Positions 1 through 64,000 of a stretch of 64,000 nucleotides of DNA are shown piece after piece (position 1 is the first letter of the stretch; each line of letters opens with the position of its first letter). The stretch comes from Hyphomicrobium sp. CS1BSMeth3. GTDB lineage: Bacteria; Pseudomonadota; Alphaproteobacteria; Rhizobiales; Hyphomicrobiaceae. Location: positions 434,001-498,000 of the forward strand of contig NZ_FPEI01000005.1 of NCBI RefSeq assembly GCF_900117415.1. The letters run 5' to 3'. Both the position numbers and the translations under genes were made by a program. The notes under the pieces were generated by a model. That model worked only from the letters and a program-made list of their open reading frames with translations. It did not search any database and was not told where the DNA came from.

Positions 1-184
1 ATGCGACGCGCTTGCCGTTCACCGCCAGCAGGCATTCGGCATAGAGATCGAGAAGATAGGTACGGAACTCGTCGCTCGATGGTGCCGGCCGGCGCGGATC
101 ATCGAGCAGGATGTCGCGCATGAGATCGTAGGCGACCGCCGCCGGGCACGTGCGGTCGGCGGTCAGGCTCATGTCGTGGGTCAT
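1..184 (-). CDS. Hypothetical protein, 3' end beyond window
   Basis: The frame is open from an ATG at 184 to the window edge (61 codons, no stop), so only the N-terminus is visible. A GAAGGA ribosome-binding site lies about ten bases before the ATG; a second in-frame ATG is at 172. The peptide begins MTHDMSLTADRT and contains an acidic stretch DILLDDPRRPAP. No family is recognised. Its stop lies outside the window. Confidence 0.5.
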   Translation of the reverse strand, partial: MTHDMSLTADRTCPAAVAYDLMRDILLDDPRRPAPSSDEFRTYLLDLYAECLLAVNGKRVA

Positions 185-286
185 GAAAGCGATGTCCTTC
201 TACGTCGGCTGTGCGCCGCATCCACTGCCCCTGCACGCGGCTGACGCTTTACTCACTCGTTTCCGATCGGGGCCCGATCAGGGAGG

Positions 287-526
287 TCAGCTCGCGGTCT
301 TGCCGCGCGGCTTCATTCCCGGCCGCTGCGAGTTCCGCTTGAAGCTCAACGTCAGACTGCCGTCTGTCAGCTCCGAGCACTCGACGCGGGCAACGAACGG
401 GTCGGAGGCCTCGATCTTGGCCGCCTCGGCGCACGCCGCTCCCGTCTCGAAGGCCTTGAGGTGCACGCTCTGCTCGCCGTTCGGCATGGCCAGCAACGTG
501 ATCATCACAATGATGTTTGGGTCCAT
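287..526 (-). CDS. Small hypothetical protein (79 aa)
   Basis: The start MDPNIIVMITLLAMPNGE is chosen because AGGTGG lies just upstream; the frame is also open further upstream but is Arg-rich and unlike coding sequence. The protein has a short hydrophobic N-terminus, then a polar region with two Cys residues (GAACAEAAK and RVECSEL) and a basic C-terminus. Short secreted or membrane-tethered proteins of this shape are common in Hyphomicrobiales, but no family is recognised. Confidence 0.5.
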   Translation of the reverse strand: MDPNIIVMITLLAMPNGEQSVHLKAFETGAACAEAAKIEASDPFVARVECSELTDGSLTLSFKRNSQRPGMKPRGKTAS

Positions 527-746
527 GGTCCACCTGCGCACGGTTGGCGTTCGGAGCGGCAAGCCGCTCCCCTGGACGCAGAACGCAATGGTAATCCCCG
601 CTTCCCACCTCGCCGGACGAATGCGCACACCCTCCGTCGCCCGGCTGTAGCTGCCGGCGAATCGATGCAGCAGCCATCGTCAGTAGGCGTAGAAAAAATG
701 GCAAGAATTCGAACGCCTTAAGTTCGAAACGTTCATTTCCCCGGTG

Positions 747-1577
747 CTACACGCCGGCAAGCACGCTGATGAGGAAGCGCGTGCCCATGGTCGCGAGCAG
801 GAGACCGAACCCGATCTCGAGCTTGCGCCTGGAAATGCCGTGCGCAAAGCGCACGCCCCAGGGCGCGGCCATGACGCTCGTCGGTATCAACGCCGCCGCG
901 CCGATGAGGCTGACATAACCGAGCGTGAACGGCAGCGGCACAGGCTCACCCCAGCCCGCCCAGACGAAGCCGATGGCGCCTGGGGCGGCGATCAACAGCC
1001 CGATGCCGGCAGCAGTCCCGACCGCGGTGTGGATCGAGCGGCCATAGAGCGTCAGCAGCATGGTGATCGAGGCACCGCCGCCGATGCTCAGAAGCGTGGA
1101 GAGAATGCCCGTGACGAGGCCCCACAGCTCGATGACCGGCCTCGGCGGCAGCACTTCGCCGAGACGCCAGGAATCGCGTCCGAACCAAAGCTTCGCTGCC
1201 ATGCTGAATGAGAAGGCGATCCACACCCATTTGAGCGCCGTGCCCGAGGCGATGCTCGCGATCGCCGCACCAAGTACCACGCCGACGACAATGCCGGGCG
1301 CGAGGCGCCACCAGGCCTCCATGTCGACGCTGCCCCGCGCGCGATGAGCAAGGAACGATCGGATCGTCGTCGGGATCATCACGGCGAGTGATGTGCCGAG
1401 CGCCAGATGCATGCGCACAGCCGGATCGACGCCGAGAAATCCGAACACTTCATAAAGCACCGGCGCCGCAATACCCCCGCCGCCAATGCCGAAGAGCCCG
1501 GCGAGGAAACCCATGGCGACGCCCGCCGCGGCCAGCGCAGCCGCGATGGCCAAGAGATCCAGCACCGAAATTTCCAT
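747..1577 (-). CDS. TauE/SafE-family membrane permease
   Basis: The 276-residue product is nearly all hydrophobic helices and carries the glycine-rich N-terminal signature FLAGLFGIGGGG and the second-half repeat ILSTLLSIGGGASI that mark the TauE/SafE (DUF81) family, proposed exporters of sulfite or organosulfur anions across the inner membrane. The substrate here is unknown. The start MEISVLDLLA follows an AAGGGGC box; a longer form beginning at 1628 adds 17 polar residues. The gene stands alone, divergent from the hypothetical gene at 1875, with about 300 bp between them that should hold both promoters. Confidence 0.85.
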   Translation of the reverse strand: MEISVLDLLAIAAALAAAGVAMGFLAGLFGIGGGGIAAPVLYEVFGFLGVDPAVRMHLALGTSLAVMIPTTIRSFLAHRARGSVDMEAWWRLAPGIVVGVVLGAAIASIASGTALKWVWIAFSFSMAAKLWFGRDSWRLGEVLPPRPVIELWGLVTGILSTLLSIGGGASITMLLTLYGRSIHTAVGTAAGIGLLIAAPGAIGFVWAGWGEPVPLPFTLGYVSLIGAAALIPTSVMAAPWGVRFAHGISRRKLEIGFGLLLATMGTRFLISVLAGV

Positions 1578-1874
1578 TGCGCCCCGGCCCCTTGTCGGCC
1601 GCGCCTCGATCTGGCTGGCCTGCACCAAGCGATGCCGGGCACCGCCCGAGGTGTCAACGATGAGCCCGGCTCATGCGGGCTCGTGCAGGGCGGTCATGCA
1701 TAGTCGGCACCTTTGGATAAACTGCTTTCGCCGCGCGTGCGCCGCGGAAGTGCCCCAGATTGGCCCGGCTTCTAATCAACTTTTAACTCCCTCGGCTGCT
1801 AATGGACGGGTGCGAGCACGTATACGTCCGAACCGCCCCTCCGGCTCGGGCAAAAGGCCCAAAAAGGACTTCAC

Positions 1875-2468
1875 ATGCAGATCAAGGTGCCCCCTGGAAA
1901 CAACGGCGACCTCCAGGAAACGCGAGAGCATCGCCTGATGGCTTTTGCAGCCGCCAGCATCGAAAAGCTCCCCGGCACTAACGATGACACCCCCGGGACG
2001 ATCCTCGCCGTTGCCCGCTCGGCTGAAAGCCCGGTGGCCAAAGCGCTGGTCGCGCTCCGTCCCGTGCTCGCCGCCAACAAGGTGAAAGTGCGCCTCGTGT
2101 TCTCGAACGACGATGCGACGCTCGATCCGTTTTTCGCCGGCATCGCGGACGATGCGGCAGCGCCTCTTGCGGAAGTGCGCATCTTGCGCGATCCGCGCCT
2201 GCGCGATGCGCATGAGCAGCTCATCGTCGGTCACATGTCCGTCTGGTTCGGCGACAGCCTGCGCCGCGACATCCATCGCCGCGATCTCTTCGAGCAATTC
2301 CACGCCGATGCTCCCGAGGCCGCACGCTCGGCAGCGCACGGCTTCGAGCGTCTGTGGGCCCGGACCGAGCCGTGCCTTGCACTTCCTGCGCTCGCCGCGG
2401 ACAGCCTGACGGCCATGCCTCCCCGCAAGCCCGGCAATGCCGGCCCGACGGGCACCGTGCTCTGCTGA
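1875..2468 (+). CDS. Conserved-looking hypothetical protein (197 aa)
   Basis: Good ribosome-binding site AAAGGAC seven bases before the ATG. The protein is soluble with no signal peptide. The middle (about residues 75-130) alternates hydrophobic strands with charged helices (VKVRLVFSND, AEVRILRDPRLRDAHEQLIVG), suggesting an alpha/beta fold, and the C-terminus is Pro-rich. No catalytic motif or family is recognised. It ends about 100 bp before the tRNA-Arg gene. The opposite strand is also open here but encodes an Arg/His-rich composition typical of a shadow frame. Confidence 0.6.
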   Translation: MQIKVPPGNNGDLQETREHRLMAFAAASIEKLPGTNDDTPGTILAVARSAESPVAKALVALRPVLAANKVKVRLVFSNDDATLDPFFAGIADDAAAPLAEVRILRDPRLRDAHEQLIVGHMSVWFGDSLRRDIHRRDLFEQFHADAPEAARSAAHGFERLWARTEPCLALPALAADSLTAMPPRKPGNAGPTGTVLC

Positions 2469-2571
2469 AACCCCAGCTCCGGCCTGCCCGGAGCTGAAAT
2501 TTCGTTGCCCCGTCGTCCGCTGACGGCGGAATTGCCCTGGCCCCGCCGATGCTGTATCAGAGGCGGTCTCA

Positions 2572-2648
2572 GCACCCGTAGCTCAGCTGGATAGAGTGTC
2601 GCCCTCCGAAGGCGAAGGTCGTAGGTTCGAATCCTACCGGGTGCGCCA
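2572..2648 (+). tRNA. tRNA-Arg (anticodon CCG)
   Basis: A complete 77-base cloverleaf. The 7-bp acceptor stem is GCACCCG with CGGGTGC, the D stem GCTC/GAGT, the anticodon stem TCGCC/GGCGA holding the loop CTCCGAA, and the T arm GTAGG-TTCGAAT-CCTAC. The discriminator base is G and the CCA end is encoded. The loop places CCG at positions 34-36, which reads CGG codons for arginine. Confidence 0.97.
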
Positions 2649-3100
2649 TTTCACTGTCGAGGCTTCAAACCGGATGGTCGCTGGTGATCACGCCAGCGAA
2701 CGCGCAGCCGGTCTGCGCAGCTTGCGCCAACTCCATTTATTCACGATCCAAAGCGAAGTAATCCCCACCGCCGAAGTCGCCCGCATCATGCCTCGATCGC
2801 TGAGAGGCATGAGGACTGATGTGACGTGCTGTCATTCCTGAGCCGCTACGCAACGCTCGCGCTGATGACCTAAATCAATCTCACGCACCGCCTCGCGGGA
2901 AGCAAAACTCGAGCCCGTGACGACCACCGAGTTGTTGGCTGAAATTCAGCAGCCGCGATGTCTCGCCATAGAAGCCGTTAGATGACTTTGGTCTGATAGA
3001 CCATCGTCCGAGCGCGAAGTGCGCCGACGTATGTCACCCTTGATCATTGCGCTGCGAGGCGCATGGCGCCTCGCAAAGCGGGTCTTTGGGAGGACACACC
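2649..3100. other. Intergenic region, no gene seen
   Basis: About 450 bp between tRNA-Arg and the MFS transporter gene. An open frame runs out of the tRNA but has no start signal of its own. The last 15 bases carry the GGGAGGA ribosome-binding site of the next gene. No convincing promoter, hairpin or mobile-element remnant was recognised. Confidence 0.4.
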
Positions 3101-4771
3101 ATGGCGACAACCATGAGCCACAGAGGCATGGGCGTGACGCAAGAGGAGCGGCGCGTCATTCTCGCTTCCTCAATCGGTACGGTCTTCGAGTGGTACGACT
3201 TCTATCTCTACGCAACACTCGCACCATTCTTCGCCGCGCTCTTCTTTCCTCCGGGCAACGAGACGGCAGCCCTGCTGTCCGCCTTCGCTACGTATGCCGC
3301 GGGCTTTCTCGTGCGTCCGTTCGGCGCGATCATCTTCGGTCGCGTCGGAGACATCGTTGGACGGAAGTACACCTTTCTCGTGACGATCCTCGTCATGGGC
3401 ATTTCAACGTTCGCGGTCGGGCTCCTGCCGACGTTCGGCACGCATACGCTTCCGATCATCGGTGAGGTCGCAGGCATCGGCTGGACGGCGCCCGTCCTGC
3501 TGGTGATCCTGCGGCTCCTGCAGGGTCTTGCACTCGGCGGCGAGTATGGCGGCGCAGCCACGTATGTTGCCGAGCATGCACGACAGGGGCAGCGTGGGTT
3601 CGCCACGAGCTGGATCCAGACCACGGCGACGCTCGGCTTCTTCTTGGCGCTGTTCGTTATCGGCGGGTGCCGCTTCTTCCTGTTCGACGCGGCGGCTTTC
3701 GCGGCATGGGGATGGCGCATTCCATTCCTGGTGTCGCTCTTCCTGCTCGTCTACTCGGTCTACATTCGGCTGAAGCTGAACGAGTCACCGATCTTCGCGA
3801 AGATGAAGGAAGAAGGCAAAGGCTCGAGCCGGCCGCTCACCGACTCCTTCTTCACCTATCCCAACAACAAGTACGTGCTGCTGGCTCTGCTCGGCGCCAC
3901 TGCCGGCCAAGGCGTCGTCTGGTACACAGGTCAGTTCTATGCCCTGTTCTTCCTCACGATCACGCTGAAGGTCGAGCTCGTGACCGCCTACATCATGATC
4001 GGTCTGGCGCTGCTCATCGGCACGCCATTCTTCATCTTCTTTGGATGGCTCAGTGATCGCATCGGCCGCCTCAAGATCATCCTTGCGGGCTGCCTCATCG
4101 CGGCGGTCACCTACATTCCGCTGTTCCAGGCGCTGTCGAATGCCGTGAACCCCGACCTCGTCGCCTTCCAGCAAGCGAACAAGGTCACGCTCACGACCGA
4201 TACGAGGGAGTGCAACTTCCACATCTTCGTCGGTCCGTGGTCGAGGTTCACGGACTGCGACCGGGCGAAGGACTTCCTGACCAAGGCCGGTCTCTCGTTC
4301 GAGACGGTGCATCGTGATGGCGCCAAGAACGAACTGCAGCTCGGGCCGACGAAGCTCTCAGGCTTCGACGCGAAGACATGGACCGCCGCGCTCGCGGAGC
4401 TGAAGTTCCCGACCAAGGCCGATCCGGCGAAGATCAATTGGCTCGCCGCGATGGTGATCCTGTTCCTCTTCCTGATCTACGTGACGATGGTCTATGGCCC
4501 CATCGCCGCGTTCCTCGTCGAGCTGTTCCCGACCAAGATCCGCTATACGTCGATGTCGCTGCCTTATCACATCGGCAATGGCTGGTTCGGCGGAATGCTG
4601 CCGCTGCTGGCCACTGCCGTCGTGGCCTGGACGGGCAACATCTATGCGGGCCTCTACTATCCGATCGGCGTCGCACTGATGACGGTCATTGTCGGCTTCC
4701 TGTTCCTCAGGGACACGAAGGACGTCGATCTGGCCCGGGGCTCGGGCGTGCAGGAGCAGGCCGCTGCCTGA
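3101..4771 (+). CDS. MFS transporter, metabolite:H+ symporter (MHS) type
   Basis: The start MATTMSHRG follows GGGAGGA by seven bases. The N-terminal half shows MHS-family hallmarks: SSIGTVFEWYDFYLY in helix 1, GRVGDIVGRKY in the first cytoplasmic loop and LLQGLALGGEYGGA in the fourth/fifth-helix region; the second GWLSDRIGR loop is also present. Relatives (ShiA, ProP, KgtP) import shikimate, osmolytes or dicarboxylates with protons. At 556 residues it is longer than the usual 430-450 because of a soluble insert at about residues 345-445, carrying two Cys and following helix GCLIAAVTYIPL. The substrate cannot be predicted. A strong hairpin terminator follows. Confidence 0.88.
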   Translation: MATTMSHRGMGVTQEERRVILASSIGTVFEWYDFYLYATLAPFFAALFFPPGNETAALLSAFATYAAGFLVRPFGAIIFGRVGDIVGRKYTFLVTILVMGISTFAVGLLPTFGTHTLPIIGEVAGIGWTAPVLLVILRLLQGLALGGEYGGAATYVAEHARQGQRGFATSWIQTTATLGFFLALFVIGGCRFFLFDAAAFAAWGWRIPFLVSLFLLVYSVYIRLKLNESPIFAKMKEEGKGSSRPLTDSFFTYPNNKYVLLALLGATAGQGVVWYTGQFYALFFLTITLKVELVTAYIMIGLALLIGTPFFIFFGWLSDRIGRLKIILAGCLIAAVTYIPLFQALSNAVNPDLVAFQQANKVTLTTDTRECNFHIFVGPWSRFTDCDRAKDFLTKAGLSFETVHRDGAKNELQLGPTKLSGFDAKTWTAALAELKFPTKADPAKINWLAAMVILFLFLIYVTMVYGPIAAFLVELFPTKIRYTSMSLPYHIGNGWFGGMLPLLATAVVAWTGNIYAGLYYPIGVALMTVIVGFLFLRDTKDVDLARGSGVQEQAAA

Positions 4772-4801
4772 TTGGAGCCGACGAATTCTTTGACAGCAAA
4801 G

Positions 4802-4828
4802 CGAGGGGCAGCAAGTCGCTGCCCCTCG
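4802..4828 (+). terminator. Rho-independent-type terminator after MFS gene
   Basis: A perfect 11-bp stem, CGAGGGGCAGC and GCTGCCCCTCG, encloses a 5-base loop (AAGTC) 30 bases after the MFS stop codon and is followed by ACATTTTAG. The U tract is short (four T). It could also serve the opposing gene that ends at 4893. Confidence 0.7.
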
Positions 4829-4892
4829 ACATTTTAGACTTCAAGTGCGGTGCAAGTGATGATCTGCTCGGCTCGCGCGAACGAAAACGCCG

Positions 4893-5378
4893 TCAGAGAC
4901 CGCGCGAAAGAAGTGCCGAGGGGCGCGCGATAGGTTCGCGGCGGACCTTCTCAGGTGTCGGCTCCGCATTCTCGAGACGCGCATACGGGCAAAGGGCGCG
5001 CATCTCCGAAAACAAACCAGCCCCAACGCCGCGCCGTGCGCGCAATTCCCCGTCGTTCATGTGCCGGAGCTCGCCAAGCGTCCTGATCGCCTCGCGCCCG
5101 CTGCTCAATGCCAGAATGCGCATAGCCCAGCCATGGGTCTCGGAACCGGCAAGGATCAATACGTCCAAGGGGGTCTCGTCGCTCAGTCGAGCAATGTTCG
5201 GCCGCTTTCCGTATTGCGCTTGGAGTTCAGCCCGTCGCGCGTCGACCGTGCTGGTCGCGGCAACGATCTGGGCCACCCGGCCGTTGGTGACGTGATGTCG
5301 AGCTGCAATATCCGATCGGCTCACACCCTGCTTGTGGAGCTCCAGAATTCTGCTGTTTCGCCTGCGCTTGGCTCGCAC
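4893..5378 (-). CDS. HTH protein with RNA-polymerase-alpha-CTD-like C-terminal domain
   Basis: The start is GTG at 5378: GAAGG lies eight bases upstream and the frame closes at a TGA further up with no ATG. Residues about 13-39 (LELHKQGVSRSDIAARHHVTNGRVAQIV) form a Hin/resolvase-like helix-turn-helix preceded by a basic patch. Residues about 69-133 read like the helix-hairpin-helix C-terminal domain of RpoA: the pattern I-R-T-LGEL-(6)-EL-(5)-GVG-(6)-EM-(2)-L follows the RpoA order. The combination suggests a small DNA-binding regulator; target and function are unknown. Phased TACGTA sites lie 35-74 bases upstream of the start, which suggests autoregulation. Confidence 0.65.
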   Translation of the reverse strand: MRAKRRRNSRILELHKQGVSRSDIAARHHVTNGRVAQIVAATSTVDARRAELQAQYGKRPNIARLSDETPLDVLILAGSETHGWAMRILALSSGREAIRTLGELRHMNDGELRARRGVGAGLFSEMRALCPYARLENAEPTPEKVRREPIARPSALLSRGL

Positions 5379-5412
5379 TGGTTTTGCCTTCGACCGCCCA
5401 CGGCCAATTGCG

Positions 5413-5452
5413 AATACGTATATTCACGTATCTAATACGTATATTTACGTAT
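5413..5452. promoter_or_regulatory. Helically phased TACGTA operator-like repeats
   Basis: Two near-identical 19-bp units, aatacgtatattcacgtat (5413-5431) and aatacgtatatttacgtat (5434-5452), repeat at 21 bp. Within them four (T/C)ACGTA boxes start at 5415, 5425, 5436 and 5446, spaced 10, 11 and 10 bp, about one helical turn each. The stretch is AT-rich in a GC-rich setting and ends 35 bp upstream of the GTG of the HTH gene, so it probably holds that gene's promoter and operator. Confidence 0.65.
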
Positions 5453-5570
5453 GGGCGAGATAGCAAGACGTGGCCTTTGGCGGCCAGGGCGGCGGGGAGG
5501 GCACGAGCAGGGGGCGGTCACCGGCGGCCGGGACACAGCCAGGGTGGGGGGTGAGGGAGAGCGGTGGCGC

Positions 5571-6197
5571 TCAGCGAGTTCCCTTGGCGCTCTCTCCGAT
5601 CAGGAGAACGAGCCGGACCAGATCGGCGACACTTGCCGCGCCGGTCTTGTGCATGACCGCTGCCCGATGGACCTCCACCGTTCGCGGACTGATGCCGAGC
5701 TCCGAGGCCATCTCCCGGCTGGTGAGCCCTCGGGCGGCAAGATGCAGCACTTCCTGCTCGCGCGGCGAGAGCGTGTCCAGCCGGCTCCGCATATCCATGA
5801 ACTCCTGCCGCTCGGCCTCGAATTGCTGAGTTTGAGCGACAGCCGCCTTGATGCTCGCGATCAGGCGCCGTTCGGAAACAGGTTTCTCGATGAAGTCGAA
5901 GGCTCCGGCTTTGATGGCCGACACGGCCGCGTCGATCGTGGCGAAACCCGTGATGAGAATGAGCGGCTCAGTCCACTTGGACTTGTTCAACAAAGTCTGC
6001 AACTCGAGCCCGGACAATCGCGGCATGCGTACATCCGACACGATGCAGTCCGCCGCCCCGTCGCGCTCTCGCACACGCAGGAAATCCTCGGCGTGACGAT
6101 GCACGCGCGTGATGAACTTCTTTGCCCCGAGATACACGCTGAGAGCGTCGAGGACCCCCGCGTCATCATCGATGATATCAACAAGCACTTTCTTCAT
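5571..6197 (-). CDS. FixJ/NarL-type response regulator
   Basis: 208 residues with a receiver domain (acidic IDDD at 9-12, phospho-acceptor Asp55 in IVSDVRMP, Thr83 and Lys105 in FIEKP) and a LuxR-type HTH at about 142-205 (LSPREQEVLHLAARGLTSRE). The receiver is of the FixJ subtype. Its start overlaps the stop of the upstream kinase gene by four bases (ATGA), so the two are co-transcribed and almost surely form one phosphorelay. Targets are unknown. Confidence 0.93.
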   Translation of the reverse strand: MKKVLVDIIDDDAGVLDALSVYLGAKKFITRVHRHAEDFLRVRERDGAADCIVSDVRMPRLSGLELQTLLNKSKWTEPLILITGFATIDAAVSAIKAGAFDFIEKPVSERRLIASIKAAVAQTQQFEAERQEFMDMRSRLDTLSPREQEVLHLAARGLTSREMASELGISPRTVEVHRAAVMHKTGAASVADLVRLVLLIGESAKGTR

Positions 6198-7885
6198 GGC
6201 GCTGGCAGGCTGCGATTGCGGATCGTGAAGTGAACTTCAGCTCCTTGGCCTCCATTTGCAAGCCAGATCTGGCCGCCATGCGCCTCGACAATGGAGCGGC
6301 AGAGATTGAGGCCTATGCCGAGGCCACCGCGCTTTGTCGTGTGAAACGGCGCAAATGGATTGTCGATCTGCTCGGCATCGAAGCCCGGTCCGGTATCGCC
6401 GACGACGATCTCCAAGTCGCCGTCCGGAGAACGGCGTACCCCCACGGTGATCATCCCCGAGCTGTGTCCGGCATCCTCTATGGACTCATAGGCATTGCGG
6501 AGCAGATTGATGAGCACCTGCTCGACCTGAAGCACGTCCACGGTGACGGTTGGAAGATCTCCTTCCACCTGGCTCACGATCGATACGCCCGCGCGCTGCA
6601 GCTCTGGCTTGACGACCTCGAGTGCGGCATTGAGCAGCTCGCTCACCTCGGCTTCGATCCGCTCGGTGCGGCCGGTCTGAATGAGGTCGCGCAAACGGCG
6701 GACCACGGCTGCTGCACGCTGCACTTGGGCGTTCGCCTTTTCTGCGCTTTCCCGGGCATCCTTCATGGAGAAGTCCCGCTCGCCGAGCTCCTCCGCCAGC
6801 AGTCGTGTGTAGGTCGCCGCAGCCGAGAGTGGCTGATTGATCTCATGAGCGACCGCGGCCGACAGCTCATTGACGCTGCCGAGGCGTGTAAGCCGGGCAT
6901 GAGCCTCCTGTTGCAGGCGAAGGCGATACTCCGCCTGCTCACGCTCCATCACGACGCCGCCAGCAGCAAGACCGGTCAGCGTGAGAACAAGCATCATCTC
7001 CTGATAGGTGGTCGTGTCGACGCTGCCCGGAAGCAGGAACTCGATCACGAACATGAGCGCGAGCTGAGTGACGACGAGCCCCGTGCAAGCGCCCGGCAGT
7101 CCCGACCGAAGAGCAATCCAGATGATAGGTAAAAACAGAAGATAGAAACGATAGAGCTGCGGCGTCGCCGGCCCATAAAAGACGGCCCAGAGAGACGCGC
7201 ACATGGCAGAAAACTGAGCCAGCGTCTCCCATGTGGTCTTGAGATATCTGCCCGCAGCCGAGAGCAGGACGAATGGCGTCACAACGGCGATGCCAATCAG
7301 CTCGCCAATCCAGAGACGGAGCGCTGCCACAAAGAAATCCGCCCACCCCATGAGATTGGCTGAGGCAAGAATGCCTGCATACAGGCAAGCCACGATGACC
7401 GTGCTGACCGCGGCCACGAGCAAGAGCAGCCAGATATCGTAGAGGCGCGGCAACCGAGCCTGAAAGCCATACTTGCTGCTCGAAAGTATGAGCGTGGCAG
7501 CCGAATACCCCGCGCCGACGACCAGCCAGAGCAGAAGCCCAACAGGCAACGGTGCGGGCAAATGCCGGACCACCAGATCTGCCAGAAAGGGCGCAACGAA
7601 CAGAAGCGGAATGTAGCGGCGGCCGAACAGCAGGATCAGCGCAAAGCTCAAACCGGTCTGAGGATTCCAGGGCGTAATGCCGAACGGATCGAAGGGCTGT
7701 ACATAGCTCGCCCAATCGAAGGCGACATAGGCCGCCAAGTAGGCAATGCCGATCAACCAGGCCGGCCCGCTGCGAACCCAAGCACTGAGCTCACTTCCCG
7801 ACATTGGCAATTGGAAGAATGGCCGCCGAGAAGCTTCGCTCTCGGTGCACGGCGATGCTCCATGTCCGCTGATTTCGGGCGGCAC
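6194..7885 (-). CDS. MASE1-domain sensor histidine kinase
   Basis: Residues about 40-315 contain eight to nine membrane helices with MASE1-like motifs (FGITPWNPQTGLSFALI, LWIGELIGIAVVTPF), an integral-membrane sensing domain of unknown ligand. The cytoplasmic part has an H-box with His347 (VAHEINQPLSAA), an N-box at about 455-468, G1 DTGPGFD and G2 GGLGIGLNL, so kinase activity is expected. The HEINQPL type belongs with FixJ-family regulators, and the fixJ-like gene follows with a 4-base overlap. The first 25 residues are polar; a start at residue 28 is possible. Confidence 0.9.
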   Translation of the reverse strand: MPPEISGHGASPCTESEASRRPFFQLPMSGSELSAWVRSGPAWLIGIAYLAAYVAFDWASYVQPFDPFGITPWNPQTGLSFALILLFGRRYIPLLFVAPFLADLVVRHLPAPLPVGLLLWLVVGAGYSAATLILSSSKYGFQARLPRLYDIWLLLLVAAVSTVIVACLYAGILASANLMGWADFFVAALRLWIGELIGIAVVTPFVLLSAAGRYLKTTWETLAQFSAMCASLWAVFYGPATPQLYRFYLLFLPIIWIALRSGLPGACTGLVVTQLALMFVIEFLLPGSVDTTTYQEMMLVLTLTGLAAGGVVMEREQAEYRLRLQQEAHARLTRLGSVNELSAAVAHEINQPLSAAATYTRLLAEELGERDFSMKDARESAEKANAQVQRAAAVVRRLRDLIQTGRTERIEAEVSELLNAALEVVKPELQRAGVSIVSQVEGDLPTVTVDVLQVEQVLINLLRNAYESIEDAGHSSGMITVGVRRSPDGDLEIVVGDTGPGFDAEQIDNPFAPFHTTKRGGLGIGLNLCRSIVEAHGGQIWLANGGQGAEVHFTIRNRSLPAP

Positions 7886-8114
7886 CAGACGATCCTGGTA
7901 TTGCGCGTGGCTACTCTCAGTTCGCAGTCATCTCATCTATAGAACGCGGGCTCCTTTGCGCAAGAAGCTCTTACCCGTCGGAACGTTCAGCGATCGGCGG
8001 GCGTATCGTGGTTACTCAGGCGGACCGCTGAAGCAGGTAGGGAAACCTTGATAACTGCGCTCTCCGCTCCTTGTGCAGAAGCGGAGGCGTGCCCCTTCAA
8101 CGATCGGCGCCCCG

Positions 8115-8381
8115 CTAGGTGCGGTGCCCCTCATCGATCCTGGCCACCCATCTCTCGAACGAGAGCTTCAGAGCATCGACATCCCGCCCTATCTCGCTCG
8201 TCGAGCGCCCGCCGGATTTGGCTTTATTGAGAAGTTCGAGGTGCTGCAGCTTCCAGTCGGCCGCAGCCTTGCGCGCGGGCCCGTGCAGCGCGCTCTGCTT
8301 GTTGAACTCCTCGATCTGCGCGTCAATTTCCGTTCCAAGCTCTTCGAGCCGTTCCTTCAGGCTGTTCATCGATGCGTCCAT
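8115..8381 (-). CDS. Small coiled-coil hypothetical protein (88 aa)
   Basis: The start MDASMNSLKE is preferred because GGAGGT lies six bases before it; an ATG 15 bases upstream would place that motif inside the gene. The product is soluble, charged and helical, with heptad-like spacing (LKERLEELGTEIDAQIEEFNKQ, DVDALKLSFERWVARID). Family and function are not recognised. It stands alone between the MASE1 kinase gene and a roughly 480-bp gap. Confidence 0.6.
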   Translation of the reverse strand: MDASMNSLKERLEELGTEIDAQIEEFNKQSALHGPARKAAADWKLQHLELLNKAKSGGRSTSEIGRDVDALKLSFERWVARIDEGHRT

Positions 8382-8863
8382 CGTGCGGACCTCCATGGCT
8401 CATGTGCAAAGACTGTGTTGTCGGGCCTGAGCCGACGGTCCGGCAACGAGAAGAGCTTTGCTGTCGGCGCATCGCCTGCACCCACCGGGCTTGCCGGCAG
8501 CCAGCGTCTTGTCGCTCAATCCAGCCTCCCCGAGAGGCTTCTAAGTCCCGGGTCCAGCGCCCAAAATTTCACACGCGTTGGGCTGTGCCCGATAGACGTG
8601 GGGTTCACCTCCGCGAATTCAAGAACTCGTCCTCGGAACGGAAAGCGGCCGCCGGAAAACATTACCGATTTGTGATCTGGCGGCGAACTTCACGCCACCT
8701 TTGCCGCGGCAAGGTGAGAGCGAGCCGCGCCTGAGGCCGAGCCTCGGTCCTTCGAAAGAGAAGGCTCGTCGCGCGCATCGCGCCGCTCGATGAAGCACCG
8801 CACATGCGACGCGGCCTCGAGCTTTCCGCGCGGTGAGCACCGTGATGATGAACGGGCCATACG
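8382..8863. other. Intergenic region, no gene seen
   Basis: About 480 bp upstream of the SbmA-like gene. Open frames here are short, Arg/Ser-rich and run into neighbouring genes on the wrong strand. No tRNA, hairpin with a U tract or repeat was recognised. It probably carries the promoters of the two flanking divergent genes. Confidence 0.35.
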
Positions 8864-10759
8864 ATGACCTCGCATGAGAGCGCGCCACGTCGCCTTGATG
8901 CACTCGGAAGCAACCGAGCATCGGATCCTTGTCCGACGCCGAAGGTCTCCATCCGCGCTTCGCTGCGCGATGCCTGGAAGCTCGCCATCCCCTACTTCGT
9001 AACGCGCGACGCGAGCGGCCTGCGGATCGGCCGTCTCGATCTCTCCCGGGTTCAAGAGAGGTGGATCGCGGGCGCCCTCCTGGGGCTGGTTCTTGCACTC
9101 AATGTTGCGCAAGTCGGCGTCAGCGTGCTCGTCAATCAGTGGAACGGCCGGTTCTTCAATGCATTGCAGGTAAAGAGCTTGCCGGCCTTCACGACCGAGC
9201 TCGGAATTTTCAGCATCCTTGCCACGATCTTCGTCATCCTCGCAGCTTACGAGCTCTACATAACCCAGCTCCTGGTTCTGCGCTGGCGAACATGGATGAC
9301 GAACCGGCTTCTCGAGCGCTGGACGAACGGTCCCATCCACTATCGATTGCGACTGCGCGGCGACGAGGCCGACAACCCTGATCAGCGTATCGCCGAGGAC
9401 GTGCAGCAGTTTGCTTCAGGTACGCTGGCGATCGGCGTGCAGCTCTTCTCGTCGGCGCTTTCGCTGGTCGCCTTCGCAGGAGTGCTCTGGGGTCTCTCGG
9501 CGGGATTTCCGCTGCGCATCTTCAATTTTGAGCTCTCGAGCATACCCGGATATCTGGTCTGGCTCGCGCTTGCGTACGCGATTGCCGGCACGGCGCTGGC
9601 GCACTGGATTGGCCGACCGCTCGCCACGCTCGACGCGGTGAGACAGCGCCGCGAGGCCGATTTCCGCTTCGGGCTGGTGCGCCTGCGCGAAAATGCCGAG
9701 CCGGTCGCGATGCTCGGAGGAGAAACCGTAGAGCGCAATGAGCTGCGATCCCGCTACTCGCTCGTCTACGAGAACACGATGGCCCTTCTGAAGCGGCGCA
9801 AGATGCTGACCTGGTTCACCGCCGGGTATCAGCAGTTCTCCGTGGTCGCGCCCTTCCTGCTGCTGTCGCCGGCATACTTCGCGGGAAATCTCGGCCTTGG
9901 CGTACTCACGCAAACCTCGGGAGCGCTCGGAAGCGTCCAGGACAATCTCTCGATCTTCGTGGGCCTCTATACGACGATCGCCGACTACAGCGCCGTCGTC
10001 AGCCGACTTGCTGGTTTCGATCGCTCGCTGGCTCTCGTGGCCAAGGCCTCTGACACGGGTGTGACGAGGCGCGCGACCATGAAGAGCGGGATCCGCATCA
10101 CGGACCTCGTCGTGAACCAGGTGTGTGGCAAGCCGCTGCTGAGCGTACCCTCGCTCGAAGCTCGCCCCGGAGACCATCTTCTGCTGACTGGGCCATCCGG
10201 CATCGGCAAGACAACCCTTCTCCGGGCGCTTGCCGGATCCTGGCCGCACGCGAGCGGCACTTTCGAGATGGCTCCGGGTTGTCGCATCATGCTGATGCCG
10301 CAGCAGCCCTACATTCCCTGGGGCACGCTCAATGCAGCTTTGGCCTATCCGCGCTCAGCGCCGATCTGCCCCGAGGCAACGAAGCGCTATCTGCAAAGCG
10401 CCGGGCTCGGCCATCTGATCGAGCGCCTCCACGAGATCGCTCCCTGGCACCGCATCCTCTCGATCGGCGAGGCGCAGCGGCTATCGCTGGTGCGCGCCAT
10501 GCTTGCCTCACCTGATGTGCTTTTCCTGGATGAGGCCACCTCCGCGGTCGATGAGAGCACCGAGCAGCAGCTATATGCGTTGCTTTCAAGCGCGCTGCCC
10601 GCGGCCATTGTCGTCTCGGTTGGCCATCGCGCGAATTTGCAGGGCTTGCATGACAGATACTTCGCTGTCGCAAGAGACGCTGCAGGTACCCCCGAACTTC
10701 AAGAGCGGCAGTGTGAAACCAGCAGGTCCCTGGCGCGCATCTCGACGATGCCAAGTTGA
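8864..10759 (+). CDS. SbmA/BacA-like ABC protein, fused permease and ATPase
   Basis: Residues about 65-400 form an ABC_membrane_2 (SbmA/BacA, peroxisomal ABCD-like) domain, with LVNQWNGRFFNALQ near helix 1, the WRTWMTNRLLERW loop and the EA-like RLRENAEPVAMLGGE motif. The C-terminal ATPase has Walker A GPSGIGKTT (443-451), a signature region reading LSIGEAQRLSL rather than LSGGE, Walker B VLFLDEAT (about 552-559) and switch His in GHR. This is the YddA-type half-transporter, which works as a homodimer; relatives take up or extrude peptides, cobalamin or lipids. Substrate unknown. The gene is monocistronic and convergent with the Rieske gene. Confidence 0.87.
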   Translation: MTSHESAPRRLDALGSNRASDPCPTPKVSIRASLRDAWKLAIPYFVTRDASGLRIGRLDLSRVQERWIAGALLGLVLALNVAQVGVSVLVNQWNGRFFNALQVKSLPAFTTELGIFSILATIFVILAAYELYITQLLVLRWRTWMTNRLLERWTNGPIHYRLRLRGDEADNPDQRIAEDVQQFASGTLAIGVQLFSSALSLVAFAGVLWGLSAGFPLRIFNFELSSIPGYLVWLALAYAIAGTALAHWIGRPLATLDAVRQRREADFRFGLVRLRENAEPVAMLGGETVERNELRSRYSLVYENTMALLKRRKMLTWFTAGYQQFSVVAPFLLLSPAYFAGNLGLGVLTQTSGALGSVQDNLSIFVGLYTTIADYSAVVSRLAGFDRSLALVAKASDTGVTRRATMKSGIRITDLVVNQVCGKPLLSVPSLEARPGDHLLLTGPSGIGKTTLLRALAGSWPHASGTFEMAPGCRIMLMPQQPYIPWGTLNAALAYPRSAPICPEATKRYLQSAGLGHLIERLHEIAPWHRILSIGEAQRLSLVRAMLASPDVLFLDEATSAVDESTEQQLYALLSSALPAAIVVSVGHRANLQGLHDRYFAVARDAAGTPELQERQCETSRSLARISTMPS

Positions 10760-10796
10760 TGCCCATTCACCGCCCGAGCTGATCGGGCTTGGGTTC

Positions 10797-11354
10797 TCAT
10801 CCAATGAGAACGCGCGTGTCGGTCTGGAACTTGTAGGGCGGGACCTCGAGATTGCGCGGCGCTGGACCGCGCCGGATGCGGCCCGAGATATCGTATTGCG
10901 AGCCGTGGCAGGAGCAGAACCAGCCGCCGTAGTCGCCGCGGGCTCCGGTCGGTGACTGTCCCTGAGGAATGCAGCCGAGGTGGGTGCAAATGCCGATGAT
11001 GATCAGCCACGCCGGCCGCTCGACGCGAGACTGGTCGGTGGCGGGATCAGGCAGCGACGCGTTGTTGTCTTTTTCGGCGGTCTCGATCTGCTCGGGTGTG
11101 CGGTGGACGACGAACACCGGTTTGCCGCGCCAGATCACCGTGATGCGCTGCCCCAGTGCGATGGGGGCGAGGTCGACCTCGGTTGTCGAAAGGGCGACCG
11201 TATCGGCCGCAGGGTTCATGCTGTCGAGGAGCGGCCACATGGCGGCGGCTCCGCCTATGGCAGCGAACACACTGGCGGAGACAATGAGGAAATCGCGGCG
11301 CGTGGTCCCCTCAGCAGTGTCGGACGAGAGAATTGCAGAGCTTTCGGGCGTCAT
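10797..11354 (-). CDS. Rieske [2Fe-2S] protein, ubiquinol-cytochrome c reductase type
   Basis: 185 residues with a twin-arginine-type anchor (TTRRDFLIVSASVFAAIGGAAA, residues 18-39). The cluster ligands are Cys123 and His125 in CTHLGC and Cys147 and His150 in CSCHGS; Cys128 and Cys149 form the usual disulfide pair. In the cytochrome bc1 complex this subunit moves electrons from quinol to cytochrome c1 on the periplasmic side. No cytochrome b or c1 gene is adjacent; the neighbour 26 bp downstream is a rhomboid protease gene on the same strand. Confidence 0.93.
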   Translation of the reverse strand: MTPESSAILSSDTAEGTTRRDFLIVSASVFAAIGGAAAMWPLLDSMNPAADTVALSTTEVDLAPIALGQRITVIWRGKPVFVVHRTPEQIETAEKDNNASLPDPATDQSRVERPAWLIIIGICTHLGCIPQGQSPTGARGDYGGWFCSCHGSQYDISGRIRRGPAPRNLEVPPYKFQTDTRVLIG

Positions 11355-11380
11355 GGGTGGGCCTCTCTACAATGCCGATC

Positions 11381-12058
11381 TCAACGAAAGCGCAGTCGCC
11401 CTCTCCGCCACCACTGAATAACGAGGAAGCCGCCGAGCATGCCGCCAAGGTGCGCAAAATGCGCGACCCCGGACTGTGTTCCGGTGACGCCCAGAAACAG
11501 CTCGAGACCGCCATAGAGCACCGCGAACATGGGCGCCGGCATCGGGATCGGCGGAAACAGCGGCATGATGATCCGATTGGGAAAGTACATTGCGAACGCG
11601 AGGAGCAGCCCGAAGACTCCGCCGGAAGCGCCGATGGTTGGGTAGATGCTCCCCGTCCAGGTCGTCAGTCCGAGCTGAACGAGGCCGGCGCTGAGAACGC
11701 AGAACGCATAGTAGAACGCGAAGCGCCGACCTCCCCAAACACGCTCGAGGTCCGCGCCGAACATGTAGACGCCAAACATATTGAAGAGGATGTGGGTCAC
11801 GCTGGCATGAAGAAAGCCATAGGTGAGTAGCTGCCACGGCTCGAACATCGATCCGAGCGGCCAGAGCGCGAAAGTCGCCCAGGGAAAGCCGAGCGCCGCC
11901 GACTGCATCAGAAAAATGCCGACGTTCACGAAGATCAGCGCCTGGGTGACTGGAGGTAGCACGGCCAACGCTCCCGAAGCTCGATACAGTGACGATATAG
12001 TGCCGGTCACCGGCGTATTCGAGTGTCGGAGAGTGTTCTTGGCTGCCTTGGTCGGCAA
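11381..12058 (-). CDS. Rhomboid-family intramembrane serine protease
   Basis: Six-helix rhomboid core. Catalytic Ser145 sits in GASGGVFG, catalytic His203 in AHFAHLGGMLGG, and the helix-2 HxxxN pair is in THILFNMFG. The L1-loop motif appears as LERVWGGRRF. Such proteases cleave membrane-protein segments within the bilayer; the substrate is unknown. The frame opens with a TTG and has no ATG before about residue 51, so the N-terminus is uncertain. Orientation suggests possible co-transcription with the Rieske gene, whose start lies about 26 bp after this stop. Confidence 0.88.
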   Translation of the reverse strand: MPTKAAKNTLRHSNTPVTGTISSLYRASGALAVLPPVTQALIFVNVGIFLMQSAALGFPWATFALWPLGSMFEPWQLLTYGFLHASVTHILFNMFGVYMFGADLERVWGGRRFAFYYAFCVLSAGLVQLGLTTWTGSIYPTIGASGGVFGLLLAFAMYFPNRIIMPLFPPIPMPAPMFAVLYGGLELFLGVTGTQSGVAHFAHLGGMLGGFLVIQWWRRGRLRFR

Positions 12059-12286
12059 TTGCCGGACCTATACCGTTTCGTAATCCGGCGATCCGAGCCT
12101 CACCAGAGCGCTAACCATGTCTGCGCGGGCGCGCCTCCCGAGCACGCCTCGCGCGGCCATGCGCCGATCCGCACATTACTAATTGGTATAGATTTGGACG
12201 AGTGCTGGTAACGCCCGTGGCGGCACAGTCGTTCGCGTGATGAGCCGCGCCGAGACCGAGGCGCGCGATCGGCGAAGGGCCCCGAT

Positions 12287-12694
12287 ATGCGAGGCAGAAA
12301 GATCATACTCGGCATCATGCTCGCGACGATGGTCCTCAGCAGCGCGGCCGCCGTGATTTTTCAGCGGCAACCCAATGTCGACAACCAGCAAGTCCTCCAG
12401 TCCCGCCTTGCCGAGCTGAAGGCCCGGCTCAACAGCGCTATCAAGGCCGCCGAGCTTGGCGCCGGCGGAAAGGCCATCAGCGTTCGGCTCGACGAAAGCA
12501 GCTCGAAACCACGCTGGGTGATCGTCGTCGACGCCGCGGGCAAGAAGCGCGATGTTGTCGTCGATGAAACCGGATCGATCATCAGCACGACAGACCACGT
12601 AGAGCTTCCCACAACCCGCCCAGCCGATACTGAGGGAAGCACCGCAGTCCCCGCTCCAGGCCCACCGGATACGGGCGCGGCCGAACACAAGTAG
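12287..12694 (+). CDS. Secreted PepSY-like protein
   Basis: 135 residues: an N-terminal signal or anchor (KIILGIMLATMVLSSAAAVIF), then one PepSY-like unit at about 50-102 (AAELGAGGKAISVRL, WVIVVDAAGKKRDVVVDETGSIIS) and a Pro/Thr-rich tail. PepSY domains are extracytoplasmic and often regulate proteases or accompany two-component systems. It lies 183 bp upstream of an OmpR-type regulator and kinase pair and may be part of the same stimulus response. Confidence 0.7.
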   Translation: MRGRKIILGIMLATMVLSSAAAVIFQRQPNVDNQQVLQSRLAELKARLNSAIKAAELGAGGKAISVRLDESSSKPRWVIVVDAAGKKRDVVVDETGSIISTTDHVELPTTRPADTEGSTAVPAPGPPDTGAAEHK

Positions 12695-12877
12695 CAGCCA
12701 AGCCCATCTCGCGCCTCCGTATCGCCTCTCCCGGAATTTCGTACAGCCGCGGGCTCGAGCCCCATCGAGAAGCAAAACAGCCGGCATTATGATGTTGAAC
12801 TTGCCTCGAGCCGAGATGATGATTGATGGCACGTTTGCATTCGATCGGCGCAGATGCGGCGAGAGGAGCAACCTGCC

Positions 12878-13555
12878 ATGAAGATCCTCGTCATCGAGGA
12901 CGACCGCGAGACCGGCGAGTTCATCAAGAACGGCCTCGAAGAGGCCGGTCATGTCGTGGATCTCGCCGCGACCGGGCGCGATGGACTTTTCCTGGCTGCC
13001 GGCGAGCCGTTCGACATCATCATTGCCGATCGGCGATTGCCGGGCATCGACGGGCTCAGCATCGTCAAGACCATCCGGGCCAGCGGCATCAAGACGCCCG
13101 TACTGTTTCTCACCACGATGTCCGGCGTCGGCGACAGGGTAGAGGGGCTCGAGGCGGGCGCCGATGACTATCTCGTCAAGCCGTTCGCCTTCGCAGAATT
13201 GACTGCGCGCGTGAATGCCCTGAGCCGGCGTCCTCCGATGGCCGCTGTCGAGACGGTGCTGCACGTTGGCGACCTCGAGATGGATCTCATTTCGCGCAAG
13301 GTCCAGCGGGGAGGTCGGGAGATCGAGCTTCAACCACGCGAATTCCGCCTTCTCGAGTTCCTTATGCGTCACGCGGGCAAGATCGTGACGCGAACCATGC
13401 TGCTCGAGGGGGTCTGGGATTTCCATTTCGATCCGAAAACCAACATCGTCGAGACCCATATCAGCCGGCTGCGGTCGAAGATCGACAAAGAGTTCGATGT
13501 CGAGCTGATCGAGACGGTGCGCGGCGCGGGATATCGGCTCCGTGCGGCTCATTGA
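12878..13555 (+). CDS. OmpR-family response regulator
   Basis: The start MKILVIEDDRETG is preferred over an ATG 24 bases upstream; GAGAGGAG lies just before it. Residues 1-120 form the receiver (Asp8, Asp9, phospho-acceptor Asp51 in IIADRRLPG, Lys in YLVKPFAF). Residues about 128-223 form a winged-helix OmpR DNA-binding domain (LQPREFRLLEFLMRHAGKIVTR, VETHISRLRSKID). The stop lies inside the next gene, overlapping by 14 bases, so the kinase gene is translationally coupled. Confidence 0.95.
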   Translation: MKILVIEDDRETGEFIKNGLEEAGHVVDLAATGRDGLFLAAGEPFDIIIADRRLPGIDGLSIVKTIRASGIKTPVLFLTTMSGVGDRVEGLEAGADDYLVKPFAFAELTARVNALSRRPPMAAVETVLHVGDLEMDLISRKVQRGGREIELQPREFRLLEFLMRHAGKIVTRTMLLEGVWDFHFDPKTNIVETHISRLRSKIDKEFDVELIETVRGAGYRLRAAH

Positions 13556-14900
13556 ACTCGCGCGCGGCGTCGGCGCCCGGGTCGCCGCCCTGTCGGCGCT
13601 CCTGGTCATCGCGTCGATGGTGCTTCTCGGAGGGCTTGTCTACGCGTGGATCGACGATGCGCTGATCTCACGCGTACGGCGCAGCATCGAAGAGGAGATG
13701 GCGACGCTTCTGGTTCTCCCAGCGGCGGGGCAGCCGAATTGGCTGATATCGGAGATCGGCCGGCGGACGGAGCAGGGTCTCATACGGCGATATGCCTACC
13801 GCGTTGTCACCAGTGGCGGAATGCACATCGCCGGCGACACGTGGCTGAACGCGGCGGAGCCGGGATGGTCCGAGCAGGAACTGCCGGCCCCCGCCGGGGC
13901 GAACATAGGCGCGGGTCGGCTGCTGGTCCTGACGATCGCGGTCGACAGAAACCTGCTTCTCTCTGTTGGGCAGGACGTTCGCTGGATTGCCGATGTCGAA
14001 AAGGAGCTGCTCGAGCTTCTCCTGTGGTCGCTGCTCGGTGGCATGGGCCTGGCGACGCTCACGGCGCTGGTCGCCCAGCGCATTGTCGCGCAGCGCCTGG
14101 CGGTGGTGTCCAAGTCGGCGCACGCGATCATGGACGGCAATCTGAAGAACCGGATTCCCCTGACGGGTGCGAACGACGATTTCGATCGGCTGTCGCAAAC
14201 GCTGAACGACATGCTCGATCGCATTCAAGGCTTGATGGACAACCTCGAACAGGTAACGGACGACATTGCCCATGATCTCAGAACGCCGCTCGGTCGCTTG
14301 CGTCAGGGTCTCGAGCGTGCGCGCGCCGAGGCCAGAACGCCGCAGGCCTACGGCGAGGCCATAGATCGCGCCATCACCGAGGCGGATGGCCTTCTGGCCA
14401 CGTTCACGGCCTTGCTGCGCATCGCGCAGATCGAGGCAGGTGCGCGTCATTCGGCGTTCCGATCGACAGATCTCTCGGAGGTGATGAGGTCCGTTGCGGA
14501 AGCCTACGAGCCGAGTGCCGAGGAACGCTCTCAGCGCATCGCCCTCGACATCGAGCCCGGCGTAGAAATCCCGGGCGATCGCGATCTCCTCACCCAGGCG
14601 TTCGCTAATCTTATCGAGAATGCCTTGCTTCACACGCCGGCCGGCACGCAGATCACGCTCACGCTGGCGCGCGATGCTGCGGGCGTCGTTGCCGCCGTGT
14701 CAGACAACGGGCCGGGTGTCGCGGACGACGAGCGAGAGAGGATCTTTCGTCGCTTCTACAGGCTCGAAGCCAGCAGAACGACGCCGGGTACCGGGCTTGG
14801 CCTCAGTCTGGTGGCTGCGGTCGCGCGACTGCACGGCGCAACGATCGAGGCCAGTGACGCACGTCCAGGATTGCGGATCAGCCTGACTTTCCCCGCCTAG
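13542..14900 (+). CDS. Two-component sensor histidine kinase
   Basis: Starts with GTG inside the regulator's last codons. Two membrane helices (about 13-36 and 160-180) flank a periplasmic region of about 120 residues; a HAMP domain follows (RLAVVSKSAHAIMDGNLKNRIP). Phospho-acceptor His244 lies in DDIAHDLRTPLGRL, then N-box NLIENALLHTP, G1 DNGPGV and G2 GTGLGLSL. It should phosphorylate the regulator encoded just upstream. With the PepSY gene upstream and an HtrA protease gene 130 bp downstream, an envelope-stress role is plausible but inferred. Confidence 0.94.
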   Translation: MRLIELARGVGARVAALSALLVIASMVLLGGLVYAWIDDALISRVRRSIEEEMATLLVLPAAGQPNWLISEIGRRTEQGLIRRYAYRVVTSGGMHIAGDTWLNAAEPGWSEQELPAPAGANIGAGRLLVLTIAVDRNLLLSVGQDVRWIADVEKELLELLLWSLLGGMGLATLTALVAQRIVAQRLAVVSKSAHAIMDGNLKNRIPLTGANDDFDRLSQTLNDMLDRIQGLMDNLEQVTDDIAHDLRTPLGRLRQGLERARAEARTPQAYGEAIDRAITEADGLLATFTALLRIAQIEAGARHSAFRSTDLSEVMRSVAEAYEPSAEERSQRIALDIEPGVEIPGDRDLLTQAFANLIENALLHTPAGTQITLTLARDAAGVVAAVSDNGPGVADDERERIFRRFYRLEASRTTPGTGLGLSLVAAVARLHGATIEASDARPGLRISLTFPA

Positions 14901-15030
14901 CCTCAGCAGAAAGGAGGCAGCGGGCACATTGGCAATTTTCAACCTTCACGTAAGGACGAGGCAATGGCCGAACGGTCATCCTCCGGCTGACAAGCCTGCA
15001 AAGCGGCTTGAGATGCCACGGAGATGAAAC

Positions 15031-16602
15031 ATGACCGACGATACCAATGCAGCGCCGCCTCCGGATGCCCAATCCCATAGCGGAAATTCTATATCGAGCT
15101 CGCCTCTGACGCGGCGGCGCGCCCGCCTTTTTGGATCTGCAAGTGCGGTAGCGCTCGTTGCTGCCGGCATTGCCGGAGGCACGCTGCTTCTTGCGCGTGA
15201 TCCTGCTCTCGCAGCTCCGCCTCCGGTGACCGGCGCCGCCCAGAGCGGCCAGATGAACATTGCCGACCTCGTCGAGAAGGTGAAGCCGGCCGTCGTCGCC
15301 GTGAAGGTCAACATCCAGACCGCAGCCGATACCAGCGATGAGATGCCGTTCGCAATGCCGGATGTCCCGAAGGGAAGCCCGCTGGAGAGATTTTTCAAGC
15401 AGTTCGGTGATCAGTTCGGACGACAGATGCCTCCCGGCTTCAATCAGCGGCAGCCCACGCAGGCGCAAGGCTCCGGCTTCTTCATCAGCCCGGACGGCTA
15501 CATCGTGACCAACAATCACGTCGTCGATCACGCATCCAACGTGCAGGTCACGCTCGACGATGGGCGTACGCTCGATGCGAAAGTCATCGGCACGGATACG
15601 AAGACCGATCTCGCGCTCATCAAGGTCGACGATAAGGGCACATATCCCTACGTGAATCTGGCGCACACGGCGCCGCGCGTTGGCGAAACAGTGGTCGCCA
15701 TCGGCAATCCGTTCGGCCTCGGCGGCACCGTGACGTCGGGCATCATCTCCGCGCGCGGCCGCGATATCGGCGCCGGCCCGTACGACGACTTCCTGCAAGT
15801 CGATGCCGCGGTCAACCGCGGGAACTCCGGCGGACCGACCTTCAACCTGCAGGGTGAGGTCGTCGGCGTGAACACGGCCATCTACTCCCCGTCGGGCGGC
15901 AGCGTCGGCATCGGCTTTGCCATTCCATCCGAGACGGTGCAGAGCGTTGTCGCTCAGTTGAAGGAGCACGGCAGCGTTGAGCGCGGCTATCTTGGCGTGA
16001 GCACGCAGTCCGTCACGAGAGACATCGCCGACAGCATCAATCTCAAGCAGGCCAAGGGCGCCCTGATCGACAATGCCGAGCCCGGCACGCCGGCAGCCAA
16101 AGCAGGATTGAAGTCCGGTGACGTCATCACGGCGGTCAACGGTGCGGCAATCAGCGACGCCCGCGATCTCGCCCGCAAGATTGGCGGCCTGAAGCCCGGC
16201 TCGAAGGTCAGCATCAGCTATATGCGCGCTGGCAAAGAGCAATCTGCGGATCTCGAGCTCGGCGCAATACCTTCGCAAAAAGCGGCGGCAGCCGGCCAGG
16301 CAGAAGCCGGCAAGCAAGCGCTCGCGGGCCTCGGATTGCGGCTCGCTCCCGCTACGGCCGTCAAGGGTGCGGGCGATGAAGGCGTGGCCGTCGTCGACAT
16401 CGATCCGAACGGCACCGCTGCACGCAAGGGAATGCGCGATGGCGACGTCATACTCGAGGTTGGCGGCAAGCCCGTCGCCACGCCCACCGACGTGAGGAGC
16501 AGCATCGACGCGGCCAAGTCAGAAGGCCGGACCGCTGTGCTGATGAAAGTAAAATCGGCGGATGGCACGCGGTTCGTCGCCGTGCCAGTGCCGAAGGCGT
16601 AG
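15031..16602 (+). CDS. HtrA/DegP-type periplasmic serine protease
   Basis: Membrane anchor or signal at about 35-57 (LFGSASAVALVAAGIAGGTLLL). The trypsin-like domain carries the triad His163 (NNHVVDH), Asp193 (KTDLALIKV) and Ser266 (GNSGGP). Two PDZ domains follow, the first around 325-410 and the second around 435-520, giving the Do/DegP layout. It degrades or refolds damaged envelope proteins. The start MTDDTNAAP lacks a strong ribosome-binding site. It follows the two-component system on the same strand and may be its target. Confidence 0.94.
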   Translation: MTDDTNAAPPPDAQSHSGNSISSSPLTRRRARLFGSASAVALVAAGIAGGTLLLARDPALAAPPPVTGAAQSGQMNIADLVEKVKPAVVAVKVNIQTAADTSDEMPFAMPDVPKGSPLERFFKQFGDQFGRQMPPGFNQRQPTQAQGSGFFISPDGYIVTNNHVVDHASNVQVTLDDGRTLDAKVIGTDTKTDLALIKVDDKGTYPYVNLAHTAPRVGETVVAIGNPFGLGGTVTSGIISARGRDIGAGPYDDFLQVDAAVNRGNSGGPTFNLQGEVVGVNTAIYSPSGGSVGIGFAIPSETVQSVVAQLKEHGSVERGYLGVSTQSVTRDIADSINLKQAKGALIDNAEPGTPAAKAGLKSGDVITAVNGAAISDARDLARKIGGLKPGSKVSISYMRAGKEQSADLELGAIPSQKAAAAGQAEAGKQALAGLGLRLAPATAVKGAGDEGVAVVDIDPNGTAARKGMRDGDVILEVGGKPVATPTDVRSSIDAAKSEGRTAVLMKVKSADGTRFVAVPVPKA

Positions 16603-16719
16603 CAAAGTGGAATCGAGACGCCGGCGATGCCAGGAGACCTCTCTCCTCTTGGCACTCGGCATCTCGATCATAGCGGCAGGCTGGAGTCCGCGCTCTCCGG
16701 TCTGCCGTTGCATTGTCCC

Positions 16720-18054
16720 TCAGTCCAAGCGGCGCACGGATATCTCGTCGAACGAGATGGTTCCCGATACGAGCTGCTCGGAAGGTGTGCGCGCATCGAG
16801 GACAAGGCGGATCTCCTGAGCCGCACATCCCGTTTCCGGGACAACGACATCGAACGAGAAAGCCGTCCAGGCCCGTGTGCGCCCGCCGATCAATGCGCTC
16901 TCTCCGATATCCGATGCCTGATCCCCGACACAGCGGACGCGCCATCGCATGCCTCTTGAGGCCTGCATCTCGCCCATGGTGAGACCTTCGACCCGATAGC
17001 GCCCGGGCTGCAGACGCATGAGCTGCCTCAAGTAGTCGAGATCCGCGCGCCCCTGTCCGAAGCGGATGACAAGAGCGCGCTCGGCCGGCCGATCAGCCCG
17101 GCGTTCGATCGCCGCCGTCCCCCATCCTTCGCGGGCAGGACTCCAGTCGAAAGGCAGGCCCGTCGGTCGGCTCTCGAAGCTGCCATTGAAGAGCGGGCCA
17201 ACGGACGCGAGCTGCTCAGGCGGGAGGAAGCGCAGCCACGTGGAGTAGGCAAGATCGTAGAACTTCCGCTCGATCAGGAAATTCAGATACCAGCGAAGCT
17301 CGCGCGCTGTCGGGGGATGCGATGTCGACTTGAGTGCGAGGAAAAGTTCCAATGGCACGCGCGCATCGGTGACGGCATCCGGCAGTCTCGGAATGAACTC
17401 GCGGCGCCACTCCGGCGCCGCAGCAACAGCTTTCACGACCGCTGGCGCGGCCTCGGGTTTCTGAAGCAGCTTGGCAAGCAGCGGCGTGAGAGGTGTTACG
17501 GCCTCCCAGTAGTAGCGCATCATGGTATCGACGTGCCGCACAGCAAGCGACCAGTCCTGATGCTTCAGGGCATCGTCGATCAGCCAGCCCAGCACTGCCG
17601 GATTCCGCAGAGAACGGTGCGCGCTTGCCTCGAAGAGCGTCTTCGCCTCCTCATCCTTGCCGGCCTGGCGCGCGACATCACCGAGCATGGCAAGTGCGCG
17701 TGCATTTTCCGGCTCCTGGGCGAGAATTGCCCGAGCCTGGCGGCCAAGATCGTCCTCGTGCTGGCGACCGGATGGGGCCTGCGCATCCGACGCTGGTGAG
17801 ACCTTTTGCCGGCGCGCCTGATCCATTGTGCGATCGATCTGCGCCAGCAGGGCGGATGGATCGTCGGCTCGGATGGCCAGCGCCCGACGCGGGTCGATCT
17901 CGACCAGAGCGGCGACGAGGCTATGCGTTACGATCGCCCAGAGCAGGCCGGCAGCCAGGACGACGAACACCAGCAAACGAAGCGCTCGCATCCCACGACG
18001 CCGTGATGGCGCGATCTCGGCGCTGCTTTCCTGCACGTCTCCGGTTTCAGCCAT
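16720..18054 (-). CDS. Membrane-anchored TPR-like protein, C-terminal beta domain
   Basis: One N-terminal membrane helix (LRLLVFVVLAAGLLWAIVTHSLV, about 25-47), then a helical repeat region of about 230 residues with TPR-like units (ARAILAQEPENARALAMLGDVARQAGKDEEAKTLFEASAH). The last 170 residues look beta-rich and carbohydrate-binding-module-like (FNGSFESRPTGLPFDW, SFDVVVPETGCAAQEIRLVLDAR, ISFDEISVR). It is last in the wza-wzc-J-domain run on this strand, so a periplasmic role in polysaccharide assembly or export is likely. Not assigned to a named family. Confidence 0.65.
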   Translation of the reverse strand: MAETGDVQESSAEIAPSRRRGMRALRLLVFVVLAAGLLWAIVTHSLVAALVEIDPRRALAIRADDPSALLAQIDRTMDQARRQKVSPASDAQAPSGRQHEDDLGRQARAILAQEPENARALAMLGDVARQAGKDEEAKTLFEASAHRSLRNPAVLGWLIDDALKHQDWSLAVRHVDTMMRYYWEAVTPLTPLLAKLLQKPEAAPAVVKAVAAAPEWRREFIPRLPDAVTDARVPLELFLALKSTSHPPTARELRWYLNFLIERKFYDLAYSTWLRFLPPEQLASVGPLFNGSFESRPTGLPFDWSPAREGWGTAAIERRADRPAERALVIRFGQGRADLDYLRQLMRLQPGRYRVEGLTMGEMQASRGMRWRVRCVGDQASDIGESALIGGRTRAWTAFSFDVVVPETGCAAQEIRLVLDARTPSEQLVSGTISFDEISVRRLD

Positions 18055-18136
18055 GGTATCCGTGCAGCGCTAGTGTGATGAACGAGAAACTCGCTCGGGA
18101 CAGGATTGACGCATCGCGCACTCCGGCATCCAGACC

Positions 18137-18775
18137 TTAGTGACGACGCTGCCCGAGCAATCGCGCGAGAATGCGCCACCAACGGCCGCGCCGCCTGGCG
18201 GAGCTCCTGCCGCTCCACGTGTCGGCCGGCCGTCTGCCAAGGGGCCGCGGCGCACCGCTCGGCACATGACCTTTCCGCTTGTCACCCGCCCGGCTCGATC
18301 CCCCGGCTGGCGCACGGTGCGCGGACTTGCTGGCCGCAGCGGTCTTGAGCGCCCTGTCGTACGCGAGACGACGTTCCGCAGTCTTGATGTTGTTCCAGGC
18401 TTCTGTGACGCGACCTACGTAGATCGTGCGGGCGCTGTTGGACTCGAGATCGGGGTGGAGCCATCGCAGCAGCAAGGCCATGTTGCGCCGGAGCTGCTCG
18501 AAGGACGCATCCGAGCTGGCCCCCAGCGCCCGATAGCAGTCGGCATCGGGATGCAGCAGGATCTGCTCGATGTAGAAGCTCGCGGCCTCGCCCACCGTGT
18601 GCTCCGAAAGCCCCGTCACGCGAGCCGCATCCGCGCGCGCGTGTCTTTCATCGGCGACGATGTCGAGCAGCGCATCCACGTCCCGGGGCAAGGGCGCATC
18701 TCTGAGCGCGCGCGCGCGCGAGGGTAGCTGCAGAAGACCAACCGCAAGCTCGAGCGCCGTTTCCTCACGCATCAC
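18137..18775 (-). CDS. J-domain (DnaJ-like) protein
   Basis: 212 residues. A J domain at about 90-145 reads CYRALGASSDASFEQLRRNMALLLRWLHPDLES with the HPD motif, and ends AWNNIKTAERRLAYDRAL. The N-terminal 85 residues are helical; the tail is basic and Arg/Ser-rich. J proteins stimulate the Hsp70 ATPase, so this may deliver DnaK to a client. It starts eight bases after the wzc-like stop, within the polysaccharide export operon. Confidence 0.8.
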   Translation of the reverse strand: MMREETALELAVGLLQLPSRARALRDAPLPRDVDALLDIVADERHARADAARVTGLSEHTVGEAASFYIEQILLHPDADCYRALGASSDASFEQLRRNMALLLRWLHPDLESNSARTIYVGRVTEAWNNIKTAERRLAYDRALKTAAASKSAHRAPAGGSSRAGDKRKGHVPSGAPRPLGRRPADTWSGRSSARRRGRWWRILARLLGQRRH

Positions 18776-18782
18776 ACTGCTA

Positions 18783-21080
18783 TCAAGACTGCGTCAGACG
18801 GGCCTGCTCCCGCCCCTGCTCGCCATCCTTCGGACCGCCATAGACATATGGATCGACACCGTAGCCGTAACCGTAGGCATACCCATATCCATAGCCCGCG
18901 TTGCGCGCATCGAAGCGCGTGAGTGCGGTGCCAATCACCGGGCCGCGCGCAAACCGCAAGCGCTTGAGCGCGCCGCGGACCTGGCCCGAGCGCGCTTTGC
19001 CGGAGCTGACAACGAGAAGCGTCGTGGCGGCGGCGTTGGACAGCAGCGGCGCATCGGCAAGTCCCATGATCGGCGGGCTATCCAGCACGATCAGATCGAA
19101 GGTTTCCATGCCGACCGACAGCAACGACAGCAGCCGCGGCCCCGCAAGGAGATCGGCCGCGTTGGTCGGAAGCGGTCCTGACGACATGAAGGTCAGGTTT
19201 GGAATGTCCGTGCCCTGGAACGCCTCCGGGGGTGACAGCTCGCCCGACAGGTAGCTGCTGAGCCCCACGGTGTGTTCGAGGCCGAGCTTGTGGTGCATCG
19301 AGGGGTTGCGTAGGTCGGCGTCGACGAGGAGGACTCTCAGTCCCATGTTCGCGAAGTGGCGCGCGACCGCCAGCGACGTGACCGATTTGCCTTCTCCGGG
19401 CATGGCGCTCGTCACCAGAAGGGACTTCGGCAATCCCTGCTCCGTTGCGAACTGAAGCGCCGTGCAGAGCGATCTGTAGGCTTCGGCAAGACCTGAGCGC
19501 GGATCGATGAGAGCTCGTTCGGCTTCGCCCGGCTCTCCGACGTCAGGAATGACACCGAGCGTCGGCAAAGCCGTCACGCGCTCGAGCTCTTCCGGCAGAC
19601 GCACGGCATCATCGAGGCGCTCGAGGAGATAGGCGGCACCACATCCACCGCCCAGCCCGATCACGAGGGCCATCAGAAGCGCTCGCACGAGGTTCGGTGC
19701 GTACGGAGCCCCCGGTGCTTCCGCCCGGTCGACGATGAAGATGTTGTTGGCGCCGATCCCGCCCGCGACATCCACCTCCTTGTGGCGTTGCAGCAGCCCT
19801 TCGTAGAGCGTCCTGAGGGTCGCGGCCTCCCGGCGCAGGTTGTCGTACTGGATGCCGCGCCGCTGCAGATCCAGCGTCTCGACGCGCAGCGTCTCGATGC
19901 GGGCGCGCATCTCGTCTTCCTGCCGGCGCGCCTGCTCGAAGGCCGCCTTGTGCGAATCCTTGATGGCCTTCACCTCGGCCGCGATCTGCCGGTCGATCTC
20001 CTTCATCCGGTTGCTGATCTGCACCATGGCCGGATATCCCGGCTTGAACGTCTGGAGCTTCTCCTTGTACTCACCGTCGAGAACATTGCGCGCGGATCTC
20101 AGCCCTTGGACAACGGGGTTGAGAAGGAACTGCGGCAGATTGATCTCGTCGATCTTCTCGACCTGGCGCCAGAGCTGCTCGGTCTTGATCCGCTCCGCAA
20201 TCAATCCGCCAAGTGCGGCATTGGCAGCCGAAAGATTGGCTTCGGCAATCGAAGACTTCTCGCTCGTGACGACGAACTCTTCCTTCTCGGCGAAGGCGAC
20301 GACCGCCTTCTCCGCTTCCTCGTGGCGCACCTTCAGTTGGACGAGCTGATCCTCGAGAAAGGCCTTGGCATACACGTTGGCCTGCAAGCGCCTGTCGAGA
20401 TTGGATGCAATGAAAGCATCGGCATAGGCATTGGCGACGCGGGCCGCGCGGGCGGGCGATGGATCCGAGTAAGAGATGTCGACGAGGCGGGAGCCAGGAA
20501 GGGGCCGGACCGACTGATTGGACGCAACGATCCCAGCCGCCGCCTCTTCGAGAGCCGCCTTGCTGGGCGTGACTTCCTCCTGCGCGGCCGCCCCACCGAG
20601 GAACGAGCGGGCAGCCTCCAGGATCGAAAATTCCCGGGGCTTGAAGAAATCCGGGTCATCGGCAAGTCCGGCCAGCTTCGAAACGCGCTGCGCGATGGCA
20701 TTGCTGCGCAAGAGCTCGATCTGAGTCCGCAGGAATGCGTCGCCTGTTTCCGGCTGCTCGACCTGTCCGCGCTCGACGATCTTGAGGCTTTGCGGCTCGA
20801 CCTGAACGCGAACGGCGGCGCTGTAGAGCGGCGTGATCATCAGGGTGCGCAGGCCGCCGATCGCGACCGCCACAAACGCAATGGTCAGGATGAGCCACTT
20901 GCGCTTGAGGGCGATGCGGAGGGACTCGAGCAGCAGGCGCCGGAACTCGTCATCGCGCGGCTCGTCATCGTGCGGGGGACCGCCATAATAGCCGCGCGCC
21001 AAGGTCGCGTCGCTTTGCGCAACGAGCCGGCCGCCATTGCCTTCAGGGACTCCGGGCGCCACCGCTCGGCCGTGCGACAT
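18783..21080 (-). CDS. Wzc/GumC-type polysaccharide co-polymerase with tyrosine kinase domain
   Basis: 765 residues. Wzz domain from about 45, with membrane helices at about 62-82 and 464-485 flanking a long periplasmic coiled-coil (about 240-440). The cytoplasmic BY-kinase has Walker A SAMPGEGKS (558-566), Walker A' LLVDADLRNP (584-593) and Walker B LIVLDSPP (663-670). The C-terminal tail holds eight Tyr between 730 and 747 alternating mainly with Gly, the expected autophosphorylation cluster. Phosphorylation cycling controls chain length and export with the outer-membrane Wza channel, encoded 29 bp upstream. Confidence 0.95.
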   Translation of the reverse strand: MSHGRAVAPGVPEGNGGRLVAQSDATLARGYYGGPPHDDEPRDDEFRRLLLESLRIALKRKWLILTIAFVAVAIGGLRTLMITPLYSAAVRVQVEPQSLKIVERGQVEQPETGDAFLRTQIELLRSNAIAQRVSKLAGLADDPDFFKPREFSILEAARSFLGGAAAQEEVTPSKAALEEAAAGIVASNQSVRPLPGSRLVDISYSDPSPARAARVANAYADAFIASNLDRRLQANVYAKAFLEDQLVQLKVRHEEAEKAVVAFAEKEEFVVTSEKSSIAEANLSAANAALGGLIAERIKTEQLWRQVEKIDEINLPQFLLNPVVQGLRSARNVLDGEYKEKLQTFKPGYPAMVQISNRMKEIDRQIAAEVKAIKDSHKAAFEQARRQEDEMRARIETLRVETLDLQRRGIQYDNLRREAATLRTLYEGLLQRHKEVDVAGGIGANNIFIVDRAEAPGAPYAPNLVRALLMALVIGLGGGCGAAYLLERLDDAVRLPEELERVTALPTLGVIPDVGEPGEAERALIDPRSGLAEAYRSLCTALQFATEQGLPKSLLVTSAMPGEGKSVTSLAVARHFANMGLRVLLVDADLRNPSMHHKLGLEHTVGLSSYLSGELSPPEAFQGTDIPNLTFMSSGPLPTNAADLLAGPRLLSLLSVGMETFDLIVLDSPPIMGLADAPLLSNAAATTLLVVSSGKARSGQVRGALKRLRFARGPVIGTALTRFDARNAGYGYGYAYGYGYGVDPYVYGGPKDGEQGREQARLTQS

Positions 21081-21109
21081 CTAACACACCTGGCACTAAC
21101 TTCGCACTT

Positions 21110-21919
21110 CTACAACAAGGTCGCGAACATGCCGACCATCGGCAAGGCCTTCATGATGTCATTATAAAGCTTCTTCGCCGCGGACGTGCCGACGATCACG
21201 ACGTCGCCCTGCATGACGGGAGGATCGGGCGCCCGGCCGGCTTTGATCTCGTCCACGTCGAAGCGCGCGGCTTCGCGCGCGCCCGTCGCGGTGCGGAAGA
21301 CCATCACCTCGCTGCCATCGGCCACTTCCTTCAGGCCGCCCGACGTGGCGATGAGCTGCACCAACGACATCTTGCCTCGGTAGGGGTACACACCGGGCGA
21401 ATTCACCGCGCCTTCCACCGTCACGCGCTGGCTGTTGTATTCGCGCACGAAAACGGTCACTTGCGGATTCTGGAGGTATCGGACCCCATACCTCTTCTTC
21501 AAATCCTGCTCGAGCTCGCGCGCCGTCACGCCGCCTGCACGCACATCGCCGACCAGCGGCAGGTTGATCGTTCCGCTCTCGGCAACCTGCACGCTCTTGG
21601 TGAGATCAGGAGCTTGATAGACAGATACTTCGAGGACATCCTGCGGGCCGATGCGGTAGCCGTCACCACCGGCCGCAGTGCCCTTGACCTCGAGCTCCCG
21701 CACTTCCCGCAGCAGCTTCGCCGACTTCCTCTGCTCCGCGCCGCTCGGCGCGCTCTGCGGAGGTGGTGCACCCAGGCTTGCCGTCGCCACCGTCGGCACG
21801 GTCGCCCCCGAGGCCATGGTCGCCTCGTTCAGGTCGGCGCCGCAGCCGGAAAGCGCAAGCGCCATAGCAATTGGCGCGAGCAAAACCCCAATTCCCCTGA
21901 GAAATAAACTAATCGGCAT
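21110..21919 (-). CDS. Wza-like polysaccharide export lipoprotein
   Basis: The start MPISLFLRGIG follows GGGAGTGGGG. A lipoprotein signal with lipobox LSGC (Cys25) is followed by a Poly_export domain (GPQDVLEVSVYQAPDLTKSVQVAESGTINLPLVGDV) and SLBB repeats (RVTVEGAVNSPGVYPY). It forms the outer-membrane exit of the Wzx/Wzy export machinery together with the Wzc-like kinase encoded next. No glycosyltransferase, flippase or polymerase genes are in the window. At 269 residues it is shorter than E. coli Wza, as is usual for GumB/ExoF types. Confidence 0.92.
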   Translation of the reverse strand: MPISLFLRGIGVLLAPIAMALALSGCGADLNEATMASGATVPTVATASLGAPPPQSAPSGAEQRKSAKLLREVRELEVKGTAAGGDGYRIGPQDVLEVSVYQAPDLTKSVQVAESGTINLPLVGDVRAGGVTARELEQDLKKRYGVRYLQNPQVTVFVREYNSQRVTVEGAVNSPGVYPYRGKMSLVQLIATSGGLKEVADGSEVMVFRTATGAREAARFDVDEIKAGRAPDPPVMQGDVVIVGTSAAKKLYNDIMKALPMVGMFATLL

Positions 21920-22313
21920 TGCCCCACTCCCAACGCAGGCACACGTCCCCACAATCCAGTGCCCTTGGAATGCCCAATGTTCGCAACGGCTGAACGCTAA
22001 CACACTCAGAAGCGCACAACGAGCAGCATCTTGAATGCGGAGCGAGCCACATTGCGACCATATTTGGAGCACATTCCCGCGGCGGTGGCCGCTAGGACAA
22101 GGGCCTTGCTGATCGGCACGCCGATTCAATCCGGCTTATGTGACAGAATGAGCACATTCCCGGACGGGCCCTGTCTGCTTGCGCCACCCATTTGACATGT
22201 AAGCAACTTATGCTGCCGCTCTGTGGCGCTTGCGCCTTCGAATAGGCCGGGTTAGCAATGGTCGGCCGTGGCGGCGGTCCAGATTTTTTTGTTGGCGTAT
22301 TTAAGAGCGCTCC
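21920..22313. promoter_or_regulatory. Divergent promoter region between export operon and NusG-like gene
   Basis: Nearly 400 bp without a gene separate wza-like and the antiterminator-like gene. The sequence becomes less GC-rich towards 22140-22320, with TTGACA near 22193 and a T-run plus TATTTAAG just before the right-hand gene. The sequence GGCGGTCC near 22272 resembles the first six bases of the ops/JUMPstart core GGCGGTAG, but the match is too weak to call. No other operator was recognised. Confidence 0.4.
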
Positions 22314-22859
22314 ATGAACGATGGTTTTGGCCCCGCCCTCGATGCTCACTCATCCGAAGGCGTCCCGACGCGGTGGATCGCGATCAACACGCATCCCCAT
22401 CGTGAGCACATAGCCGTCGAGCACCTCAACAGGCAGAAGTTCGCCGTCTACTGTCCCATGGAGCTGAAGCGCGTCCGACACGCGCGGCGCACGCAGGATG
22501 TCACGCGTCCGCTCTTCCCGGGCTACATCTTCGCGGAAGTGATGCCCGATCTCATGATGTGGCGCCCCATTCTCTCCACCTATGGCGTGCGCGCGATGAT
22601 CCGCGTCGGCGACCGACCGGCCTTCATCGACAAAAAGTTCATTCAAGCCCTGAGGGATCGCGAGGTCGACGGCGTCATTGCGAAGCCGCTCAGGCCTTAC
22701 GAGGTCGGGCAGCAGGTTCGCCTCAACGGCGGGGCCTTCGACGGCCTCATTGCAACGATCATCGAGATGGACGAACGCGAGCGGCTGGTGCTGCTCGCGA
22801 GCCTCCTCAGCCAAACCGTCCGGCTAAAGGTTGTCGCGAGCCACGTGCGCCCGCTCTAG
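22314..22859 (+). CDS. NusG-like specialised antiterminator (RfaH/UpxY type)
   Basis: 181 residues with a NusG N-terminal domain at about 19-115 (RWIAINTHPHREHIAVEHLNRQKFAVYCPME, RPLFPGYIFAEV) and a KOW domain at about 128-178 (YEVGQQVRLNGGAFDGLIATIIEMDERERLVLL). The housekeeping NusG gene would sit beside secE and ribosomal protein genes; here the neighbour is the polysaccharide export operon, divergently placed. Paralogs in such positions suppress Rho termination in long surface-polysaccharide operons, so that role is inferred. Confidence 0.88.
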   Translation: MNDGFGPALDAHSSEGVPTRWIAINTHPHREHIAVEHLNRQKFAVYCPMELKRVRHARRTQDVTRPLFPGYIFAEVMPDLMMWRPILSTYGVRAMIRVGDRPAFIDKKFIQALRDREVDGVIAKPLRPYEVGQQVRLNGGAFDGLIATIIEMDERERLVLLASLLSQTVRLKVVASHVRPL

Positions 22860-22903
22860 CCGTTGAAGCCGTGGCTCGATAGCTGCCGGGCATCTGGCCG
22901 GGC

Positions 22904-22923
22904 GCCCCCTCAAAAGAGGGGGC
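22904..22923. terminator. Hairpin between convergent genes
   Basis: An 8-bp perfect stem, GCCCCCTC and GAGGGGGC, with an AAAA loop, lies 44 bp after the NusG-like stop and 18 bp before the end of the hydrolase gene. There is no U tract on either strand, so termination is possible but not certain. Confidence 0.4.
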
Positions 22924-22941
22924 CGGCCCCGGCCCTCGTAC

Positions 22942-23805
22942 CTACGCAACCACCTTGTTCTTCAGCGTGCCGAGCCCGCTCCAGGAGATCTCGAGCTCGT
23001 CGCCGGGCACGAGAAAACGCTGCGGAATGCGGCTGCCGCCGGCACCGTCCGGCGACCCGGTCGAGACCATGTCACCCGGCTGTAGCTGCGCGAAGCCCGA
23101 CACGTACGCGATGAGCGTCGGAATATCGAACACCATCTTGGAAACGGTGGTCGACTGCACCTGCTCGCCGTTGAGCTTGGTCGTGAGCTGCATCGCACCC
23201 ACATCGGCGATCTCGTCGGCCGTCGTGAACCACGGTCCGCAGCCGCCCGAGGCATTGAAGTTCTTGCCCGCGCCGACCGAGTGCTTCTGCCAGCCGCGCA
23301 CCGAGCCGTCGTTCATGATCGTGTAACCGACGATGTGGTCGAACGCCTTTTCCTTGGGAATGTGGCGACCCGCCTTGCCGATCACGAGCACCAGCTCACC
23401 CTCGTAGTCGAAGGTCTTGGCTGGCTCGCCCTTGGGATACTCGAGCGGCTCGTTGTGGCCGGTGAGCGCGTCGTGCGTCTTGATGAAGAGCGAGACGTCC
23501 TTGGGCGGCGGCACATCGCCGTCGACCGGATGGCGCTTCGGGTAGTTCACGCCAATGCAGATGATCTTGCCGGCATCGTGCAGCGGCGGCAGATAGCGGA
23601 TCGCATCGAGCTTGAGCGACGGCGTCTTGCCCTTTGCCCACGACGCCACCTCGGCCAGCGCATCGGCGGCCAGGACCGCTCGGATGGTCGGGTACTTCTG
23701 GATGAGCGCGGCGTCCGCCGGAATGATGCCGCCGCCGGCCGCATCCGGCTCCACGACCACGCCCCAGCCCTTTTTGCCGCCCTGCTCGTAGCTGACCAGT
23801 TTCAT
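22942..23805 (-). CDS. Fumarylacetoacetate hydrolase-family protein
   Basis: The start MKLVSYEQGGKKGWGV follows GGCGGAG; further upstream the frame is Arg-rich. The FAH fold is shown by KIICIGVNYPKRHP, LFIKTHDALTGHNEPL, the metal-binding DYEGELVLVIGK, GYTIMNDGSVRGWQ, and LQPGDMVSTGSPDG near the end. Members hydrolyse or decarboxylate C-C bonds in beta-diketone-like or oxo-acid substrates in aromatic catabolism. The substrate cannot be assigned. It is not in an obvious pathway operon. Confidence 0.88.
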   Translation of the reverse strand: MKLVSYEQGGKKGWGVVVEPDAAGGGIIPADAALIQKYPTIRAVLAADALAEVASWAKGKTPSLKLDAIRYLPPLHDAGKIICIGVNYPKRHPVDGDVPPPKDVSLFIKTHDALTGHNEPLEYPKGEPAKTFDYEGELVLVIGKAGRHIPKEKAFDHIVGYTIMNDGSVRGWQKHSVGAGKNFNASGGCGPWFTTADEIADVGAMQLTTKLNGEQVQSTTVSKMVFDIPTLIAYVSGFAQLQPGDMVSTGSPDGAGGSRIPQRFLVPGDELEISWSGLGTLKNKVVA

Positions 23806-23896
23806 TTCGTCTCCGCCCTGTCTGGAAGATTTTGCTGGCCATTCATGCACTAAGGCGACGGGGTCGCGCAAGGTGGCACGAGTGTCCCGCTTCCGA

Positions 23897-24520
23897 CTAG
23901 AGCGGCTTTTCGCCCGCACGGCGTTCGAGCTCGGGAATGATCGTCGCCCGCTCCTTCAGAAAGGGGTTCACGGCCAGAGCCTGATAGTAGGCGTCCAGTG
24001 CCTCCTTCCAGCGTCCCGCCTGGGCGTGGATCATGCCGCGGCCGGCGAGCGCCCCGAAGTGGCGCGGCTCGATGGCCAGGACCTTTTCGATGTCCGACAG
24101 CGACTGCTCGTGCTCGCTCATGAGGAAGAGCACCGTCGCGCGCTTGTTCCAGGCTTCGGCAAAGCCGGGTGCAGCCTCGATAGCCTCGGAAAAGCGATCA
24201 TGAGCCGCTCCGAGCTGGCGCACGGAGAGATAGCCGATGCCTTCCTCCATGAGCCTGTCGACGTCCACGCGCCCGGAACGCATCCACACCTCCCAGATGC
24301 GCGCGACCACCGCGTCCGCCTCGTCGTCCCCGCGCGCGACCTTGAGACCTTTGAAAAGCGCATCGAGCGCGCGGGCGCGCTCCTCGCCCGAGGAGCCCTG
24401 GGGAACATCCGACGACTGGCCCCAGGCTGGCAGCAGGCCCCCATTGGCGGCGGCCAACATCAGCAAAGCCAACACCAGCCAAGACGCCGCTGAGCGGCAC
24501 TCCCGTCTGTGCTTCGACAT
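23897..24520 (-). CDS. Exported TPR protein
   Basis: Signal peptide at residues 1-35 (WLVLALLMLAAANGGLLPAWGQ, cleavage after the AWGQ region). TPR units follow from about 95 to 185, including SVRQLGAAHDRFSEAIEAAPGFAEAWNKRATVLFL and KVLAIEPRHFGALAGRGMIHAQAGRWKEALDAYYQALAVNPF. Likely a periplasmic protein-interaction scaffold; partners unknown. It lies 91 bp upstream of the hydrolase gene on the same strand and could be co-transcribed. Confidence 0.75.
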   Translation of the reverse strand: MSKHRRECRSAASWLVLALLMLAAANGGLLPAWGQSSDVPQGSSGEERARALDALFKGLKVARGDDEADAVVARIWEVWMRSGRVDVDRLMEEGIGYLSVRQLGAAHDRFSEAIEAAPGFAEAWNKRATVLFLMSEHEQSLSDIEKVLAIEPRHFGALAGRGMIHAQAGRWKEALDAYYQALAVNPFLKERATIIPELERRAGEKPL

Positions 24521-24638
24521 GGCTCACCTCCTGCCGCGCACCGCCACCATGGGACTGTCACCCGAAACGCTAACGCACGCGGATGAACTCCGCTAGATTT
24601 GAGCGGAAGAGACCAATAACAGGGTGGAGACGACCGGC

Positions 24639-25790
24639 ATGGCCATTCCGCGCACCGTGTTCGGCGAGGAGCACGAGATGTTCCGCGCCACCGTCAAGGA
24701 TTTCATCGAGCGCGAGATCGCACCCCACCACGACAAATGGGAAAAAGACGGCATCGTCCCGCGCGAGCTCTGGCGCAAGGCGGGCGAAGCCGGTCTGCTG
24801 CTCACCGGCATTCCCGAGGAATACGGCGGCGCGGGCGCCAACTTCCTCATGAGCGCCATCCTGATCGAGGAAATGTCCAAGGGTCTTTATTCCGGCCCGG
24901 GCTTCCGGCTGCATTCCGACATCGTCGCGCCCTACATCCTGCACTACGGCAGCGAGGAGCAGAAGCGCTCGCTGCTCCCGCGCATGGCGCGCGGCGAGAT
25001 CGTCACGGCTATCGCCATGACGGAGCCCGGCACAGGCAGCGACCTGCAGGGCATTCGCACGACCGCGGTCCGCCAGGGCAATGAGCTCATCGTCAACGGC
25101 CAGAAGACCTACATCACCAATGGCCAGCTCGCGGACGTCATCATCGTCGCCGCCAAGACGGATCCAGGGGAAGGCGCCAAAGGCATCTCGCTCGTGATTG
25201 TCGAGGCAGATCGGCCCGGCTTCGCGCGCGGGCGCAATCTCGAGAAGATCGGCAACAAGGCGCAGGATACGTCCGAGCTCTTCTTCGACAACGTGCGCGT
25301 GCCGCCCTCGAATGTCCTTGGGGCCGAAGGCAAGGGCTTCTCCCATCTCATGCAGGAGCTGCCGCAGGAGCGCCTGATCGTCGGCCTCGCAGCCGTCGCG
25401 ATCATGGAGGCGGCGCTGGAATGGACGCTCGCCTATACGCGCGACCGCAAGGCTTTCGGAAGGCCGATCGCCGACTTCCAGAACTCGCGCTTCAAGCTCG
25501 CTGAGGTGGCGACCGAGGTGCAGGTCGCGCGCGTGTTCGTCGACAAGTGCCTTGAGCTCCACATCGCCGGTCAGCTCGATGTGCCGACGGCCGCCATGCA
25601 GAAGTGGTGGCTGACGGAAGTCGAGGGGCGCGTGCTCGACATCTGCCTGCAGCTCCACGGCGGCGCGGGCTTCATGTGGGAATATCCGATCGCGCGCGCC
25701 TTTGCCGACGCGCGCGTCCATCGCATCTTCGCCGGCACGACCGAGATCATGAAGGAGATCGTCGCGCGATCGCTGATGGTGGGGAGGTGA
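24639..25790 (+). CDS. Acyl-CoA dehydrogenase
   Basis: The start MAIPRTVFGEEHEMF is chosen because GGTGGAG lies ten bases upstream; an in-frame GTG at 24624 would leave no site. The FAD-binding core is seen in AIAMTEPGTGSDLQGI and TYITNGQLADVIIV, and the C-terminal helical domain in QLHGGAGFMWEYPIARAFADARVHRIFAGTTEIMKEI; the Glu of GFMWEYP is at the usual catalytic-base position of the short/long-chain group. It oxidises an acyl-CoA to the trans-2-enoyl form. Chain-length preference is unknown. No electron-transfer flavoprotein genes are adjacent. Confidence 0.93.
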   Translation: MAIPRTVFGEEHEMFRATVKDFIEREIAPHHDKWEKDGIVPRELWRKAGEAGLLLTGIPEEYGGAGANFLMSAILIEEMSKGLYSGPGFRLHSDIVAPYILHYGSEEQKRSLLPRMARGEIVTAIAMTEPGTGSDLQGIRTTAVRQGNELIVNGQKTYITNGQLADVIIVAAKTDPGEGAKGISLVIVEADRPGFARGRNLEKIGNKAQDTSELFFDNVRVPPSNVLGAEGKGFSHLMQELPQERLIVGLAAVAIMEAALEWTLAYTRDRKAFGRPIADFQNSRFKLAEVATEVQVARVFVDKCLELHIAGQLDVPTAAMQKWWLTEVEGRVLDICLQLHGGAGFMWEYPIARAFADARVHRIFAGTTEIMKEIVARSLMVGR

Positions 25791-25792
25791 GG

Positions 25793-25918
25793 CCTTCCCC
25801 TTCTCCCCGTTCTTACGGGGAGAAGGTCGGGATGAGGGGCAGCGGCAAACGCCGACGTCAGCACGTGTCGCCGCCCCTCACCCTGGCCCTCTCCCCGTAA
25901 GGACGGGGAGAGGGGACT
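25793..25918. repeat. Palindromic intergenic element, copy 1
   Basis: Three-part palindrome filling the gap between convergent genes. Left hairpin: 12-bp stem at 25799-25810 and 25815-25826 with a 4-base loop. Centre: TGAGGGGC (25833-25840) pairs with GCCCCTCA (25873-25880) across a GCGGC-rich core. Right hairpin: 12-bp stem CCCTCTCCCCGT at 25887-25898 with its complement at 25903-25914. Copies 2 and 3 lie near 33.2 and 53.1 kb. Confidence 0.85.
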
Positions 25919-25923
25919 AGTGA

Positions 25924-27024
25924 TCACCCAAACTGCACGGCGTAGACCGGCGGCAGCGTGTGCGAGACGCACGCCCAGCTCTCGCCTTGATCCTCGCTCA
26001 CCCAGAGACCGCCCGTCGTCGAGCCCATGGCGAGGCGATCGCCGCTCTCGTCGATCGCAAGCGCATGACGATAGACCACGTCATAAGCGTGCGACTGCGG
26101 CAGCCCCTTCGTCAGCGTCTGGAATGTCTTGCCGCCATCGCGCGTGCGCGTCACGACGAGCTTGCCATCGACGGGAATGCGCTTCTCGTCCTTGATCTCG
26201 GGGACGAACCACGCCGTATCCGGCTCACGCGGGTGCACGACGACGGCAAAGCCGAACGCCGAGGGCTTCACGTCCGTCAGCTCGGTGAAGTTGTGCCCCT
26301 CATCCGACGAAACGAAAACGCCGTTGTGATGCTGCACCCACATGCGGTGCGGCGCCGCCCGGCACTGCGCGAGGCAGTGAACATCCTGCGCATTGGGTTC
26401 GCTCACCTGCTCGGGCGGCATGTATTCGGCGCGCATGCCATGTCCGCGCTGCGTCCACGTTTCGCCCGCATCCCCGGTGTGCCAGATGCCGCCGGTCGAA
26501 ACGGCGATCGAGACTTGCTTTGAATTGCGCGGATCGACCAGGATCGAGTGAATACCCGGAAGATCAGCGCCGCCGCCGGCCCACATCTTGCGCAGAGGAT
26601 GATCCCAGAGTGCGCGCACGAACTGCCAGCTCTGGCCATCGTCCTTCGAGCGGAAGAGACCGCCGGGGAGCGTCCCGCACCACAGAACACCCGGCTCATC
26701 GGCGCCTCCCGAGACGAGCGCCCAGATACGCACGGTGCTCCAGGGCAGCGGCCGGCCCCACATGTCGTTCTCTTCGAGCCCCTCGGGCTTTTCAGGATAG
26801 GCGGGCGTCGCGATCTCCTCCCAGCCATCCGCGGTGGAGCGATGCACCTTCACGCCGAAATGGCCGTGATCGAGGGCCGCGTACTTCCGGCCGCTGCGCC
26901 TATCGCTCAGTGCGAGCGTCACGTTGTCGGCGAGGAAGTCGACCTTGGCGATCTCCCAGCCGCGGCCTTCGCGTGCGACTGTGAACAATCCTTTGCGCGT
27001 CGATACGAGAAGTTCGTCGCTCAT
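25924..27024 (-). CDS. Asp-box (BNR/sialidase-fold) beta-propeller protein
   Basis: 366 residues with no signal peptide. Five Asp-box motifs (S/T-x-D-x-G-x-x-W/F) are spaced along it: SKDDGQSW, TGDAGETW, SSDEGHNF, TRDGGKTF and SEDQGESW, as in WD40/YVTN/BNR-like propellers. Sialidase Arg-triad residues are not evident, so glycosidase activity is doubtful. It ends the operon with a MoaD/ThiS-like gene six bases upstream; this pairing recurs in many bacterial genomes, but its function is unknown. Confidence 0.82.
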   Translation of the reverse strand: MSDELLVSTRKGLFTVAREGRGWEIAKVDFLADNVTLALSDRRSGRKYAALDHGHFGVKVHRSTADGWEEIATPAYPEKPEGLEENDMWGRPLPWSTVRIWALVSGGADEPGVLWCGTLPGGLFRSKDDGQSWQFVRALWDHPLRKMWAGGGADLPGIHSILVDPRNSKQVSIAVSTGGIWHTGDAGETWTQRGHGMRAEYMPPEQVSEPNAQDVHCLAQCRAAPHRMWVQHHNGVFVSSDEGHNFTELTDVKPSAFGFAVVVHPREPDTAWFVPEIKDEKRIPVDGKLVVTRTRDGGKTFQTLTKGLPQSHAYDVVYRHALAIDESGDRLAMGSTTGGLWVSEDQGESWACVSHTLPPVYAVQFG

Positions 27025-27030
27025 CGTGAT

Positions 27031-27300
27031 CTAGCCTCCCGATAGTGCTTGAAACACGTAGATGGTGCTGCGATCGCCGACGGCATCGCCCAGATCTTTG
27101 CGATCCGAGATCATCACGCCGTCGATGAAGATCGTCATGTGCCGGCGCAGCGCCGCTTGATCATCCAGCACGTAGCTGCGCGCCTGCGGGTTCGCCGCAA
27201 ACACCGCATCCAGCACCTCGCGCACAGTCGCGCCCGGCGCCTCGGCCTCGGGACACGCGACGTGCCGCTGGATGTTCGGCGTGAAGACGACCCGGGCCAT
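27031..27300 (-). CDS. MoaD/ThiS-family ubiquitin-like protein
   Basis: 89 residues of beta-grasp type, with the conserved middle ATVREVLDAVFAANPQARSYVLDD and the C-terminal Gly-Gly (FQALSGG) that in MoaD and ThiS is adenylated and thiocarboxylated as a sulfur carrier. No moaE, thiG or adenylating enzyme gene is near. It is followed six bases later by the Asp-box propeller gene, suggesting a joint, unidentified function. Confidence 0.85.
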   Translation of the reverse strand: MARVVFTPNIQRHVACPEAEAPGATVREVLDAVFAANPQARSYVLDDQAALRRHMTIFIDGVMISDRKDLGDAVGDRSTIYVFQALSGG

Positions 27301-27322
27301 GGCGGCTGCCTCCGTTGCCGAA

Positions 27323-27808
27323 CTACTTGCCGGCGTACGCGCGCTCGAGCGTGGCGATGTCGAGCTTCTTCATCTGGAACATCGCTTCCATGGCGCGCTT
27401 GACGCCCGCCTTGTCCGGTCCCTTGAAGACGCGCGAAAGAGCACTCGGCACAATCTGCCAGGACAGCCCGTACTTGTCCTTGAGCCATCCGCACTGACTT
27501 TCAGCGCCGCCATCGGCCGTGAGCTTCGCCCAGAGATCATCGACCTCCGCCTGGCTTTCGCAGCTCACCGAAAGCGAAATGGCTTCGTTGAACTTGAAAA
27601 TCGGACCGCCATTGAGGGCACTGAAGCGCTGTCCCTCGATCTCGAACTCCATGACCATCACCGAGCCGGGCTTGCCGCGACCACCCTCGCTGTAGCGCGA
27701 GACGTCGATGATCTTCCCGCCCTTGAAGACCGAGAGATAGAAGTTGACGGCCTCCTCGGCGTTGTCGTCGAACCAGAGGAACGGCGTGATCTTCTGCTTG
27801 GCCGCCAT
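27323..27808 (-). CDS. VOC-superfamily protein, PhnB/3-demethylubiquinone methyltransferase-like
   Basis: 161 residues starting KITPFLWFDDNAEEAVNFYLSVFKGGK, typical of the PhnB-like VOC group, with a second half including KLTADGGAESQCGWLKDKYGLSWQIVPSAL and the ending RAMEAMFQMKKLDIATLERAY. VOC proteins are metal-dependent lyases, isomerases or dioxygenases; these residues do not settle the reaction. It lies three bases after the neighbouring VOC gene and 22 bp before the MoaD-like gene, in the ECF42 cluster. Confidence 0.88.
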   Translation of the reverse strand: MAAKQKITPFLWFDDNAEEAVNFYLSVFKGGKIIDVSRYSEGGRGKPGSVMVMEFEIEGQRFSALNGGPIFKFNEAISLSVSCESQAEVDDLWAKLTADGGAESQCGWLKDKYGLSWQIVPSALSRVFKGPDKAGVKRAMEAMFQMKKLDIATLERAYAGK

Positions 27809-27811
27809 AAC

Positions 27812-28231
27812 TCAAACTCCTTCCTTCGCGGGAACGGCGCTCATGTCCATCCAGAATGGCTCCCACACGTGACCATCGGGATCGGCGAACGCGCGACCGT
27901 ACATGAAGCCCATATCCTGCGGCTCGCGCGCATCCTTGCCGCCCGCTGCAACGGCCTTGCGCATGATCTCGTCCACGGCCTCGCGGGAGTCATAGCTCAG
28001 CGCGACGAGCACCTGCGTCACCTTGTTCGCATCGGCGATCTCGTTCTTGATGAAGCTCTTGAAGTGCTTGTGCGTCAGCAGCATCGCATAGCTGTGGCCT
28101 TCGCTGATGATCATGCCGGCTGCGTCGTCGTTGGTGAAGCGCTCGTCGAACTTGAAGCCCAGCGCCGTGTAGAATGCGATCGTCCGCTTCAAATCCTTGA
28201 CGGGCAGATTGACGAATACACTCGTGCTCAT
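27812..28231 (-). CDS. VOC/glyoxalase-superfamily protein
   Basis: The start MSTSVFVNLPVKDLKRTIAFYTALGF follows CGAGGTC and marks a one-unit VOC protein of 139 residues. It contains SEGHSYAMLLTHKHFKSFI and ends with AFADPDGHVWEPFWMD, the usual C-terminal strand and Glu of the fold. Substrate unknown. It follows the frameshifted DUF1428 gene by about 50 bp within the cluster controlled by the ECF42-type sigma factor. Confidence 0.87.
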   Translation of the reverse strand: MSTSVFVNLPVKDLKRTIAFYTALGFKFDERFTNDDAAGMIISEGHSYAMLLTHKHFKSFIKNEIADANKVTQVLVALSYDSREAVDEIMRKAVAAGGKDAREPQDMGFMYGRAFADPDGHVWEPFWMDMSAVPAKEGV

Positions 28232-28283
28232 GATGACCTCGGGTTTTGCGCGTTGATCAATCAGCCGGACTTCGCGAAGCCGC

Positions 28284-28635
28284 TCAAAGCTGGACAATCG
28301 GGACGAAGCCGCCCCAGAACATCCGCTTGCCATCGAATGGCATGTTCGCCGGGTCGCCTTTGAGGCGCGGGTCCTTCATGACGGCGGCGGTTGATGCGGT
28401 CACGATCCTCGCGCGACTTGTAGGTGATCCACGAGAACACGACGGTCTCGCCTTCTTCGAGCTTAACGGCTTGCGGAAACGACGTGTGCACACCTGGCTT
28501 TACATCCTCGCCGATGCACTCGACGAACGAGAGCGCGCCGTGATCCATCCAGACTTTGCCGGCGAGCGACGCCATTTCCTTGTAGGCATCCAGGTTCTTG
28601 ATCGGAACGGGAAGCACGTAACCATCGACATACAT
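28284..28635 (-). pseudogene. DUF1428 protein gene, frameshifted
   Basis: The reading frame from ATG 28635 (AAGGAG seven bases upstream) encodes MYVDGYVLPVPIKNLDAYKEM, VWMDHGALSFVECIGEDVKPG and VVFSWITYKSREDRDRIN, matching DUF1428. At about 28380-28389 the frame is lost; one frame over, VMKDPRLKGDPANMPFDGKRMFWGGF continues to the natural stop at 28284. Removing one base from the run between Asn and Met codons restores 116 residues, the normal length. Either a real inactivating insertion or a sequence error in a CGG-rich run. Confidence 0.85.
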
Positions 28636-28672
28636 GGGCATTCTCCTTGATCGGAAAGGAAGAGAGGTCGGA

Positions 28673-29101
28673 CTACTTCTCCGAGGCGATCGACCACATG
28701 ACACCGAACGGGTCGCGCAGGACGCCATAGCGGTGGCCCCAGAACATGCGCTGCACAGGCACGACAACCTCGCAGCCGGCATCGACGGCGCGCTTCCATG
28801 CCGGATCGACGTCCTCGACCTGCAGGTGCAGCGTGTAGCCCTGTGGTTTGACGTCCGGATAGCCGTGCTCCGGGAATGGATCGCACAGCATGAGCGAGCC
28901 ACCATTCACATAGAGGTGGATGTGCATATCGCGGCCCTTCTCGTCGGGCGGCGCACGCCCCACCTCCTTGGCACCGAAGGCACGCGCATAGAACTCGGCA
29001 GCTTTCGCCGCACCGTCGAGCTGAAGGTAAGGCGCTACGCCACCCCGAATCTCGACCTCTCCGGCCTTGCAGGCCTCACTCGGCATCGCTTGTTCGGACA
29101 T
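28673..29101 (-). CDS. VOC-superfamily protein, PhnB/glyoxalase-like
   Basis: 142 residues; the start MSEQAMPSEACKAGEV follows GGAGG. The VOC core is VAPYLQLDGAAKAAEFYARAFGAKEV, VNGGSLMLCDPF and GYTLHLQVEDVDPAWKRAVDAGCEVVVPVQRMFWGHRYGVLRDPFGVMWSIA. The WGHRYGVLRDPFG ending is characteristic of the PhnB-like bleomycin-resistance/dioxygenase group. It is the first gene after a second ECF42-type promoter-like site and is followed by the DUF1428 gene about 37 bp later. Confidence 0.88.
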   Translation of the reverse strand: MSEQAMPSEACKAGEVEIRGGVAPYLQLDGAAKAAEFYARAFGAKEVGRAPPDEKGRDMHIHLYVNGGSLMLCDPFPEHGYPDVKPQGYTLHLQVEDVDPAWKRAVDAGCEVVVPVQRMFWGHRYGVLRDPFGVMWSIASEK

Positions 29102-29153
29102 CGATCCTCCATAGTTGGTCAAAGTTGCCGTTGGGCGCTCTGTTTGATCCGAG

Positions 29154-29180
29154 GACGATCTGGCGCGGCGACCGCCGACA
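29154..29180 (-). promoter_or_regulatory. ECF42-type promoter-like site before the VOC gene
   Basis: On the minus strand TGTCGG (29180-29175) is followed after exactly 17 bases by CGTC (29157-29154), then 52 bases later by the VOC gene ATG. The same elements and spacer occur before the YCII gene. Reported ECF42 promoters use TGTCGA at -35 and CG(A/T)C at -10, from memory of work in Streptomyces. Confidence 0.65.
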
Positions 29181-29187
29181 CCCGCGA

Positions 29188-30471
29188 TCAAGAATTTTTC
29201 TCAGGCACCTTCTTTTTTCCGCCAGCTCGTGCCGCACCTGCGAGCTTGTCGAGCTGGAGGCGTATGTGCGCGGCCTCCGCCGGCGTATTGGCAAGCGCGA
29301 TGGCACGATCGAAGGCGACCTTGGCCTCCTGCATCCGCTCGAGCTCGAGCAGGAATGCGCCGCGCGCACCGTGGAAGTAGAAATAGCCGTCGAGTTGGCC
29401 GGCAAGCGGCTCGATCATGGCGAGTGCAGCTTCAGGCCCCTCGGCTTTCGAAACGGCAACAGCCCGGTTGAGCGTAACGACGGGCGATGGCTGCATCTGC
29501 TCGAGCGCCCCGTAGAGCAGCGCAATCTGCGCCCAATCGGTGTCCTCGGCGCGTGCAGCACGCGCGTGGAGCGCCGCAATGGCTGCCTGCACTTGATACG
29601 GACCGGGCCGGCGATGGCGGAACGCCTTGTCGACGAGCGCGAGACCTTCCGCGATCAGACTGGAGTTCCAGCGGCTGCGATCCTGGTTCGGGAGCAGCAC
29701 GGTGTTTCCGTCATCGTCGAAGCGGGCATCGGCACGCGCGTGCTGCAGGAGCAGCAAGGCCAGAAGCGCCATGATCTCGGGCTCGACCGGGAACAGATGA
29801 AGCAGCAGGCGTCCGAGGCGGATTGCCTCCTCGCAGAGTACGGCCCGCGCGCCCTGCTCGGCCACGTCATTCGTGTAGCCCTCATTGAAGAGCAGGTAGA
29901 GCACGCCGGCGACAGCGGCGATCCGCTCGCTGCGCTGGACCGCTCCCGGCGCCTCGAAGGGCACGTTGGCACCGCCGATCCGCCGCTTCGCGCGCGTGAT
30001 GCGCTGCTCCATGGCCGCATCGGTCACGAGGAAGGCGCGCGCGATCTGGGCAACCGACAAGCCCGACACGATGCGCAGTGCGAGTGCGATCTGCTGCGTC
30101 GCCGGCAGCTCGGGGTGGCAGCATACGAACAGAAGACGCAGGATGTCGTCGCGGTAGTCGGATGCATCGAGGCGCTCGATCGTCGGCGTCTCGCTGTCGG
30201 AGAGATCCGAGATCGCGTCTTCCTCGGGGAGCGGCTGCAGACGGCGCTGCCGCCGCGTCGCGTCGATCGCGGCATTGCGACCGACCATGATTAGCCAAGC
30301 CGCAGCATCGCGCGGCGGACCCTGGGTCGGCCACAGGCGCAGTGCCCTGAGGCAAGCCTCCTGGCAAGCCTCCTCGGCCATGTCGAGATCGCGGAAATGG
30401 CGGAGCAGCGCCGCAACCACGCGGGGACGCGCGGACGTCAGAACGGCGTTGATCCAGCGAGTGTCCGTCAC
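29188..30471 (-). CDS. ECF42-group RNA polymerase sigma factor
   Basis: Start is GTG at 30471, overlapping the YCII stop (GTGA). Region sigma2 spans about 12-80 (DLDMAEEACQEACLRALRLWP, AAWLIMVGRNAAIDATRR) and sigma4 about 105-165 (LALRIVSGLSVAQIARAF, MEQRITRAKRRI). The C-terminal half is the DUF6596/TPR-like extension typical of ECF42 (VLYLLFNEGYTNDV, LCEEAIRLGRLLLHLFP, VVTLNRAVAVSKAEGPEAALAM). There is no anti-sigma gene, as usual for ECF42, where the C-terminal extension is thought to control activity. Two TGTCGG-N17-CGTC sites in the cluster suggest autoregulation and control of the downstream VOC genes. Confidence 0.92.
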   Translation of the reverse strand: MTDTRWINAVLTSARPRVVAALLRHFRDLDMAEEACQEACLRALRLWPTQGPPRDAAAWLIMVGRNAAIDATRRQRRLQPLPEEDAISDLSDSETPTIERLDASDYRDDILRLLFVCCHPELPATQQIALALRIVSGLSVAQIARAFLVTDAAMEQRITRAKRRIGGANVPFEAPGAVQRSERIAAVAGVLYLLFNEGYTNDVAEQGARAVLCEEAIRLGRLLLHLFPVEPEIMALLALLLLQHARADARFDDDGNTVLLPNQDRSRWNSSLIAEGLALVDKAFRHRRPGPYQVQAAIAALHARAARAEDTDWAQIALLYGALEQMQPSPVVTLNRAVAVSKAEGPEAALAMIEPLAGQLDGYFYFHGARGAFLLELERMQEAKVAFDRAIALANTPAEAAHIRLQLDKLAGAARAGGKKKVPEKNS

Positions 30472-30839
30472 GGCGCCTGCTTTCCGTCTTTGAAGGTACC
30501 GACCGGCCGGATCTCGTAGGCACCGCCCGGATTGGCCTCGGCCAGCTCGCGCGCAACGGCGAGCACCTCGTCCAGGTTCTCGGCATCGACGATGTAGAAC
30601 CCGAGAAGCTGCTCCTTGGTCTCGGCAAATGGCCCGTCGATGACGATCGGCGGCTCGCGATCCTTCCTGAGCGTCGTCGCGGCCGTCGTCGGCAGGAGGC
30701 GCGCGACCGGCCCGAGCTTGCCCTGGCGCGCAACCTTCTCGTGCACGACCGACAGCTTCGCCATCACGGCGGCGTCCTGCTCCTTGGTCCAAGCACAGAC
30801 CACGTTCTCGTCGTGGTAGCAGAGGATGGCGTACTGCAT
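30468..30839 (-). CDS. YCII-related (DGPF) protein
   Basis: The start MQYAILCYHDENV is preferred to an upstream ATG seven residues earlier because the family begins there. The product has 123 residues with the DGPF motif (VIDGPFAETKEQLLGFYIVDAENLDEVLAVA) and RPVGTF near the end. YCII proteins are dimeric, dehydratase-like small proteins of mostly unknown activity. The stop overlaps the ECF42 sigma start by four bases, the classic ECF42 arrangement. A promoter-like site lies 30 bases upstream. Confidence 0.93.
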   Translation of the reverse strand: MQYAILCYHDENVVCAWTKEQDAAVMAKLSVVHEKVARQGKLGPVARLLPTTAATTLRKDREPPIVIDGPFAETKEQLLGFYIVDAENLDEVLAVARELAEANPGGAYEIRPVGTFKDGKQAP

Positions 30840-30868
30840 CGGGCATCTCCATGTGATCACGCTTCAAG

Positions 30869-30895
30869 GACGAACGAGAGCAGGCGCGGCCGACA
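30869..30895 (-). promoter_or_regulatory. ECF42-type promoter-like site before YCII-sigma operon
   Basis: On the minus strand TGTCGG (30895-30890), 17-base spacer, CGTC (30872-30869), 30 bases upstream of the YCII ATG. It is the same arrangement as at 29154-29180, making autoregulation of the sigma operon likely. Confidence 0.65.
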
Positions 30896-30982
30896 GCCGC
30901 CACCAAATTTTGCGTGCGGACCAAACGACTGATCCGCCAAGCAGTTAACCGGATATTTGCCATCGTCGGCCTAGGCTCGAGC

Positions 30983-31300
30983 ATGGCGCGCATTCTCATA
31001 CTGCTGGCGATCGCCGCGATTACCTATGCGGTCATCCTGCCGGGACCTCCCGGCGGGCCGGTTCTTGTCGACCCATCCGCTGCTGCGGCAGTAGCGCCTT
31101 CTGCGACCTCCAGCCTGCCCGGCCTGGACCTCCTGTCGCTGGGGATCGGCCTGATTGTAGGCTTCATCCTCGGCTGGCTGTGGCAGTTGCCCTGGCGGAC
31201 GGTTCCGGAGCTCTTCCGTGAGGTCGCCTTCCGCTCCATCCGGGGCATCGGGCTCGTCGGCCTTGCCATGGGCGCAGCCGCCATCCTGCTCTTCTACTGA
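30983..31300 (+). CDS. Small membrane protein (105 aa)
   Basis: The start MARILILLAIAAITYAVIL begins with a membrane helix; a second helix follows at about 48-68 (LSLGIGLIVGFILGWLWQL) and a third near the C-terminus (GIGLVGLAMGAAAILLFY). The loop between the first and second is Pro/Ala-rich. No strong ribosome-binding site is seen, and an in-frame ATG at 30914 is an alternative. No family is recognised. It is divergent from the YCII operon and convergent with the DUF4846 gene. Confidence 0.5.
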   Translation: MARILILLAIAAITYAVILPGPPGGPVLVDPSAAAAVAPSATSSLPGLDLLSLGIGLIVGFILGWLWQLPWRTVPELFREVAFRSIRGIGLVGLAMGAAAILLFY

Positions 31301-31311
31301 CAGGGACGCGC

Positions 31312-32187
31312 TCATCCCTGACCGGTTCCCGTGGGCCAGCGCCTGAGGCTGCCCGGCGGAAAAATCCACTCCGGCGTGACGAACGGCTGATCAGGCCCCA
31401 GACGAAACCAGGGCGAGCCGTCCGGCGTGTCGCGGCCCTTGAGAACATGCATGTCCTGCGCCGGCATGAAGCTCTGAATGAGCAGGAAGCGGCGCTCGCC
31501 TGTCGTCGGATGCTCGGCGACGTCGGCGACCAGCACGGCATGGCCGGGGAAGCCGCCCTTGATGATCACATCGCCAATCTCGACGCGGCCATCCCGCACG
31601 GGAAGCAGCTCGCGCTCCAGTGAATGCGTGCCCGCCCACGTGAAGACCGTGTCCATGTAGCGTCGGAACGAGGCATAGCTCGCATCGGGCGGCGACCGCT
31701 TGGCCCAGACGAGGGCGCGTCCCTCCGCGCGTGGGCGCTCGCCGGCTGCCCAGCGGCTGAAGGACATGGGCTTGCTTCCGCCCGTGTCATTGAAGGCAAT
31801 GCGCCGGGTCTCCCCGCGCGCGAATTGCCACTCGGCCCTGAGCCGCATGACCGCATCCGCACACTGCTGGAGGTCACGCATGCCGGTATCGATGTCGATC
31901 ACCGCGGCATGGACGTCCTGGCGCCACTTCGGTGCGCCCGTGTGGAGAAGGACGGGTGTGCCATCGGGCTTCAGCGGCAAGCCGCGCAGCCACGCGGCAA
32001 AGCTCCCCTCCGGCACCGGAATGCGCACAAATCCCTCCGGCGGCACGAAGCGTCGGCCGAGCCGGTCGCTCTCGGCAGGCATCTCGGATCGCCAGGCATA
32101 CTGCCCGGCTGGGGCCGCGCTGCTCGTGCCTGCAAGCGCCGCCATGACGACGAGCATGGCCGCACTCATCTGCCGGATAACTTGCAT
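31312..32187 (-). CDS. Exported DUF4846-like protein
   Basis: The start MQVIRQMSAAMLVVMAALAGTSSA gives a clear signal peptide after AGGCAGGG. The mature protein has PPEGFVRIPVPEGSFAAWLRGLPLKPDGTPV, QQCADAVMRLRAEW and FPGHAVLVADVAEHP...FLLIQSFMPAQDMHVLKG, the DUF4846 pattern. Family function is not known. It is probably periplasmic and stands alone. Confidence 0.8.
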   Translation of the reverse strand: MQVIRQMSAAMLVVMAALAGTSSAAPAGQYAWRSEMPAESDRLGRRFVPPEGFVRIPVPEGSFAAWLRGLPLKPDGTPVLLHTGAPKWRQDVHAAVIDIDTGMRDLQQCADAVMRLRAEWQFARGETRRIAFNDTGGSKPMSFSRWAAGERPRAEGRALVWAKRSPPDASYASFRRYMDTVFTWAGTHSLERELLPVRDGRVEIGDVIIKGGFPGHAVLVADVAEHPTTGERRFLLIQSFMPAQDMHVLKGRDTPDGSPWFRLGPDQPFVTPEWIFPPGSLRRWPTGTGQG

Positions 32188-32346
32188 ATCCCTGCCTCTG
32201 ACGTTTCCTCCGGGCTTTCCTTGACCAGCAACGCGGCCACAGGGCTTTGGCATATTCATGACCCCAATTGACAGCGTGACGTCAGGAGCCAATGTCAGAG
32301 AACGAAGCAAGGGTGCGGGGCCGACGGGGAACGGGAGAGCGAGGCG

Positions 32347-33150
32347 ATGTCGTCGCTGCTGACATCGGCGCAGAGGGAAGCCTTCGTGCGGCGCGTGCGC
32401 GTCGAGATGGCGAAGCGCGGCCTCACGCGGACGGCCCTCGCCGAGATCGCCGGCTGCAAGGAGCGCACGCTCGGCAATCTGCTGGCCGGGCAGCCGGTGC
32501 GCGACGCGACCGTTGCCGGCGTCGCACGTGGCCTATCGATCGACCTCGACACGCTGCTCGGGGGCCCCGTCGGCAATGGTGCCTCGGACGGCAGTATGCA
32601 GGGCCGTGCCGATGAGAGCTACGGCGGCTACCTGCTCTCGGCCTACGAGGACTATCTCGGCCCCTACCTCGCCTATCGCCGCGTATTCTCCCGGCGCAAT
32701 GCCATCTATCGCTCCGTCTACGAACTCGACTGGGACGAGGATCTCTCGCGACTGCGGTTTCTGGAGTTGCAAGGGAATCCCAACGGCCGCGGCGCCGATG
32801 CCTCGACCCAGCACGCCGGCGGCGTGTACATCAGCCCGCACACGGGAATGCTGCAGCTTCTCACGACCTTCCAGGGGGCGCTGCGCCTCGTGACCCTCAA
32901 CCGCTTTCAGCGCGGCAGCGACAAGCTTCGCGGCGTCATCCTCACGCAGAGCGACCGCGAGCGCTTCTATCAGCCCGCCGTATCCGCGATCTTTCTCCAT
33001 AAACTGAAGGGCCGCCAGCGCCTTTCGGAGCTCGAGCGCCGCATCGGAACGCTGGAGCCGGATCATGCCGACTTCGGCACGGCCATGGCGGAGATCGAGG
33101 AAATCGAGCGCTCGGCCATCTTCATGGCCGGGCCGCTCAGCGAGAAGTAG
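32347..33150 (+). CDS. XRE-like transcriptional regulator
   Basis: 267 residues; a helix-turn-helix at about 18-52 (MAKRGLTRTALAEIAGCKERTLGNLLAGQPV) followed by a roughly 190-residue domain with SVYELDWDEDLSRLRFLELQGN, GGVYISPHTGMLQLLTTF and VILTQSDRERFYQPAVSAIFLHKL. The C-terminal domain is not recognised and may be a sensor. No gene is immediately upstream except the opposing DUF4846 gene, 160 bp away. A palindromic element follows its stop. Confidence 0.75.
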   Translation: MSSLLTSAQREAFVRRVRVEMAKRGLTRTALAEIAGCKERTLGNLLAGQPVRDATVAGVARGLSIDLDTLLGGPVGNGASDGSMQGRADESYGGYLLSAYEDYLGPYLAYRRVFSRRNAIYRSVYELDWDEDLSRLRFLELQGNPNGRGADASTQHAGGVYISPHTGMLQLLTTFQGALRLVTLNRFQRGSDKLRGVILTQSDRERFYQPAVSAIFLHKLKGRQRLSELERRIGTLEPDHADFGTAMAEIEEIERSAIFMAGPLSEK

Positions 33151-33155
33151 CGCAA

Positions 33156-33286
33156 ATCCTCCCCTCTCCCCGTTCTTACGGGGAGAGGGCTAGGGTGAGG
33201 GGCGGCGGCACACGCAAACGTCAGCGCAAGCGGCCGCCCCTCACCCCGACCCTCTCCCCATTGAAGACAATGGGGGGAGGGGGAAA
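33156..33286. repeat. Palindromic intergenic element, copy 2
   Basis: Fills the gap between convergent XRE-like and TPR genes. Left hairpin: CCCTCTCCCCGT, TCTT loop, ACGGGGAGAGGG (33162-33189). Centre: GTGAGGGGCGGCGG and CGGCCGCCCCTCAC. The right hairpin has diverged: CTCCCCATTG, AAGA loop, CAATGGGGGGAG. It is the same overall plan and orientation as copies 1 and 3. Confidence 0.82.
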
Positions 33287-33296
33287 ATGCAGTCAC

Positions 33297-35081
33297 CTAA
33301 TTCTCGCCCACGCGCCGCAGATGCTCCTGCGCTGCCGCGTGCCCCGGCTGGATCTCGAGCGCGGCGCGATAGTCACGGATGGCTGCCTGCAAATCGCCCT
33401 TGCCTTCCCAGGCGCGACCACGCTCGATGAATGCCTCCGGCGCACGGCGGAAAATATCCAGCGCACGATCCGCGTCGTTGATCGCCTCGTCGAATGCGCC
33501 GCTCTCGACATGACTGCGCGCCCTGCGGATATGGGCGAGCCCGTTGCGCGGCTCCAGGGCGATGAGCTGCGTGAGATCCTGGATGGCCGCGCGGTGATTG
33601 CCGAGGGCGACGTGGATCTCGGCGCGCAGGGTCAACGCAGCCCCGAGGCGTGGATCGGCCTCGATGGCGCGCGAGACATCCTCCAAGGCGCGATCGAGCC
33701 GCGGACCCTGGGCCTGATGAAGCCGTGCGCGATTGAAGAGCGCGAGCGCGTAGCGCGGATTGATCTCGAGCGCCTTGTCGTAGTCGGCGAGCGCACCGGG
33801 GAACTCCCGGATCTGCACGCGCGAGAGGCCGCGGTTGTTGTAGAGAGCGGCATCATCGGGACGTATTTCGAGGGCACGGTTGTAGTCTGCAATGGCGAGA
33901 TCGAACGAGCGTTGCGACTGGAGCGCAAAGCCGCGCTGCGCATAGGCGCGCCACTCCCGCGGATCGAGCTCGATGGCGCGTGTCAGATCGGGGATTGCCC
34001 GCGCGTGCTCGCGGGCCTGATTGCGGGCCCAGCCGCGCACGAAATAGGCCTCGGCAGCCTCGGGATAGCGCTTGATGACATCATCGCAAGCACTGATCGC
34101 CTGCTGATACGGTCGGTCGACCCGGCATGCGGTGGATCTCAGATCCGGGCGCTGGACAGCGGTGCCGCCCGACTCGTTCGGCGTCGATACAGGCGGTGGC
34201 GGCTGGCGCGCGGCGGTCTGCGTCTCACCGGTCCTACCAGAGAGACGGTCAAGCTTGCGCCGCATCTCCTCCACGATGTCGTCCGTACTCGGGCGCTTGC
34301 CCGCGGGCCCGCTTGCTGGCGGCGCAGGCTGTGCCACAGGTGGGGATGCCGGCTCAGCCGGGAATGACGGCGAGGTCGGCGACGTCGGCACCGTGAGCTG
34401 CTTGCCCGTCGCCTGCTCGAGCGCGCGCTTCGCCTGCTCGATGATCTCGTTCGGCTTGAAAGGCTTCGGCTCGGGCTCCCGGGGCGGAACGGCGTGCGAG
34501 GGTGGTGGCCGGTCAGGAAGGCGCGCATCCCTCGGCAAGGTGGTCGACGGCGGCGGGACTGGCTGTCGGGCTGCGGTCTCCCGCTCGCGGCGGCGCGCCT
34601 CCTCGTCTGCCTTTGCCTTCTCTTCTGCAGCCTTTTGCCGGCGCGCTTCCTTCTCGGCCGCGCGTTTCTCGTCCTCCCGGCGCGCTGCAGCCTCGCGCTC
34701 GGCTGACTTGCGAAGCTCTTCGCGGCGCTGCGCCTCCTGCCGCTCCGCAGCCTTGCGTGCTTCCTCCTGCTGGCGGGCGGCCTCGCGCTCGGCAACCTTA
34801 CGGGCTTCTTCCTGACGCTCAGCAGCCTTGCGCGCCGCTTCTCTGCGCGCCTCCGCCTGTCCGGGCAGCGACCACACGCCGAGCACGTTCGTCGCGCCGA
34901 GGAGCAGGACGAGCGCAATGCCGATAACGATCAGAAAGCGCGCCGGCGATGTGCCACGATCGGCAAGCCCGGCCGTATTCTGGTCGAGCGTCGAGCGCGT
35001 GCGGCGCGTCTCGGTTCTCCTCGCGACTGCGGACGGGCCCGGCTCAGTGCCGGTCTCCGGCTTTGGATCGTGCTCCGTCAT
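33297..35081 (-). CDS. Membrane-anchored coiled-coil/TPR protein
   Basis: 594 residues. A single membrane helix (FLIVIGIALVLLLGATNVLGVWSLPG, about 48-73) is followed by about 110 residues of Ala/Arg/Glu-rich coiled-coil, a Pro-rich linker, then tandem TPRs from about 330 (AYFVRGWARNQAREHARAIPDLTRAIELDPREWRAYAQRGFALQSQRSFDLAIADYNRAL). Likely a scaffold in the inner membrane. The start overlaps the stop of the related upstream gene by four bases (ATGA). Function unknown. Confidence 0.78.
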   Translation of the reverse strand: MTEHDPKPETGTEPGPSAVARRTETRRTRSTLDQNTAGLADRGTSPARFLIVIGIALVLLLGATNVLGVWSLPGQAEARREAARKAAERQEEARKVAEREAARQQEEARKAAERQEAQRREELRKSAEREAAARREDEKRAAEKEARRQKAAEEKAKADEEARRRERETAARQPVPPPSTTLPRDARLPDRPPPSHAVPPREPEPKPFKPNEIIEQAKRALEQATGKQLTVPTSPTSPSFPAEPASPPVAQPAPPASGPAGKRPSTDDIVEEMRRKLDRLSGRTGETQTAARQPPPPVSTPNESGGTAVQRPDLRSTACRVDRPYQQAISACDDVIKRYPEAAEAYFVRGWARNQAREHARAIPDLTRAIELDPREWRAYAQRGFALQSQRSFDLAIADYNRALEIRPDDAALYNNRGLSRVQIREFPGALADYDKALEINPRYALALFNRARLHQAQGPRLDRALEDVSRAIEADPRLGAALTLRAEIHVALGNHRAAIQDLTQLIALEPRNGLAHIRRARSHVESGAFDEAINDADRALDIFRRAPEAFIERGRAWEGKGDLQAAIRDYRAALEIQPGHAAAQEHLRRVGEN

Positions 35082-36346
35082 AATTTTTCACCGAGCCTCG
35101 TCAAATTCTCGCGTGCTGCCGTGAAATTCCCGTCGGCATCGAGGGCGCGCCGATAGTCGGCGACGGCCTGGTCGCGATTGCCCTGTCGCTCGTATGCGAC
35201 GCCGCGCGCATTGAGCGCACGCGCCGAGCGCGGGTTCAGCTCGACCGCGGTGTTGAAGTCGGTCAGTGCCTTGGCAAGATCCTTCAGCTCGAGATGGCTG
35301 AGCCCGCGGTTCTCGAAGGCGAGCGCATATTTCGGATTGAGCTCGATCGCCCGGTCGAGATCGGCGATGGCGCGCGCATGATCGCCCTGGCCGAGCACGA
35401 CCGACCGCGCGCGATTGTTGTAGGAGAGCGGATAGCGCGGATTGATCTCGATGGCCCGATCGAAATCGGCGACAGCGCGCGCAAAGTCTTTGAGGTCCAT
35501 GTAAGCGACGCCGCGATCGTTGTAGAAGCCCGCGCTCTGTGGGCTCAGCTCGATGGCCCTGTTGTAGTCGGCAAGCGCGCGATCGAAATCGCGCATACGG
35601 ACGTAGGTAAGCGCCCGCTGGGAATGCGTCGCCGCATTGTCCGGCTGAAGCTGCAGGGCGCGATTGAAATCCGTGAGCGCACGCTCGGGCTGCTGGCGCT
35701 CGCGCAGAGCCCAGCCGCGCACGGCATAGGGATCTGCATAGTCATTGTGCTTCGCGATGATCTCCGAGCAAGCCGGAACGATCACCGACAGAGGTTTCGA
35801 GGTCTGGCAGTCGCTCTCGGCCAGATTGGGCCGCGCAGGCACTGGCGGCGGGCGACCTTCCTCCTTGGCCTTGCTCTTCTCGGCCTCCTCGCGGGCGCGC
35901 CGAGCCGCGGCGTCGTCGGCGGCCTCACGCTGTGCCTCGCGCTCGCGGGCGAGCTTCTCCGACTGGATGCGATCGGCCTCGCGCCGCTCCATGGCAATGC
36001 GCTGCTTTTCGATCGCCTCCTTCACCGGGCCGGGGCGCTTGCGCTCGACTTCGAGACGCGCATCGCGCTGGCCGTCGGACTCCCAGAGCCCGGCATAGTT
36101 CGATCCGAAGATGAGAACCGTGGCGGCGAGCGCGCCGATGGCCACCCTGCGTCCGAGGCGCGCATCGCGGTCCGTGGACGCGCGACCAGCGCCGCCGAAC
36201 GACCCTCCCGTATCAAACCGGCGCTGTGGCTGAACTACCGAGACGCGCGGCTTGGCCACGGCAGGCACGGAGGTTGTCGATGCCGGCTTTGCCCCCGTGT
36301 CGCGCTGCTGCCCGCTGCCCCATTTGGCCGGCTTGTCGCTACTCAT
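35078..36346 (-). CDS. Membrane-anchored TPR protein, partner of the next gene
   Basis: The start MSSDKPAKWGSGQQRD follows an AGGATGG sequence. Membrane helix at about 80-98 (IGALAATVLIFGSNYAGLW), then a charged helix with repeated EAxR-type residues, and TPRs from about 190 to 415 (YAVRGWALRERQQPERALTDFNRALQLQPDNAATHSQRALTYVRMRDFDRALADYNRAIEL). Architecture and linker style parallel the overlapping downstream gene, as expected for an ancient duplication or a complex of two scaffolds. Function unknown. Confidence 0.75.
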   Translation of the reverse strand: MSSDKPAKWGSGQQRDTGAKPASTTSVPAVAKPRVSVVQPQRRFDTGGSFGGAGRASTDRDARLGRRVAIGALAATVLIFGSNYAGLWESDGQRDARLEVERKRPGPVKEAIEKQRIAMERREADRIQSEKLAREREAQREAADDAAARRAREEAEKSKAKEEGRPPPVPARPNLAESDCQTSKPLSVIVPACSEIIAKHNDYADPYAVRGWALRERQQPERALTDFNRALQLQPDNAATHSQRALTYVRMRDFDRALADYNRAIELSPQSAGFYNDRGVAYMDLKDFARAVADFDRAIEINPRYPLSYNNRARSVVLGQGDHARAIADLDRAIELNPKYALAFENRGLSHLELKDLAKALTDFNTAVELNPRSARALNARGVAYERQGNRDQAVADYRRALDADGNFTAARENLTRLGEKL

Positions 36347-36590
36347 GGAACGGCCATCCTCCGGCAAATTCCAGCGGGCGTGGCGAACTCGTCGATTCGC
36401 CGTCAATCCGCGCACTGTTGCACCAGCGGCAGAGTGCGCGCAACCGATAGCCATTGATAGTCAAGGGAATTGCCGCGCATGTGGCTTGCGCGCTGAGGTG
36501 TGGCGCCACCCAGCCGCCGCGCTATGGTGGGGCATGGCGCCGGCACCACGCTCGAGCGCGCAGGATCATAGCTATAAGGGAGGACGTCAT

Positions 36591-37340
36591 ATGCCATCGC
36601 TCGATGGGCGGGTCGCCATTGTCACGGGCTCGGCCCGCAATATCGGCCGCGCGACGGCGAAGATGCTGGCCGGCGAGGGTGCATCAGTCGTCATTCACGC
36701 GCGCAAGGACAAGGAAGGCGTCGACGAGGCCGTCGCCCTGCTCAAGTCCGAGGGCGCGGCGGCCATCGGCCACATCGCCGATGTTTCCACGGAAGCCGGC
36801 GCGCAGAGCCTGATCGAGGCGGCGGTCGGCCGCTTCGGGCGCGTGGACATCCTGGTCAACAACGCCGCCATCCGCCGCAACACGCCCCTCGTCGAGATGA
36901 CCTATGCCGAATGGCGCGAGGTGCTGGCCAACAGCCTCGATTGCGCCTTCCTGTGCACACGCTACGCCGCCCCGCACATGATCAAGGGGGGCTGGGGCCG
37001 CATCGTCAACATCGGCGGCATCTCCATGTTCAAGGGCACGGCGGGGCGCACGCACGTCTCTGCCGCCAAGGCCGGCATGATCGGCATGGCCCGCTCGCTC
37101 GCTTCCGAGCTCGCCCCCCACAACATCACGGTGAATGTCGTCGCCCCCGGTGCCATCGATACGGTCCGCAGCGGCGCGGCCGGCGCCCGGCCGAGCGGGA
37201 CGGCCTCTTCCGCCAATCCCATGGGCCGCGATGGGCGCCCCGAGGAGATCGCCCATATCGTCACCATGCTGTGCAAACCGGACGCGGCCTACACCACCGG
37301 CCAGACCATCGAGGTCAATGGCGGATCGCACTACCTCTGA
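36591..37340 (+). CDS. Short-chain dehydrogenase/reductase with non-canonical active site
   Basis: The start MPSLDGRVAIVTGSARNIGR follows AAGGGAGGA. NAD(P)-binding TGSARNIG, NNA (residues 90-92), Asn114 and Lys160 are in place, and the ending matches the SDR fold (TTGQTIEVNGG). Aligning INIGGISMFKGTAGRTHVSAAK to FabG shows the catalytic Ser position as Gly143 and the Tyr position as Val156. It may therefore be catalytically altered or non-enzymatic. No pathway neighbours suggest a substrate. Confidence 0.85.
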   Translation: MPSLDGRVAIVTGSARNIGRATAKMLAGEGASVVIHARKDKEGVDEAVALLKSEGAAAIGHIADVSTEAGAQSLIEAAVGRFGRVDILVNNAAIRRNTPLVEMTYAEWREVLANSLDCAFLCTRYAAPHMIKGGWGRIVNIGGISMFKGTAGRTHVSAAKAGMIGMARSLASELAPHNITVNVVAPGAIDTVRSGAAGARPSGTASSANPMGRDGRPEEIAHIVTMLCKPDAAYTTGQTIEVNGGSHYL

Positions 37341-37355
37341 GGGTGGCCACGGCGC

Positions 37356-37378
37356 GCCGAGGGCCTATGGCTCTCGGC
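37356..37378 (+). terminator. Hairpin after the SDR gene
   Basis: A 10-bp stem with one G-T pair, GCCGAGGGCC and GGCTCTCGGC, loop TAT, 15 bases past the SDR stop. No U tract follows, so it may stabilise or end the transcript; weak evidence for true termination. Confidence 0.4.
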
Positions 37379-37647
37379 CGCACACGGGTCGCAGTTGAAA
37401 GCGCTCCACCGGGCCGCTAAGAGAAGCGCATCATGGTGCTTCGCGCGTCCATATGCCGTTCCAGGCGAATTCGCGTCCCGGCCGCCTCCGGGCGCCGGGT
37501 CAGGGCACGTCTGCCAGCCAGAAGTGCACGTCAATTCAACACGTAAGGCTTACCGGACGCATCGCGGCCCGGCGCCACTACGATCTGAGACGGAGCGGGC
37601 TCCACTGAGGCCGCCTCCCGACCGTCCGAGCCCCCGAGGCTGACCTC
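37379..37647. other. Leader region of the ileS operon, nothing specific seen
   Basis: About 270 bp between the SDR hairpin and ileS. No tRNA-like, T-box-like or leader-peptide sequence was recognised; the promoter for ileS presumably lies here. Confidence 0.35.
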
Positions 37648-40600
37648 ATGAACGACACTACGACCCAAGCGCGCGACTGGAGCAAAACGCTCTTCCTGCC
37701 CAAGACCGATTTTCCCATGAAGGCCGGGCTCCCCCAGATGGAGCCGCGGATGCTCGAGCGGTGGGCGAGGATCCGCCTCTATGACAAGCTGCGCGAGACC
37801 GCCAAGGGCCGCGCCAAGTTCGTCCTCCACGACGGCCCGCCCTACGCCAACGGCAACATCCACATCGGCCACGCGCTCAACAAGATCCTCAAGGACCTCG
37901 TGACGCGCTCGCAGCAGATGCTTGGGCACGATTCCAACTACGTGCCGGGCTGGGACTGCCACGGCCTCCCGATCGAATGGAAGATCGAGGAGGAGTACAT
38001 GGCCAAGGGCAAGGCCAAGCCGAACCTCAAGGACCCGGCGGCGATGAAGGCATTCCGCGCCGAATGCCGCGCCTTTGCCGAGCATTGGCTCAATGTGCAG
38101 CGCGAGGAGTTCAAGCGCCTCGGCGTCGAGGGCGACTGGGATCATCCCTACACGACCATGACGTTCCCGGCGGAAGCCCAGATCGCACGCGAGCTCATGA
38201 AGTTCGCCGAGACGGGCCAGCTCTATCGCGGCTCGAAGCCCGTCATGTGGTCGGTCGTCGAGAAGACCGCGCTCGCCGAGGCCGAGGTCGAGTATCAGGA
38301 CTATCAGTCGGACATGGTGTGGGTGAAGTTTCCGGTGGTGAAGGGGAACCTGCCCACTGGAAGCGCCGTCGTCATCTGGACGACGACCCCGTGGACGATC
38401 CCCGGCAACCGCGCCATCTCGTTCCACTCGAAGATCGAGTACGGCCTCTACGAGGTCACGGCATCGCCCGAAGGCAACTGGGCCAAGGCCGGCGACAAGC
38501 TCGTCCTCGCAGACAAGCTTGCGGCCGACGCCATGAAGGCCGCGAAGGTCGAGGCTTACGAGAAGCGTGCGACCGTCAGCGCATCGGACCTCGCGAATGT
38601 CGTCTGCGCCCATCCGCTCCGCGATGCAGGTCTCGGCGGTTACCAGTTCAACGTGCCCCTCCTCGACGGCGATCATGTCACGGACGACGCGGGCACCGGC
38701 TTCGTGCACACGGCGCCGGGCCACGGCCGCGAGGACTTCGACATCTGGACAGCCTCAACGCGCCTCCTGCAATCGCGCGACGTCGATCCGGCGATCCCCT
38801 ACACAGTCGACGAGAACGGCGCCTTTACGAAGGATGCGCCGGGCTTCGAGGGCAAGCGCGTCATCACCGACAAGGGCGAGAAGGGCGATGCCAACCAGGC
38901 CGTCATCGACGCGCTGGTGAAGGCCGGGATGCTGCTCGCGCGCGGGCGCCTGAAGCACCAGTATCCGCACTCCTGGCGCTCGAAGAAGCCGGTGATCTTC
39001 CGCAATACACCCCAGTGGTTCATCCACATGGATAAGGAGATCCCCTTCCTCGAGAAGATCTCGCGCGAGTTGCGCGCGAAGACAGCTTCGGCCAGTGGCA
39101 CAGATCACAATCAGCCGATCCCGAAGACACTGCGCGAGGTCTCGCTGCAGTCGATCCGCGATACGGAGTGGGTGCCGAAGTCGGGCGAGAACCGCATCAC
39201 GGGCATGATCGAAGCCAAGCCCGACTGGGTCATCTCGCGCCAGCGCGCCTGGGGCGTGCCGATCACCGTGTTCGTGCGCAAGAGCGACGGCGAGGTGCTG
39301 GTCGATGCCAAGGTCAACCAGCGCATCTATGACGCCATGTATGCCGAGGGCGCGGACGCGTGGTTCTCGGATACCGACGGCGCGCGCTTCCTGAAGCCCG
39401 ACCACAATCCGACCGACTTCGAGAAAGTCAACGACGTGCTCGATGTCTGGTTCGATTCAGGTAGCACGCACAGCTACGTCCTCAATGATCCGCATTTCCC
39501 GAGCCTCATGGGCATCGAGCGGCAGGTCGACGGCGGGCGTGATCGCGTGATGTATCTCGAGGGCTCGGACCAGCATCGCGGCTGGTTCCATTCCTCGCTG
39601 ATCGAATCCTCAGGCACGCGCGGCCGCGCGCCTTTCGACGTGGTGCTGACGCACGGTTTCTGCCTCGACGAAAAGGGGCAGAAGATGTCGAAGTCCGTCG
39701 GCAACGTGACGGCGCCACAGGACGTCATCAAGACCTCGGGCGCGGACATCCTGCGCCTTTGGGTGGCGGCCTCGGACTACTCGGACGACCTGCGCATTGG
39801 GCCGGAGATCCTGAAGAACTTCGTCGAGACCTATCGCAAGATGCGCAACACCTTGCGCTGGATGCTCGGCACGCTCGCGCATCACGATGCGGCGCAGGAA
39901 GTGGCACCGGCCGACATGCCGGAGCTCGAGCGCTACATGCTCCACCAGCTCGCTGCGCTGGAGCCGATCGTCCGCAAGGCCTATGCCGAGTACGACTACA
40001 AGCGCGTCGTCTCGGCACTCGCGCAGTTCATGAATACCGAGCTTTCGGCCTTCTATTTCGACGTGCGCAAGGACGCTCTCTACTGCGATGCGCCTTCGAG
40101 CATCCGCCGGCGCGCGGCGCTCACCTGCGTCGAGCATATCTTCCAGTGCGTGACGACATGGATCGCGCCGATCCTCGTCTTCACGTCCGAGGAAGCTTGG
40201 CTCATGCGCTATCCGAGCGAGGACAGCTCGGTGCACCTCGAAACGTTCAAGGCGGCACCCGCCGATTGGCGCGACGAAGCCCTCGCCCAGAAGTGGGAGC
40301 GCATCAGGCGTGTGCGTTCGGTGGTCACTGGGGCGCTCGAGATCGAGCGGGCAGCGAAGCGGATCGGATCGAGCCTCGAAGCGGCGCCGGTGGTCCACGT
40401 GACGAACAGCGAGCTCGCCGCTGCACTCTCAGGCGTCGACTTCGCCGAGGTCTGCATCACATCGAGCATCAAGGTGGTCGATACGCCGGCACTGGACGGC
40501 GCCTTCACGCTGCCGGAGGTCTCGGGCGTGGCCGTCGTCCCGGCTCGCGCCGAGGGCCGGAAGTGCGCGCGCTCCTGGCGGATCACAACGGATGTCGGGA

Positions 40601-40668
40601 GCGATCCAGCCTATCCCGACCTCTCCGCCCGTGATGCCGCCGCAATGCGCGAGCTGGATGCGGCATGA
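37648..40668 (+). CDS. ileS: Isoleucyl-tRNA synthetase
   Basis: 1006 residues, class I. The HIGH-like motif is in [20 protein letters not shown] and the KMSKS motif in [13 protein letters not shown]1 editing-domain signatures [12 protein letters not shown] and [12 protein letters not shown] are present. It charges tRNA-Ile with isoleucine and edits valine. The C-terminal zinc site of E. coli IleRS is reduced to KCARSW with no partner Cys pair, a state I believe is usual in alphaproteobacteria. It overlaps lspA by four bases. Confidence 0.98.
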
Positions 40669-41222
40669 GCGAACTCGAGGAGCGAGCGGCACCAGCCAAT
40701 AACCTCAGCCGGCGCAGTGGCTGGCTCTGGGGTGGGCACGCGCCGCTCGGGTTCTCGCTGCTGCTCGCAAGTTTCGTGATCGACCAAGCCTACAAGTGGT
40801 GGATGCTCAACGTCTATGACATCGCCACGCAACAGCCTGTACAGATCACGCCGTTCTTCGAGCTCGTGTTCGTCATCAACAAGGGGATCAGCTATGGCAT
40901 GCTGGCCCAGGACGGACATGGCGGACAGTGGGCACTCGCCGGATTCGCGCTGCTGACCTCGATCGGGCTCTGGATCTGGCTCGTGCGCGGCGGCGTCGGG
41001 CCGCTGATTGCTGCATCGCTCGGGCTGATCATCGGTGGGGCGCTCGGAAATGCGCTCGACCGGGTCGTCCTCGGTGGCGTTGCCGACTTCTTCCACTTCC
41101 ACGCGTATGGTTGGAGCTGGTACGTATTCAACCCTGCCGACGTGGCCATTGTCGCCGGCGTGGTGGGGCTGCTATACGACTCGTTCAAGCCGAGTCGCAA
41201 TGAGGCCGCAAAGGGCTCATAA
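40665..41222 (+). CDS. lspA: Lipoprotein signal peptidase (signal peptidase II)
   Basis: 185 residues with four membrane helices and the conserved motifs [32 protein letters not shown] and [11 protein letters not shown]. The catalytic Asp pair is the Asp of GGVADFF and of NPAD. It removes signal peptides from prolipoproteins in the inner membrane. It follows ileS with an ATGA overlap, the common ileS-lspA order, and is followed 70 bp later by a lipoprotein gene. Confidence 0.96.
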
Positions 41223-41292
41223 CTAATAGGCATTCCGCCGTCTGACGCGCCCGGGGGATGGGCCGCAGAAGGCAAGACAGGGGTGGCAAGGT

Positions 41293-41790
41293 ATGGCCGG
41301 CAAATCTGCACGCATCAGCCGTCGCATCCGAGTGGGACTTGCGGCCGTCATTTCGGGCGCCGCACTCCTGGGCGGTTGCGCGGACGGCGTCGAGGTCAAC
41401 AGCCCGCTGCTCGACGCGGTGGGCCTTAGCACGGCGGCGCTCTCCAAGAGGGAAGAGCCCAAAGTGGCGCCGCGGGCCCCGCTCGTCATGCCGCCGAGCA
41501 CCCAGCGTCTGCCGGAGCCCGGCGAGACGCCCGCTCCGGCTGCGGCGGCCGCAAGCGCCGACCCGGCATGGCCGAAGGATCCGGACCAGCAGCGGGTCGC
41601 CTCCGCGGCCCGGAAGAAGACGGAGCACGACCAGTACTGCCGCGATGGCAACTGGAAGGAGCGGGCCAAGGACAACGATTTCGGCGGCAGGAGCGGTCCG
41701 CAGGGTACGTGCGGCTCGATCTTCAGTGTGATCAGCGGCGGCTGGTTCGGCGGCGACGGCCCGCCGAAAGAGGACGTGCCGAAGCCCTGA
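41293..41790 (+). CDS. Putative lipoprotein downstream of lspA
   Basis: 165 residues with a signal ending in lipobox LLGGC (Cys at about 29), so it is likely itself a substrate of the LspA encoded upstream. It contains GVEVNSPLLDAVGLS and APLVMPPSTQRLPEPGE, a pattern reminiscent of DUF3035-type alphaproteobacterial lipoproteins but too short to claim. The C-terminus has two Cys in YCRDGNW and GTCGSIF. Ribosome-binding site AAGGT precedes the ATG. Function unknown. Confidence 0.7.
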   Translation: MAGKSARISRRIRVGLAAVISGAALLGGCADGVEVNSPLLDAVGLSTAALSKREEPKVAPRAPLVMPPSTQRLPEPGETPAPAAAAASADPAWPKDPDQQRVASAARKKTEHDQYCRDGNWKERAKDNDFGGRSGPQGTCGSIFSVISGGWFGGDGPPKEDVPKP

Positions 41791-41858
41791 CCGGCAGGCC
41801 CCTCAGGTTTCGGCCTAACCCTCGGATCTGCCTCGACGCCGGTCTCTGCTCGCGCTTC

Positions 41859-41898
41859 ATTTTGCACTGCAAAAATTGCAGTTGCTGCAATGCAAAAT
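41859..41898. promoter_or_regulatory. PhaR-like TGC/GCA operator region
   Basis: Outer inverted repeat ATTTTGCA (41859-41866) and TGCAAAAT (41891-41898) encloses CTGC-N7-GCAG (41867-41881) and TTGCAG-TTG-CTGCAA (41876-41890). Alphaproteobacterial PhaR, the PHA-cycle repressor, binds TGC/GCA-rich dyads. A -10-like TATATT lies a few bases past it, followed 40 bp later by the phasin-like gene. Confidence 0.65.
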
Positions 41899-41947
41899 TA
41901 CGTTTATATTGCGCGTGATATGCCAGCATAGCGCTGCGAGGCTCCCC

Positions 41948-42490
41948 ATGAGTGCGCGTCCCTTCGATATTCCAGCTGCCTTCGCCCGCATGTGGGTCGA
42001 CAGCTCGCTCCAGATGATGCGCGCAACCACCGAGCTGTGGACGAGCCTTTTGGACAACGCGCCCGCGCGCACGCCCACCTCGACCGCATCACCCTGGTGG
42101 ATGCCTCCCCAGCAGTCGCGTTCGATCGTCCCGTTCGGGGTCTGGCCTCCGTACTGGCCACAGGCCACTGTGCTGCCCGCGATGCCGGTGGCATCCGACG
42201 CACTCTTTCCCTGGCTGCCGAAGACCCAAACCGCCGCCGGCAATCCCTTTGCTATGTGGCAGCAAATGTGGCTCCAGGCCGCCGCGCAGCCGGCCCAGTG
42301 GCCTTGGCAACCGGCGGCGCAAGCCGCTACGACGCCAGACGTCTGGCAGCCCATCGCCACGGCCTACAGGACGGCGAACGGCCATGCCATGGCCGCCGTG
42401 CTGCGCACCATGGCCGACGTCGTGGAGCCGAAGCCGCGCGTCCTCACGCCGGCGGACTACTGGCCCATGCCCCTCGGCACCCGCCACTGA
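41948..42490 (+). CDS. Phasin-like protein
   Basis: The start MSARPFDIPAAFARMW follows GAGG; a longer frame from 41876 would cross the operator. 180 residues without signal peptide: an amphipathic N-terminal helix (FARMWVDSSLQMMRATTELWTSLLD) then a Pro/Trp/Ala/Gln-rich region and TANGHAMAAVLRTMADVVEPKPR. Phasins coat polyhydroxyalkanoate granules and are variable in sequence, so the call rests on the helix and on the PhaR-type dyad in the promoter. No pha biosynthesis genes are in the window. Confidence 0.6.
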   Translation: MSARPFDIPAAFARMWVDSSLQMMRATTELWTSLLDNAPARTPTSTASPWWMPPQQSRSIVPFGVWPPYWPQATVLPAMPVASDALFPWLPKTQTAAGNPFAMWQQMWLQAAAQPAQWPWQPAAQAATTPDVWQPIATAYRTANGHAMAAVLRTMADVVEPKPRVLTPADYWPMPLGTRH

Positions 42491-42506
42491 GTGCATCCCA
42501 CGCGCT

Positions 42507-42971
42507 TCAGGCTTTCTGCTCCCAGCGGCCGGCATCGCTCTGGCGCCAGTAGGTCGCTTTGCATCCCTGCGCCTTGACCCTCTGCCACTGAGCCCGCGCG
42601 GCGGCGACAGCCTCCTCGTCGCGCCCGTCGAAGATCACGACGATACGCACGTAGCCCGCATAGGCCTCCATGTCGGCCCCATCGAGCAGGAAGCGGACAC
42701 CGGCGCCGTTGGCATTCTCCTGGTCGAGCGTAAGCAGGATCGGCTGGCGATCAGGCGGACCATCCTTGGCCGTACCATGTGGCAGGAAGCTATCGTCGGC
42801 GAACGTCCACAGATGCGCATCCAGCGCTTCGAGACGTTCCGAGTTGCCGACCTGCACGACCGCGCGCCATCCTCGCTCCAGCGTTCGCTGAAGCAGGCTC
42901 GGCAACACCCGCTCAAGCGGCTGGCGCTCGAGGTGATAGAAGAGCACTTCCGTGGTCGTCGTTTCGGCCAT
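42507..42971 (-). CDS. holC: DNA polymerase III chi subunit
   Basis: 154 residues with the chi fold pattern VLFYHLERQPLERVLPSLLQRTLERGWRAVVQVGNSERLEALDAHLWTFADDSFLPHG, DRQPILLTLDQENANGA and AYVRIVVIFDGRDEEAV near the end. In the holoenzyme, chi links the clamp loader to single-stranded DNA-binding protein. Convergent with the phasin-like gene and divergent from bpt, 123 bp away. Confidence 0.9.
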   Translation of the reverse strand: MAETTTTEVLFYHLERQPLERVLPSLLQRTLERGWRAVVQVGNSERLEALDAHLWTFADDSFLPHGTAKDGPPDRQPILLTLDQENANGAGVRFLLDGADMEAYAGYVRIVVIFDGRDEEAVAAARAQWQRVKAQGCKATYWRQSDAGRWEQKA

Positions 42972-43094
42972 GCGCCCGATGCCTGCCCCTTAACGCTTTG
43001 TATCAGAAACCTGCGATCTTGCGTGTCGCTTGAAACCGCTGGGCGCGCTCACGTATGCTAACGCCCGTGCGGACCGATCAGAGGGCGGCGCTAG

Positions 43095-43838
43095 GTGACG
43101 GAACAACAAAAGCAGTTTCCCGAGTTCTACGTGACTGCTCCGCAGGCCTGTCCCTACCTGCCGGGGCGGGCAGAGCGCAAGCTCTTCACCCATCTCACGC
43201 ACGACAAGCCGCGCGTCCTCATCGACAACCTGCTCAAGGGCGGCTTCCGGCGCAGCCAGAACATCGCCTACATGCCCTACTGCGAGGGCTGTCAGGCGTG
43301 CGTGTCCGTGCGCGTGCTCGTGAACGAATTCGAGCCCGGTCGCAACTTCCGGCGTATCCAGGAGCGCAATCGCGACCTCAAGGCGCGGCGCATTCAGGCC
43401 GTCGCGACGTCGGAGCACTTCAGCCTCTTCCGCAGCTACATCGATGCTCGCCACGGCGACGGCGGCATGGCCGACATGAGCGTGCTCGACTACGCCATGA
43501 TGGTCGAGGACTCGATCGTCGACACCTTCCTCACCGAGTATCGCGTCGGACCGGACAAGCCGCACCTGCATCGTGCCGAGAGCGCACCGCTCAAGGCCGT
43601 CGCGCTTTGCGACCAGCTCTCCGACGGCATTTCGATGGTCTACAGCTTCTACGATCCCGAAGACGACGCCCGCAGCATCGGCACGCACATGATCCTCGAG
43701 CATATCGAGTATGCGCGCCGTCTCGGGCTGCCGTACCTCTATCTCGGCTATTGGATCGAGGGCTCACGCAAAATGAGCTACAAGTCCCGCTTCGTGCCGC
43801 AGGAGCGCCTAGGCGCCGAGGGCTGGACGCGGGCTTGA
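43095..43838 (+). CDS. bpt: Arginyl/leucyl-tRNA-protein transferase (ATE family)
   Basis: Starts with GTG at 43095 (VTEQQKQFPEFYVTAPQACPYLPGR). It carries the ATE N-domain with Cys pairs in CPYLPGR and YMPYCEGCQACVSVRV and the C-domain ending LGYWIEGSRKMSYKSRFVPQERL. Alphaproteobacterial Bpt-type enzymes transfer leucine to N-terminal Asp or Glu for ClpS/ClpAP degradation. The fine specificity (Leu versus Arg) cannot be read from the sequence, so the symbol follows the common bacterial usage. Confidence 0.9.
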   Translation: MTEQQKQFPEFYVTAPQACPYLPGRAERKLFTHLTHDKPRVLIDNLLKGGFRRSQNIAYMPYCEGCQACVSVRVLVNEFEPGRNFRRIQERNRDLKARRIQAVATSEHFSLFRSYIDARHGDGGMADMSVLDYAMMVEDSIVDTFLTEYRVGPDKPHLHRAESAPLKAVALCDQLSDGISMVYSFYDPEDDARSIGTHMILEHIEYARRLGLPYLYLGYWIEGSRKMSYKSRFVPQERLGAEGWTRA

Positions 43839-44058
43839 CCGTCCGCACGGCGCGGCCCATACGGGTTCTCAGGCGCGCGTTGTATCAAAGCCCTCGTTAG
43901 CGACACCACACCACAAGAAAGATCAGGCGTTACGTGCGGACGACCTTGTCGCCCCGCCGAGGAACGCCGTCGCCGCCAACGCGCGGCTGGGAGAAGGCGC
44001 AGTTGCGCGTGGCGGTGCCGACGAAACGGCGCCACCGCACGCAGCGGGACGGGATCGA

Positions 44059-44889
44059 ATGACGGAAGTCTTGGCGGCATTGGCGGATCTGCCAATCGCG
44101 CAACTTGCGGTGCGGATGGTCTCGGTTGCCGTCTTCATTGTCCTTGTATCGTTGATCTCCGAGCGCGTCGGCCCGTTCTTCGGCGCCATGGTAGCTTCGC
44201 TACCCGTCTATACCGGGCCCGTCTATCTGTTCCTGGCACTCGACCATCCGCCAGAGTTTCTCGCGCGCGCCGCCGTCGCATCCGTGGCTGCCCTCGGGGT
44301 CACGCCCATCTACCTTCTGATCTACGGGCTGTTCGCACGCGCCGGCCACTCGATGCCGCTGAGCCTATTGGCCGGACTTGCTGCCTGGATCGTTTGTGCC
44401 GTGCTCATCCAGTTTCATGACTGGTCCCTGATCGAGGCGCTTCTGTTCGGTGTTCCGATCTTCGCCGTCGCCACCCTGCTCGCGCCGCGCTTCACGGACG
44501 CCATACCGCTGAAGGCCGGTGAGCGCAGGTGGTCGGATCTCGTGGTTCGCGTGCTGCTCGTGACGATCGTCGTCGGTATCGTCAACGCGCTGAGCCCATT
44601 CCTGCCGACTCAGCTCACCGGCATCCTCTCGATCATGCCGACAATAACGACGAGCCTCATCGTCGTCCTTCACGGACGCATCGGCGGCCCAGCGACAGCG
44701 GCACTGCTCGCGCACTCCATCGGTGGCCTTATCGGAATGTTCTCGGCGGTCGCGCTCGTTGCCGCGACCGTCGCCGTCTGGGGACCAGCGCTTTCCCTCT
44801 CGCTTGCGCTGGCCGTCTGCGTGGCATGGAATCTCATGCTCATTGCAGCCAAGCAGGGGCGCGCACTCTTCAAACGTCGCTCGCGCTGA
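44059..44889 (+). CDS. Multi-helix membrane protein, unknown family
   Basis: 276 residues with about eight hydrophobic helices and few charged residues. Notable motifs are GPFFGAMVASLPVYTGPVYLFLALDHPP near the start and LTGILSIMPTITTSLIVVLHGRIGGPATAALLAHSIGGLIG in the second half, possibly an internal repeat. The upstream 220 bp between bpt and this gene holds no recognised feature. Family not identified; transport is likely but unproven. Confidence 0.7.
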   Translation: MTEVLAALADLPIAQLAVRMVSVAVFIVLVSLISERVGPFFGAMVASLPVYTGPVYLFLALDHPPEFLARAAVASVAALGVTPIYLLIYGLFARAGHSMPLSLLAGLAAWIVCAVLIQFHDWSLIEALLFGVPIFAVATLLAPRFTDAIPLKAGERRWSDLVVRVLLVTIVVGIVNALSPFLPTQLTGILSIMPTITTSLIVVLHGRIGGPATAALLAHSIGGLIGMFSAVALVAATVAVWGPALSLSLALAVCVAWNLMLIAAKQGRALFKRRSR

Positions 44890-44898
44890 CGCGGCGTC

Positions 44899-45276
44899 TC
44901 AGCCGACCACGGCCTGGCACTCGATCTCGACCTTCATGCGCGGATCGACGAGCCCCTTCACTTCGACCAGCGTCGAGGCCGGCAGATGCTCACCGAAATA
45001 GGCAATGCGGCGCGGATTGATGGACGCCCGCTCGCTGATGTCGGTCATGAAGACCTGCACTTTCGTCACGTGCTCCGGACCGGCACCCGCCGCCTTGAGG
45101 CACTCGTCCATGACATCCATGGCGATATCGAACTGAGAGACCGTGTCCGGCGGGATATGGCCATTGGCCTCCATGCCGACGACACCGGAGACCCAGACGA
45201 GATTGCCCGCCCTGACGACGTGGCAGTAGTGGCTGACCGGAGTCATGATGCCCGGAACCATGATGCGCTGGATCAT
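44899..45276 (-). CDS. RidA/YjgF-family protein
   Basis: The start MIQRIMVPGIMTPVSHYCHVV follows GGAGGAGA. 125 residues containing LVWVSGVVGMEANGHIP, DIAMDVMDECLKAAGAGPEHVTKVQVFMTDI and the end LPASTLVEVKGLVDPRMKVEIECQAVVG, with the Arg that binds carboxylate in DPRMKVEIE. RidA-type enzymes hydrolyse reactive enamine/imine intermediates of amino-acid catabolism. Divergent from the hydrolase gene by about 117 bp. Confidence 0.92.
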   Translation of the reverse strand: MIQRIMVPGIMTPVSHYCHVVRAGNLVWVSGVVGMEANGHIPPDTVSQFDIAMDVMDECLKAAGAGPEHVTKVQVFMTDISERASINPRRIAYFGEHLPASTLVEVKGLVDPRMKVEIECQAVVG

Positions 45277-45393
45277 TGCCGTCTCCTCCCGATGCACTGC
45301 GGATCTGCATCTGCGGACTATAGCGCTCTGCAGGCACGAGTCGATCTTTGGCCGGGCGCGATCTAGTCTCGGGTGCCAAGGAGGAACAACACC

Positions 45394-46134
45394 ATGATCG
45401 AAGAAACGCTCGACATTCAAACGCGCGACGGCGCCATGGAGACCTTCGTCTGCCGGCCGGACCGCGGCACGCACCCCGCCGTGCTGCTGCTGATGGATGC
45501 GCCCGGCATTCGCGAAGAGCTGCGCGACATGACGCGCCGGCTGACATCGGTCGGCTACTGCGTGCTGCTCCCCAACCTCTACTACCGCGCCGGGCGCGAC
45601 TCGAAGTTCGATCCCGCGACCGTGCTCACGCACGGCAGCCCCGAGCACACGCGCATGCGGGCGATCCGCACCAAGATGACGATCCCGCCGATCATGGACG
45701 ATGTCGCTGCCATGATGAAGTTCCTCGAGGGGCGCGAAGGCGTGAAGCCGGGCCCCATCGGCGTGCATGGCTATTGCATGAGCGGGCCGTACGCGCTCGC
45801 CGCCGCCGCGCGCTATCCGGACCGCGTCGCTGCCGCAGCTTCCTTCTATGGCACATGGCTCGTGAGCGATGCCGAGGAGAGCCCGCATCTCACTCTCGGC
45901 AAGGCCAAGGGCGAGCTCTATATCGCCTGCGCCGAGATCGACGAGCTGGCGCCGCTGCCGATGGTCACCGAGCTCAAAAAGCTGTTCGACGCATCAGGAA
46001 ACCCGGGCGAGCTCGAGATCTATCCCGGCGTGCACCACGGCTTTGGCTTTCCGCAGCGCAAGATCTACGACAAGGCCGCCGCCGAGCGGCACTGGGAGCG
46101 CCTGATCGCGCTCTATCGGAGGCGGCTCGGATAG
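45394..46134 (+). CDS. Dienelactone hydrolase-family protein
   Basis: The start MIEETLDIQTRDGAMETFV follows AAGGAGGA. An alpha/beta-hydrolase fold with nucleophile Cys in GVHGYCMSGPYA, a downstream Asp in CAEIDELAPL and catalytic His in YPGVHHGFGFP: the Cys-Asp-His triad of dienelactone hydrolases, which open lactone rings in chloroaromatic catabolism. The wider family includes esterases of unknown substrate, and no aromatic-degradation genes accompany it. Confidence 0.9.
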   Translation: MIEETLDIQTRDGAMETFVCRPDRGTHPAVLLLMDAPGIREELRDMTRRLTSVGYCVLLPNLYYRAGRDSKFDPATVLTHGSPEHTRMRAIRTKMTIPPIMDDVAAMMKFLEGREGVKPGPIGVHGYCMSGPYALAAAARYPDRVAAAASFYGTWLVSDAEESPHLTLGKAKGELYIACAEIDELAPLPMVTELKKLFDASGNPGELEIYPGVHHGFGFPQRKIYDKAAAERHWERLIALYRRRLG

Positions 46135-46162
46135 CGAACTTCAGGCGCTTCGAGGCAAGCGG

Positions 46163-46444
46163 TCAGCTACACCACTGCACGAGCCGCCAGCTCTTGACCT
46201 TGCAGGTCTCGCGGCCGCGCTTGTCGGTGGTGCACACGCGGTTCGGCTCGCGCCGGTAGGAGCAGTAGACGCCGGGAGCAGGGAAACCCTCGTAACCCCG
46301 CTCGGGCTTCTTGGTATTGTACTGCCACTCCTCGTAGCGATAGCGTTGGGCTTCCGCCTCACTTGTTGTGAAAACGAGGGAGGCAAGAACGGCGAGCGAC
46401 AGCCCGACGGCCGCGGTCCGCCTGATCAGATTTCTCGATCTCAT
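46163..46444 (-). CDS. Small secreted Cys-rich hypothetical protein
   Basis: The start MRSRNLIRRTAAVGLSLAVLASL follows GGAGGA and gives a signal peptide cut near SEAEA. The mature part (about 60 residues) has four Cys in GVYCSYRREPNRVCTTDKRGRETCKVKSW and QWCS, likely two disulfides. No family is recognised. It ends opposite the dienelactone hydrolase gene. Confidence 0.65.
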   Translation of the reverse strand: MRSRNLIRRTAAVGLSLAVLASLVFTTSEAEAQRYRYEEWQYNTKKPERGYEGFPAPGVYCSYRREPNRVCTTDKRGRETCKVKSWRLVQWCS

Positions 46445-46534
46445 TGTGTCCTCCCAGATGAAACTGGTCTGGCCCACTGCTCTGACACAATCAACCGGCG
46501 CGGCAAAGGGTTCCCTGCGACCCGCAATCGGCCG

Positions 46535-48532
46535 CTAACCACCAAGCTTCGCCGCCACCTCGGCCACGCGCTCCGGCGTGAGGCCGAAGTGGGCGAAGAG
46601 CTTGCCTGCGGGCGCCGAGGCGCCGAAATCCGAGAGGCCAACAAAGGCATCGCTCGGACGCAGCCACTCGCGCCAGCCCTGCTCGATGGCAGCTTCGATC
46701 GCGACCCGCGGCGCATCGCCGAGGACCGCCTGCTGATAGGCCGCGCCCTGCTTGCGGAAGAGCTCGAAGGAGGGCAGCGAGACGACCGCCGCCGCGATGC
46801 CCTTGGCCGCCAGCAGATCCGCCGCCTTTGCGGCAAGGCCGACCTCGGACCCGGTCGCGATGAGCGTCACGGCGCGCTTGCCGCCCGCTGCCTCGCGCAG
46901 CACATAGCCGCCCTTCGCGCTCGAATTCTCGCCGAGCGGGCCCTTGCGCAGGTTCGGCACGTTCTGGCGCGTGAGCGCGAGCACGGATGGCGTGCTGCCC
47001 TGCGCCACGGCAAGCGCCCAGCATTCCGCCGTCTCGACGCCGTCGGCCGGGCGGAAAACGTTGAGATTGGGGATCGCGCGCAGCGCCGCCAGATGCTCGA
47101 TCGGCTGATGCGTCGGGCCGTCCTCGCCGAGGCCGATCGAGTCGTGCGTGAAGACATACACGACCTGCTGCCGCATGAGCGCCGCGAGGCGGATCGAGGG
47201 CCTGCAGTAATCCGAGAACACGAGGAACGTGCCACCGTACGGAATGAGACCGCCGTAGAGCGCCATGCCGTTCATGGCCGCGGCCATGCCGTGCTCGCGG
47301 ATGCCGTAGTAGAGGTAGCTTCCCGAGAAGTCGCCCTTCACGATCGGCTTCTGGCTCTTGGCCTTCGTGTTGTTCGAGCCGGTGAGGTCGGCCGAGCCGC
47401 CGATCAGCGCGGGCTGCGCCGCGACGAGTGCCTCGAGCGCCCGCTCAGACCATACACGCGTCGCCCGCTCGGCAGTCTCTGCAGCGGCGGCGGCTTCACG
47501 GAGGTTCGCCACGGCGGCATTGACGGCCTCCGTGCGCGCGGCCGAAGGATTCTCGAAGGCTTCGCGCTCGCGCGCGTCGAGCTTCTTCCAGCGCTGCTCC
47601 CAGGCCTCGCGCGCCGCGCGACCGCGCGCGCCTGCCGCGCGCCACGCATTCAGCACCTCCGCGGGCACCTCGAAGGGCGCACTCTTCCAGCCGAGCTTCT
47701 CGCGCGTGCCGGCAATTTCTTCAGCGCCGAGCGGCGAGCCGTGCGTCGAGGCCGTGCCCGCCTTCTTCGGCGCGCCATAGCCGATCACGGTCTTGCAGGC
47801 GATGAGCCACGGCTTGCTGTCGTCGGCCTTCGCTGTCGCGAGGGCCTTGCGCACGGCGTCCATATCGTGGCCGTCGATCGCGAGCGTATTCCAGCCGGCA
47901 GCTTTGAAGCGCCCGATCTGATCCTCGCTCGTCGAGAGCGACGTCGGACCGTCGATCGAGATGCCGTTGTCATCGAAGAGCACGATCAGGCGGCCGAGAC
48001 CGAGATGGCCGGCGAGCGTGATCGCTTCCTGCGAGATGCCTTCCATGAGGCAGCCGTCGCCCGCGATCACATACGTGCGGTTGTCGAACAGCTCGCCATG
48101 GCGCGCATTCCAGATGCGCTCGGCGATCGCCATGCCGACGGCATTGGCGAGCCCCTGGCCGAGCGGGCCCGTCGTCGTCTCGATGCCTTCGGCATGACCG
48201 TACTCGGGATGTCCCGCCGTCTTCGATCCGAGCTGACGGAAGTTCTTGATCTCCTCGATGGTCATGCCGGGCGTGCCGGTGAGATGGAGGAGCGAATAGA
48301 GCAGCATCGAGCCGTGCCCGGCCGAGAGCACGAAGCGGTCGCGCGCCGGCCAACGGGGCGCCGACGCATCGAATTTCATCACCTCGGCAAACAGCACCGT
48401 CGCCACATCGGCCATGCCCATGGGCATGCCGGGGTGACCGGACTTCGCCGCCTCGACGGCATCCATTGCCAGCGCCCGGATGGCATTTGCCATGTCGCGG
48501 GTCGCGAGGGCGCCCTTCGCCTTGTCAGTCAT
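46535..48532 (-). CDS. tkt: Transketolase
   Basis: 665 residues. Thiamine-diphosphate motifs are present: [13 protein letters not shown] near the start, [32 protein letters not shown] and the pyrimidine-domain [17 protein letters not shown] followed by [18 protein letters not shown]. It moves two-carbon units between ketose and aldose phosphates in the pentose phosphate or Calvin pathway. No Calvin-cycle genes adjoin it. The start [13 protein letters not shown] is the first ATG of the frame. Confidence 0.97.
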
Positions 48533-48646
48533 ACGCGCGGTCCCTGCTGGTCGTGTGCCCCAAAACTCGATGGAGAACCGGGAAGATGGCGCACCATTAA
48601 CGGTGCGGCGGGCAGGCGTCCACCATCCTCGGCTGGCTTATCCCGT

Positions 48647-49492
48647 TCATGCGGTCGCAGCGGCGGCCAGCTCCCTGAGGCGCACCAATGAACGCTGTGT
48701 GGCGCCGACAGGGTCGTCGGGGACGTGGGTTTCGACGGAGAGCGTCAGCGAGCGCTCCGGCGCGGCGGCGAGACAGGCCGCGATGAAGGCTCCGTAGGGC
48801 ACATCCCCCTCGCCCACGGCGACATGCCGCCGCCCGGCGCGGATGGAGAAGTCCTTGAAATGCATGTGATCCACGAACGGCATGAGCGCCGCCATGCGTT
48901 CCGCGTCCGGGGTGGTGCCGGTCGCATAGATATTGCCGATGTCGAGGAGCGCCTTGAGGCGCGGGTGCCGCCGCGCCTGCATGAGCGCCATGAGGTCCGT
49001 CTCATCGCGGACATTGCAGACGGGCTCATTCTCGACATGGAGAACCAGGTCCTCGCGCTCAGCCACGGCCAGCAGCTCGTCGAGCGCAGGCCCGAGCTCG
49101 GCGAGCTTGAACCCCTCGTAGGTCAGGAAGCTGAAAATGCGGACGTTGCGCGTGCCGAGCCTGTGCGCCGCCTCGGCCGTCAGCCGCGCGATTTCGCCAA
49201 GAGAGCGGGAGCCGATCTCGAAGCCGAACTGGTCGCCCAAGCGACCGGCGGACCGGCCGGGCGCCGCCCATTTGAGCAGGGGCGAGGCGAGCCCGACCAC
49301 CTTGAGGCCCGCATCGGCGATCTGTCGCGCCGCATCCTTCTGCTCGTCCGGCGAGAGGGCGAGGAAATTGCGGCCCTCGATGGAGCGCATTTCGAGCGCG
49401 CCGACGCCATTCTCCTGCGCGAAAGCGATTGTTTCGGCGAGCGGCGCCTTCAGCTCGTCGTTGACGAACGCAATGGTGTGTTGAGCGGCCAT
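48647..49492 (-). CDS. Sugar-phosphate isomerase/epimerase-like TIM-barrel protein
   Basis: The start MAAQHTIAFVNDELKAP follows GAGGTC. AP-endonuclease-2-type TIM barrel of 281 residues with VLHVENEPVCNVRDE, LKALLDIGNIYATG, MPFVDHMHFKDFSI and LTLSVETHVPDDP; the Glu, Asp, His and Glu ends of strands would bind a divalent metal. Specific sugar unknown. It follows the PfkB-type kinase gene by 63 bp on the same strand, hinting at a shared carbohydrate pathway. Confidence 0.8.
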   Translation of the reverse strand: MAAQHTIAFVNDELKAPLAETIAFAQENGVGALEMRSIEGRNFLALSPDEQKDAARQIADAGLKVVGLASPLLKWAAPGRSAGRLGDQFGFEIGSRSLGEIARLTAEAAHRLGTRNVRIFSFLTYEGFKLAELGPALDELLAVAEREDLVLHVENEPVCNVRDETDLMALMQARRHPRLKALLDIGNIYATGTTPDAERMAALMPFVDHMHFKDFSIRAGRRHVAVGEGDVPYGAFIAACLAAAPERSLTLSVETHVPDDPVGATQRSLVRLRELAAAATA

Positions 49493-49555
49493 GCGAGACC
49501 TCGTGCCGGCATCCCTACGCCTACAATGCAGGCGTAGGATCACGCAGCAAACCCG

Positions 49556-50470
49556 TCAACCGTCGTGCAGTGCAACAAAGAGCTCGAGCTCGGTGCGCGT
49601 CGGCAGGCCAGCCCGGCTGCCGAGCCGGGTGCACTTCAACGCGGCGACGGCGGCCGCGCGCCGCACATTGGCCTCGACCGGCAGATTTTCGGCTACGCCC
49701 AGCGCAAATGCACCGTGGAAGGCGTCGCCGGCGCCCGTCGTGTCGACGACATCGATCTGGAATGCGGGCTGATGACCGGTACGACCGTCGCGCTCGGCCC
49801 AGAGATAGCCGCGTCCCCCGAGCGTCACGCCGGCATGCCGCGGCCCATGACGGAGCACCTGCTGGAGCGCATCGGCGTCACTCATACCGCGGGCAAATTC
49901 GTGCAGCGACGGCGCCGAGAAGACCGCATAGTCGACAAGGCCGAGCAGCTCGGGCAGGGCCTCGCGGCCCCCGAGATCGGCATCGAGCACTGTCGGCACG
50001 CCCTCGCGCCGCGCCCGCGTCAGCACGACCCGCACGGCCTCCAGCCATCGCAGATCGCAGAGCACGGCTTTCGCCTCCGCGATCCGCTCGATCGGCAGCC
50101 AGCTCGTGCCCGCCGGGATCGAGGTATCGCGCTGCGTGATGATCATGCGCTCGCCCTGGCTGTCGACGATGACGGCCGAGGTCGACGAGCGGGCCTCCTC
50201 GAAGGCGTGCACATAGCGGATGTCCACCTTCTCCGCCTTGAGACCATTGCGGATGGCGACACCCGCCTGATCGTCGCCGACGCGCGACCAGAGCTCAGCT
50301 TTGGCGCCCAGGCGTGCGGCCGCAACCGCCGCATTGGCGGCCATCCCCCCGCCAACCTCGATGTGCTCGAGCGCGCGGATCTTGGTCGGCTCAGGCGGAA
50401 AGCTCTCGATCCTGTAGATCCGGTCGAGGGCCGCATGTCCGACGCAGATGAGGGGAACCGGCTGAGCCAT
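49556..50470 (-). CDS. PfkB-family sugar kinase
   Basis: The start MAQPVPLICVGHAALDRIYRIESFP follows GCGGA; earlier codons are Arg-rich. PfkB signatures: GGGMAANAAVAAARLGAKAELWSRVGDDQAG near the N-terminus and DTTGAGDAFHGAFALGVAE with the catalytic Asp near the C-terminus. 304 residues, of normal length. Members phosphorylate ribose, fructose, KDG, tagatose-phosphate or nucleosides; the substrate is not readable. Probable operon with the TIM-barrel gene downstream. Confidence 0.92.
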   Translation of the reverse strand: MAQPVPLICVGHAALDRIYRIESFPPEPTKIRALEHIEVGGGMAANAAVAAARLGAKAELWSRVGDDQAGVAIRNGLKAEKVDIRYVHAFEEARSSTSAVIVDSQGERMIITQRDTSIPAGTSWLPIERIAEAKAVLCDLRWLEAVRVVLTRARREGVPTVLDADLGGREALPELLGLVDYAVFSAPSLHEFARGMSDADALQQVLRHGPRHAGVTLGGRGYLWAERDGRTGHQPAFQIDVVDTTGAGDAFHGAFALGVAENLPVEANVRRAAAVAALKCTRLGSRAGLPTRTELELFVALHDG

Positions 50471-50910
50471 TGCATTCCGCTGGGTGAGGGCGCACCACCA
50501 GGAGCGTGGCGGACGCTGCAAACCGAAATTCCGAATGAATTTCGGCGTTTCGACGATCGCCAGCGAGGCAGAAACTTGGCAACGGCGCACAGGCCACCGC
50601 CATCAAGCAGCGCCTCCGCCACACACCCGAACCGCCGCACAAACAATCGTTCGAACCATAACGTGCGTACGACAACCTGACCAGCGCGCAGATTTCGGCG
50701 GCAAACCGGTCGCCCGGCGACGCTTTTGCACAACCGGCGCACGTTTCCCACGCCCCCCGCGCGGCCATGTCCCAGGACAGGACGGCGAAAACATGCTTAT
50801 TCACGCCGAAAATGCCGCGGGGGGCGGCGGGGGCGCGAAGGCTTCCGGTTGCCATCATCGCCAATCGTTCACACCGTTTGGAGGCATCCGTCGCTTTGCC
50901 TAACTCAGAG
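50471..50910. other. Intergenic region between divergent PfkB and desaturase genes
   Basis: 440 bp without a supported gene. It holds one clear palindrome (50523-50545) near the PfkB start and a GGAGG at 50880-50884 upstream of the desaturase. Other open frames are short and Arg/Pro-rich. Confidence 0.4.
50523..50545. promoter_or_regulatory. 9-bp inverted repeat upstream of PfkB gene
   Basis: CCGAAATTC, spacer CGAAT, GAATTTCGG: a perfect dyad centred about 64 bases before the PfkB ATG. It is a good size for a dimeric repressor operator, though a regulator gene is not adjacent. Confidence 0.5.
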
Positions 50911-52005
50911 ATGCTCGCCACCCGCGATCCGGTGGAGCACCGAGCTGAACCCAGCCACGCCGATACGCTGAAGATCGAAGCCCGGCGGCTTGCAGCCCAT
51001 TGCGCCAAGTACCGCGGCGCCGACCTCAGCCGCGCCCTCATCCAGCTTTTGACCACCACGGTGCCGTTCCTGGCTCTGCTCGCCGCGATGTGGGCGACCG
51101 TGGATCACGCCTATTGGCTGACCATACTTCTCGCCGTACCCGCTTCCGGCTTGCTGGTGCGCTTTTTCATCATCCAGCATGATTGCGGGCATGGCTCCTT
51201 CCTGCCGTCCGCGCGCGCCAACGACATGCTCGGGCGGATGATCAGCCTCTTGACCATGACGCCCTACGGGCTCTGGCGGCGCGTCCACGCGAGACACCAC
51301 GCAACTTCGGGCAATCTCGACCGCCGCGGCTACGGCGACATCGAGACGCTGACGCTCGCCGAGTACCGCGCCTGCTCGCCTTGGCAACGCCTGCGCTACC
51401 GCATCTACCGCCATCCCCTGTTCCTGTTCCCGATCGGCGTGCCCTTCTTCTTTGTCGTGCTGCAGCGTACGCCTTGGGGGCATCCGCTCGAGCCCAAGGA
51501 GGGCTGGCGAAGCGTCGTCGGCCTCAACATCGCGATGATCGTCTTCTATGGTCTGCTCGGCGCTGCCATCGGCTTCTCCAAGCTCGCGTGGATCGTCGCC
51601 CCGATGATCCTGATGGCTTCGGCCCTCGGCGGGTGGCTGTTCTTCATCCAGCACCAGTTCGAGGACGGCCACTGGGACGCGAGCGAGGAATGGGACTTCC
51701 AGGTCGCCGCCATTCGCGGCTCCTCGTACTACGTCCTGCCGAAGCCGCTCGAGTGGTTCACGGGCAACATCGGGCTGCACCACATCCACCACCTGAATAG
51801 CGTCATCCCGAACTACCGCCTGCATGACTGCCTCGCAGCATCACCGGAGTTCCAGGCCATGAACCGCGTCACGCTCTGGGAGAGCTTCAAGTGCGCGCGC
51901 TTGGCGGTGTGGGACGAGGCGCAGCGCCGGCTGCTCACATTCCGCGAAGCGCACGCCACGATGGCCGCGGACGCGGCAGGGATCCGCGCGTCCGCGTCGG
52001 GCTGA
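50911..52005 (+). CDS. Fatty acid desaturase, membrane di-iron type
   Basis: All three histidine clusters are present: HDCGHGS, HARHHATSG and GLHHIHHLN (with the extra His in HQFEDGHW). About four membrane helices surround them. Such acyl-lipid desaturases (DesA/omega-6-like) insert double bases-of-kink unsaturation into membrane acyl chains with O2 and ferredoxin or cytochrome. Start uncertain: ATG at 50911 lacks a close ribosome-binding site, while a TTG at 50896 lies 11 bases after GGAGG; the region before MLATRDP is not family-like. Confidence 0.88.
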   Translation: MLATRDPVEHRAEPSHADTLKIEARRLAAHCAKYRGADLSRALIQLLTTTVPFLALLAAMWATVDHAYWLTILLAVPASGLLVRFFIIQHDCGHGSFLPSARANDMLGRMISLLTMTPYGLWRRVHARHHATSGNLDRRGYGDIETLTLAEYRACSPWQRLRYRIYRHPLFLFPIGVPFFFVVLQRTPWGHPLEPKEGWRSVVGLNIAMIVFYGLLGAAIGFSKLAWIVAPMILMASALGGWLFFIQHQFEDGHWDASEEWDFQVAAIRGSSYYVLPKPLEWFTGNIGLHHIHHLNSVIPNYRLHDCLAASPEFQAMNRVTLWESFKCARLAVWDEAQRRLLTFREAHATMAADAAGIRASASG

Positions 52006-52144
52006 CGGCTCGCGCTATCGCCAACCATTTGCAATTACTGGCAAAAGTGCTTTCGCCAGTTGATTTTGCACGATCCTACGTGTTCAAGGATCCGTGCACG
52101 GCGCTGTGTCGGGCGACATCGAAACGCGAGATTGCGAAGCACCT

Positions 52145-53044
52145 ATGCCCACGGTCGAAGCTCGCACCCATAAGATGGCGATTGCCAGCATTGCCGTCGC
52201 CTGCGCGGTTCTGGGCATCAAGTACGTCGCCTACTGGGTGACGGGGAGCGTCGCCCTCTTCTCGGACGCGCTCGAAAGTATCGTCAATGTCGTGACGGCC
52301 CTCGTTGCGCTGATGGCGGTCCGCATCAGCGCGCGGCCTGCTGACCGCCGCCACCAGTTCGGCCATCACAAGGCGGAGTACTTCTCGGCCGTGATCGAAG
52401 GCGTGCTGATCATCCTCGCGGCGCTCATGATCCTGCACGCCGCGTGGCAGGCGCTGCGCGAGCCGCGCGCCTTCACCGAGCCCTGGCTCGGCCTCGCCAT
52501 CAGCGGCGTCGCCACGGTCCTCAATGCCGGCTGGTCCTGGGCGCTCATCACCTATGGACGGCGCTGGCGGTCACCCGCACTCGTCGCGGACGGCTGGCAT
52601 CTATTTTCCGATGTCGCGACCTCGATCGGCGTCATCGTCGGCCTCATCCTTGCCATCGTGACCGGCTGGCAAGTGCTCGATTCAGCTCTTGCGGCGCTGG
52701 TTGCGGTCAACATCCTGGTCGCCGGCTGGCGGGTCATGCGCTCGTCGATCAGCGGGCTCATGGACGAGGCCGTCGACGGCGATATCGGCCGCCGCATTCG
52801 GGCTGTCATCTCGGAGAGTGCGGCGGGCGCGATCGAAGCCCACGACATCCGCACGCGCACGGCCGGACGCGCGACCTTCATCGACTTCCATCTGGTGGTG
52901 CCGGGCGCCATGAGCGTCGCCGATGCGCACCGCATTTGCGATCGCATCGAGCAGGCCCTCGAAGCGGAGATCGAGGGCGCCGAGATCGTCATCCACGTCG
53001 AGCCGGAGGGCGAGGCCCGCCACCGCGGCGTGGTGGTGATTTGA
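52145..53044 (+). CDS. Cation diffusion facilitator (CDF) transporter
   Basis: 299 residues with six membrane helices and a C-terminal cytoplasmic domain. The helix-5 metal site HLFSD has the HxxxD pattern, while helix 2 reads SDALES, with Ser where FieF has the second Asp, so selectivity may differ from zinc. FGHHKAEYFSA precedes helix 3. The C-domain contains AHDIRTRTAGRATFIDFHLVVPGAMSV. It exports divalent metals by H+ exchange. A GTG start at 52094 is an alternative. Confidence 0.9.
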   Translation: MPTVEARTHKMAIASIAVACAVLGIKYVAYWVTGSVALFSDALESIVNVVTALVALMAVRISARPADRRHQFGHHKAEYFSAVIEGVLIILAALMILHAAWQALREPRAFTEPWLGLAISGVATVLNAGWSWALITYGRRWRSPALVADGWHLFSDVATSIGVIVGLILAIVTGWQVLDSALAALVAVNILVAGWRVMRSSISGLMDEAVDGDIGRRIRAVISESAAGAIEAHDIRTRTAGRATFIDFHLVVPGAMSVADAHRICDRIEQALEAEIEGAEIVIHVEPEGEARHRGVVVI

Positions 53045-53049
53045 TGCGC

Positions 53050-53175
53050 TCCTTCCCCTTCTCCCCGTGTTTACGGGGAGAAGGTCGGGATGAGGGGCGG
53101 CCGCTTGCGCTGACGTCGGCGTATGCCGCCGCCCCTCACACTAACCCTCTCCCCGCGAAGGGCGGGGAGAGGGGA
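53050..53175. repeat. Palindromic intergenic element, copy 3
   Basis: Fills the gap between the convergent CDF and pyruvate kinase genes. Left hairpin: CCTTCTCCCCGT, GTTT loop, ACGGGGAGAAGG (53057-53084), identical in stem to copy 1. Centre: TGAGGGGCGGCCGC and GCCGCCGCCCCTCA. Right hairpin: CCCTCTCCCCGC with GCGGGGAGAGGG. Closest to copy 1. Confidence 0.85.
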
Positions 53176-53181
53176 TGAGGT

Positions 53182-54627
53182 CTAGACCGACAGCGATGTC
53201 GCTTCGCCGTGCTCGTTGACGTAGGCAATGCGGACCATGTTGGTCGTGCCCGGCGAACCGAGCGGGACACCGGCCGTGATGATCACGCCGCTGCCTGCGC
53301 GCACAAAACCCTCTTCGAAGGCAATGCGGCACGCCTTTTTGACCATGTCGGCAAGGTTCTCCGGGTCGCTCGTCAGCACGCAGTGGACGCCCCAGACGGC
53401 CGCGAGCCGCCGCGCCGTCGCGACCACCGGCGTCAGACCGATGACCGGCAGCCCCGGCCGCTCGCGCGCGACGCGCAACGCCGTCGAGCCGGTCGCCGTA
53501 AAGCAGATGATGGCCGAGAGCTTCAGCGTATCGGCGACGGCATGAGTTGCAGCGGCGATCGCATCGGCGGCCGTCGGCTGCGGCGGCGTGCTCGTCGCGT
53601 GAACCAGCACGTCGTAAGTCGGATCAGCCTCGGCCTCGATCGCAATGCGGTCCATCATGCCGATCGCTTCGATGGGGTACTTGCCGACGGCCGACTCCGC
53701 CGACAGCATGATCGCATCCGCGCCATCGAATACGGCCGTCGCCACGTCCGACACCTCGGCGCGCGTCGGGACCGGCGCGCTGATCATGCTCTCGAGCATC
53801 TGCGTCGCGATCACGACCGGCTTGCCAGCCGCACGGGCCTTGCGCGTGATCTGCTTCTGGAGGCCCGGCACGCGCTCCACCGGCATCTCGACGCCGAGGT
53901 CGCCACGCGCCACCATGATCGCATCCGATTGCGCGATGATCTGGTCGAGATCGGCGATCGCGGAAGGCTTCTCGATCTTCGACATGATCGCGGCGCCCTG
54001 GCCGATCATCCGGCGCGCGAGCGCCACGTCCTCGCCACGCTGCACGAACGAGAGGCCCACCCAGTCCACGCCGAGCTTCAGGACGAAATCGAGATCGGCC
54101 TTGTCCTTGTCGGTCAGCGGGTTGATCGGCAGAACCGTGTCGGGCATGGACACGCCCTTGCGGCTCGCGAGCGGGCCGCCGACGATCACTTCGGCCGCAA
54201 TGCGCGAGGGATCGGCCTCGATCACGCGCATCCGGATCTTGCCGTCGTCGAGCAACAGCGTGTGGCCCGCCTCGACCCCCTCGAAAATCTGCGGATGCGG
54301 CAGGAAAACCCGCTTGTCGTCGCCTTCGCGCTCCTCGGTATCGAAGATGTAGGTCTGACCGGTCTTGAGCTCCACGCGGTCCCCGCCGAGCTTGCCGACG
54401 CGGAACTTCGGGCCCTGCAGGTCGGCGAGAATGCCGATCGGGCGGCCATGCTTGAGCTCGGCAGCGCGGACAGCCGCATGCAGGCCACGCACCATGTCGA
54501 AGCTCGAATGGCTCATGTTGATGCGGAAGACGTCGACGCCGGCTAGGAAGTAGCTCTCGATCACTTCGGGCGCCGATGACGCCGGGCCCAGCGTCGCGAG
54601 GATCTTCACTCTCCGGTTTCGTCTCAT
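53182..54627 (-). CDS. pyk: Pyruvate kinase
   Basis: 481 residues. Conserved motifs RRVKILATLGPASSAPEV, FRINMSHSS, ILADLQGPKFRVG, MSKIEKPSAI and DAIMVARGDLGVEMP cover the catalytic barrel, and the C-terminal allosteric domain follows (AIICFTATGSTALRVARERP). It makes pyruvate and ATP from phosphoenolpyruvate. The start overlaps the DUF1036 stop by four bases, so pyk is last of a three-gene operon with glycerate kinase. Confidence 0.97.
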   Translation of the reverse strand: MRRNRRVKILATLGPASSAPEVIESYFLAGVDVFRINMSHSSFDMVRGLHAAVRAAELKHGRPIGILADLQGPKFRVGKLGGDRVELKTGQTYIFDTEEREGDDKRVFLPHPQIFEGVEAGHTLLLDDGKIRMRVIEADPSRIAAEVIVGGPLASRKGVSMPDTVLPINPLTDKDKADLDFVLKLGVDWVGLSFVQRGEDVALARRMIGQGAAIMSKIEKPSAIADLDQIIAQSDAIMVARGDLGVEMPVERVPGLQKQITRKARAAGKPVVIATQMLESMISAPVPTRAEVSDVATAVFDGADAIMLSAESAVGKYPIEAIGMMDRIAIEAEADPTYDVLVHATSTPPQPTAADAIAAATHAVADTLKLSAIICFTATGSTALRVARERPGLPVIGLTPVVATARRLAAVWGVHCVLTSDPENLADMVKKACRIAFEEGFVRAGSGVIITAGVPLGSPGTTNMVRIAYVNEHGEATSLSV

Positions 54628-55130
54628 CGTCCCTTCCCGCCGCTGTCGCCCGGATCTGTCAGGCGGATCGTCCAGTCATTCGAGTTCTGTGTATCGACTT
54701 CGAAGAAGCCTGTCCGCTTGAACCCCCGCCGCATGCAGTCCTCGACGCCACGAATTGTAAAGACCTTGTCGGCCGTGCACATCATGTTGGTGCCGCCCCA
54801 CTCGCCGCCGCGGTCGTAGTCTACCGCATGCACGTAATAGAAGCGGCTGCCAAGCTTTCCCTTTAACAACGTCTCACAAGTCTGTGACGCGATGTTCCAC
54901 CAACCCTCGGTCGCCCATCCTTTCGGGTCCTGGTAGCCGATGGCGACGCCAATTCTGCTCGACGTTGCATTGCAGAGTTTCAAGTCTGCACGCGCGACGC
55001 TTGCGCCAAGCATGACGGTCAACACCGTGAGGCACGCGGTCGTTGCCGGTCGAGAACAAAATAAAGGCAATAGGCGACGCGCATCAGCAGGCTTCCGGCC
55101 GTGGTCGGCCCCTTCATGTGCATCGGTCAT
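54624..55130 (-). CDS. Exported DUF1036 protein
   Basis: 168 residues: signal-like segment (ACLTVLTVMLGASVARA, about 31-47) and a DUF1036 domain with LKLCNATSSRIGVAIGYQDPKGWATEGWWNI and FYYVHAVDYDRGGEWGG. Four to five Cys are present. Function of the domain is not known. It lies five bases after the glycerate kinase stop and overlaps pyk by four bases. The true start may lie nearer the signal peptide. Confidence 0.85.
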   Translation of the reverse strand: MTDAHEGADHGRKPADARRLLPLFCSRPATTACLTVLTVMLGASVARADLKLCNATSSRIGVAIGYQDPKGWATEGWWNIASQTCETLLKGKLGSRFYYVHAVDYDRGGEWGGTNMMCTADKVFTIRGVEDCMRRGFKRTGFFEVDTQNSNDWTIRLTDPGDSGGKGR

Positions 55131-55135
55131 GGGTG

Positions 55136-56464
55136 TCAGATCGGTTCGACGAGTATCGCGCGGAAATCATTGACGTTGGTATGTGTCGGCCCCGTGTGCA
55201 CGAGGTCGCCCAGCGCCTCGAACAAAGTCGTGGCATCGTTGTTATCGAGGGCCTTTCGGGCGTCCGCGTGGCACGCCTGGGCGCGCACCAGCGTATCCGG
55301 ACCGATAATCGCGCCTGCAGGGTCGTCGACACGGCCTTCGCCGCCATCAATGCCGTCCGTGTCCGCAGCAACGGCTGCGACGCCCGGCAGGCCATCGAGT
55401 GCACAGGCGAGTGCGAGCGCATATTCCTGGCTGCGTCCGCCGCGTCCGGCCCGGTTGCGTACAGTGACCTCCAGCTCGCCACCGCTGATGATCGCAAGCC
55501 GCCGGCCTTCCGCCTTGGCTTTTCGGGCGAGTTCGGCATGGGCAGCCGCGACGTCGCGCGCTTCACCCGTCACCTGGTCGCCCAAACTCAAAACCTCATA
55601 TCCGCGCGCCCGGGCGAGCGCTGCCGCCGCCTCCAGGGCTGCAACCGGCGTCGCGATGATCTGATAGCGGTCGCCGGCAAAGAGCGCGGCCCCTGGTTTC
55701 GGCGTCTCGTTGGCCGAGTTCTCGAGCGCGCGATAGACGCCATCAGGCACCGGCAGATCCAGCTCCGCCATGCGCGGCGATCGCCGTGCAATGACCGCGC
55801 AAGCATCCGCGAGCGTCGTCGGATCGGGCACTGTCGGTCCCGAGCCAATCGTCTCGGGATCGTCGCCCGGCACATCGGATATGGCGAGCGTGATGAATGT
55901 GCCGGCCTTGGCCGCTGCTGCGCGCAACCGCCCGCCCTTGATCCGCGAGAGATGGCGGCGCACCGCATTCATTTCGTGGATATCGGCGCCGGACTTGAGG
56001 AGGCCGCGCGTGAGCGCCGTCTTGGCCGCGAGATCGAGCCCGGCCGCAGGTGCTGCCCACAATGCTGAGGCCCCGCCCGACAGCAGAACGAGCACCGTAT
56101 CGTCAGGACCTGCCGACCGCGCCAGCTCGAGCGCACGCTCGGCAGCGGCGAGCGACGTTTCATCCGGTGTCGGATGGCGGCCTTCCAGGATTTCCAGGCA
56201 CTCGGGCTGGGTGCCGGCATAAGCCGCCGCATAGCCTTGCGGCGCCGTCGCGACGCCCGTCAGGCGATCGCCAATGCCTGCTGCCCGATAGTGCGCCTCG
56301 GCGACGGAGGCCATGGCAATCGCAGCCTTGCCGGCGCAGAGCACGATCAACCGCCCTTTGGCCGGCACAGGCGGCAAATGCGGCGCGAGGCAGGTCCGTG
56401 GATGGGCTGCCGCCACCGCCGCCTCGAACATCTCGAGCAGGAGCCCGCGCGCTTCGGCCGGCAT
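55136..56464 (-). CDS. Glycerate 2-kinase, DUF4147/MOFRL family
   Basis: 442 residues. N-terminal DUF4147 domain with IVLCAGKAAIAMASVAE and VLVLLSGGASALWAAPA, GADIHEMNAVRRHLSRIKGGRLR, and the C-terminal MOFRL domain (AIISGGELEVTV, RGGRSQEYALALA, DTDGIDGGEGRVDDPAGAI). It phosphorylates glycerate to 2-phosphoglycerate, which enolase and the pyruvate kinase encoded in this operon take to pyruvate. Symbol gckA/ttuD usage varies, so none is given. Confidence 0.93.
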   Translation of the reverse strand: MPAEARGLLLEMFEAAVAAAHPRTCLAPHLPPVPAKGRLIVLCAGKAAIAMASVAEAHYRAAGIGDRLTGVATAPQGYAAAYAGTQPECLEILEGRHPTPDETSLAAAERALELARSAGPDDTVLVLLSGGASALWAAPAAGLDLAAKTALTRGLLKSGADIHEMNAVRRHLSRIKGGRLRAAAAKAGTFITLAISDVPGDDPETIGSGPTVPDPTTLADACAVIARRSPRMAELDLPVPDGVYRALENSANETPKPGAALFAGDRYQIIATPVAALEAAAALARARGYEVLSLGDQVTGEARDVAAAHAELARKAKAEGRRLAIISGGELEVTVRNRAGRGGRSQEYALALACALDGLPGVAAVAADTDGIDGGEGRVDDPAGAIIGPDTLVRAQACHADARKALDNNDATTLFEALGDLVHTGPTHTNVNDFRAILVEPI

Positions 56465-56551
56465 GATCTGGGGAGCCCTCGAGCAGAAAAAGTTGTCGCC
56501 GCCATTACTTGCGGTCGGCGACAGCGATACGTCAAGCGCTGAAGACCTAAG

Positions 56552-58807
56552 CTAGAAGGCTGGCCCGAAGCGGTTGGAGCGTGGGAAACCCTTCGGCGCC
56601 GTACGGCCCGCCTGGGCGCGCTGCCCCACCCATTCCTTCAACTCGCTGCTCTCGAGCGTATACGTGCGCCCCGCGGAGTCGAGCCACGTCAGACCGGCCT
56701 TCTTCTCGAAGGGCCGGACATCCGAAAGCCCGCCATCCTTGAAACGCTGCAGGATGATGCCCTTGCCGCGCGTCATCTCGTTGATTTCTTCAAGGCTGAA
56801 GACGAGCATCCGGCGGTTCTCGCCGATGGTCGCGCACATGTTGGCGCTCGGCGGTACGGGCACGCAGACGCGCGCCTCTGCATCCGCATCGACATTGAGG
56901 ACCTGCTTGCCCTTGCGCGTCGAGGCCAGCACCTCGTCCTCGGGCACGATGAAGCCGTGCCCCGACGTGGCCGCCACAATGAGCTTGCGCCCCGGTTCGT
57001 GCACGAACATGTCGACGATCTCGTGGCTTTCCTCCAGATCGACCATCAGGCGCACGGGCTCGCCGTGGCCGCGCCCACCTGGAAGCTGGCTGCCTTCGAG
57101 CGTGAAGAACTTGCCGTTCGTCGTGAAAACCAGAAGCTTGTCCGTCGTCGAGGCGCGCACGGCCCGCTTGAGACCATCGCCGTGCTTGAAATCGAGCTTG
57201 GAGAGATCCTCCGGGTGGCCCTTCAGAGCGCGGATCCAGCCCTTCTCCGAGAGAATGACTGTGATCGGCTCCTTCTCGATGAGGGCCTGATCCAGATCGA
57301 CCTCGATGGCCGGCGCGTCGGCAAGCTCCGTGCGACGGCGGCCGAGCTCGGTCTTTTTGGAATAGGTCTCGCGGATGGCCTTGATCTCGGTGCTGATCCG
57401 CTCCCACTGCAGGTCTTCGGACTTCAGCAGCGCCTGCAAATCGCGCATCTCGCCCGTGAGCTTGGCGTGCTCGGCCTTGATCTCCTGCTCCTCGAGCTTG
57501 GACAGCGACCGCAAGCGCAGGTTCAGGATGGCTTCGGCCTGCACATCCGTGAGCTTGAACTTGGCGATCAGCTTCGCCTTGGGCTCATCCTCGAAACGGA
57601 TGATGCGGATGACCTCATCGATATTGAGGTACGCAATCAGATAACCGTCGAGCACCTCGAGGCGGTGCCTGATCTTGGCGAGGCGATGCTCCGAGCGCCG
57701 GACCAGCACCTCCTGGCGGTGCTCCAGCCAGTGCTTGAGCACATCGCGCAGCGACAGAACGGCCGGGATCTGGCCCGCCGTCAGCACGTTCATGTTGAGC
57801 CCGAAGCGGGTTTCCAGCTCCGTGACGCGGAACAGGCTCTCCATGAGCACGAGCGGATCGACCGTGCGGCTCTTCGGCTCCAGGATCAGGCGGACGACCT
57901 CGGCGCTCTCGTCGCGCACGTCGCCGAGCAGTGGCAGCTTCTTCGCCTGCATGAGCTCGGCGATTTTTTCGACGAGCCGCGCCTTCTGCACCTGATAGGG
58001 GATCTCGGTGACGACGATCTGATAGCCGCCGCGACCGGTATCTTCCTTCTCCCAGCGCGCGCGCAGGCGGAAGCCGCCACGGCCCGTGCGGTAGGTCTCG
58101 ATGATGCTGTCACGCGGCTCGACGAGGATGCCGCCGGTCGGGAAATCCGGCGCCGGAATGAAATCGACGAGCTTCTCGACGGTCGCGTTCGGGTGCTTGA
58201 TGAGATGCAGCAGCGCCGCGCATAGCTCGTCGACATTGTGCGGCGGGATGTTCGTCGCCATGCCGACGGCAATGCCCGACGAGCCGTTCGCCAGCAGATT
58301 CGGGAAATTGGCCGGGAGGACGACCGGCTCCTTGTTGGTGCCGTCGTAGGTCGCCCGGAAGTCGATCGTGTCCTCGTCGATGCCGTCGAGGAGCGCCTCG
58401 GCGACGTGCGTCAGGCGGCTCTCCGTGTACCGCATGGCCGCCGGGTTATCGCCGTCGATATTACCGAAATTGCCCTGGCCATCGACGAGCGGGTAGCGGA
58501 CGGCGAAGTCCTGGGCGAGGCGCACGAGCGCGTCGTAGATGGCCTGGTCGCCGTGCGGGTGGAAGTTACCCATCACCTCGCCGACGATCTTCGCGCACTT
58601 CTTGAAGCCGCCCGCGGGATCGAGCTTCAGCTCGCGCATGGCGTAGAGAATGCGCCGGTGGACCGGCTTCAGGCCGTCGCGCACGTCGGGCAGCGCCCGG
58701 TGCAGGATCGTAGACAGCGCGTAGGTCAGATAGCGCTCTTCCAGCGCCTCGCGCAGATTGACGGGTTCAATGGGGCCCGGGCCGGGCAGAATCGGTCTGT
58801 CGCTCAT
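56552..58807 (-). CDS. parC: DNA topoisomerase IV subunit A
   Basis: The start [34 protein letters not shown] lies 69 bases after a first in-frame ATG and fits family N-termini. Catalytic Tyr128 is in [10 protein letters not shown], and the quinolone-determining loop reads [14 protein letters not shown] (80-94), with Gln where E. coli ParC has Ser80. The ParC assignment rather than GyrA comes from the overall length of 751 and the lack of the GyrA box QRRGGKG. It decatenates chromosomes with ParE. Confidence 0.94.
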
Positions 58808-59006
58808 GGCCTGGGGATTAACGCGCCGGCCAGCGGCTCTCAAGTGCCCGTGGCGCCACAGAGGCCCCAATCGCACAGCCTGTAACGCTCGGCCGTCTCA
58901 TGCCTGCAACGCCCGGTGGAAATTTCGCTGCAGGCGGCGGGCAGACCGTGGATTGTCCACAACCTGCGCTAAACTCTCGCAAATCACCCCACGACACGAG
59001 GCCGCC

Positions 59007-59873
59007 TTGTCGCCGCTGCCGACCGATGCCCCTATCCTGCCGCTGAGCCAGACGGTCTCGGCGCAGCGTTCGGGTGATGCGCCGGCATTGGTAGCTGCCC
59101 TGGAGCGCTGCCGCGCCGAGGACGGCGCCTTCGCCTACAGTGCTGGTCAGGAGATCGGGACCTTCCGCATTGAAGCCCGGACGCTCAATGAGCTGGCGCA
59201 GCGCCTGGCGGGTGTCACCGCCGCGGCTGCCGTCGCGCTCGGGACCGGTCCGATCGCTATCCAGCCCTGCTGGACGCCCGGCCGGCTTGCCGAGGCCGAG
59301 CACCGACTCGGCAGCGCCGATAGCGGCACCGGGGACTTCGCGGTCGTGCGCCTGCGGATCGTCCCCCGGCGCTCGGGAGAGGGCAACATCTTCGAGACCG
59401 AATTTGCCGGCCCACCCGAGATCGATGCCCTCAATGCCGCCGTGGCGCGCGGCGTGGCGCGTGCCTCTGCCGAGGGCGTGGAGGGCGAAGGCCGGATCAT
59501 CGACACGCGCGTCGTCTTCATCGACGGCGCCTTCCATCCCAAACGCTCGACGCCGAGCGGCTTCGAGGAAGCTGCCGTCTCGGCCATGCGGGCTGCCTGC
59601 CGGACGGCAGGCTTGCGGCGACTCGAGCCGCTGATGGAGATCGAGATCATGGCGGAGCGGGATCATGTTCTGCCCGTCGTCAACGATCTTGCCACGCGCG
59701 GCGGCAGCGAGCTGCGCCGACGGCTCGCGCAGAAAGGTGTGGCAATCGCCGCCGAGCTGCCGCTCCGCGCCTTCCTCACCTACGAGGGCGATCTCGCCGC
59801 GCTGACCCAAGCCCGCGCGAAGATCATCGGCGAGCCGCAACTCGCCCGCTGGGCCGAGGTCCGCCGCCGCTAG
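59007..59873 (+). CDS. EF-G-like protein lacking the GTPase domain
   Basis: 288 residues from a TTG start with GAGG five bases upstream; no in-frame ATG is earlier except in DNA antisense to parC. The order matches EF-G domains III to V: PALVAALERCRAEDGAFAYSAGQEIGTFRIEARTLNELAQRL (III); DFAVVRLRIVPRRSGEGNIFETEFAGPPEIDALNAAVARGV and VVFIDGAFHPKRSTPSGFEEAAVSAMRAACRTAGLRRLEPLMEIEIMAERD (IV); DLATRGGSELRRRLAQ...AAELPLRAFLTYEGDLAALTQARA (V). G-domain motifs are absent. Divergent from parC by 200 bp. It may act on ribosomes or be a repurposed fold; function unknown. Confidence 0.75.
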   Translation: MSPLPTDAPILPLSQTVSAQRSGDAPALVAALERCRAEDGAFAYSAGQEIGTFRIEARTLNELAQRLAGVTAAAAVALGTGPIAIQPCWTPGRLAEAEHRLGSADSGTGDFAVVRLRIVPRRSGEGNIFETEFAGPPEIDALNAAVARGVARASAEGVEGEGRIIDTRVVFIDGAFHPKRSTPSGFEEAAVSAMRAACRTAGLRRLEPLMEIEIMAERDHVLPVVNDLATRGGSELRRRLAQKGVAIAAELPLRAFLTYEGDLAALTQARAKIIGEPQLARWAEVRRR

Positions 59874-59899
59874 CGGACAAGCGCCACGTCCCCCTTCGC

Positions 59900-59942
59900 C
59901 CTTAACCATGCGGGCAGCTATGCGCTCACGTCATGGTTAAGG
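59900..59942. promoter_or_regulatory. Inverted repeat with TTAACCAT half-sites
   Basis: An 11-bp perfect inverted repeat, CCTTAACCATG (59900-59910) and CATGGTTAAGG (59932-59942), with a 21-base spacer. Each arm contains TTAACCAT, the described CtrA half-site in alphaproteobacteria. It sits directly before a tiny open frame and about 95 bp before the first binding-protein gene. Confidence 0.5.
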
Positions 59943-59952
59943 AGCGCTCATC

Positions 59953-59988
59953 ATGAAGAGATTGTTCACGAAATTCTTCTTCCACTAA
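59953..59988 (+). CDS. Possible 11-residue peptide, leader-like
   Basis: ATG at 59953, preceded by AAGGAG at ten bases, reads MKRLFTKFFFH and stops with TAA. It has a Phe-rich run (three consecutive) and basic start. It ends 48 bases before the first ABC-transporter binding-protein gene. Could be a leader peptide or a chance frame; the ribosome-binding site and position favour translation. Confidence 0.35.
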   Translation: MKRLFTKFFFH

Positions 59989-60036
59989 CCCGCACGTCCG
60001 CTGGAGGCAGTCGGTGGGGCGGAAAGCGAGGGGTCA

Positions 60037-61617
60037 ATGAAGCGCGGTGTAATCTCCATTGCGGCGGCTCTTGCCATGGCCGCGCTTGCTGTGCCTGCGG
60101 AAGCCAAGACCTTCCGCTTTGCTTTCCAGGGCGATCTCAACGCGCTCGATCCCTATGCGCTGAACGAGACTTTCACACTCGGCACGATCGGCAATGCCAT
60201 GGAGGGCCTCGTCACGCGCGACAAGGACCTCAAGATCGTCCCCGCGCTCGCCGAACGCTGGGAGATCGTCGAGCCGACCCGCTGGCGCTTTCATCTGCGC
60301 AAGGGCGTGAAATTCCACAGCGGCGAGGACTTCACCGCCGACGACGTGCTCTTCTCGCTCGAGCGGGCGCTCTCGCCGGAATCGAACATCCGCACGCGCT
60401 TTGCGGCCAAGCTGAAGGCCGAGAAGGTCGACGCTCACACGGTCGACTTCGTTCTTGCCGTGCCGAACCCGATCCTGCACGCGGAGTGGGATTCCTGGTT
60501 CATGATGTCGAAGTCCTGGGCCGAAGCGAATGGCGCCCTCAAGGTCCAGAGCAAGAGCAATCAGCTAAGCCCCTTCGCGCTCAAGGCCAACGGCACCGGC
60601 CCGTTCATCGTCGAGAGCCACGAGCCCGGCGTGAAGACGATCTTCAAGCCGAATCCCAACTGGTGGGGTAAGCCCGAGCACAACCTCACCCAGGTCGTCT
60701 TCCAGACCATCAAGTCCGATGCAACGCGCGTCGCGGCCCTTCTTTCGGGCGAGGTCGACATGATCGATCCCGTGCCCGTGCAGGACATTCCGCGCGTACA
60801 GGCAAGCGCCAACACCGTCGTGCTCACGGGACCCGAGCTGCGCACCATCTTCCTCAATATGGATCAGGCGCGCGACGAGCTTCTCTATTCGGATGTGAAG
60901 GGCAAGAACCCCTTCAAGGACGCCCGCGTACGCAAGGCCTTCTATCAGGCCATCGATATCGACGCGATCCAGAAGCGCATCATGCGCGGCCACGCAGCGC
61001 CGACGGCGCTGCTCATTTATCCGCCGCTCTTCTCGCGCTCGGCCGAATTCAAGCGGCACCCCTATGATCCGGCTACTGCGAAGAAGCTACTCGCCGAAGC
61101 GGGTTATCCCAACGGCTTTGCCCTCGAGATGGATTGTCCGAACGATCGCTACGTCAATGACGAGGCAATCTGCCAGGCCGTCGTCGCCATGCTCGCGCGC
61201 ATCGGCATCAAAGCGAAGCTCAATGCCATGCCAAAGGCGCGCTACTTCGACAAGGTCGGCGCGCCGCAGAAGTACGACAGCTCATTCAACCTGCTCGGCT
61301 GGACGGCGAGCTCCCTCGACGGCCTCAATATCCTGCGCTCCGTTGCCGGCTGCCGGGATGCCGACGGCAAGGGCGCGACAGCCAACTTCGGCGGCTATTG
61401 CAATCCGGTTGTCGATGAGCTCGCTGGTGCGATTGCCGTCGAGAACGACGTCCAAAAGCGTGACCTGATGCTCGCCAAGGCATTCCACCACATCCATGAC
61501 GAGGTCGGAATGATCCCCCTCCATCAGCAGGCGCTGAGCTGGGGCGTCTCCAAGAAGGTCAGCATGGTGCAGCGCGCCGACAACCGCATCCTCTTCTATT
61601 GGGTGCGGATGCAATAG
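60037..61617 (+). CDS. Peptide/nickel-type ABC transporter substrate-binding protein, copy 1
   Basis: 526 residues; start MKRGVISIAAALAMAALAVPAEAK with GAGGGG upstream, giving a clear signal peptide. Family-5 solute-binding motifs include FAFQGDLNALDPYALNETF, WRFHLRKGVKFHSGEDFTADDVLFSLERAL, GTGPFIVESHEPGVKTIFKPNPNWWGKP and YPNGFALEMDCPNDRYVNDEAICQAV. It delivers an oligopeptide, dipeptide or similar ligand to an ABC permease, whose first gene begins at 63421. A near-duplicate follows at 61773. Confidence 0.94.
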   Translation: MKRGVISIAAALAMAALAVPAEAKTFRFAFQGDLNALDPYALNETFTLGTIGNAMEGLVTRDKDLKIVPALAERWEIVEPTRWRFHLRKGVKFHSGEDFTADDVLFSLERALSPESNIRTRFAAKLKAEKVDAHTVDFVLAVPNPILHAEWDSWFMMSKSWAEANGALKVQSKSNQLSPFALKANGTGPFIVESHEPGVKTIFKPNPNWWGKPEHNLTQVVFQTIKSDATRVAALLSGEVDMIDPVPVQDIPRVQASANTVVLTGPELRTIFLNMDQARDELLYSDVKGKNPFKDARVRKAFYQAIDIDAIQKRIMRGHAAPTALLIYPPLFSRSAEFKRHPYDPATAKKLLAEAGYPNGFALEMDCPNDRYVNDEAICQAVVAMLARIGIKAKLNAMPKARYFDKVGAPQKYDSSFNLLGWTASSLDGLNILRSVAGCRDADGKGATANFGGYCNPVVDELAGAIAVENDVQKRDLMLAKAFHHIHDEVGMIPLHQQALSWGVSKKVSMVQRADNRILFYWVRMQ

Positions 61618-61687
61618 CGGCTCCTCGGCCCCATCCACCTTAGGACCAGCTAGACCGCCGGCTCGGGATACGACAGTATCAATGCAG

Positions 61688-61724
61688 GCCGGCATGGCAC
61701 GCGAAGGACGCGCGCCATGCCGGC
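61688..61724 (+). terminator. Hairpin between the two binding-protein genes
   Basis: An 11-bp perfect stem, GCCGGCATGGC (61688-61698) and GCCATGCCGGC (61714-61724), with a 15-base loop that can itself pair GCG and CGC. It lacks a U tract, so mRNA stabilisation or attenuation is as likely as termination. Confidence 0.5.
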
Positions 61725-61772
61725 AGCCTTACTTATGCTCATCCTGCATCGAGCCGTCGGGAGTAGAGTTCC

Positions 61773-63351
61773 ATGAAGCTGCGCATCATGACATTGGCTG
61801 CGGCTCTTGCCGCTGCCATGCTCACCGCACCTGCTGAAGCCAAGACATTCCGATATGCCTTCCAGGGCGACCTCAACGCCCTCGACCCGTACACGCTGAA
61901 CGAAACCTTCACGCTCGGTGCCCTCGGCAATGTCATGGAGGGGCTTACGAAGCGCGACAAGGATCTGAAGATCATCCCGGGCCTCGCCGAACGCTGGGAG
62001 ATCGTCGAGCCGACGCGATGGCGCTTCTATCTGCGCAAGGGCGTGAAGTTCCACAACGGCGAGGACCTTCACCGCCGACGACGTCCTCTTTTCCGCCGAG
62101 CGCGCGCTCTCGCCAGAATCGAACATCAAGAGCCGCATCGCCGCTGGCACAAAGCTCGTGAAGGTCGACGATCACACGGTCGATTTCATCACGACCGCGC
62201 CGAACCCGATCCTGCACTACGAGTGGGATACCTGGTACATCTTCTCCAAGAAGTGGTCCGAGGCGAATGGCGCGACCAAGGTCCAGACCAGCTCGAGCCA
62301 GCTCAGCCCCTTCACGCTCAAGGCCAACGGCACCGGCCCCTTCATCGTCGAGAGCCACCAGCCCGGCGTGAAGACCGTCTTCAAGCCGAACCCGAACTGG
62401 TGGGGCAAGCCCGAGCACAATCTCACCGAGGTCATCTTCCAGACCATCAAGTCCGACGCGACCCGCGTCGCCGCCTTGCTCTCGGGCGAAATCGACATGA
62501 TGGACCCGGTCCCGGTTCAGGACATTGCCCGCATCAAGGCCAATGCCGGCACCGACGTGCTGACGGGCCCGGAGTTGCGCACGATCTTCCTCAACATGGA
62601 CTCGCTGCGCGACGAGCTGCTCTACTCGGACGTGAAGGGTAAGAACCCCTTCAAGGACGCCCGCGTGCGCAAGGCCTTCTATCAGGCCATCGATATCGAC
62701 GCGATCCACTCGCGCGTCATGCGCGGCAACTCGGCCAACTCGGCCCTGCTGATCTCGCCGCTGCTGTTCTCGCGGGCCGCCGAGTTCAAGCGCCACCCCT
62801 ATGATCCCGATGCCGCGAAGAAGCTTCTTGCGGAAGCCGGCTACCCGAACGGCTTCGGCGTCGAGATGGACTGCCCGAACGACCGCTACGTGAACGACGA
62901 GGCGATCTGCCAGGCCGTCGTCGCCATGCTTGCGCGCATCGGTATCAAAGCAAAGCTCAATGCCATGCCGAAGGCCAAGTACTTCGAGAAGGCGGGCGCG
63001 ACGCAGAAGTACGACAGCTCGTTCAACCTGCTCGGCTGGACGCCCGGCTCGTTCGACAGTCACAACGTGCTGCTGAACATCACCGGCTGTCGCGATGACA
63101 AGGGCGCCGGCTCCTTCAACTACGGCGGCTACTGCAATCCCAAGGTCGACGAGCTCGCCAGGCAGATCCTCGTCGAGAACGACGCGACGAAGCGCGACGA
63201 CCTGATCGCCCAGGCCTTCCGCATCGTGCATGAGGAAGCCGGTATCATTCCGCTCCACCAGCAGGCGCTGAACTGGGGCGTCTCGAAGAAGGTCAAGATC
63301 GTCCAGCGCGCCGACAATCAGATCCTCTTCTACTGGGCGCAAAAGGAATAG
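61773..63351 (+). pseudogene. Substrate-binding protein copy 2, one-base frameshift
   Basis: From ATG 61773 (GGGAG upstream) the frame encodes a signal peptide and matches copy 1 until KGVKFHNGED; then CC instead of C at 62066-62067 shifts it, and the original frame resumes as FTADDVLFSAERALSPESNIKSR through to stop 63351. With one C removed the product is 525 residues, against 526 for copy 1, aligned along the whole length. It is either a real frameshift (inactive copy) or a sequencing error. Tandem duplication of the gene beside it explains two receptors for one transporter. Confidence 0.85.
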
Positions 63352-63366
63352 CGCTTCACAATCTCG

Positions 63367-63394
63367 GACGGGGCGGACAACTGTCCGCCCCGTC
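63367..63394 (+). terminator. Intercistronic hairpin before the permease gene
   Basis: A perfect 13-bp stem, GACGGGGCGGACA (63367-63379) and TGTCCGCCCCGTC (63382-63394), separated by only two bases (AC; the true loop will open wider). It lies 16 bases after the binding-protein stop and 26 before the permease ATG, a typical place for partial termination or mRNA protection favouring high binding-protein levels. Confidence 0.6.
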
Positions 63395-63420
63395 TTGGTT
63401 TCAATGACCGAACGGCGCTG

Positions 63421-64000
63421 ATGCTCGCATTCACGATCCGCCGACTTTTCGAAGCCGCCATCGTCATGCTGACGGTCGCGCTGCTGGCGTTCGTGCTTTT
63501 CCGCTTCGTCGGCGATCCGATCAACCAGATGGTCGGGCAGGACACGAGCATTGCCGAGCGCGAGGAGTTGCGCGAGCGCCTCGGCCTCAATGATCCCGTG
63601 CTCGTGCAGTTCGGCCGCTTCATCTGGAATGCTGCGCGCTACGACTTCGGCATTTCCTATCAGGTCAAGCGTCCGGTCACCTCGCTGATCGCCGAGCGCT
63701 TCCCGGCGACATTCGAGCTGGCGATCACGGCAGCGCTCTTCGCCATCCTGCTCGGCATTCCCATGGGCGTGTACACGGGCATCCACCGAGATAGCTGGCT
63801 CTCGAAGCTCTTTTTATCGGTGTCCCTCGTCGGCATCTCGCTCCCGACCTTCCTGATCGGCATCCTGCTCATCTACGTCTTCGCGGTGCAGCTCGGCGTG
63901 CTGCCCTCCTTCGGGCGTGGCGAGGTCGTCAGGATCGGCGGCTGGACGACCGGACTTCTCACGGCTTCCGGCCTCAAGGCGCTCATCCTTCCCGCGATCA
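63421..64000 (+). CDS. ABC transporter permease, DppB/OppB type (truncated by window)
   Basis: ATG at 63421 opens a frame running to the window edge (193 codons, no stop). It begins MLAFTIRRLFEAAIVMLTVALLAFVLFRFVGDPI and continues LRERLGLNDPVLVQFGRFIWNA, YDFGISYQVKRPVTSLIAERFPATFEL, VSLVGISLPTFLIGILLIYVFAVQLGVLPSFG: the standard first permease of a peptide-type ABC system. It follows the two substrate-binding genes; the second permease and ATPase genes should follow outside the window. The frame is open at the edge, hence partial. Confidence 0.92.
   Translation, partial: MLAFTIRRLFEAAIVMLTVALLAFVLFRFVGDPINQMVGQDTSIAEREELRERLGLNDPVLVQFGRFIWNAARYDFGISYQVKRPVTSLIAERFPATFELAITAALFAILLGIPMGVYTGIHRDSWLSKLFLSVSLVGISLPTFLIGILLIYVFAVQLGVLPSFGRGEVVRIGGWTTGLLTASGLKALILPAI

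Follow-up and report, generated by a model that had tools for sequence, protein, structure and literature searches.

The ECF42 sigma factor RpoE10 of S. meliloti is encoded in the operon SMc01151-rpoE10, with SMc01149-48 behind it, and its two-site promoter arrangement has already been published (PMC6180224). Overexpression of RpoE10 raised SMc01149-48 and SMb20475-74, both of which carry the motif, and left unchanged the YCII gene SMc01151, where the motif and the mapped start overlap; six genes were raised, four of them at least 2-fold, and none is described as a GST or a pump (PMC6180224). At SMc01149, the mapped start lies 9 nt past CGTC (PMC6180224, Table 1). In S. venezuelae, the factors Sven_0747, Sven_4377 and Sven_7131 (Liu 2018, Wu 2019) have a C-terminal TPR extension of ~200 residues that, as described in PMC8999054, is essential for activity. 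ECF-10 of Pseudomonas putida is likewise an ECF42 factor and is linked to stress, antibiotics and biofilm in PMC6180224 and PMC8999054. The partner of the ECF42 C-terminal extension is still to be identified (PMC8999054).

Here we describe a related locus in a 64-kb stretch of DNA from Hyphomicrobium sp. CS1BSMeth3 (64,000 nucleotides, hereafter the window), with the following features.

30869..30895, minus strand: site A, ECF42 promoter predicted for the YCII-sigma operon (TGTCGG 30895-30890, N17, CGTC 30872-30869)
30468..30839, minus strand: YCII-domain protein of 123 aa, encoded first in the sigma operon (PF03795, E 1.1e-20)
29188..30471, minus strand: sigma factor of the ECF42 type, 427 aa, whose GTG start overlaps the stop of the YCII gene (sigma regions 2 and 4, DUF6596)
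29154..29180, minus strand: site B, ECF42 promoter predicted for the downstream operon (TGTCGG 29180-29175, N17, CGTC 29157-29154)
28673..29101, minus strand: VOC/glyoxalase-fold protein of 142 aa, encoded first in the downstream operon (PF00903, E 2.3e-18)
28261..28635, minus strand: DUF1428 gene, frame shifted (PF07237, positions 1-91 of 102)
27812..28231, minus strand: VOC/glyoxalase-fold protein, 139 aa (PF00903, E 1.9e-14)
27323..27808, minus strand: PF06983 (PhnB-like) protein, 161 aa (E 6.2e-49)
27031..27300, minus strand: ThiS/SAMP1-like small protein (PF02597, E 1.1e-4; NF041918, E 1.1e-10, below its cut-off)
25924..27024, minus strand: BNR/Sortilin-like repeat protein (PF15902, E 7.9e-12)

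Pfam gives the gene order YCII; sigma-70 regions 2 and 4 with DUF6596; Glyoxalase (VOC); DUF1428; Glyoxalase (VOC); PF06983. As the preliminary description had reported, TGTCGG-N17-CGTC occurs twice with an identical spacer, both times on the minus strand; the two spacers are equal in length (17 nt) and differ in sequence. Site B begins 7 nt past the sigma stop. Modelled on S. meliloti SMc01149, transcription from site A is predicted to start near 30860, 9 nt past CGTC, and a start near 29145 is predicted for site B. The fourth gene of the downstream set (27323..27808) had no PF00903 match in Pfam; given what is generally known of the superfamily, we take this PF06983 (PhnB-like) gene to be VOC-like. 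Since the same-strand gaps before the ThiS-like gene (22 nt) and the BNR/Sortilin-like gene (6 nt) are short, both genes probably belong to the same operon as the VOC set, which would then extend to 25924. The DUF1428 profile match ends at position 91 because the frame of the gene shifts after about residue 85, with loss of the C-terminal part of the domain in this assembly, as seen in an alignment with L031, L032, L050 and L345. Relatives have intact copies; the shifted gene is the sole copy in the genome of the window.

The two-site arrangement is known ECF42 biology, and the order YCII-sigma, the DUF6596 extension and the motif before YCII and after the sigma gene are all shared with S. meliloti RpoE10. 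What lies behind site B differs: a gene for AHSA1 and a SnoaL-glyoxalase fusion in S. meliloti, VOC-DUF1428-VOC-PhnB-like-ThiS-BNR here. The S. venezuelae factors are alike in their C-terminal TPR extension of ~200 residues and in a YCII-type gene nearby, as PMC8999054 describes them, and P. putida ECF-10 is alike by description in ECF42 group and gene context (PMC6180224 and PMC8999054).

The sigma factor of the cluster is of the ECF42 type and is without a recognisable adjoining anti-sigma gene. Sigma regions 2 and 4 are present (PF04542, E 1.2e-12; PF08281, E 1.6e-10), Pfam places DUF6596 at residues 183-283, and the protein shares 68% identity with the RpoE10 orthologue of S. meliloti Ak57 across 411 residues. 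The YCII gene lies immediately upstream, its stop overlapping the sigma start, and YCII precedes sigma in 80/80 related loci. Finally, TGTCGG-N17-CGTC is the same as the three motifs published for RpoE10. Domains, neighbour, kinship and promoter together bear out the ECF42 assignment made earlier. Strain Ak57 carries both sites, with the very sequences printed for SMc01151 and SMc01149 of Rm1021 (PMC6180224); from the gene context and these identical promoter sequences, we infer that its orthologue is RpoE10 of Rm1021. The YCII protein is 59% identical to its S. meliloti counterpart.

In the structure model, sigma residues 177-417 are helical (mean pLDDT 75), and the top Foldseek matches of the model are TPR proteins, three of them at E <= 0.001. 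At E 0.001 the sigma factor had no TPR match in Pfam, so the TPR likeness is one of fold and not of profile; in the S. meliloti orthologue, TPR_21 fell below the cut-off. As modelled, the C-terminus is a helical, TPR-like extension. Solved structures yielded none for this extension, the best sequence matches covering the sigma core alone. A scan of ten proteins from around the site gave no match to anti-sigma families at E 0.001. Among these neighbours, one (30914-31300) matches nothing, and an anti-sigma factor of an unfamiliar kind is possible there.

Bare motif counts could not tell real sites from chance ones, and we set them aside as support. The loose pattern of the preliminary description matched seven times in the window against 3.5 expected, a number reached in 8/100 shuffles and not significant alone. 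Genome-wide, the strict N17 motif gave 28 matches compared with 19 for a reversed-pattern control, a near-chance result that decides little. A motif at chance frequency had been named beforehand as evidence against the claim, and this count comes close to it; it is overridden by comparative footprinting.

The footprint set comprised 81 loci, the window and 80 relatives. TGTCGG-N17-CGTC is found before YCII (site A) in 71/81 loci, 50-odd nt before the gene in nearly all of the loci listed, and near the sigma stop (site B) in 40/81 (41/81 with a slightly wider region), leaving 40/81 without site B. Spacers of 10-25 other than 17 reached at most 2 loci each, and so did 300 permuted cores. Where a VOC, DUF1428 or PhnB-like gene follows sigma at a distance of up to 700 nt, 27/30 loci have site B, versus 14/51 others. 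Conservation extends to the flanks, with an upstream A/T tract, a C/T-rich spacer end and (C/T)T after CGTC, and a TGGGACA-like sequence is conserved behind site B. Under phylogenetic footprinting, the behaviour of both sites supports their being promoters of an ECF42 sigma factor.

The Streptomyces ECF42 promoter consensus is TGTCGA and CG(A/T)C, and both sites had been noted to resemble it. In this clade the -35 element is TGTCGG: TGTCGA-N17-CGTC was tried as the clade motif, and 0/81 loci have it before YCII and 1/81 behind the sigma gene. The -35 variants TGTCGA/C/T were rejected.

These flank features come from 77 loci of other genera, with 67 A and 38 B sites, which also served to build a flank model; the congeneric L031, L032 and L050 were left out. 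Nine of the 28 sites in this genome score at least 1.7 (empirical p <= 0.0024), and the next scores -11.8; site A has the best score of all 28 (23.5) and site B scores 8.7. The seven picked sites outside the cluster precede a second YCII gene, two GSTs, two VOC/PhnB-like proteins, a hydrolase and a membrane-fusion protein. The site of the last, whose gene starts 246 nt downstream, weakens to p 0.015 without the two bases after CGTC. Where the preliminary description had expected a regulon of two operons, the flank model thus predicts about nine promoters, which is probably nearer to the ECF42 regulon here; six genes are reported for S. meliloti.

We then turned to 60 related genomes, 19 with a close ECF42, 31 without and 10 with a distant one only. 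TGTCGG-N17-CGTCYT occurs at 107 sites in the 19 genomes (1.15 per Mb; control 20), at 31 sites in the 31 genomes (0.28 per Mb; control 37) and at 6 sites in the ten (control 8; these sites entered the counts and lay outside the flank test), and is therefore above its control only in the 19 close-ECF42 genomes. A flank p below 0.005 was reached by 34/80 distal sites in these genomes versus 0/31 sites in genomes without ECF42 (Fisher 1.1e-6), the other 46/80 missing it. Some adjacent sites belong to loci used in training the flank model as well (L049, L055); the distal sites do not. Homologues of YCII-2 have a site 70-104 nt upstream in 11/14 cases in close-ECF42 genomes versus 0/12 elsewhere, and orthologous GST genes likewise have the site in genomes with a close ECF42 and lack it in others.

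Of the 46 better-scoring distal sites (score >= -4), 39 precede seven recurring gene kinds, and 24 come from the genus of the window and are not mutually independent. For these sites, 45 downstream genes were scanned (L350 was left out), and at L250 and L131 the plausible gene was scanned instead of the longest open frame nearby. For the controls, the scan covered 30/31 genes, since one open frame was too short, and the Pfam tally lists 25 of 30 families. The 34 lower-scoring distal genes include 3 AHSA1, 3 HlyD, 1 GST and 1 glyoxalase among the families listed (25 of 28), which means that some likely targets fall below the flank threshold.

The explanation that we favour, with a probability of roughly 0.85 as a whole, is the following. 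The ECF42 sigma factor with RNA polymerase would read TGTCGG-N17-CGTC promoters: site A for the YCII-sigma operon, which would imply autoregulation, site B for the VOC-DUF1428-VOC-PhnB-like set, and about seven scattered promoters for the second YCII, the GSTs, the PhnB-like/VOC proteins, the hydrolase and the membrane-fusion protein. Sigma activity would probably be set by a partner protein through the TPR-like C-terminal extension, for which the co-transcribed YCII protein is a candidate, and the role may be the detoxification of reactive, perhaps glutathione-linked, compounds. Sites A and B are very probably read by the sigma factor of the cluster, much as in S. meliloti. For the downstream VOC-DUF1428 operon, control by the sigma factor, as claimed earlier, gains support from footprinting and from its S. 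meliloti counterpart in expression and start site.

That the factor also drives its own operon is a prediction, and one weakened by S. meliloti, where SMc01151 was unchanged and its start overlaps the motif, which speaks against autoregulation from this site. It is conceivable, if rather doubtful, that only site B and the distal sites are active, that site A is weak or vestigial and that the YCII-sigma operon is under another sigma factor without positive autoregulation. RpoE10 did raise SMc01149-48 and SMb20475-74 and not SMc01151 (PMC6180224); against this, site A is better conserved than site B (71/81 vs 41/81), keeps its place 50-odd nt before YCII in nearly all loci listed and has the best flank score in the genome. 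We regard it as improbable that the factor controls the cluster while the distal sites are mostly not targets, the regulon being, like that of S. meliloti, two or three operons in size. The small S. meliloti regulon, without GST or pump (PMC6180224), indicates that a wide regulon may be lineage-specific or overestimated, and 46/80 distal sites stay short of p 0.005, but 0/31 control sites reach it compared with 34/80 distal ones, the YCII-2 and GST orthologues carry the site only alongside a close ECF42, and 39/46 sites precede recurring gene kinds.

Two further readings concern the motif itself, and both have very little in their favour. Conservation alone cannot name the reader of a motif, which might be a separate transcription factor and not the sigma factor of the cluster. 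The -35/-10 form and fixed spacer, the excess over control only with a close ECF42, the rise of genes behind the motif on RpoE10 overexpression and the start 9 nt past CGTC (PMC6180224) make this highly unlikely. Least credible of all is that other promoters drive the cluster and that both sites match by chance in a genome rich in G+C. The 28 strict matches against 19 reversed and a loose window count within the shuffle range would fit it, but conservation at orthologous places with strict spacing in 80 relatives, the conserved flanks and the experimental counterpart in S. meliloti do not, and on the footprinting we rejected it.

Returning to the sigma factor as reader of these sites, the distal look-alikes suggest, from their sequence context, a wider, scattered detoxification-type regulon that is perhaps glutathione-linked. 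A bolder version, which we offer tentatively, is that in this Hyphomicrobiaceae-like lineage ECF42, far from being a local switch, is the master of a scattered regulon of about nine promoters for the glutathione-linked detoxification of reactive compounds. The co-transcribed YCII protein would sense such a compound, or what it is turned into, and act on the TPR-like tail of the sigma factor. The set would consist of YCII, VOC/PhnB-like, GST, DUF1428, AHSA1, BNR and RND-type efflux adaptor genes, varying by genome. Our literature search, which reached few of the subscription journals, turned up no paper that links ECF42 with GST or DUF1428, or DGPF/DUF1428 with sigma factors. ECF42 factors are widespread, and a promoter of core and flank that finds the same families across genera would give a testable target list for their role, with YCII, VOC/PhnB-like, GST, AHSA1, DUF1428 and efflux genes as candidate responders. 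It would also offer a hint of function for DUF1428 and BNR proteins, which have no assigned role; BNR-type proteins are found behind the motif at distal places in the relatives G018 and G023 as well.

The preliminary description had placed two copies of TGTCGG-N17-CGTC around a YCII-sigma operon, one before it (site A) and one just behind the sigma gene (site B). A pattern search recovered both, with site B starting 7 nt past the sigma stop codon:

30914-31300, plus strand: divergent open frame of 128 aa, sharing the intergenic stretch with site A
30895-30869, minus strand: site A, TGTCGG-N17-CGTC
30839-30468, minus strand: YCII, first gene of the cluster
30471-29188, minus strand: ECF sigma gene, behind YCII
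29180-29154, minus strand: site B, TGTCGG-N17-CGTC
behind the sigma gene, minus strand: VOC, DUF1428, VOC and PF06983 genes, in that order
closely behind the PF06983 gene, minus strand: ThiS-like and BNR/Sortilin-like genes

The 128-aa open frame matched no Pfam family. The DUF1428 gene (28261-28635), a predicted target and the sole copy in the genome, is frame shifted after about residue 85, reflecting either an assembly error or partial loss of the protein in this strain; the relatives L031, L032, L050 and L345 carry the gene intact. The ThiS/SAMP1-like and BNR/Sortilin-like pair behind the VOC set (25924-27300) is kept behind the sigma gene in the related loci L031, L032, L050, L055 and L101. 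A gene for a DUF4846 protein (31312-32310), likewise on the minus strand, lies upstream of the cluster.

The loose pattern originally put forward matched 7 times in the window, compared with 3.5 expected, and at least 7 matches arose in 8 of 100 shuffles. The strict N17 motif occurs 28 times in the 6.02-Mb genome, versus 19 for the reversed control. Window and genome counts give the sites no support; taken alone, they nearly bear out the objection, foreseen in the preliminary description, that the motif might occur at chance frequency.

We compared the window with the best 80 of 355 stretches in which a relative of this sigma is encoded. Of the resulting 81 loci, 71 carry TGTCGG-N17-CGTC no more than 300 nt before YCII; close to the sigma stop or past it, the motif stands in 40 (region -100 to +400) or 41 (-150 to +400). 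Compared with spacer 17, spacers of 10-16 and 18-25 gave 0 to 2 loci each, and 300 permuted cores at spacer 17 gave at most 2. Replacing TGTCGG by TGTCGA left no locus before YCII and one after sigma. One of the 10 loci lacking a strict site A has the motif at spacer 18. Site B was present in 27 of the 30 loci whose sigma gene is followed within 700 nt by the start of a VOC, DUF1428 or PhnB-like gene, and in 14 of the remaining 51.

The central idea, a sigma factor reading paired motif promoters, is already known for the ECF42 group from S. meliloti RpoE10. In PMC6180224, the three RpoE10 motifs are exactly TGTCGG-N17-CGTC, and transcription of SMc01149 starts 9 nt past CGTC (Table 1). The orthologous locus of S. 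meliloti Ak57 carries the same two site sequences as that paper reports for the RpoE10 locus. Its sigma and YCII are 68% and 59% identical to those of the window, but behind sigma it has AHSA1 and a SnoaL-glyoxalase fusion instead of VOC, DUF1428, VOC and PF06983. By analogy with SMc01149, transcription would start at ~30860 (site A) and ~29145 (site B), with predicted leaders of ~21 and ~44 nt. The further claim that the sigma drives its own operon fared less evenly. Conservation of site A (71/81) makes autoregulation likely, but the one experiment found, in S. meliloti, contradicts it: as reported in PMC6180224, RpoE10 overexpression raised six genes, including SMc01149-48 (directly behind rpoE10) and SMb20475-74, and did not raise SMc01151 (YCII), whose mapped start overlaps the motif.

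Flanking bases were taken from 77 loci outside the window's genus, which supplied 67 copies of site A and 38 of site B. Both kinds of site have a tract of A/T that lies 9-14 nt upstream of TGTCGG; their spacers end C-rich, with TT before CGTC, and CGTC is followed by (C/T)T, the T occurring in 97% of site A and 92% of site B copies. At site B a TGGGACA-like stretch comes next. In the window, the end of the sigma gene (29188-29260) encodes a Lys-rich tail, whose A-rich codons contribute to the A/T tract preceding site B. A weight matrix built from these flanks, with the core omitted, split the genome's 28 strict sites into 9 scoring at least 1.7 (empirical p <=0.0024) and 19 scoring -11.8 or less. 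The high-scoring sites are A and B and those before a GST (L121), a second YCII (L117), a PF06983/Glyoxalase protein (L122), a PF06983 protein (L134), another GST (L012) and an alpha/beta hydrolase (L132), together with a weak one 246 nt upstream of an HlyD-type membrane-fusion protein (L131), for which p weakens to 0.015 when the bases after CGTC are left out. Past the second YCII, in the same orientation, comes a further GST gene (L201:3782-5553, G000:C2); a strong motif precedes that YCII.

We counted TGTCGG-N17-CGTCYT across 60 genomes and sorted these by sigma match. The 19 with a close ECF42 (at least 64% identity) contain 107 sites (1.15 per Mb; reversed control 20), the 31 without ECF42 contain 31 (0.28 per Mb; reversed control 37), and the 10 with only a distant ECF42 (35-49%) contain 6 (control 8). 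When all 107 close-ECF42 sites and all 31 control sites were scored on their flanks, omitting the bases after CGTC, p fell below 0.005 for 20 of 27 sites beside the sigma gene, 34 of 80 distal sites and 0 of 31 control sites (distal versus control, Fisher 1.1e-6). Behind the 46 distal sites scoring at least -4 (45 scanned), the next gene was AHSA1 in 8 cases, GST in 7, PF06983 in 7, YCII in 6, DUF1428 in 4, HlyD in 3, Glyoxalase in 2, BNR/Sortilin in 2, DoxX, DUF998, alpha/beta hydrolase and SnoaL once each, and no family in 2. Outside the window's genus, 18 of 22 such higher-scoring distal sites precede the recurring gene kinds. The 30 genes behind control sites comprise RNA polymerase beta subunit three times and otherwise single unrelated families; none of the recurring kinds was among the 25 of 30 families listed. 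The BNR genes behind a distal motif are in genomes G018 and G023.

For homologues of two predicted targets, presence of the site went with that of a close ECF42. The second YCII has 26 homologues, in 22 of the 60 genomes. A strict site lies 70-104 nt upstream of 11 of the 14 that come from close-ECF42 genomes and of 0 of the 12 from other genomes; of the three exceptions among the 14, two are in G008, adjoining its distant ECF42. For the 13 homologues of GST L121, in 12 genomes, the corresponding figures are 4 of 6 and 0 of 7.

In the working we consider most likely, sigma with polymerase reads TGTCGG-N17-CGTC promoters, and a partner protein, for which YCII is a candidate, acts on the TPR-like tail, setting sigma activity. 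Control of ECF42 through its TPR extension has been proposed, with a YCII protein suspected, in PMC8999054. The modelled helices of the window sigma's extension resemble TPR proteins (mean pLDDT 75), a match of fold type only. GST, VOC/PhnB-like, AHSA1, YCII and efflux-adaptor genes recur behind the motif, and their family names hint at a role in handling reactive small molecules, perhaps involving glutathione, with the caveat that several of these families include members of other or unassigned activity. Among 10 distant ECF42 genes of relatives (L190-L199, 36-49% identity), 5 have TGTCGA-N17-CG(T/A)C upstream rather than TGTCGG, suggesting that two ECF42 clades able to share a genome differ by one base in their -35 specificity.
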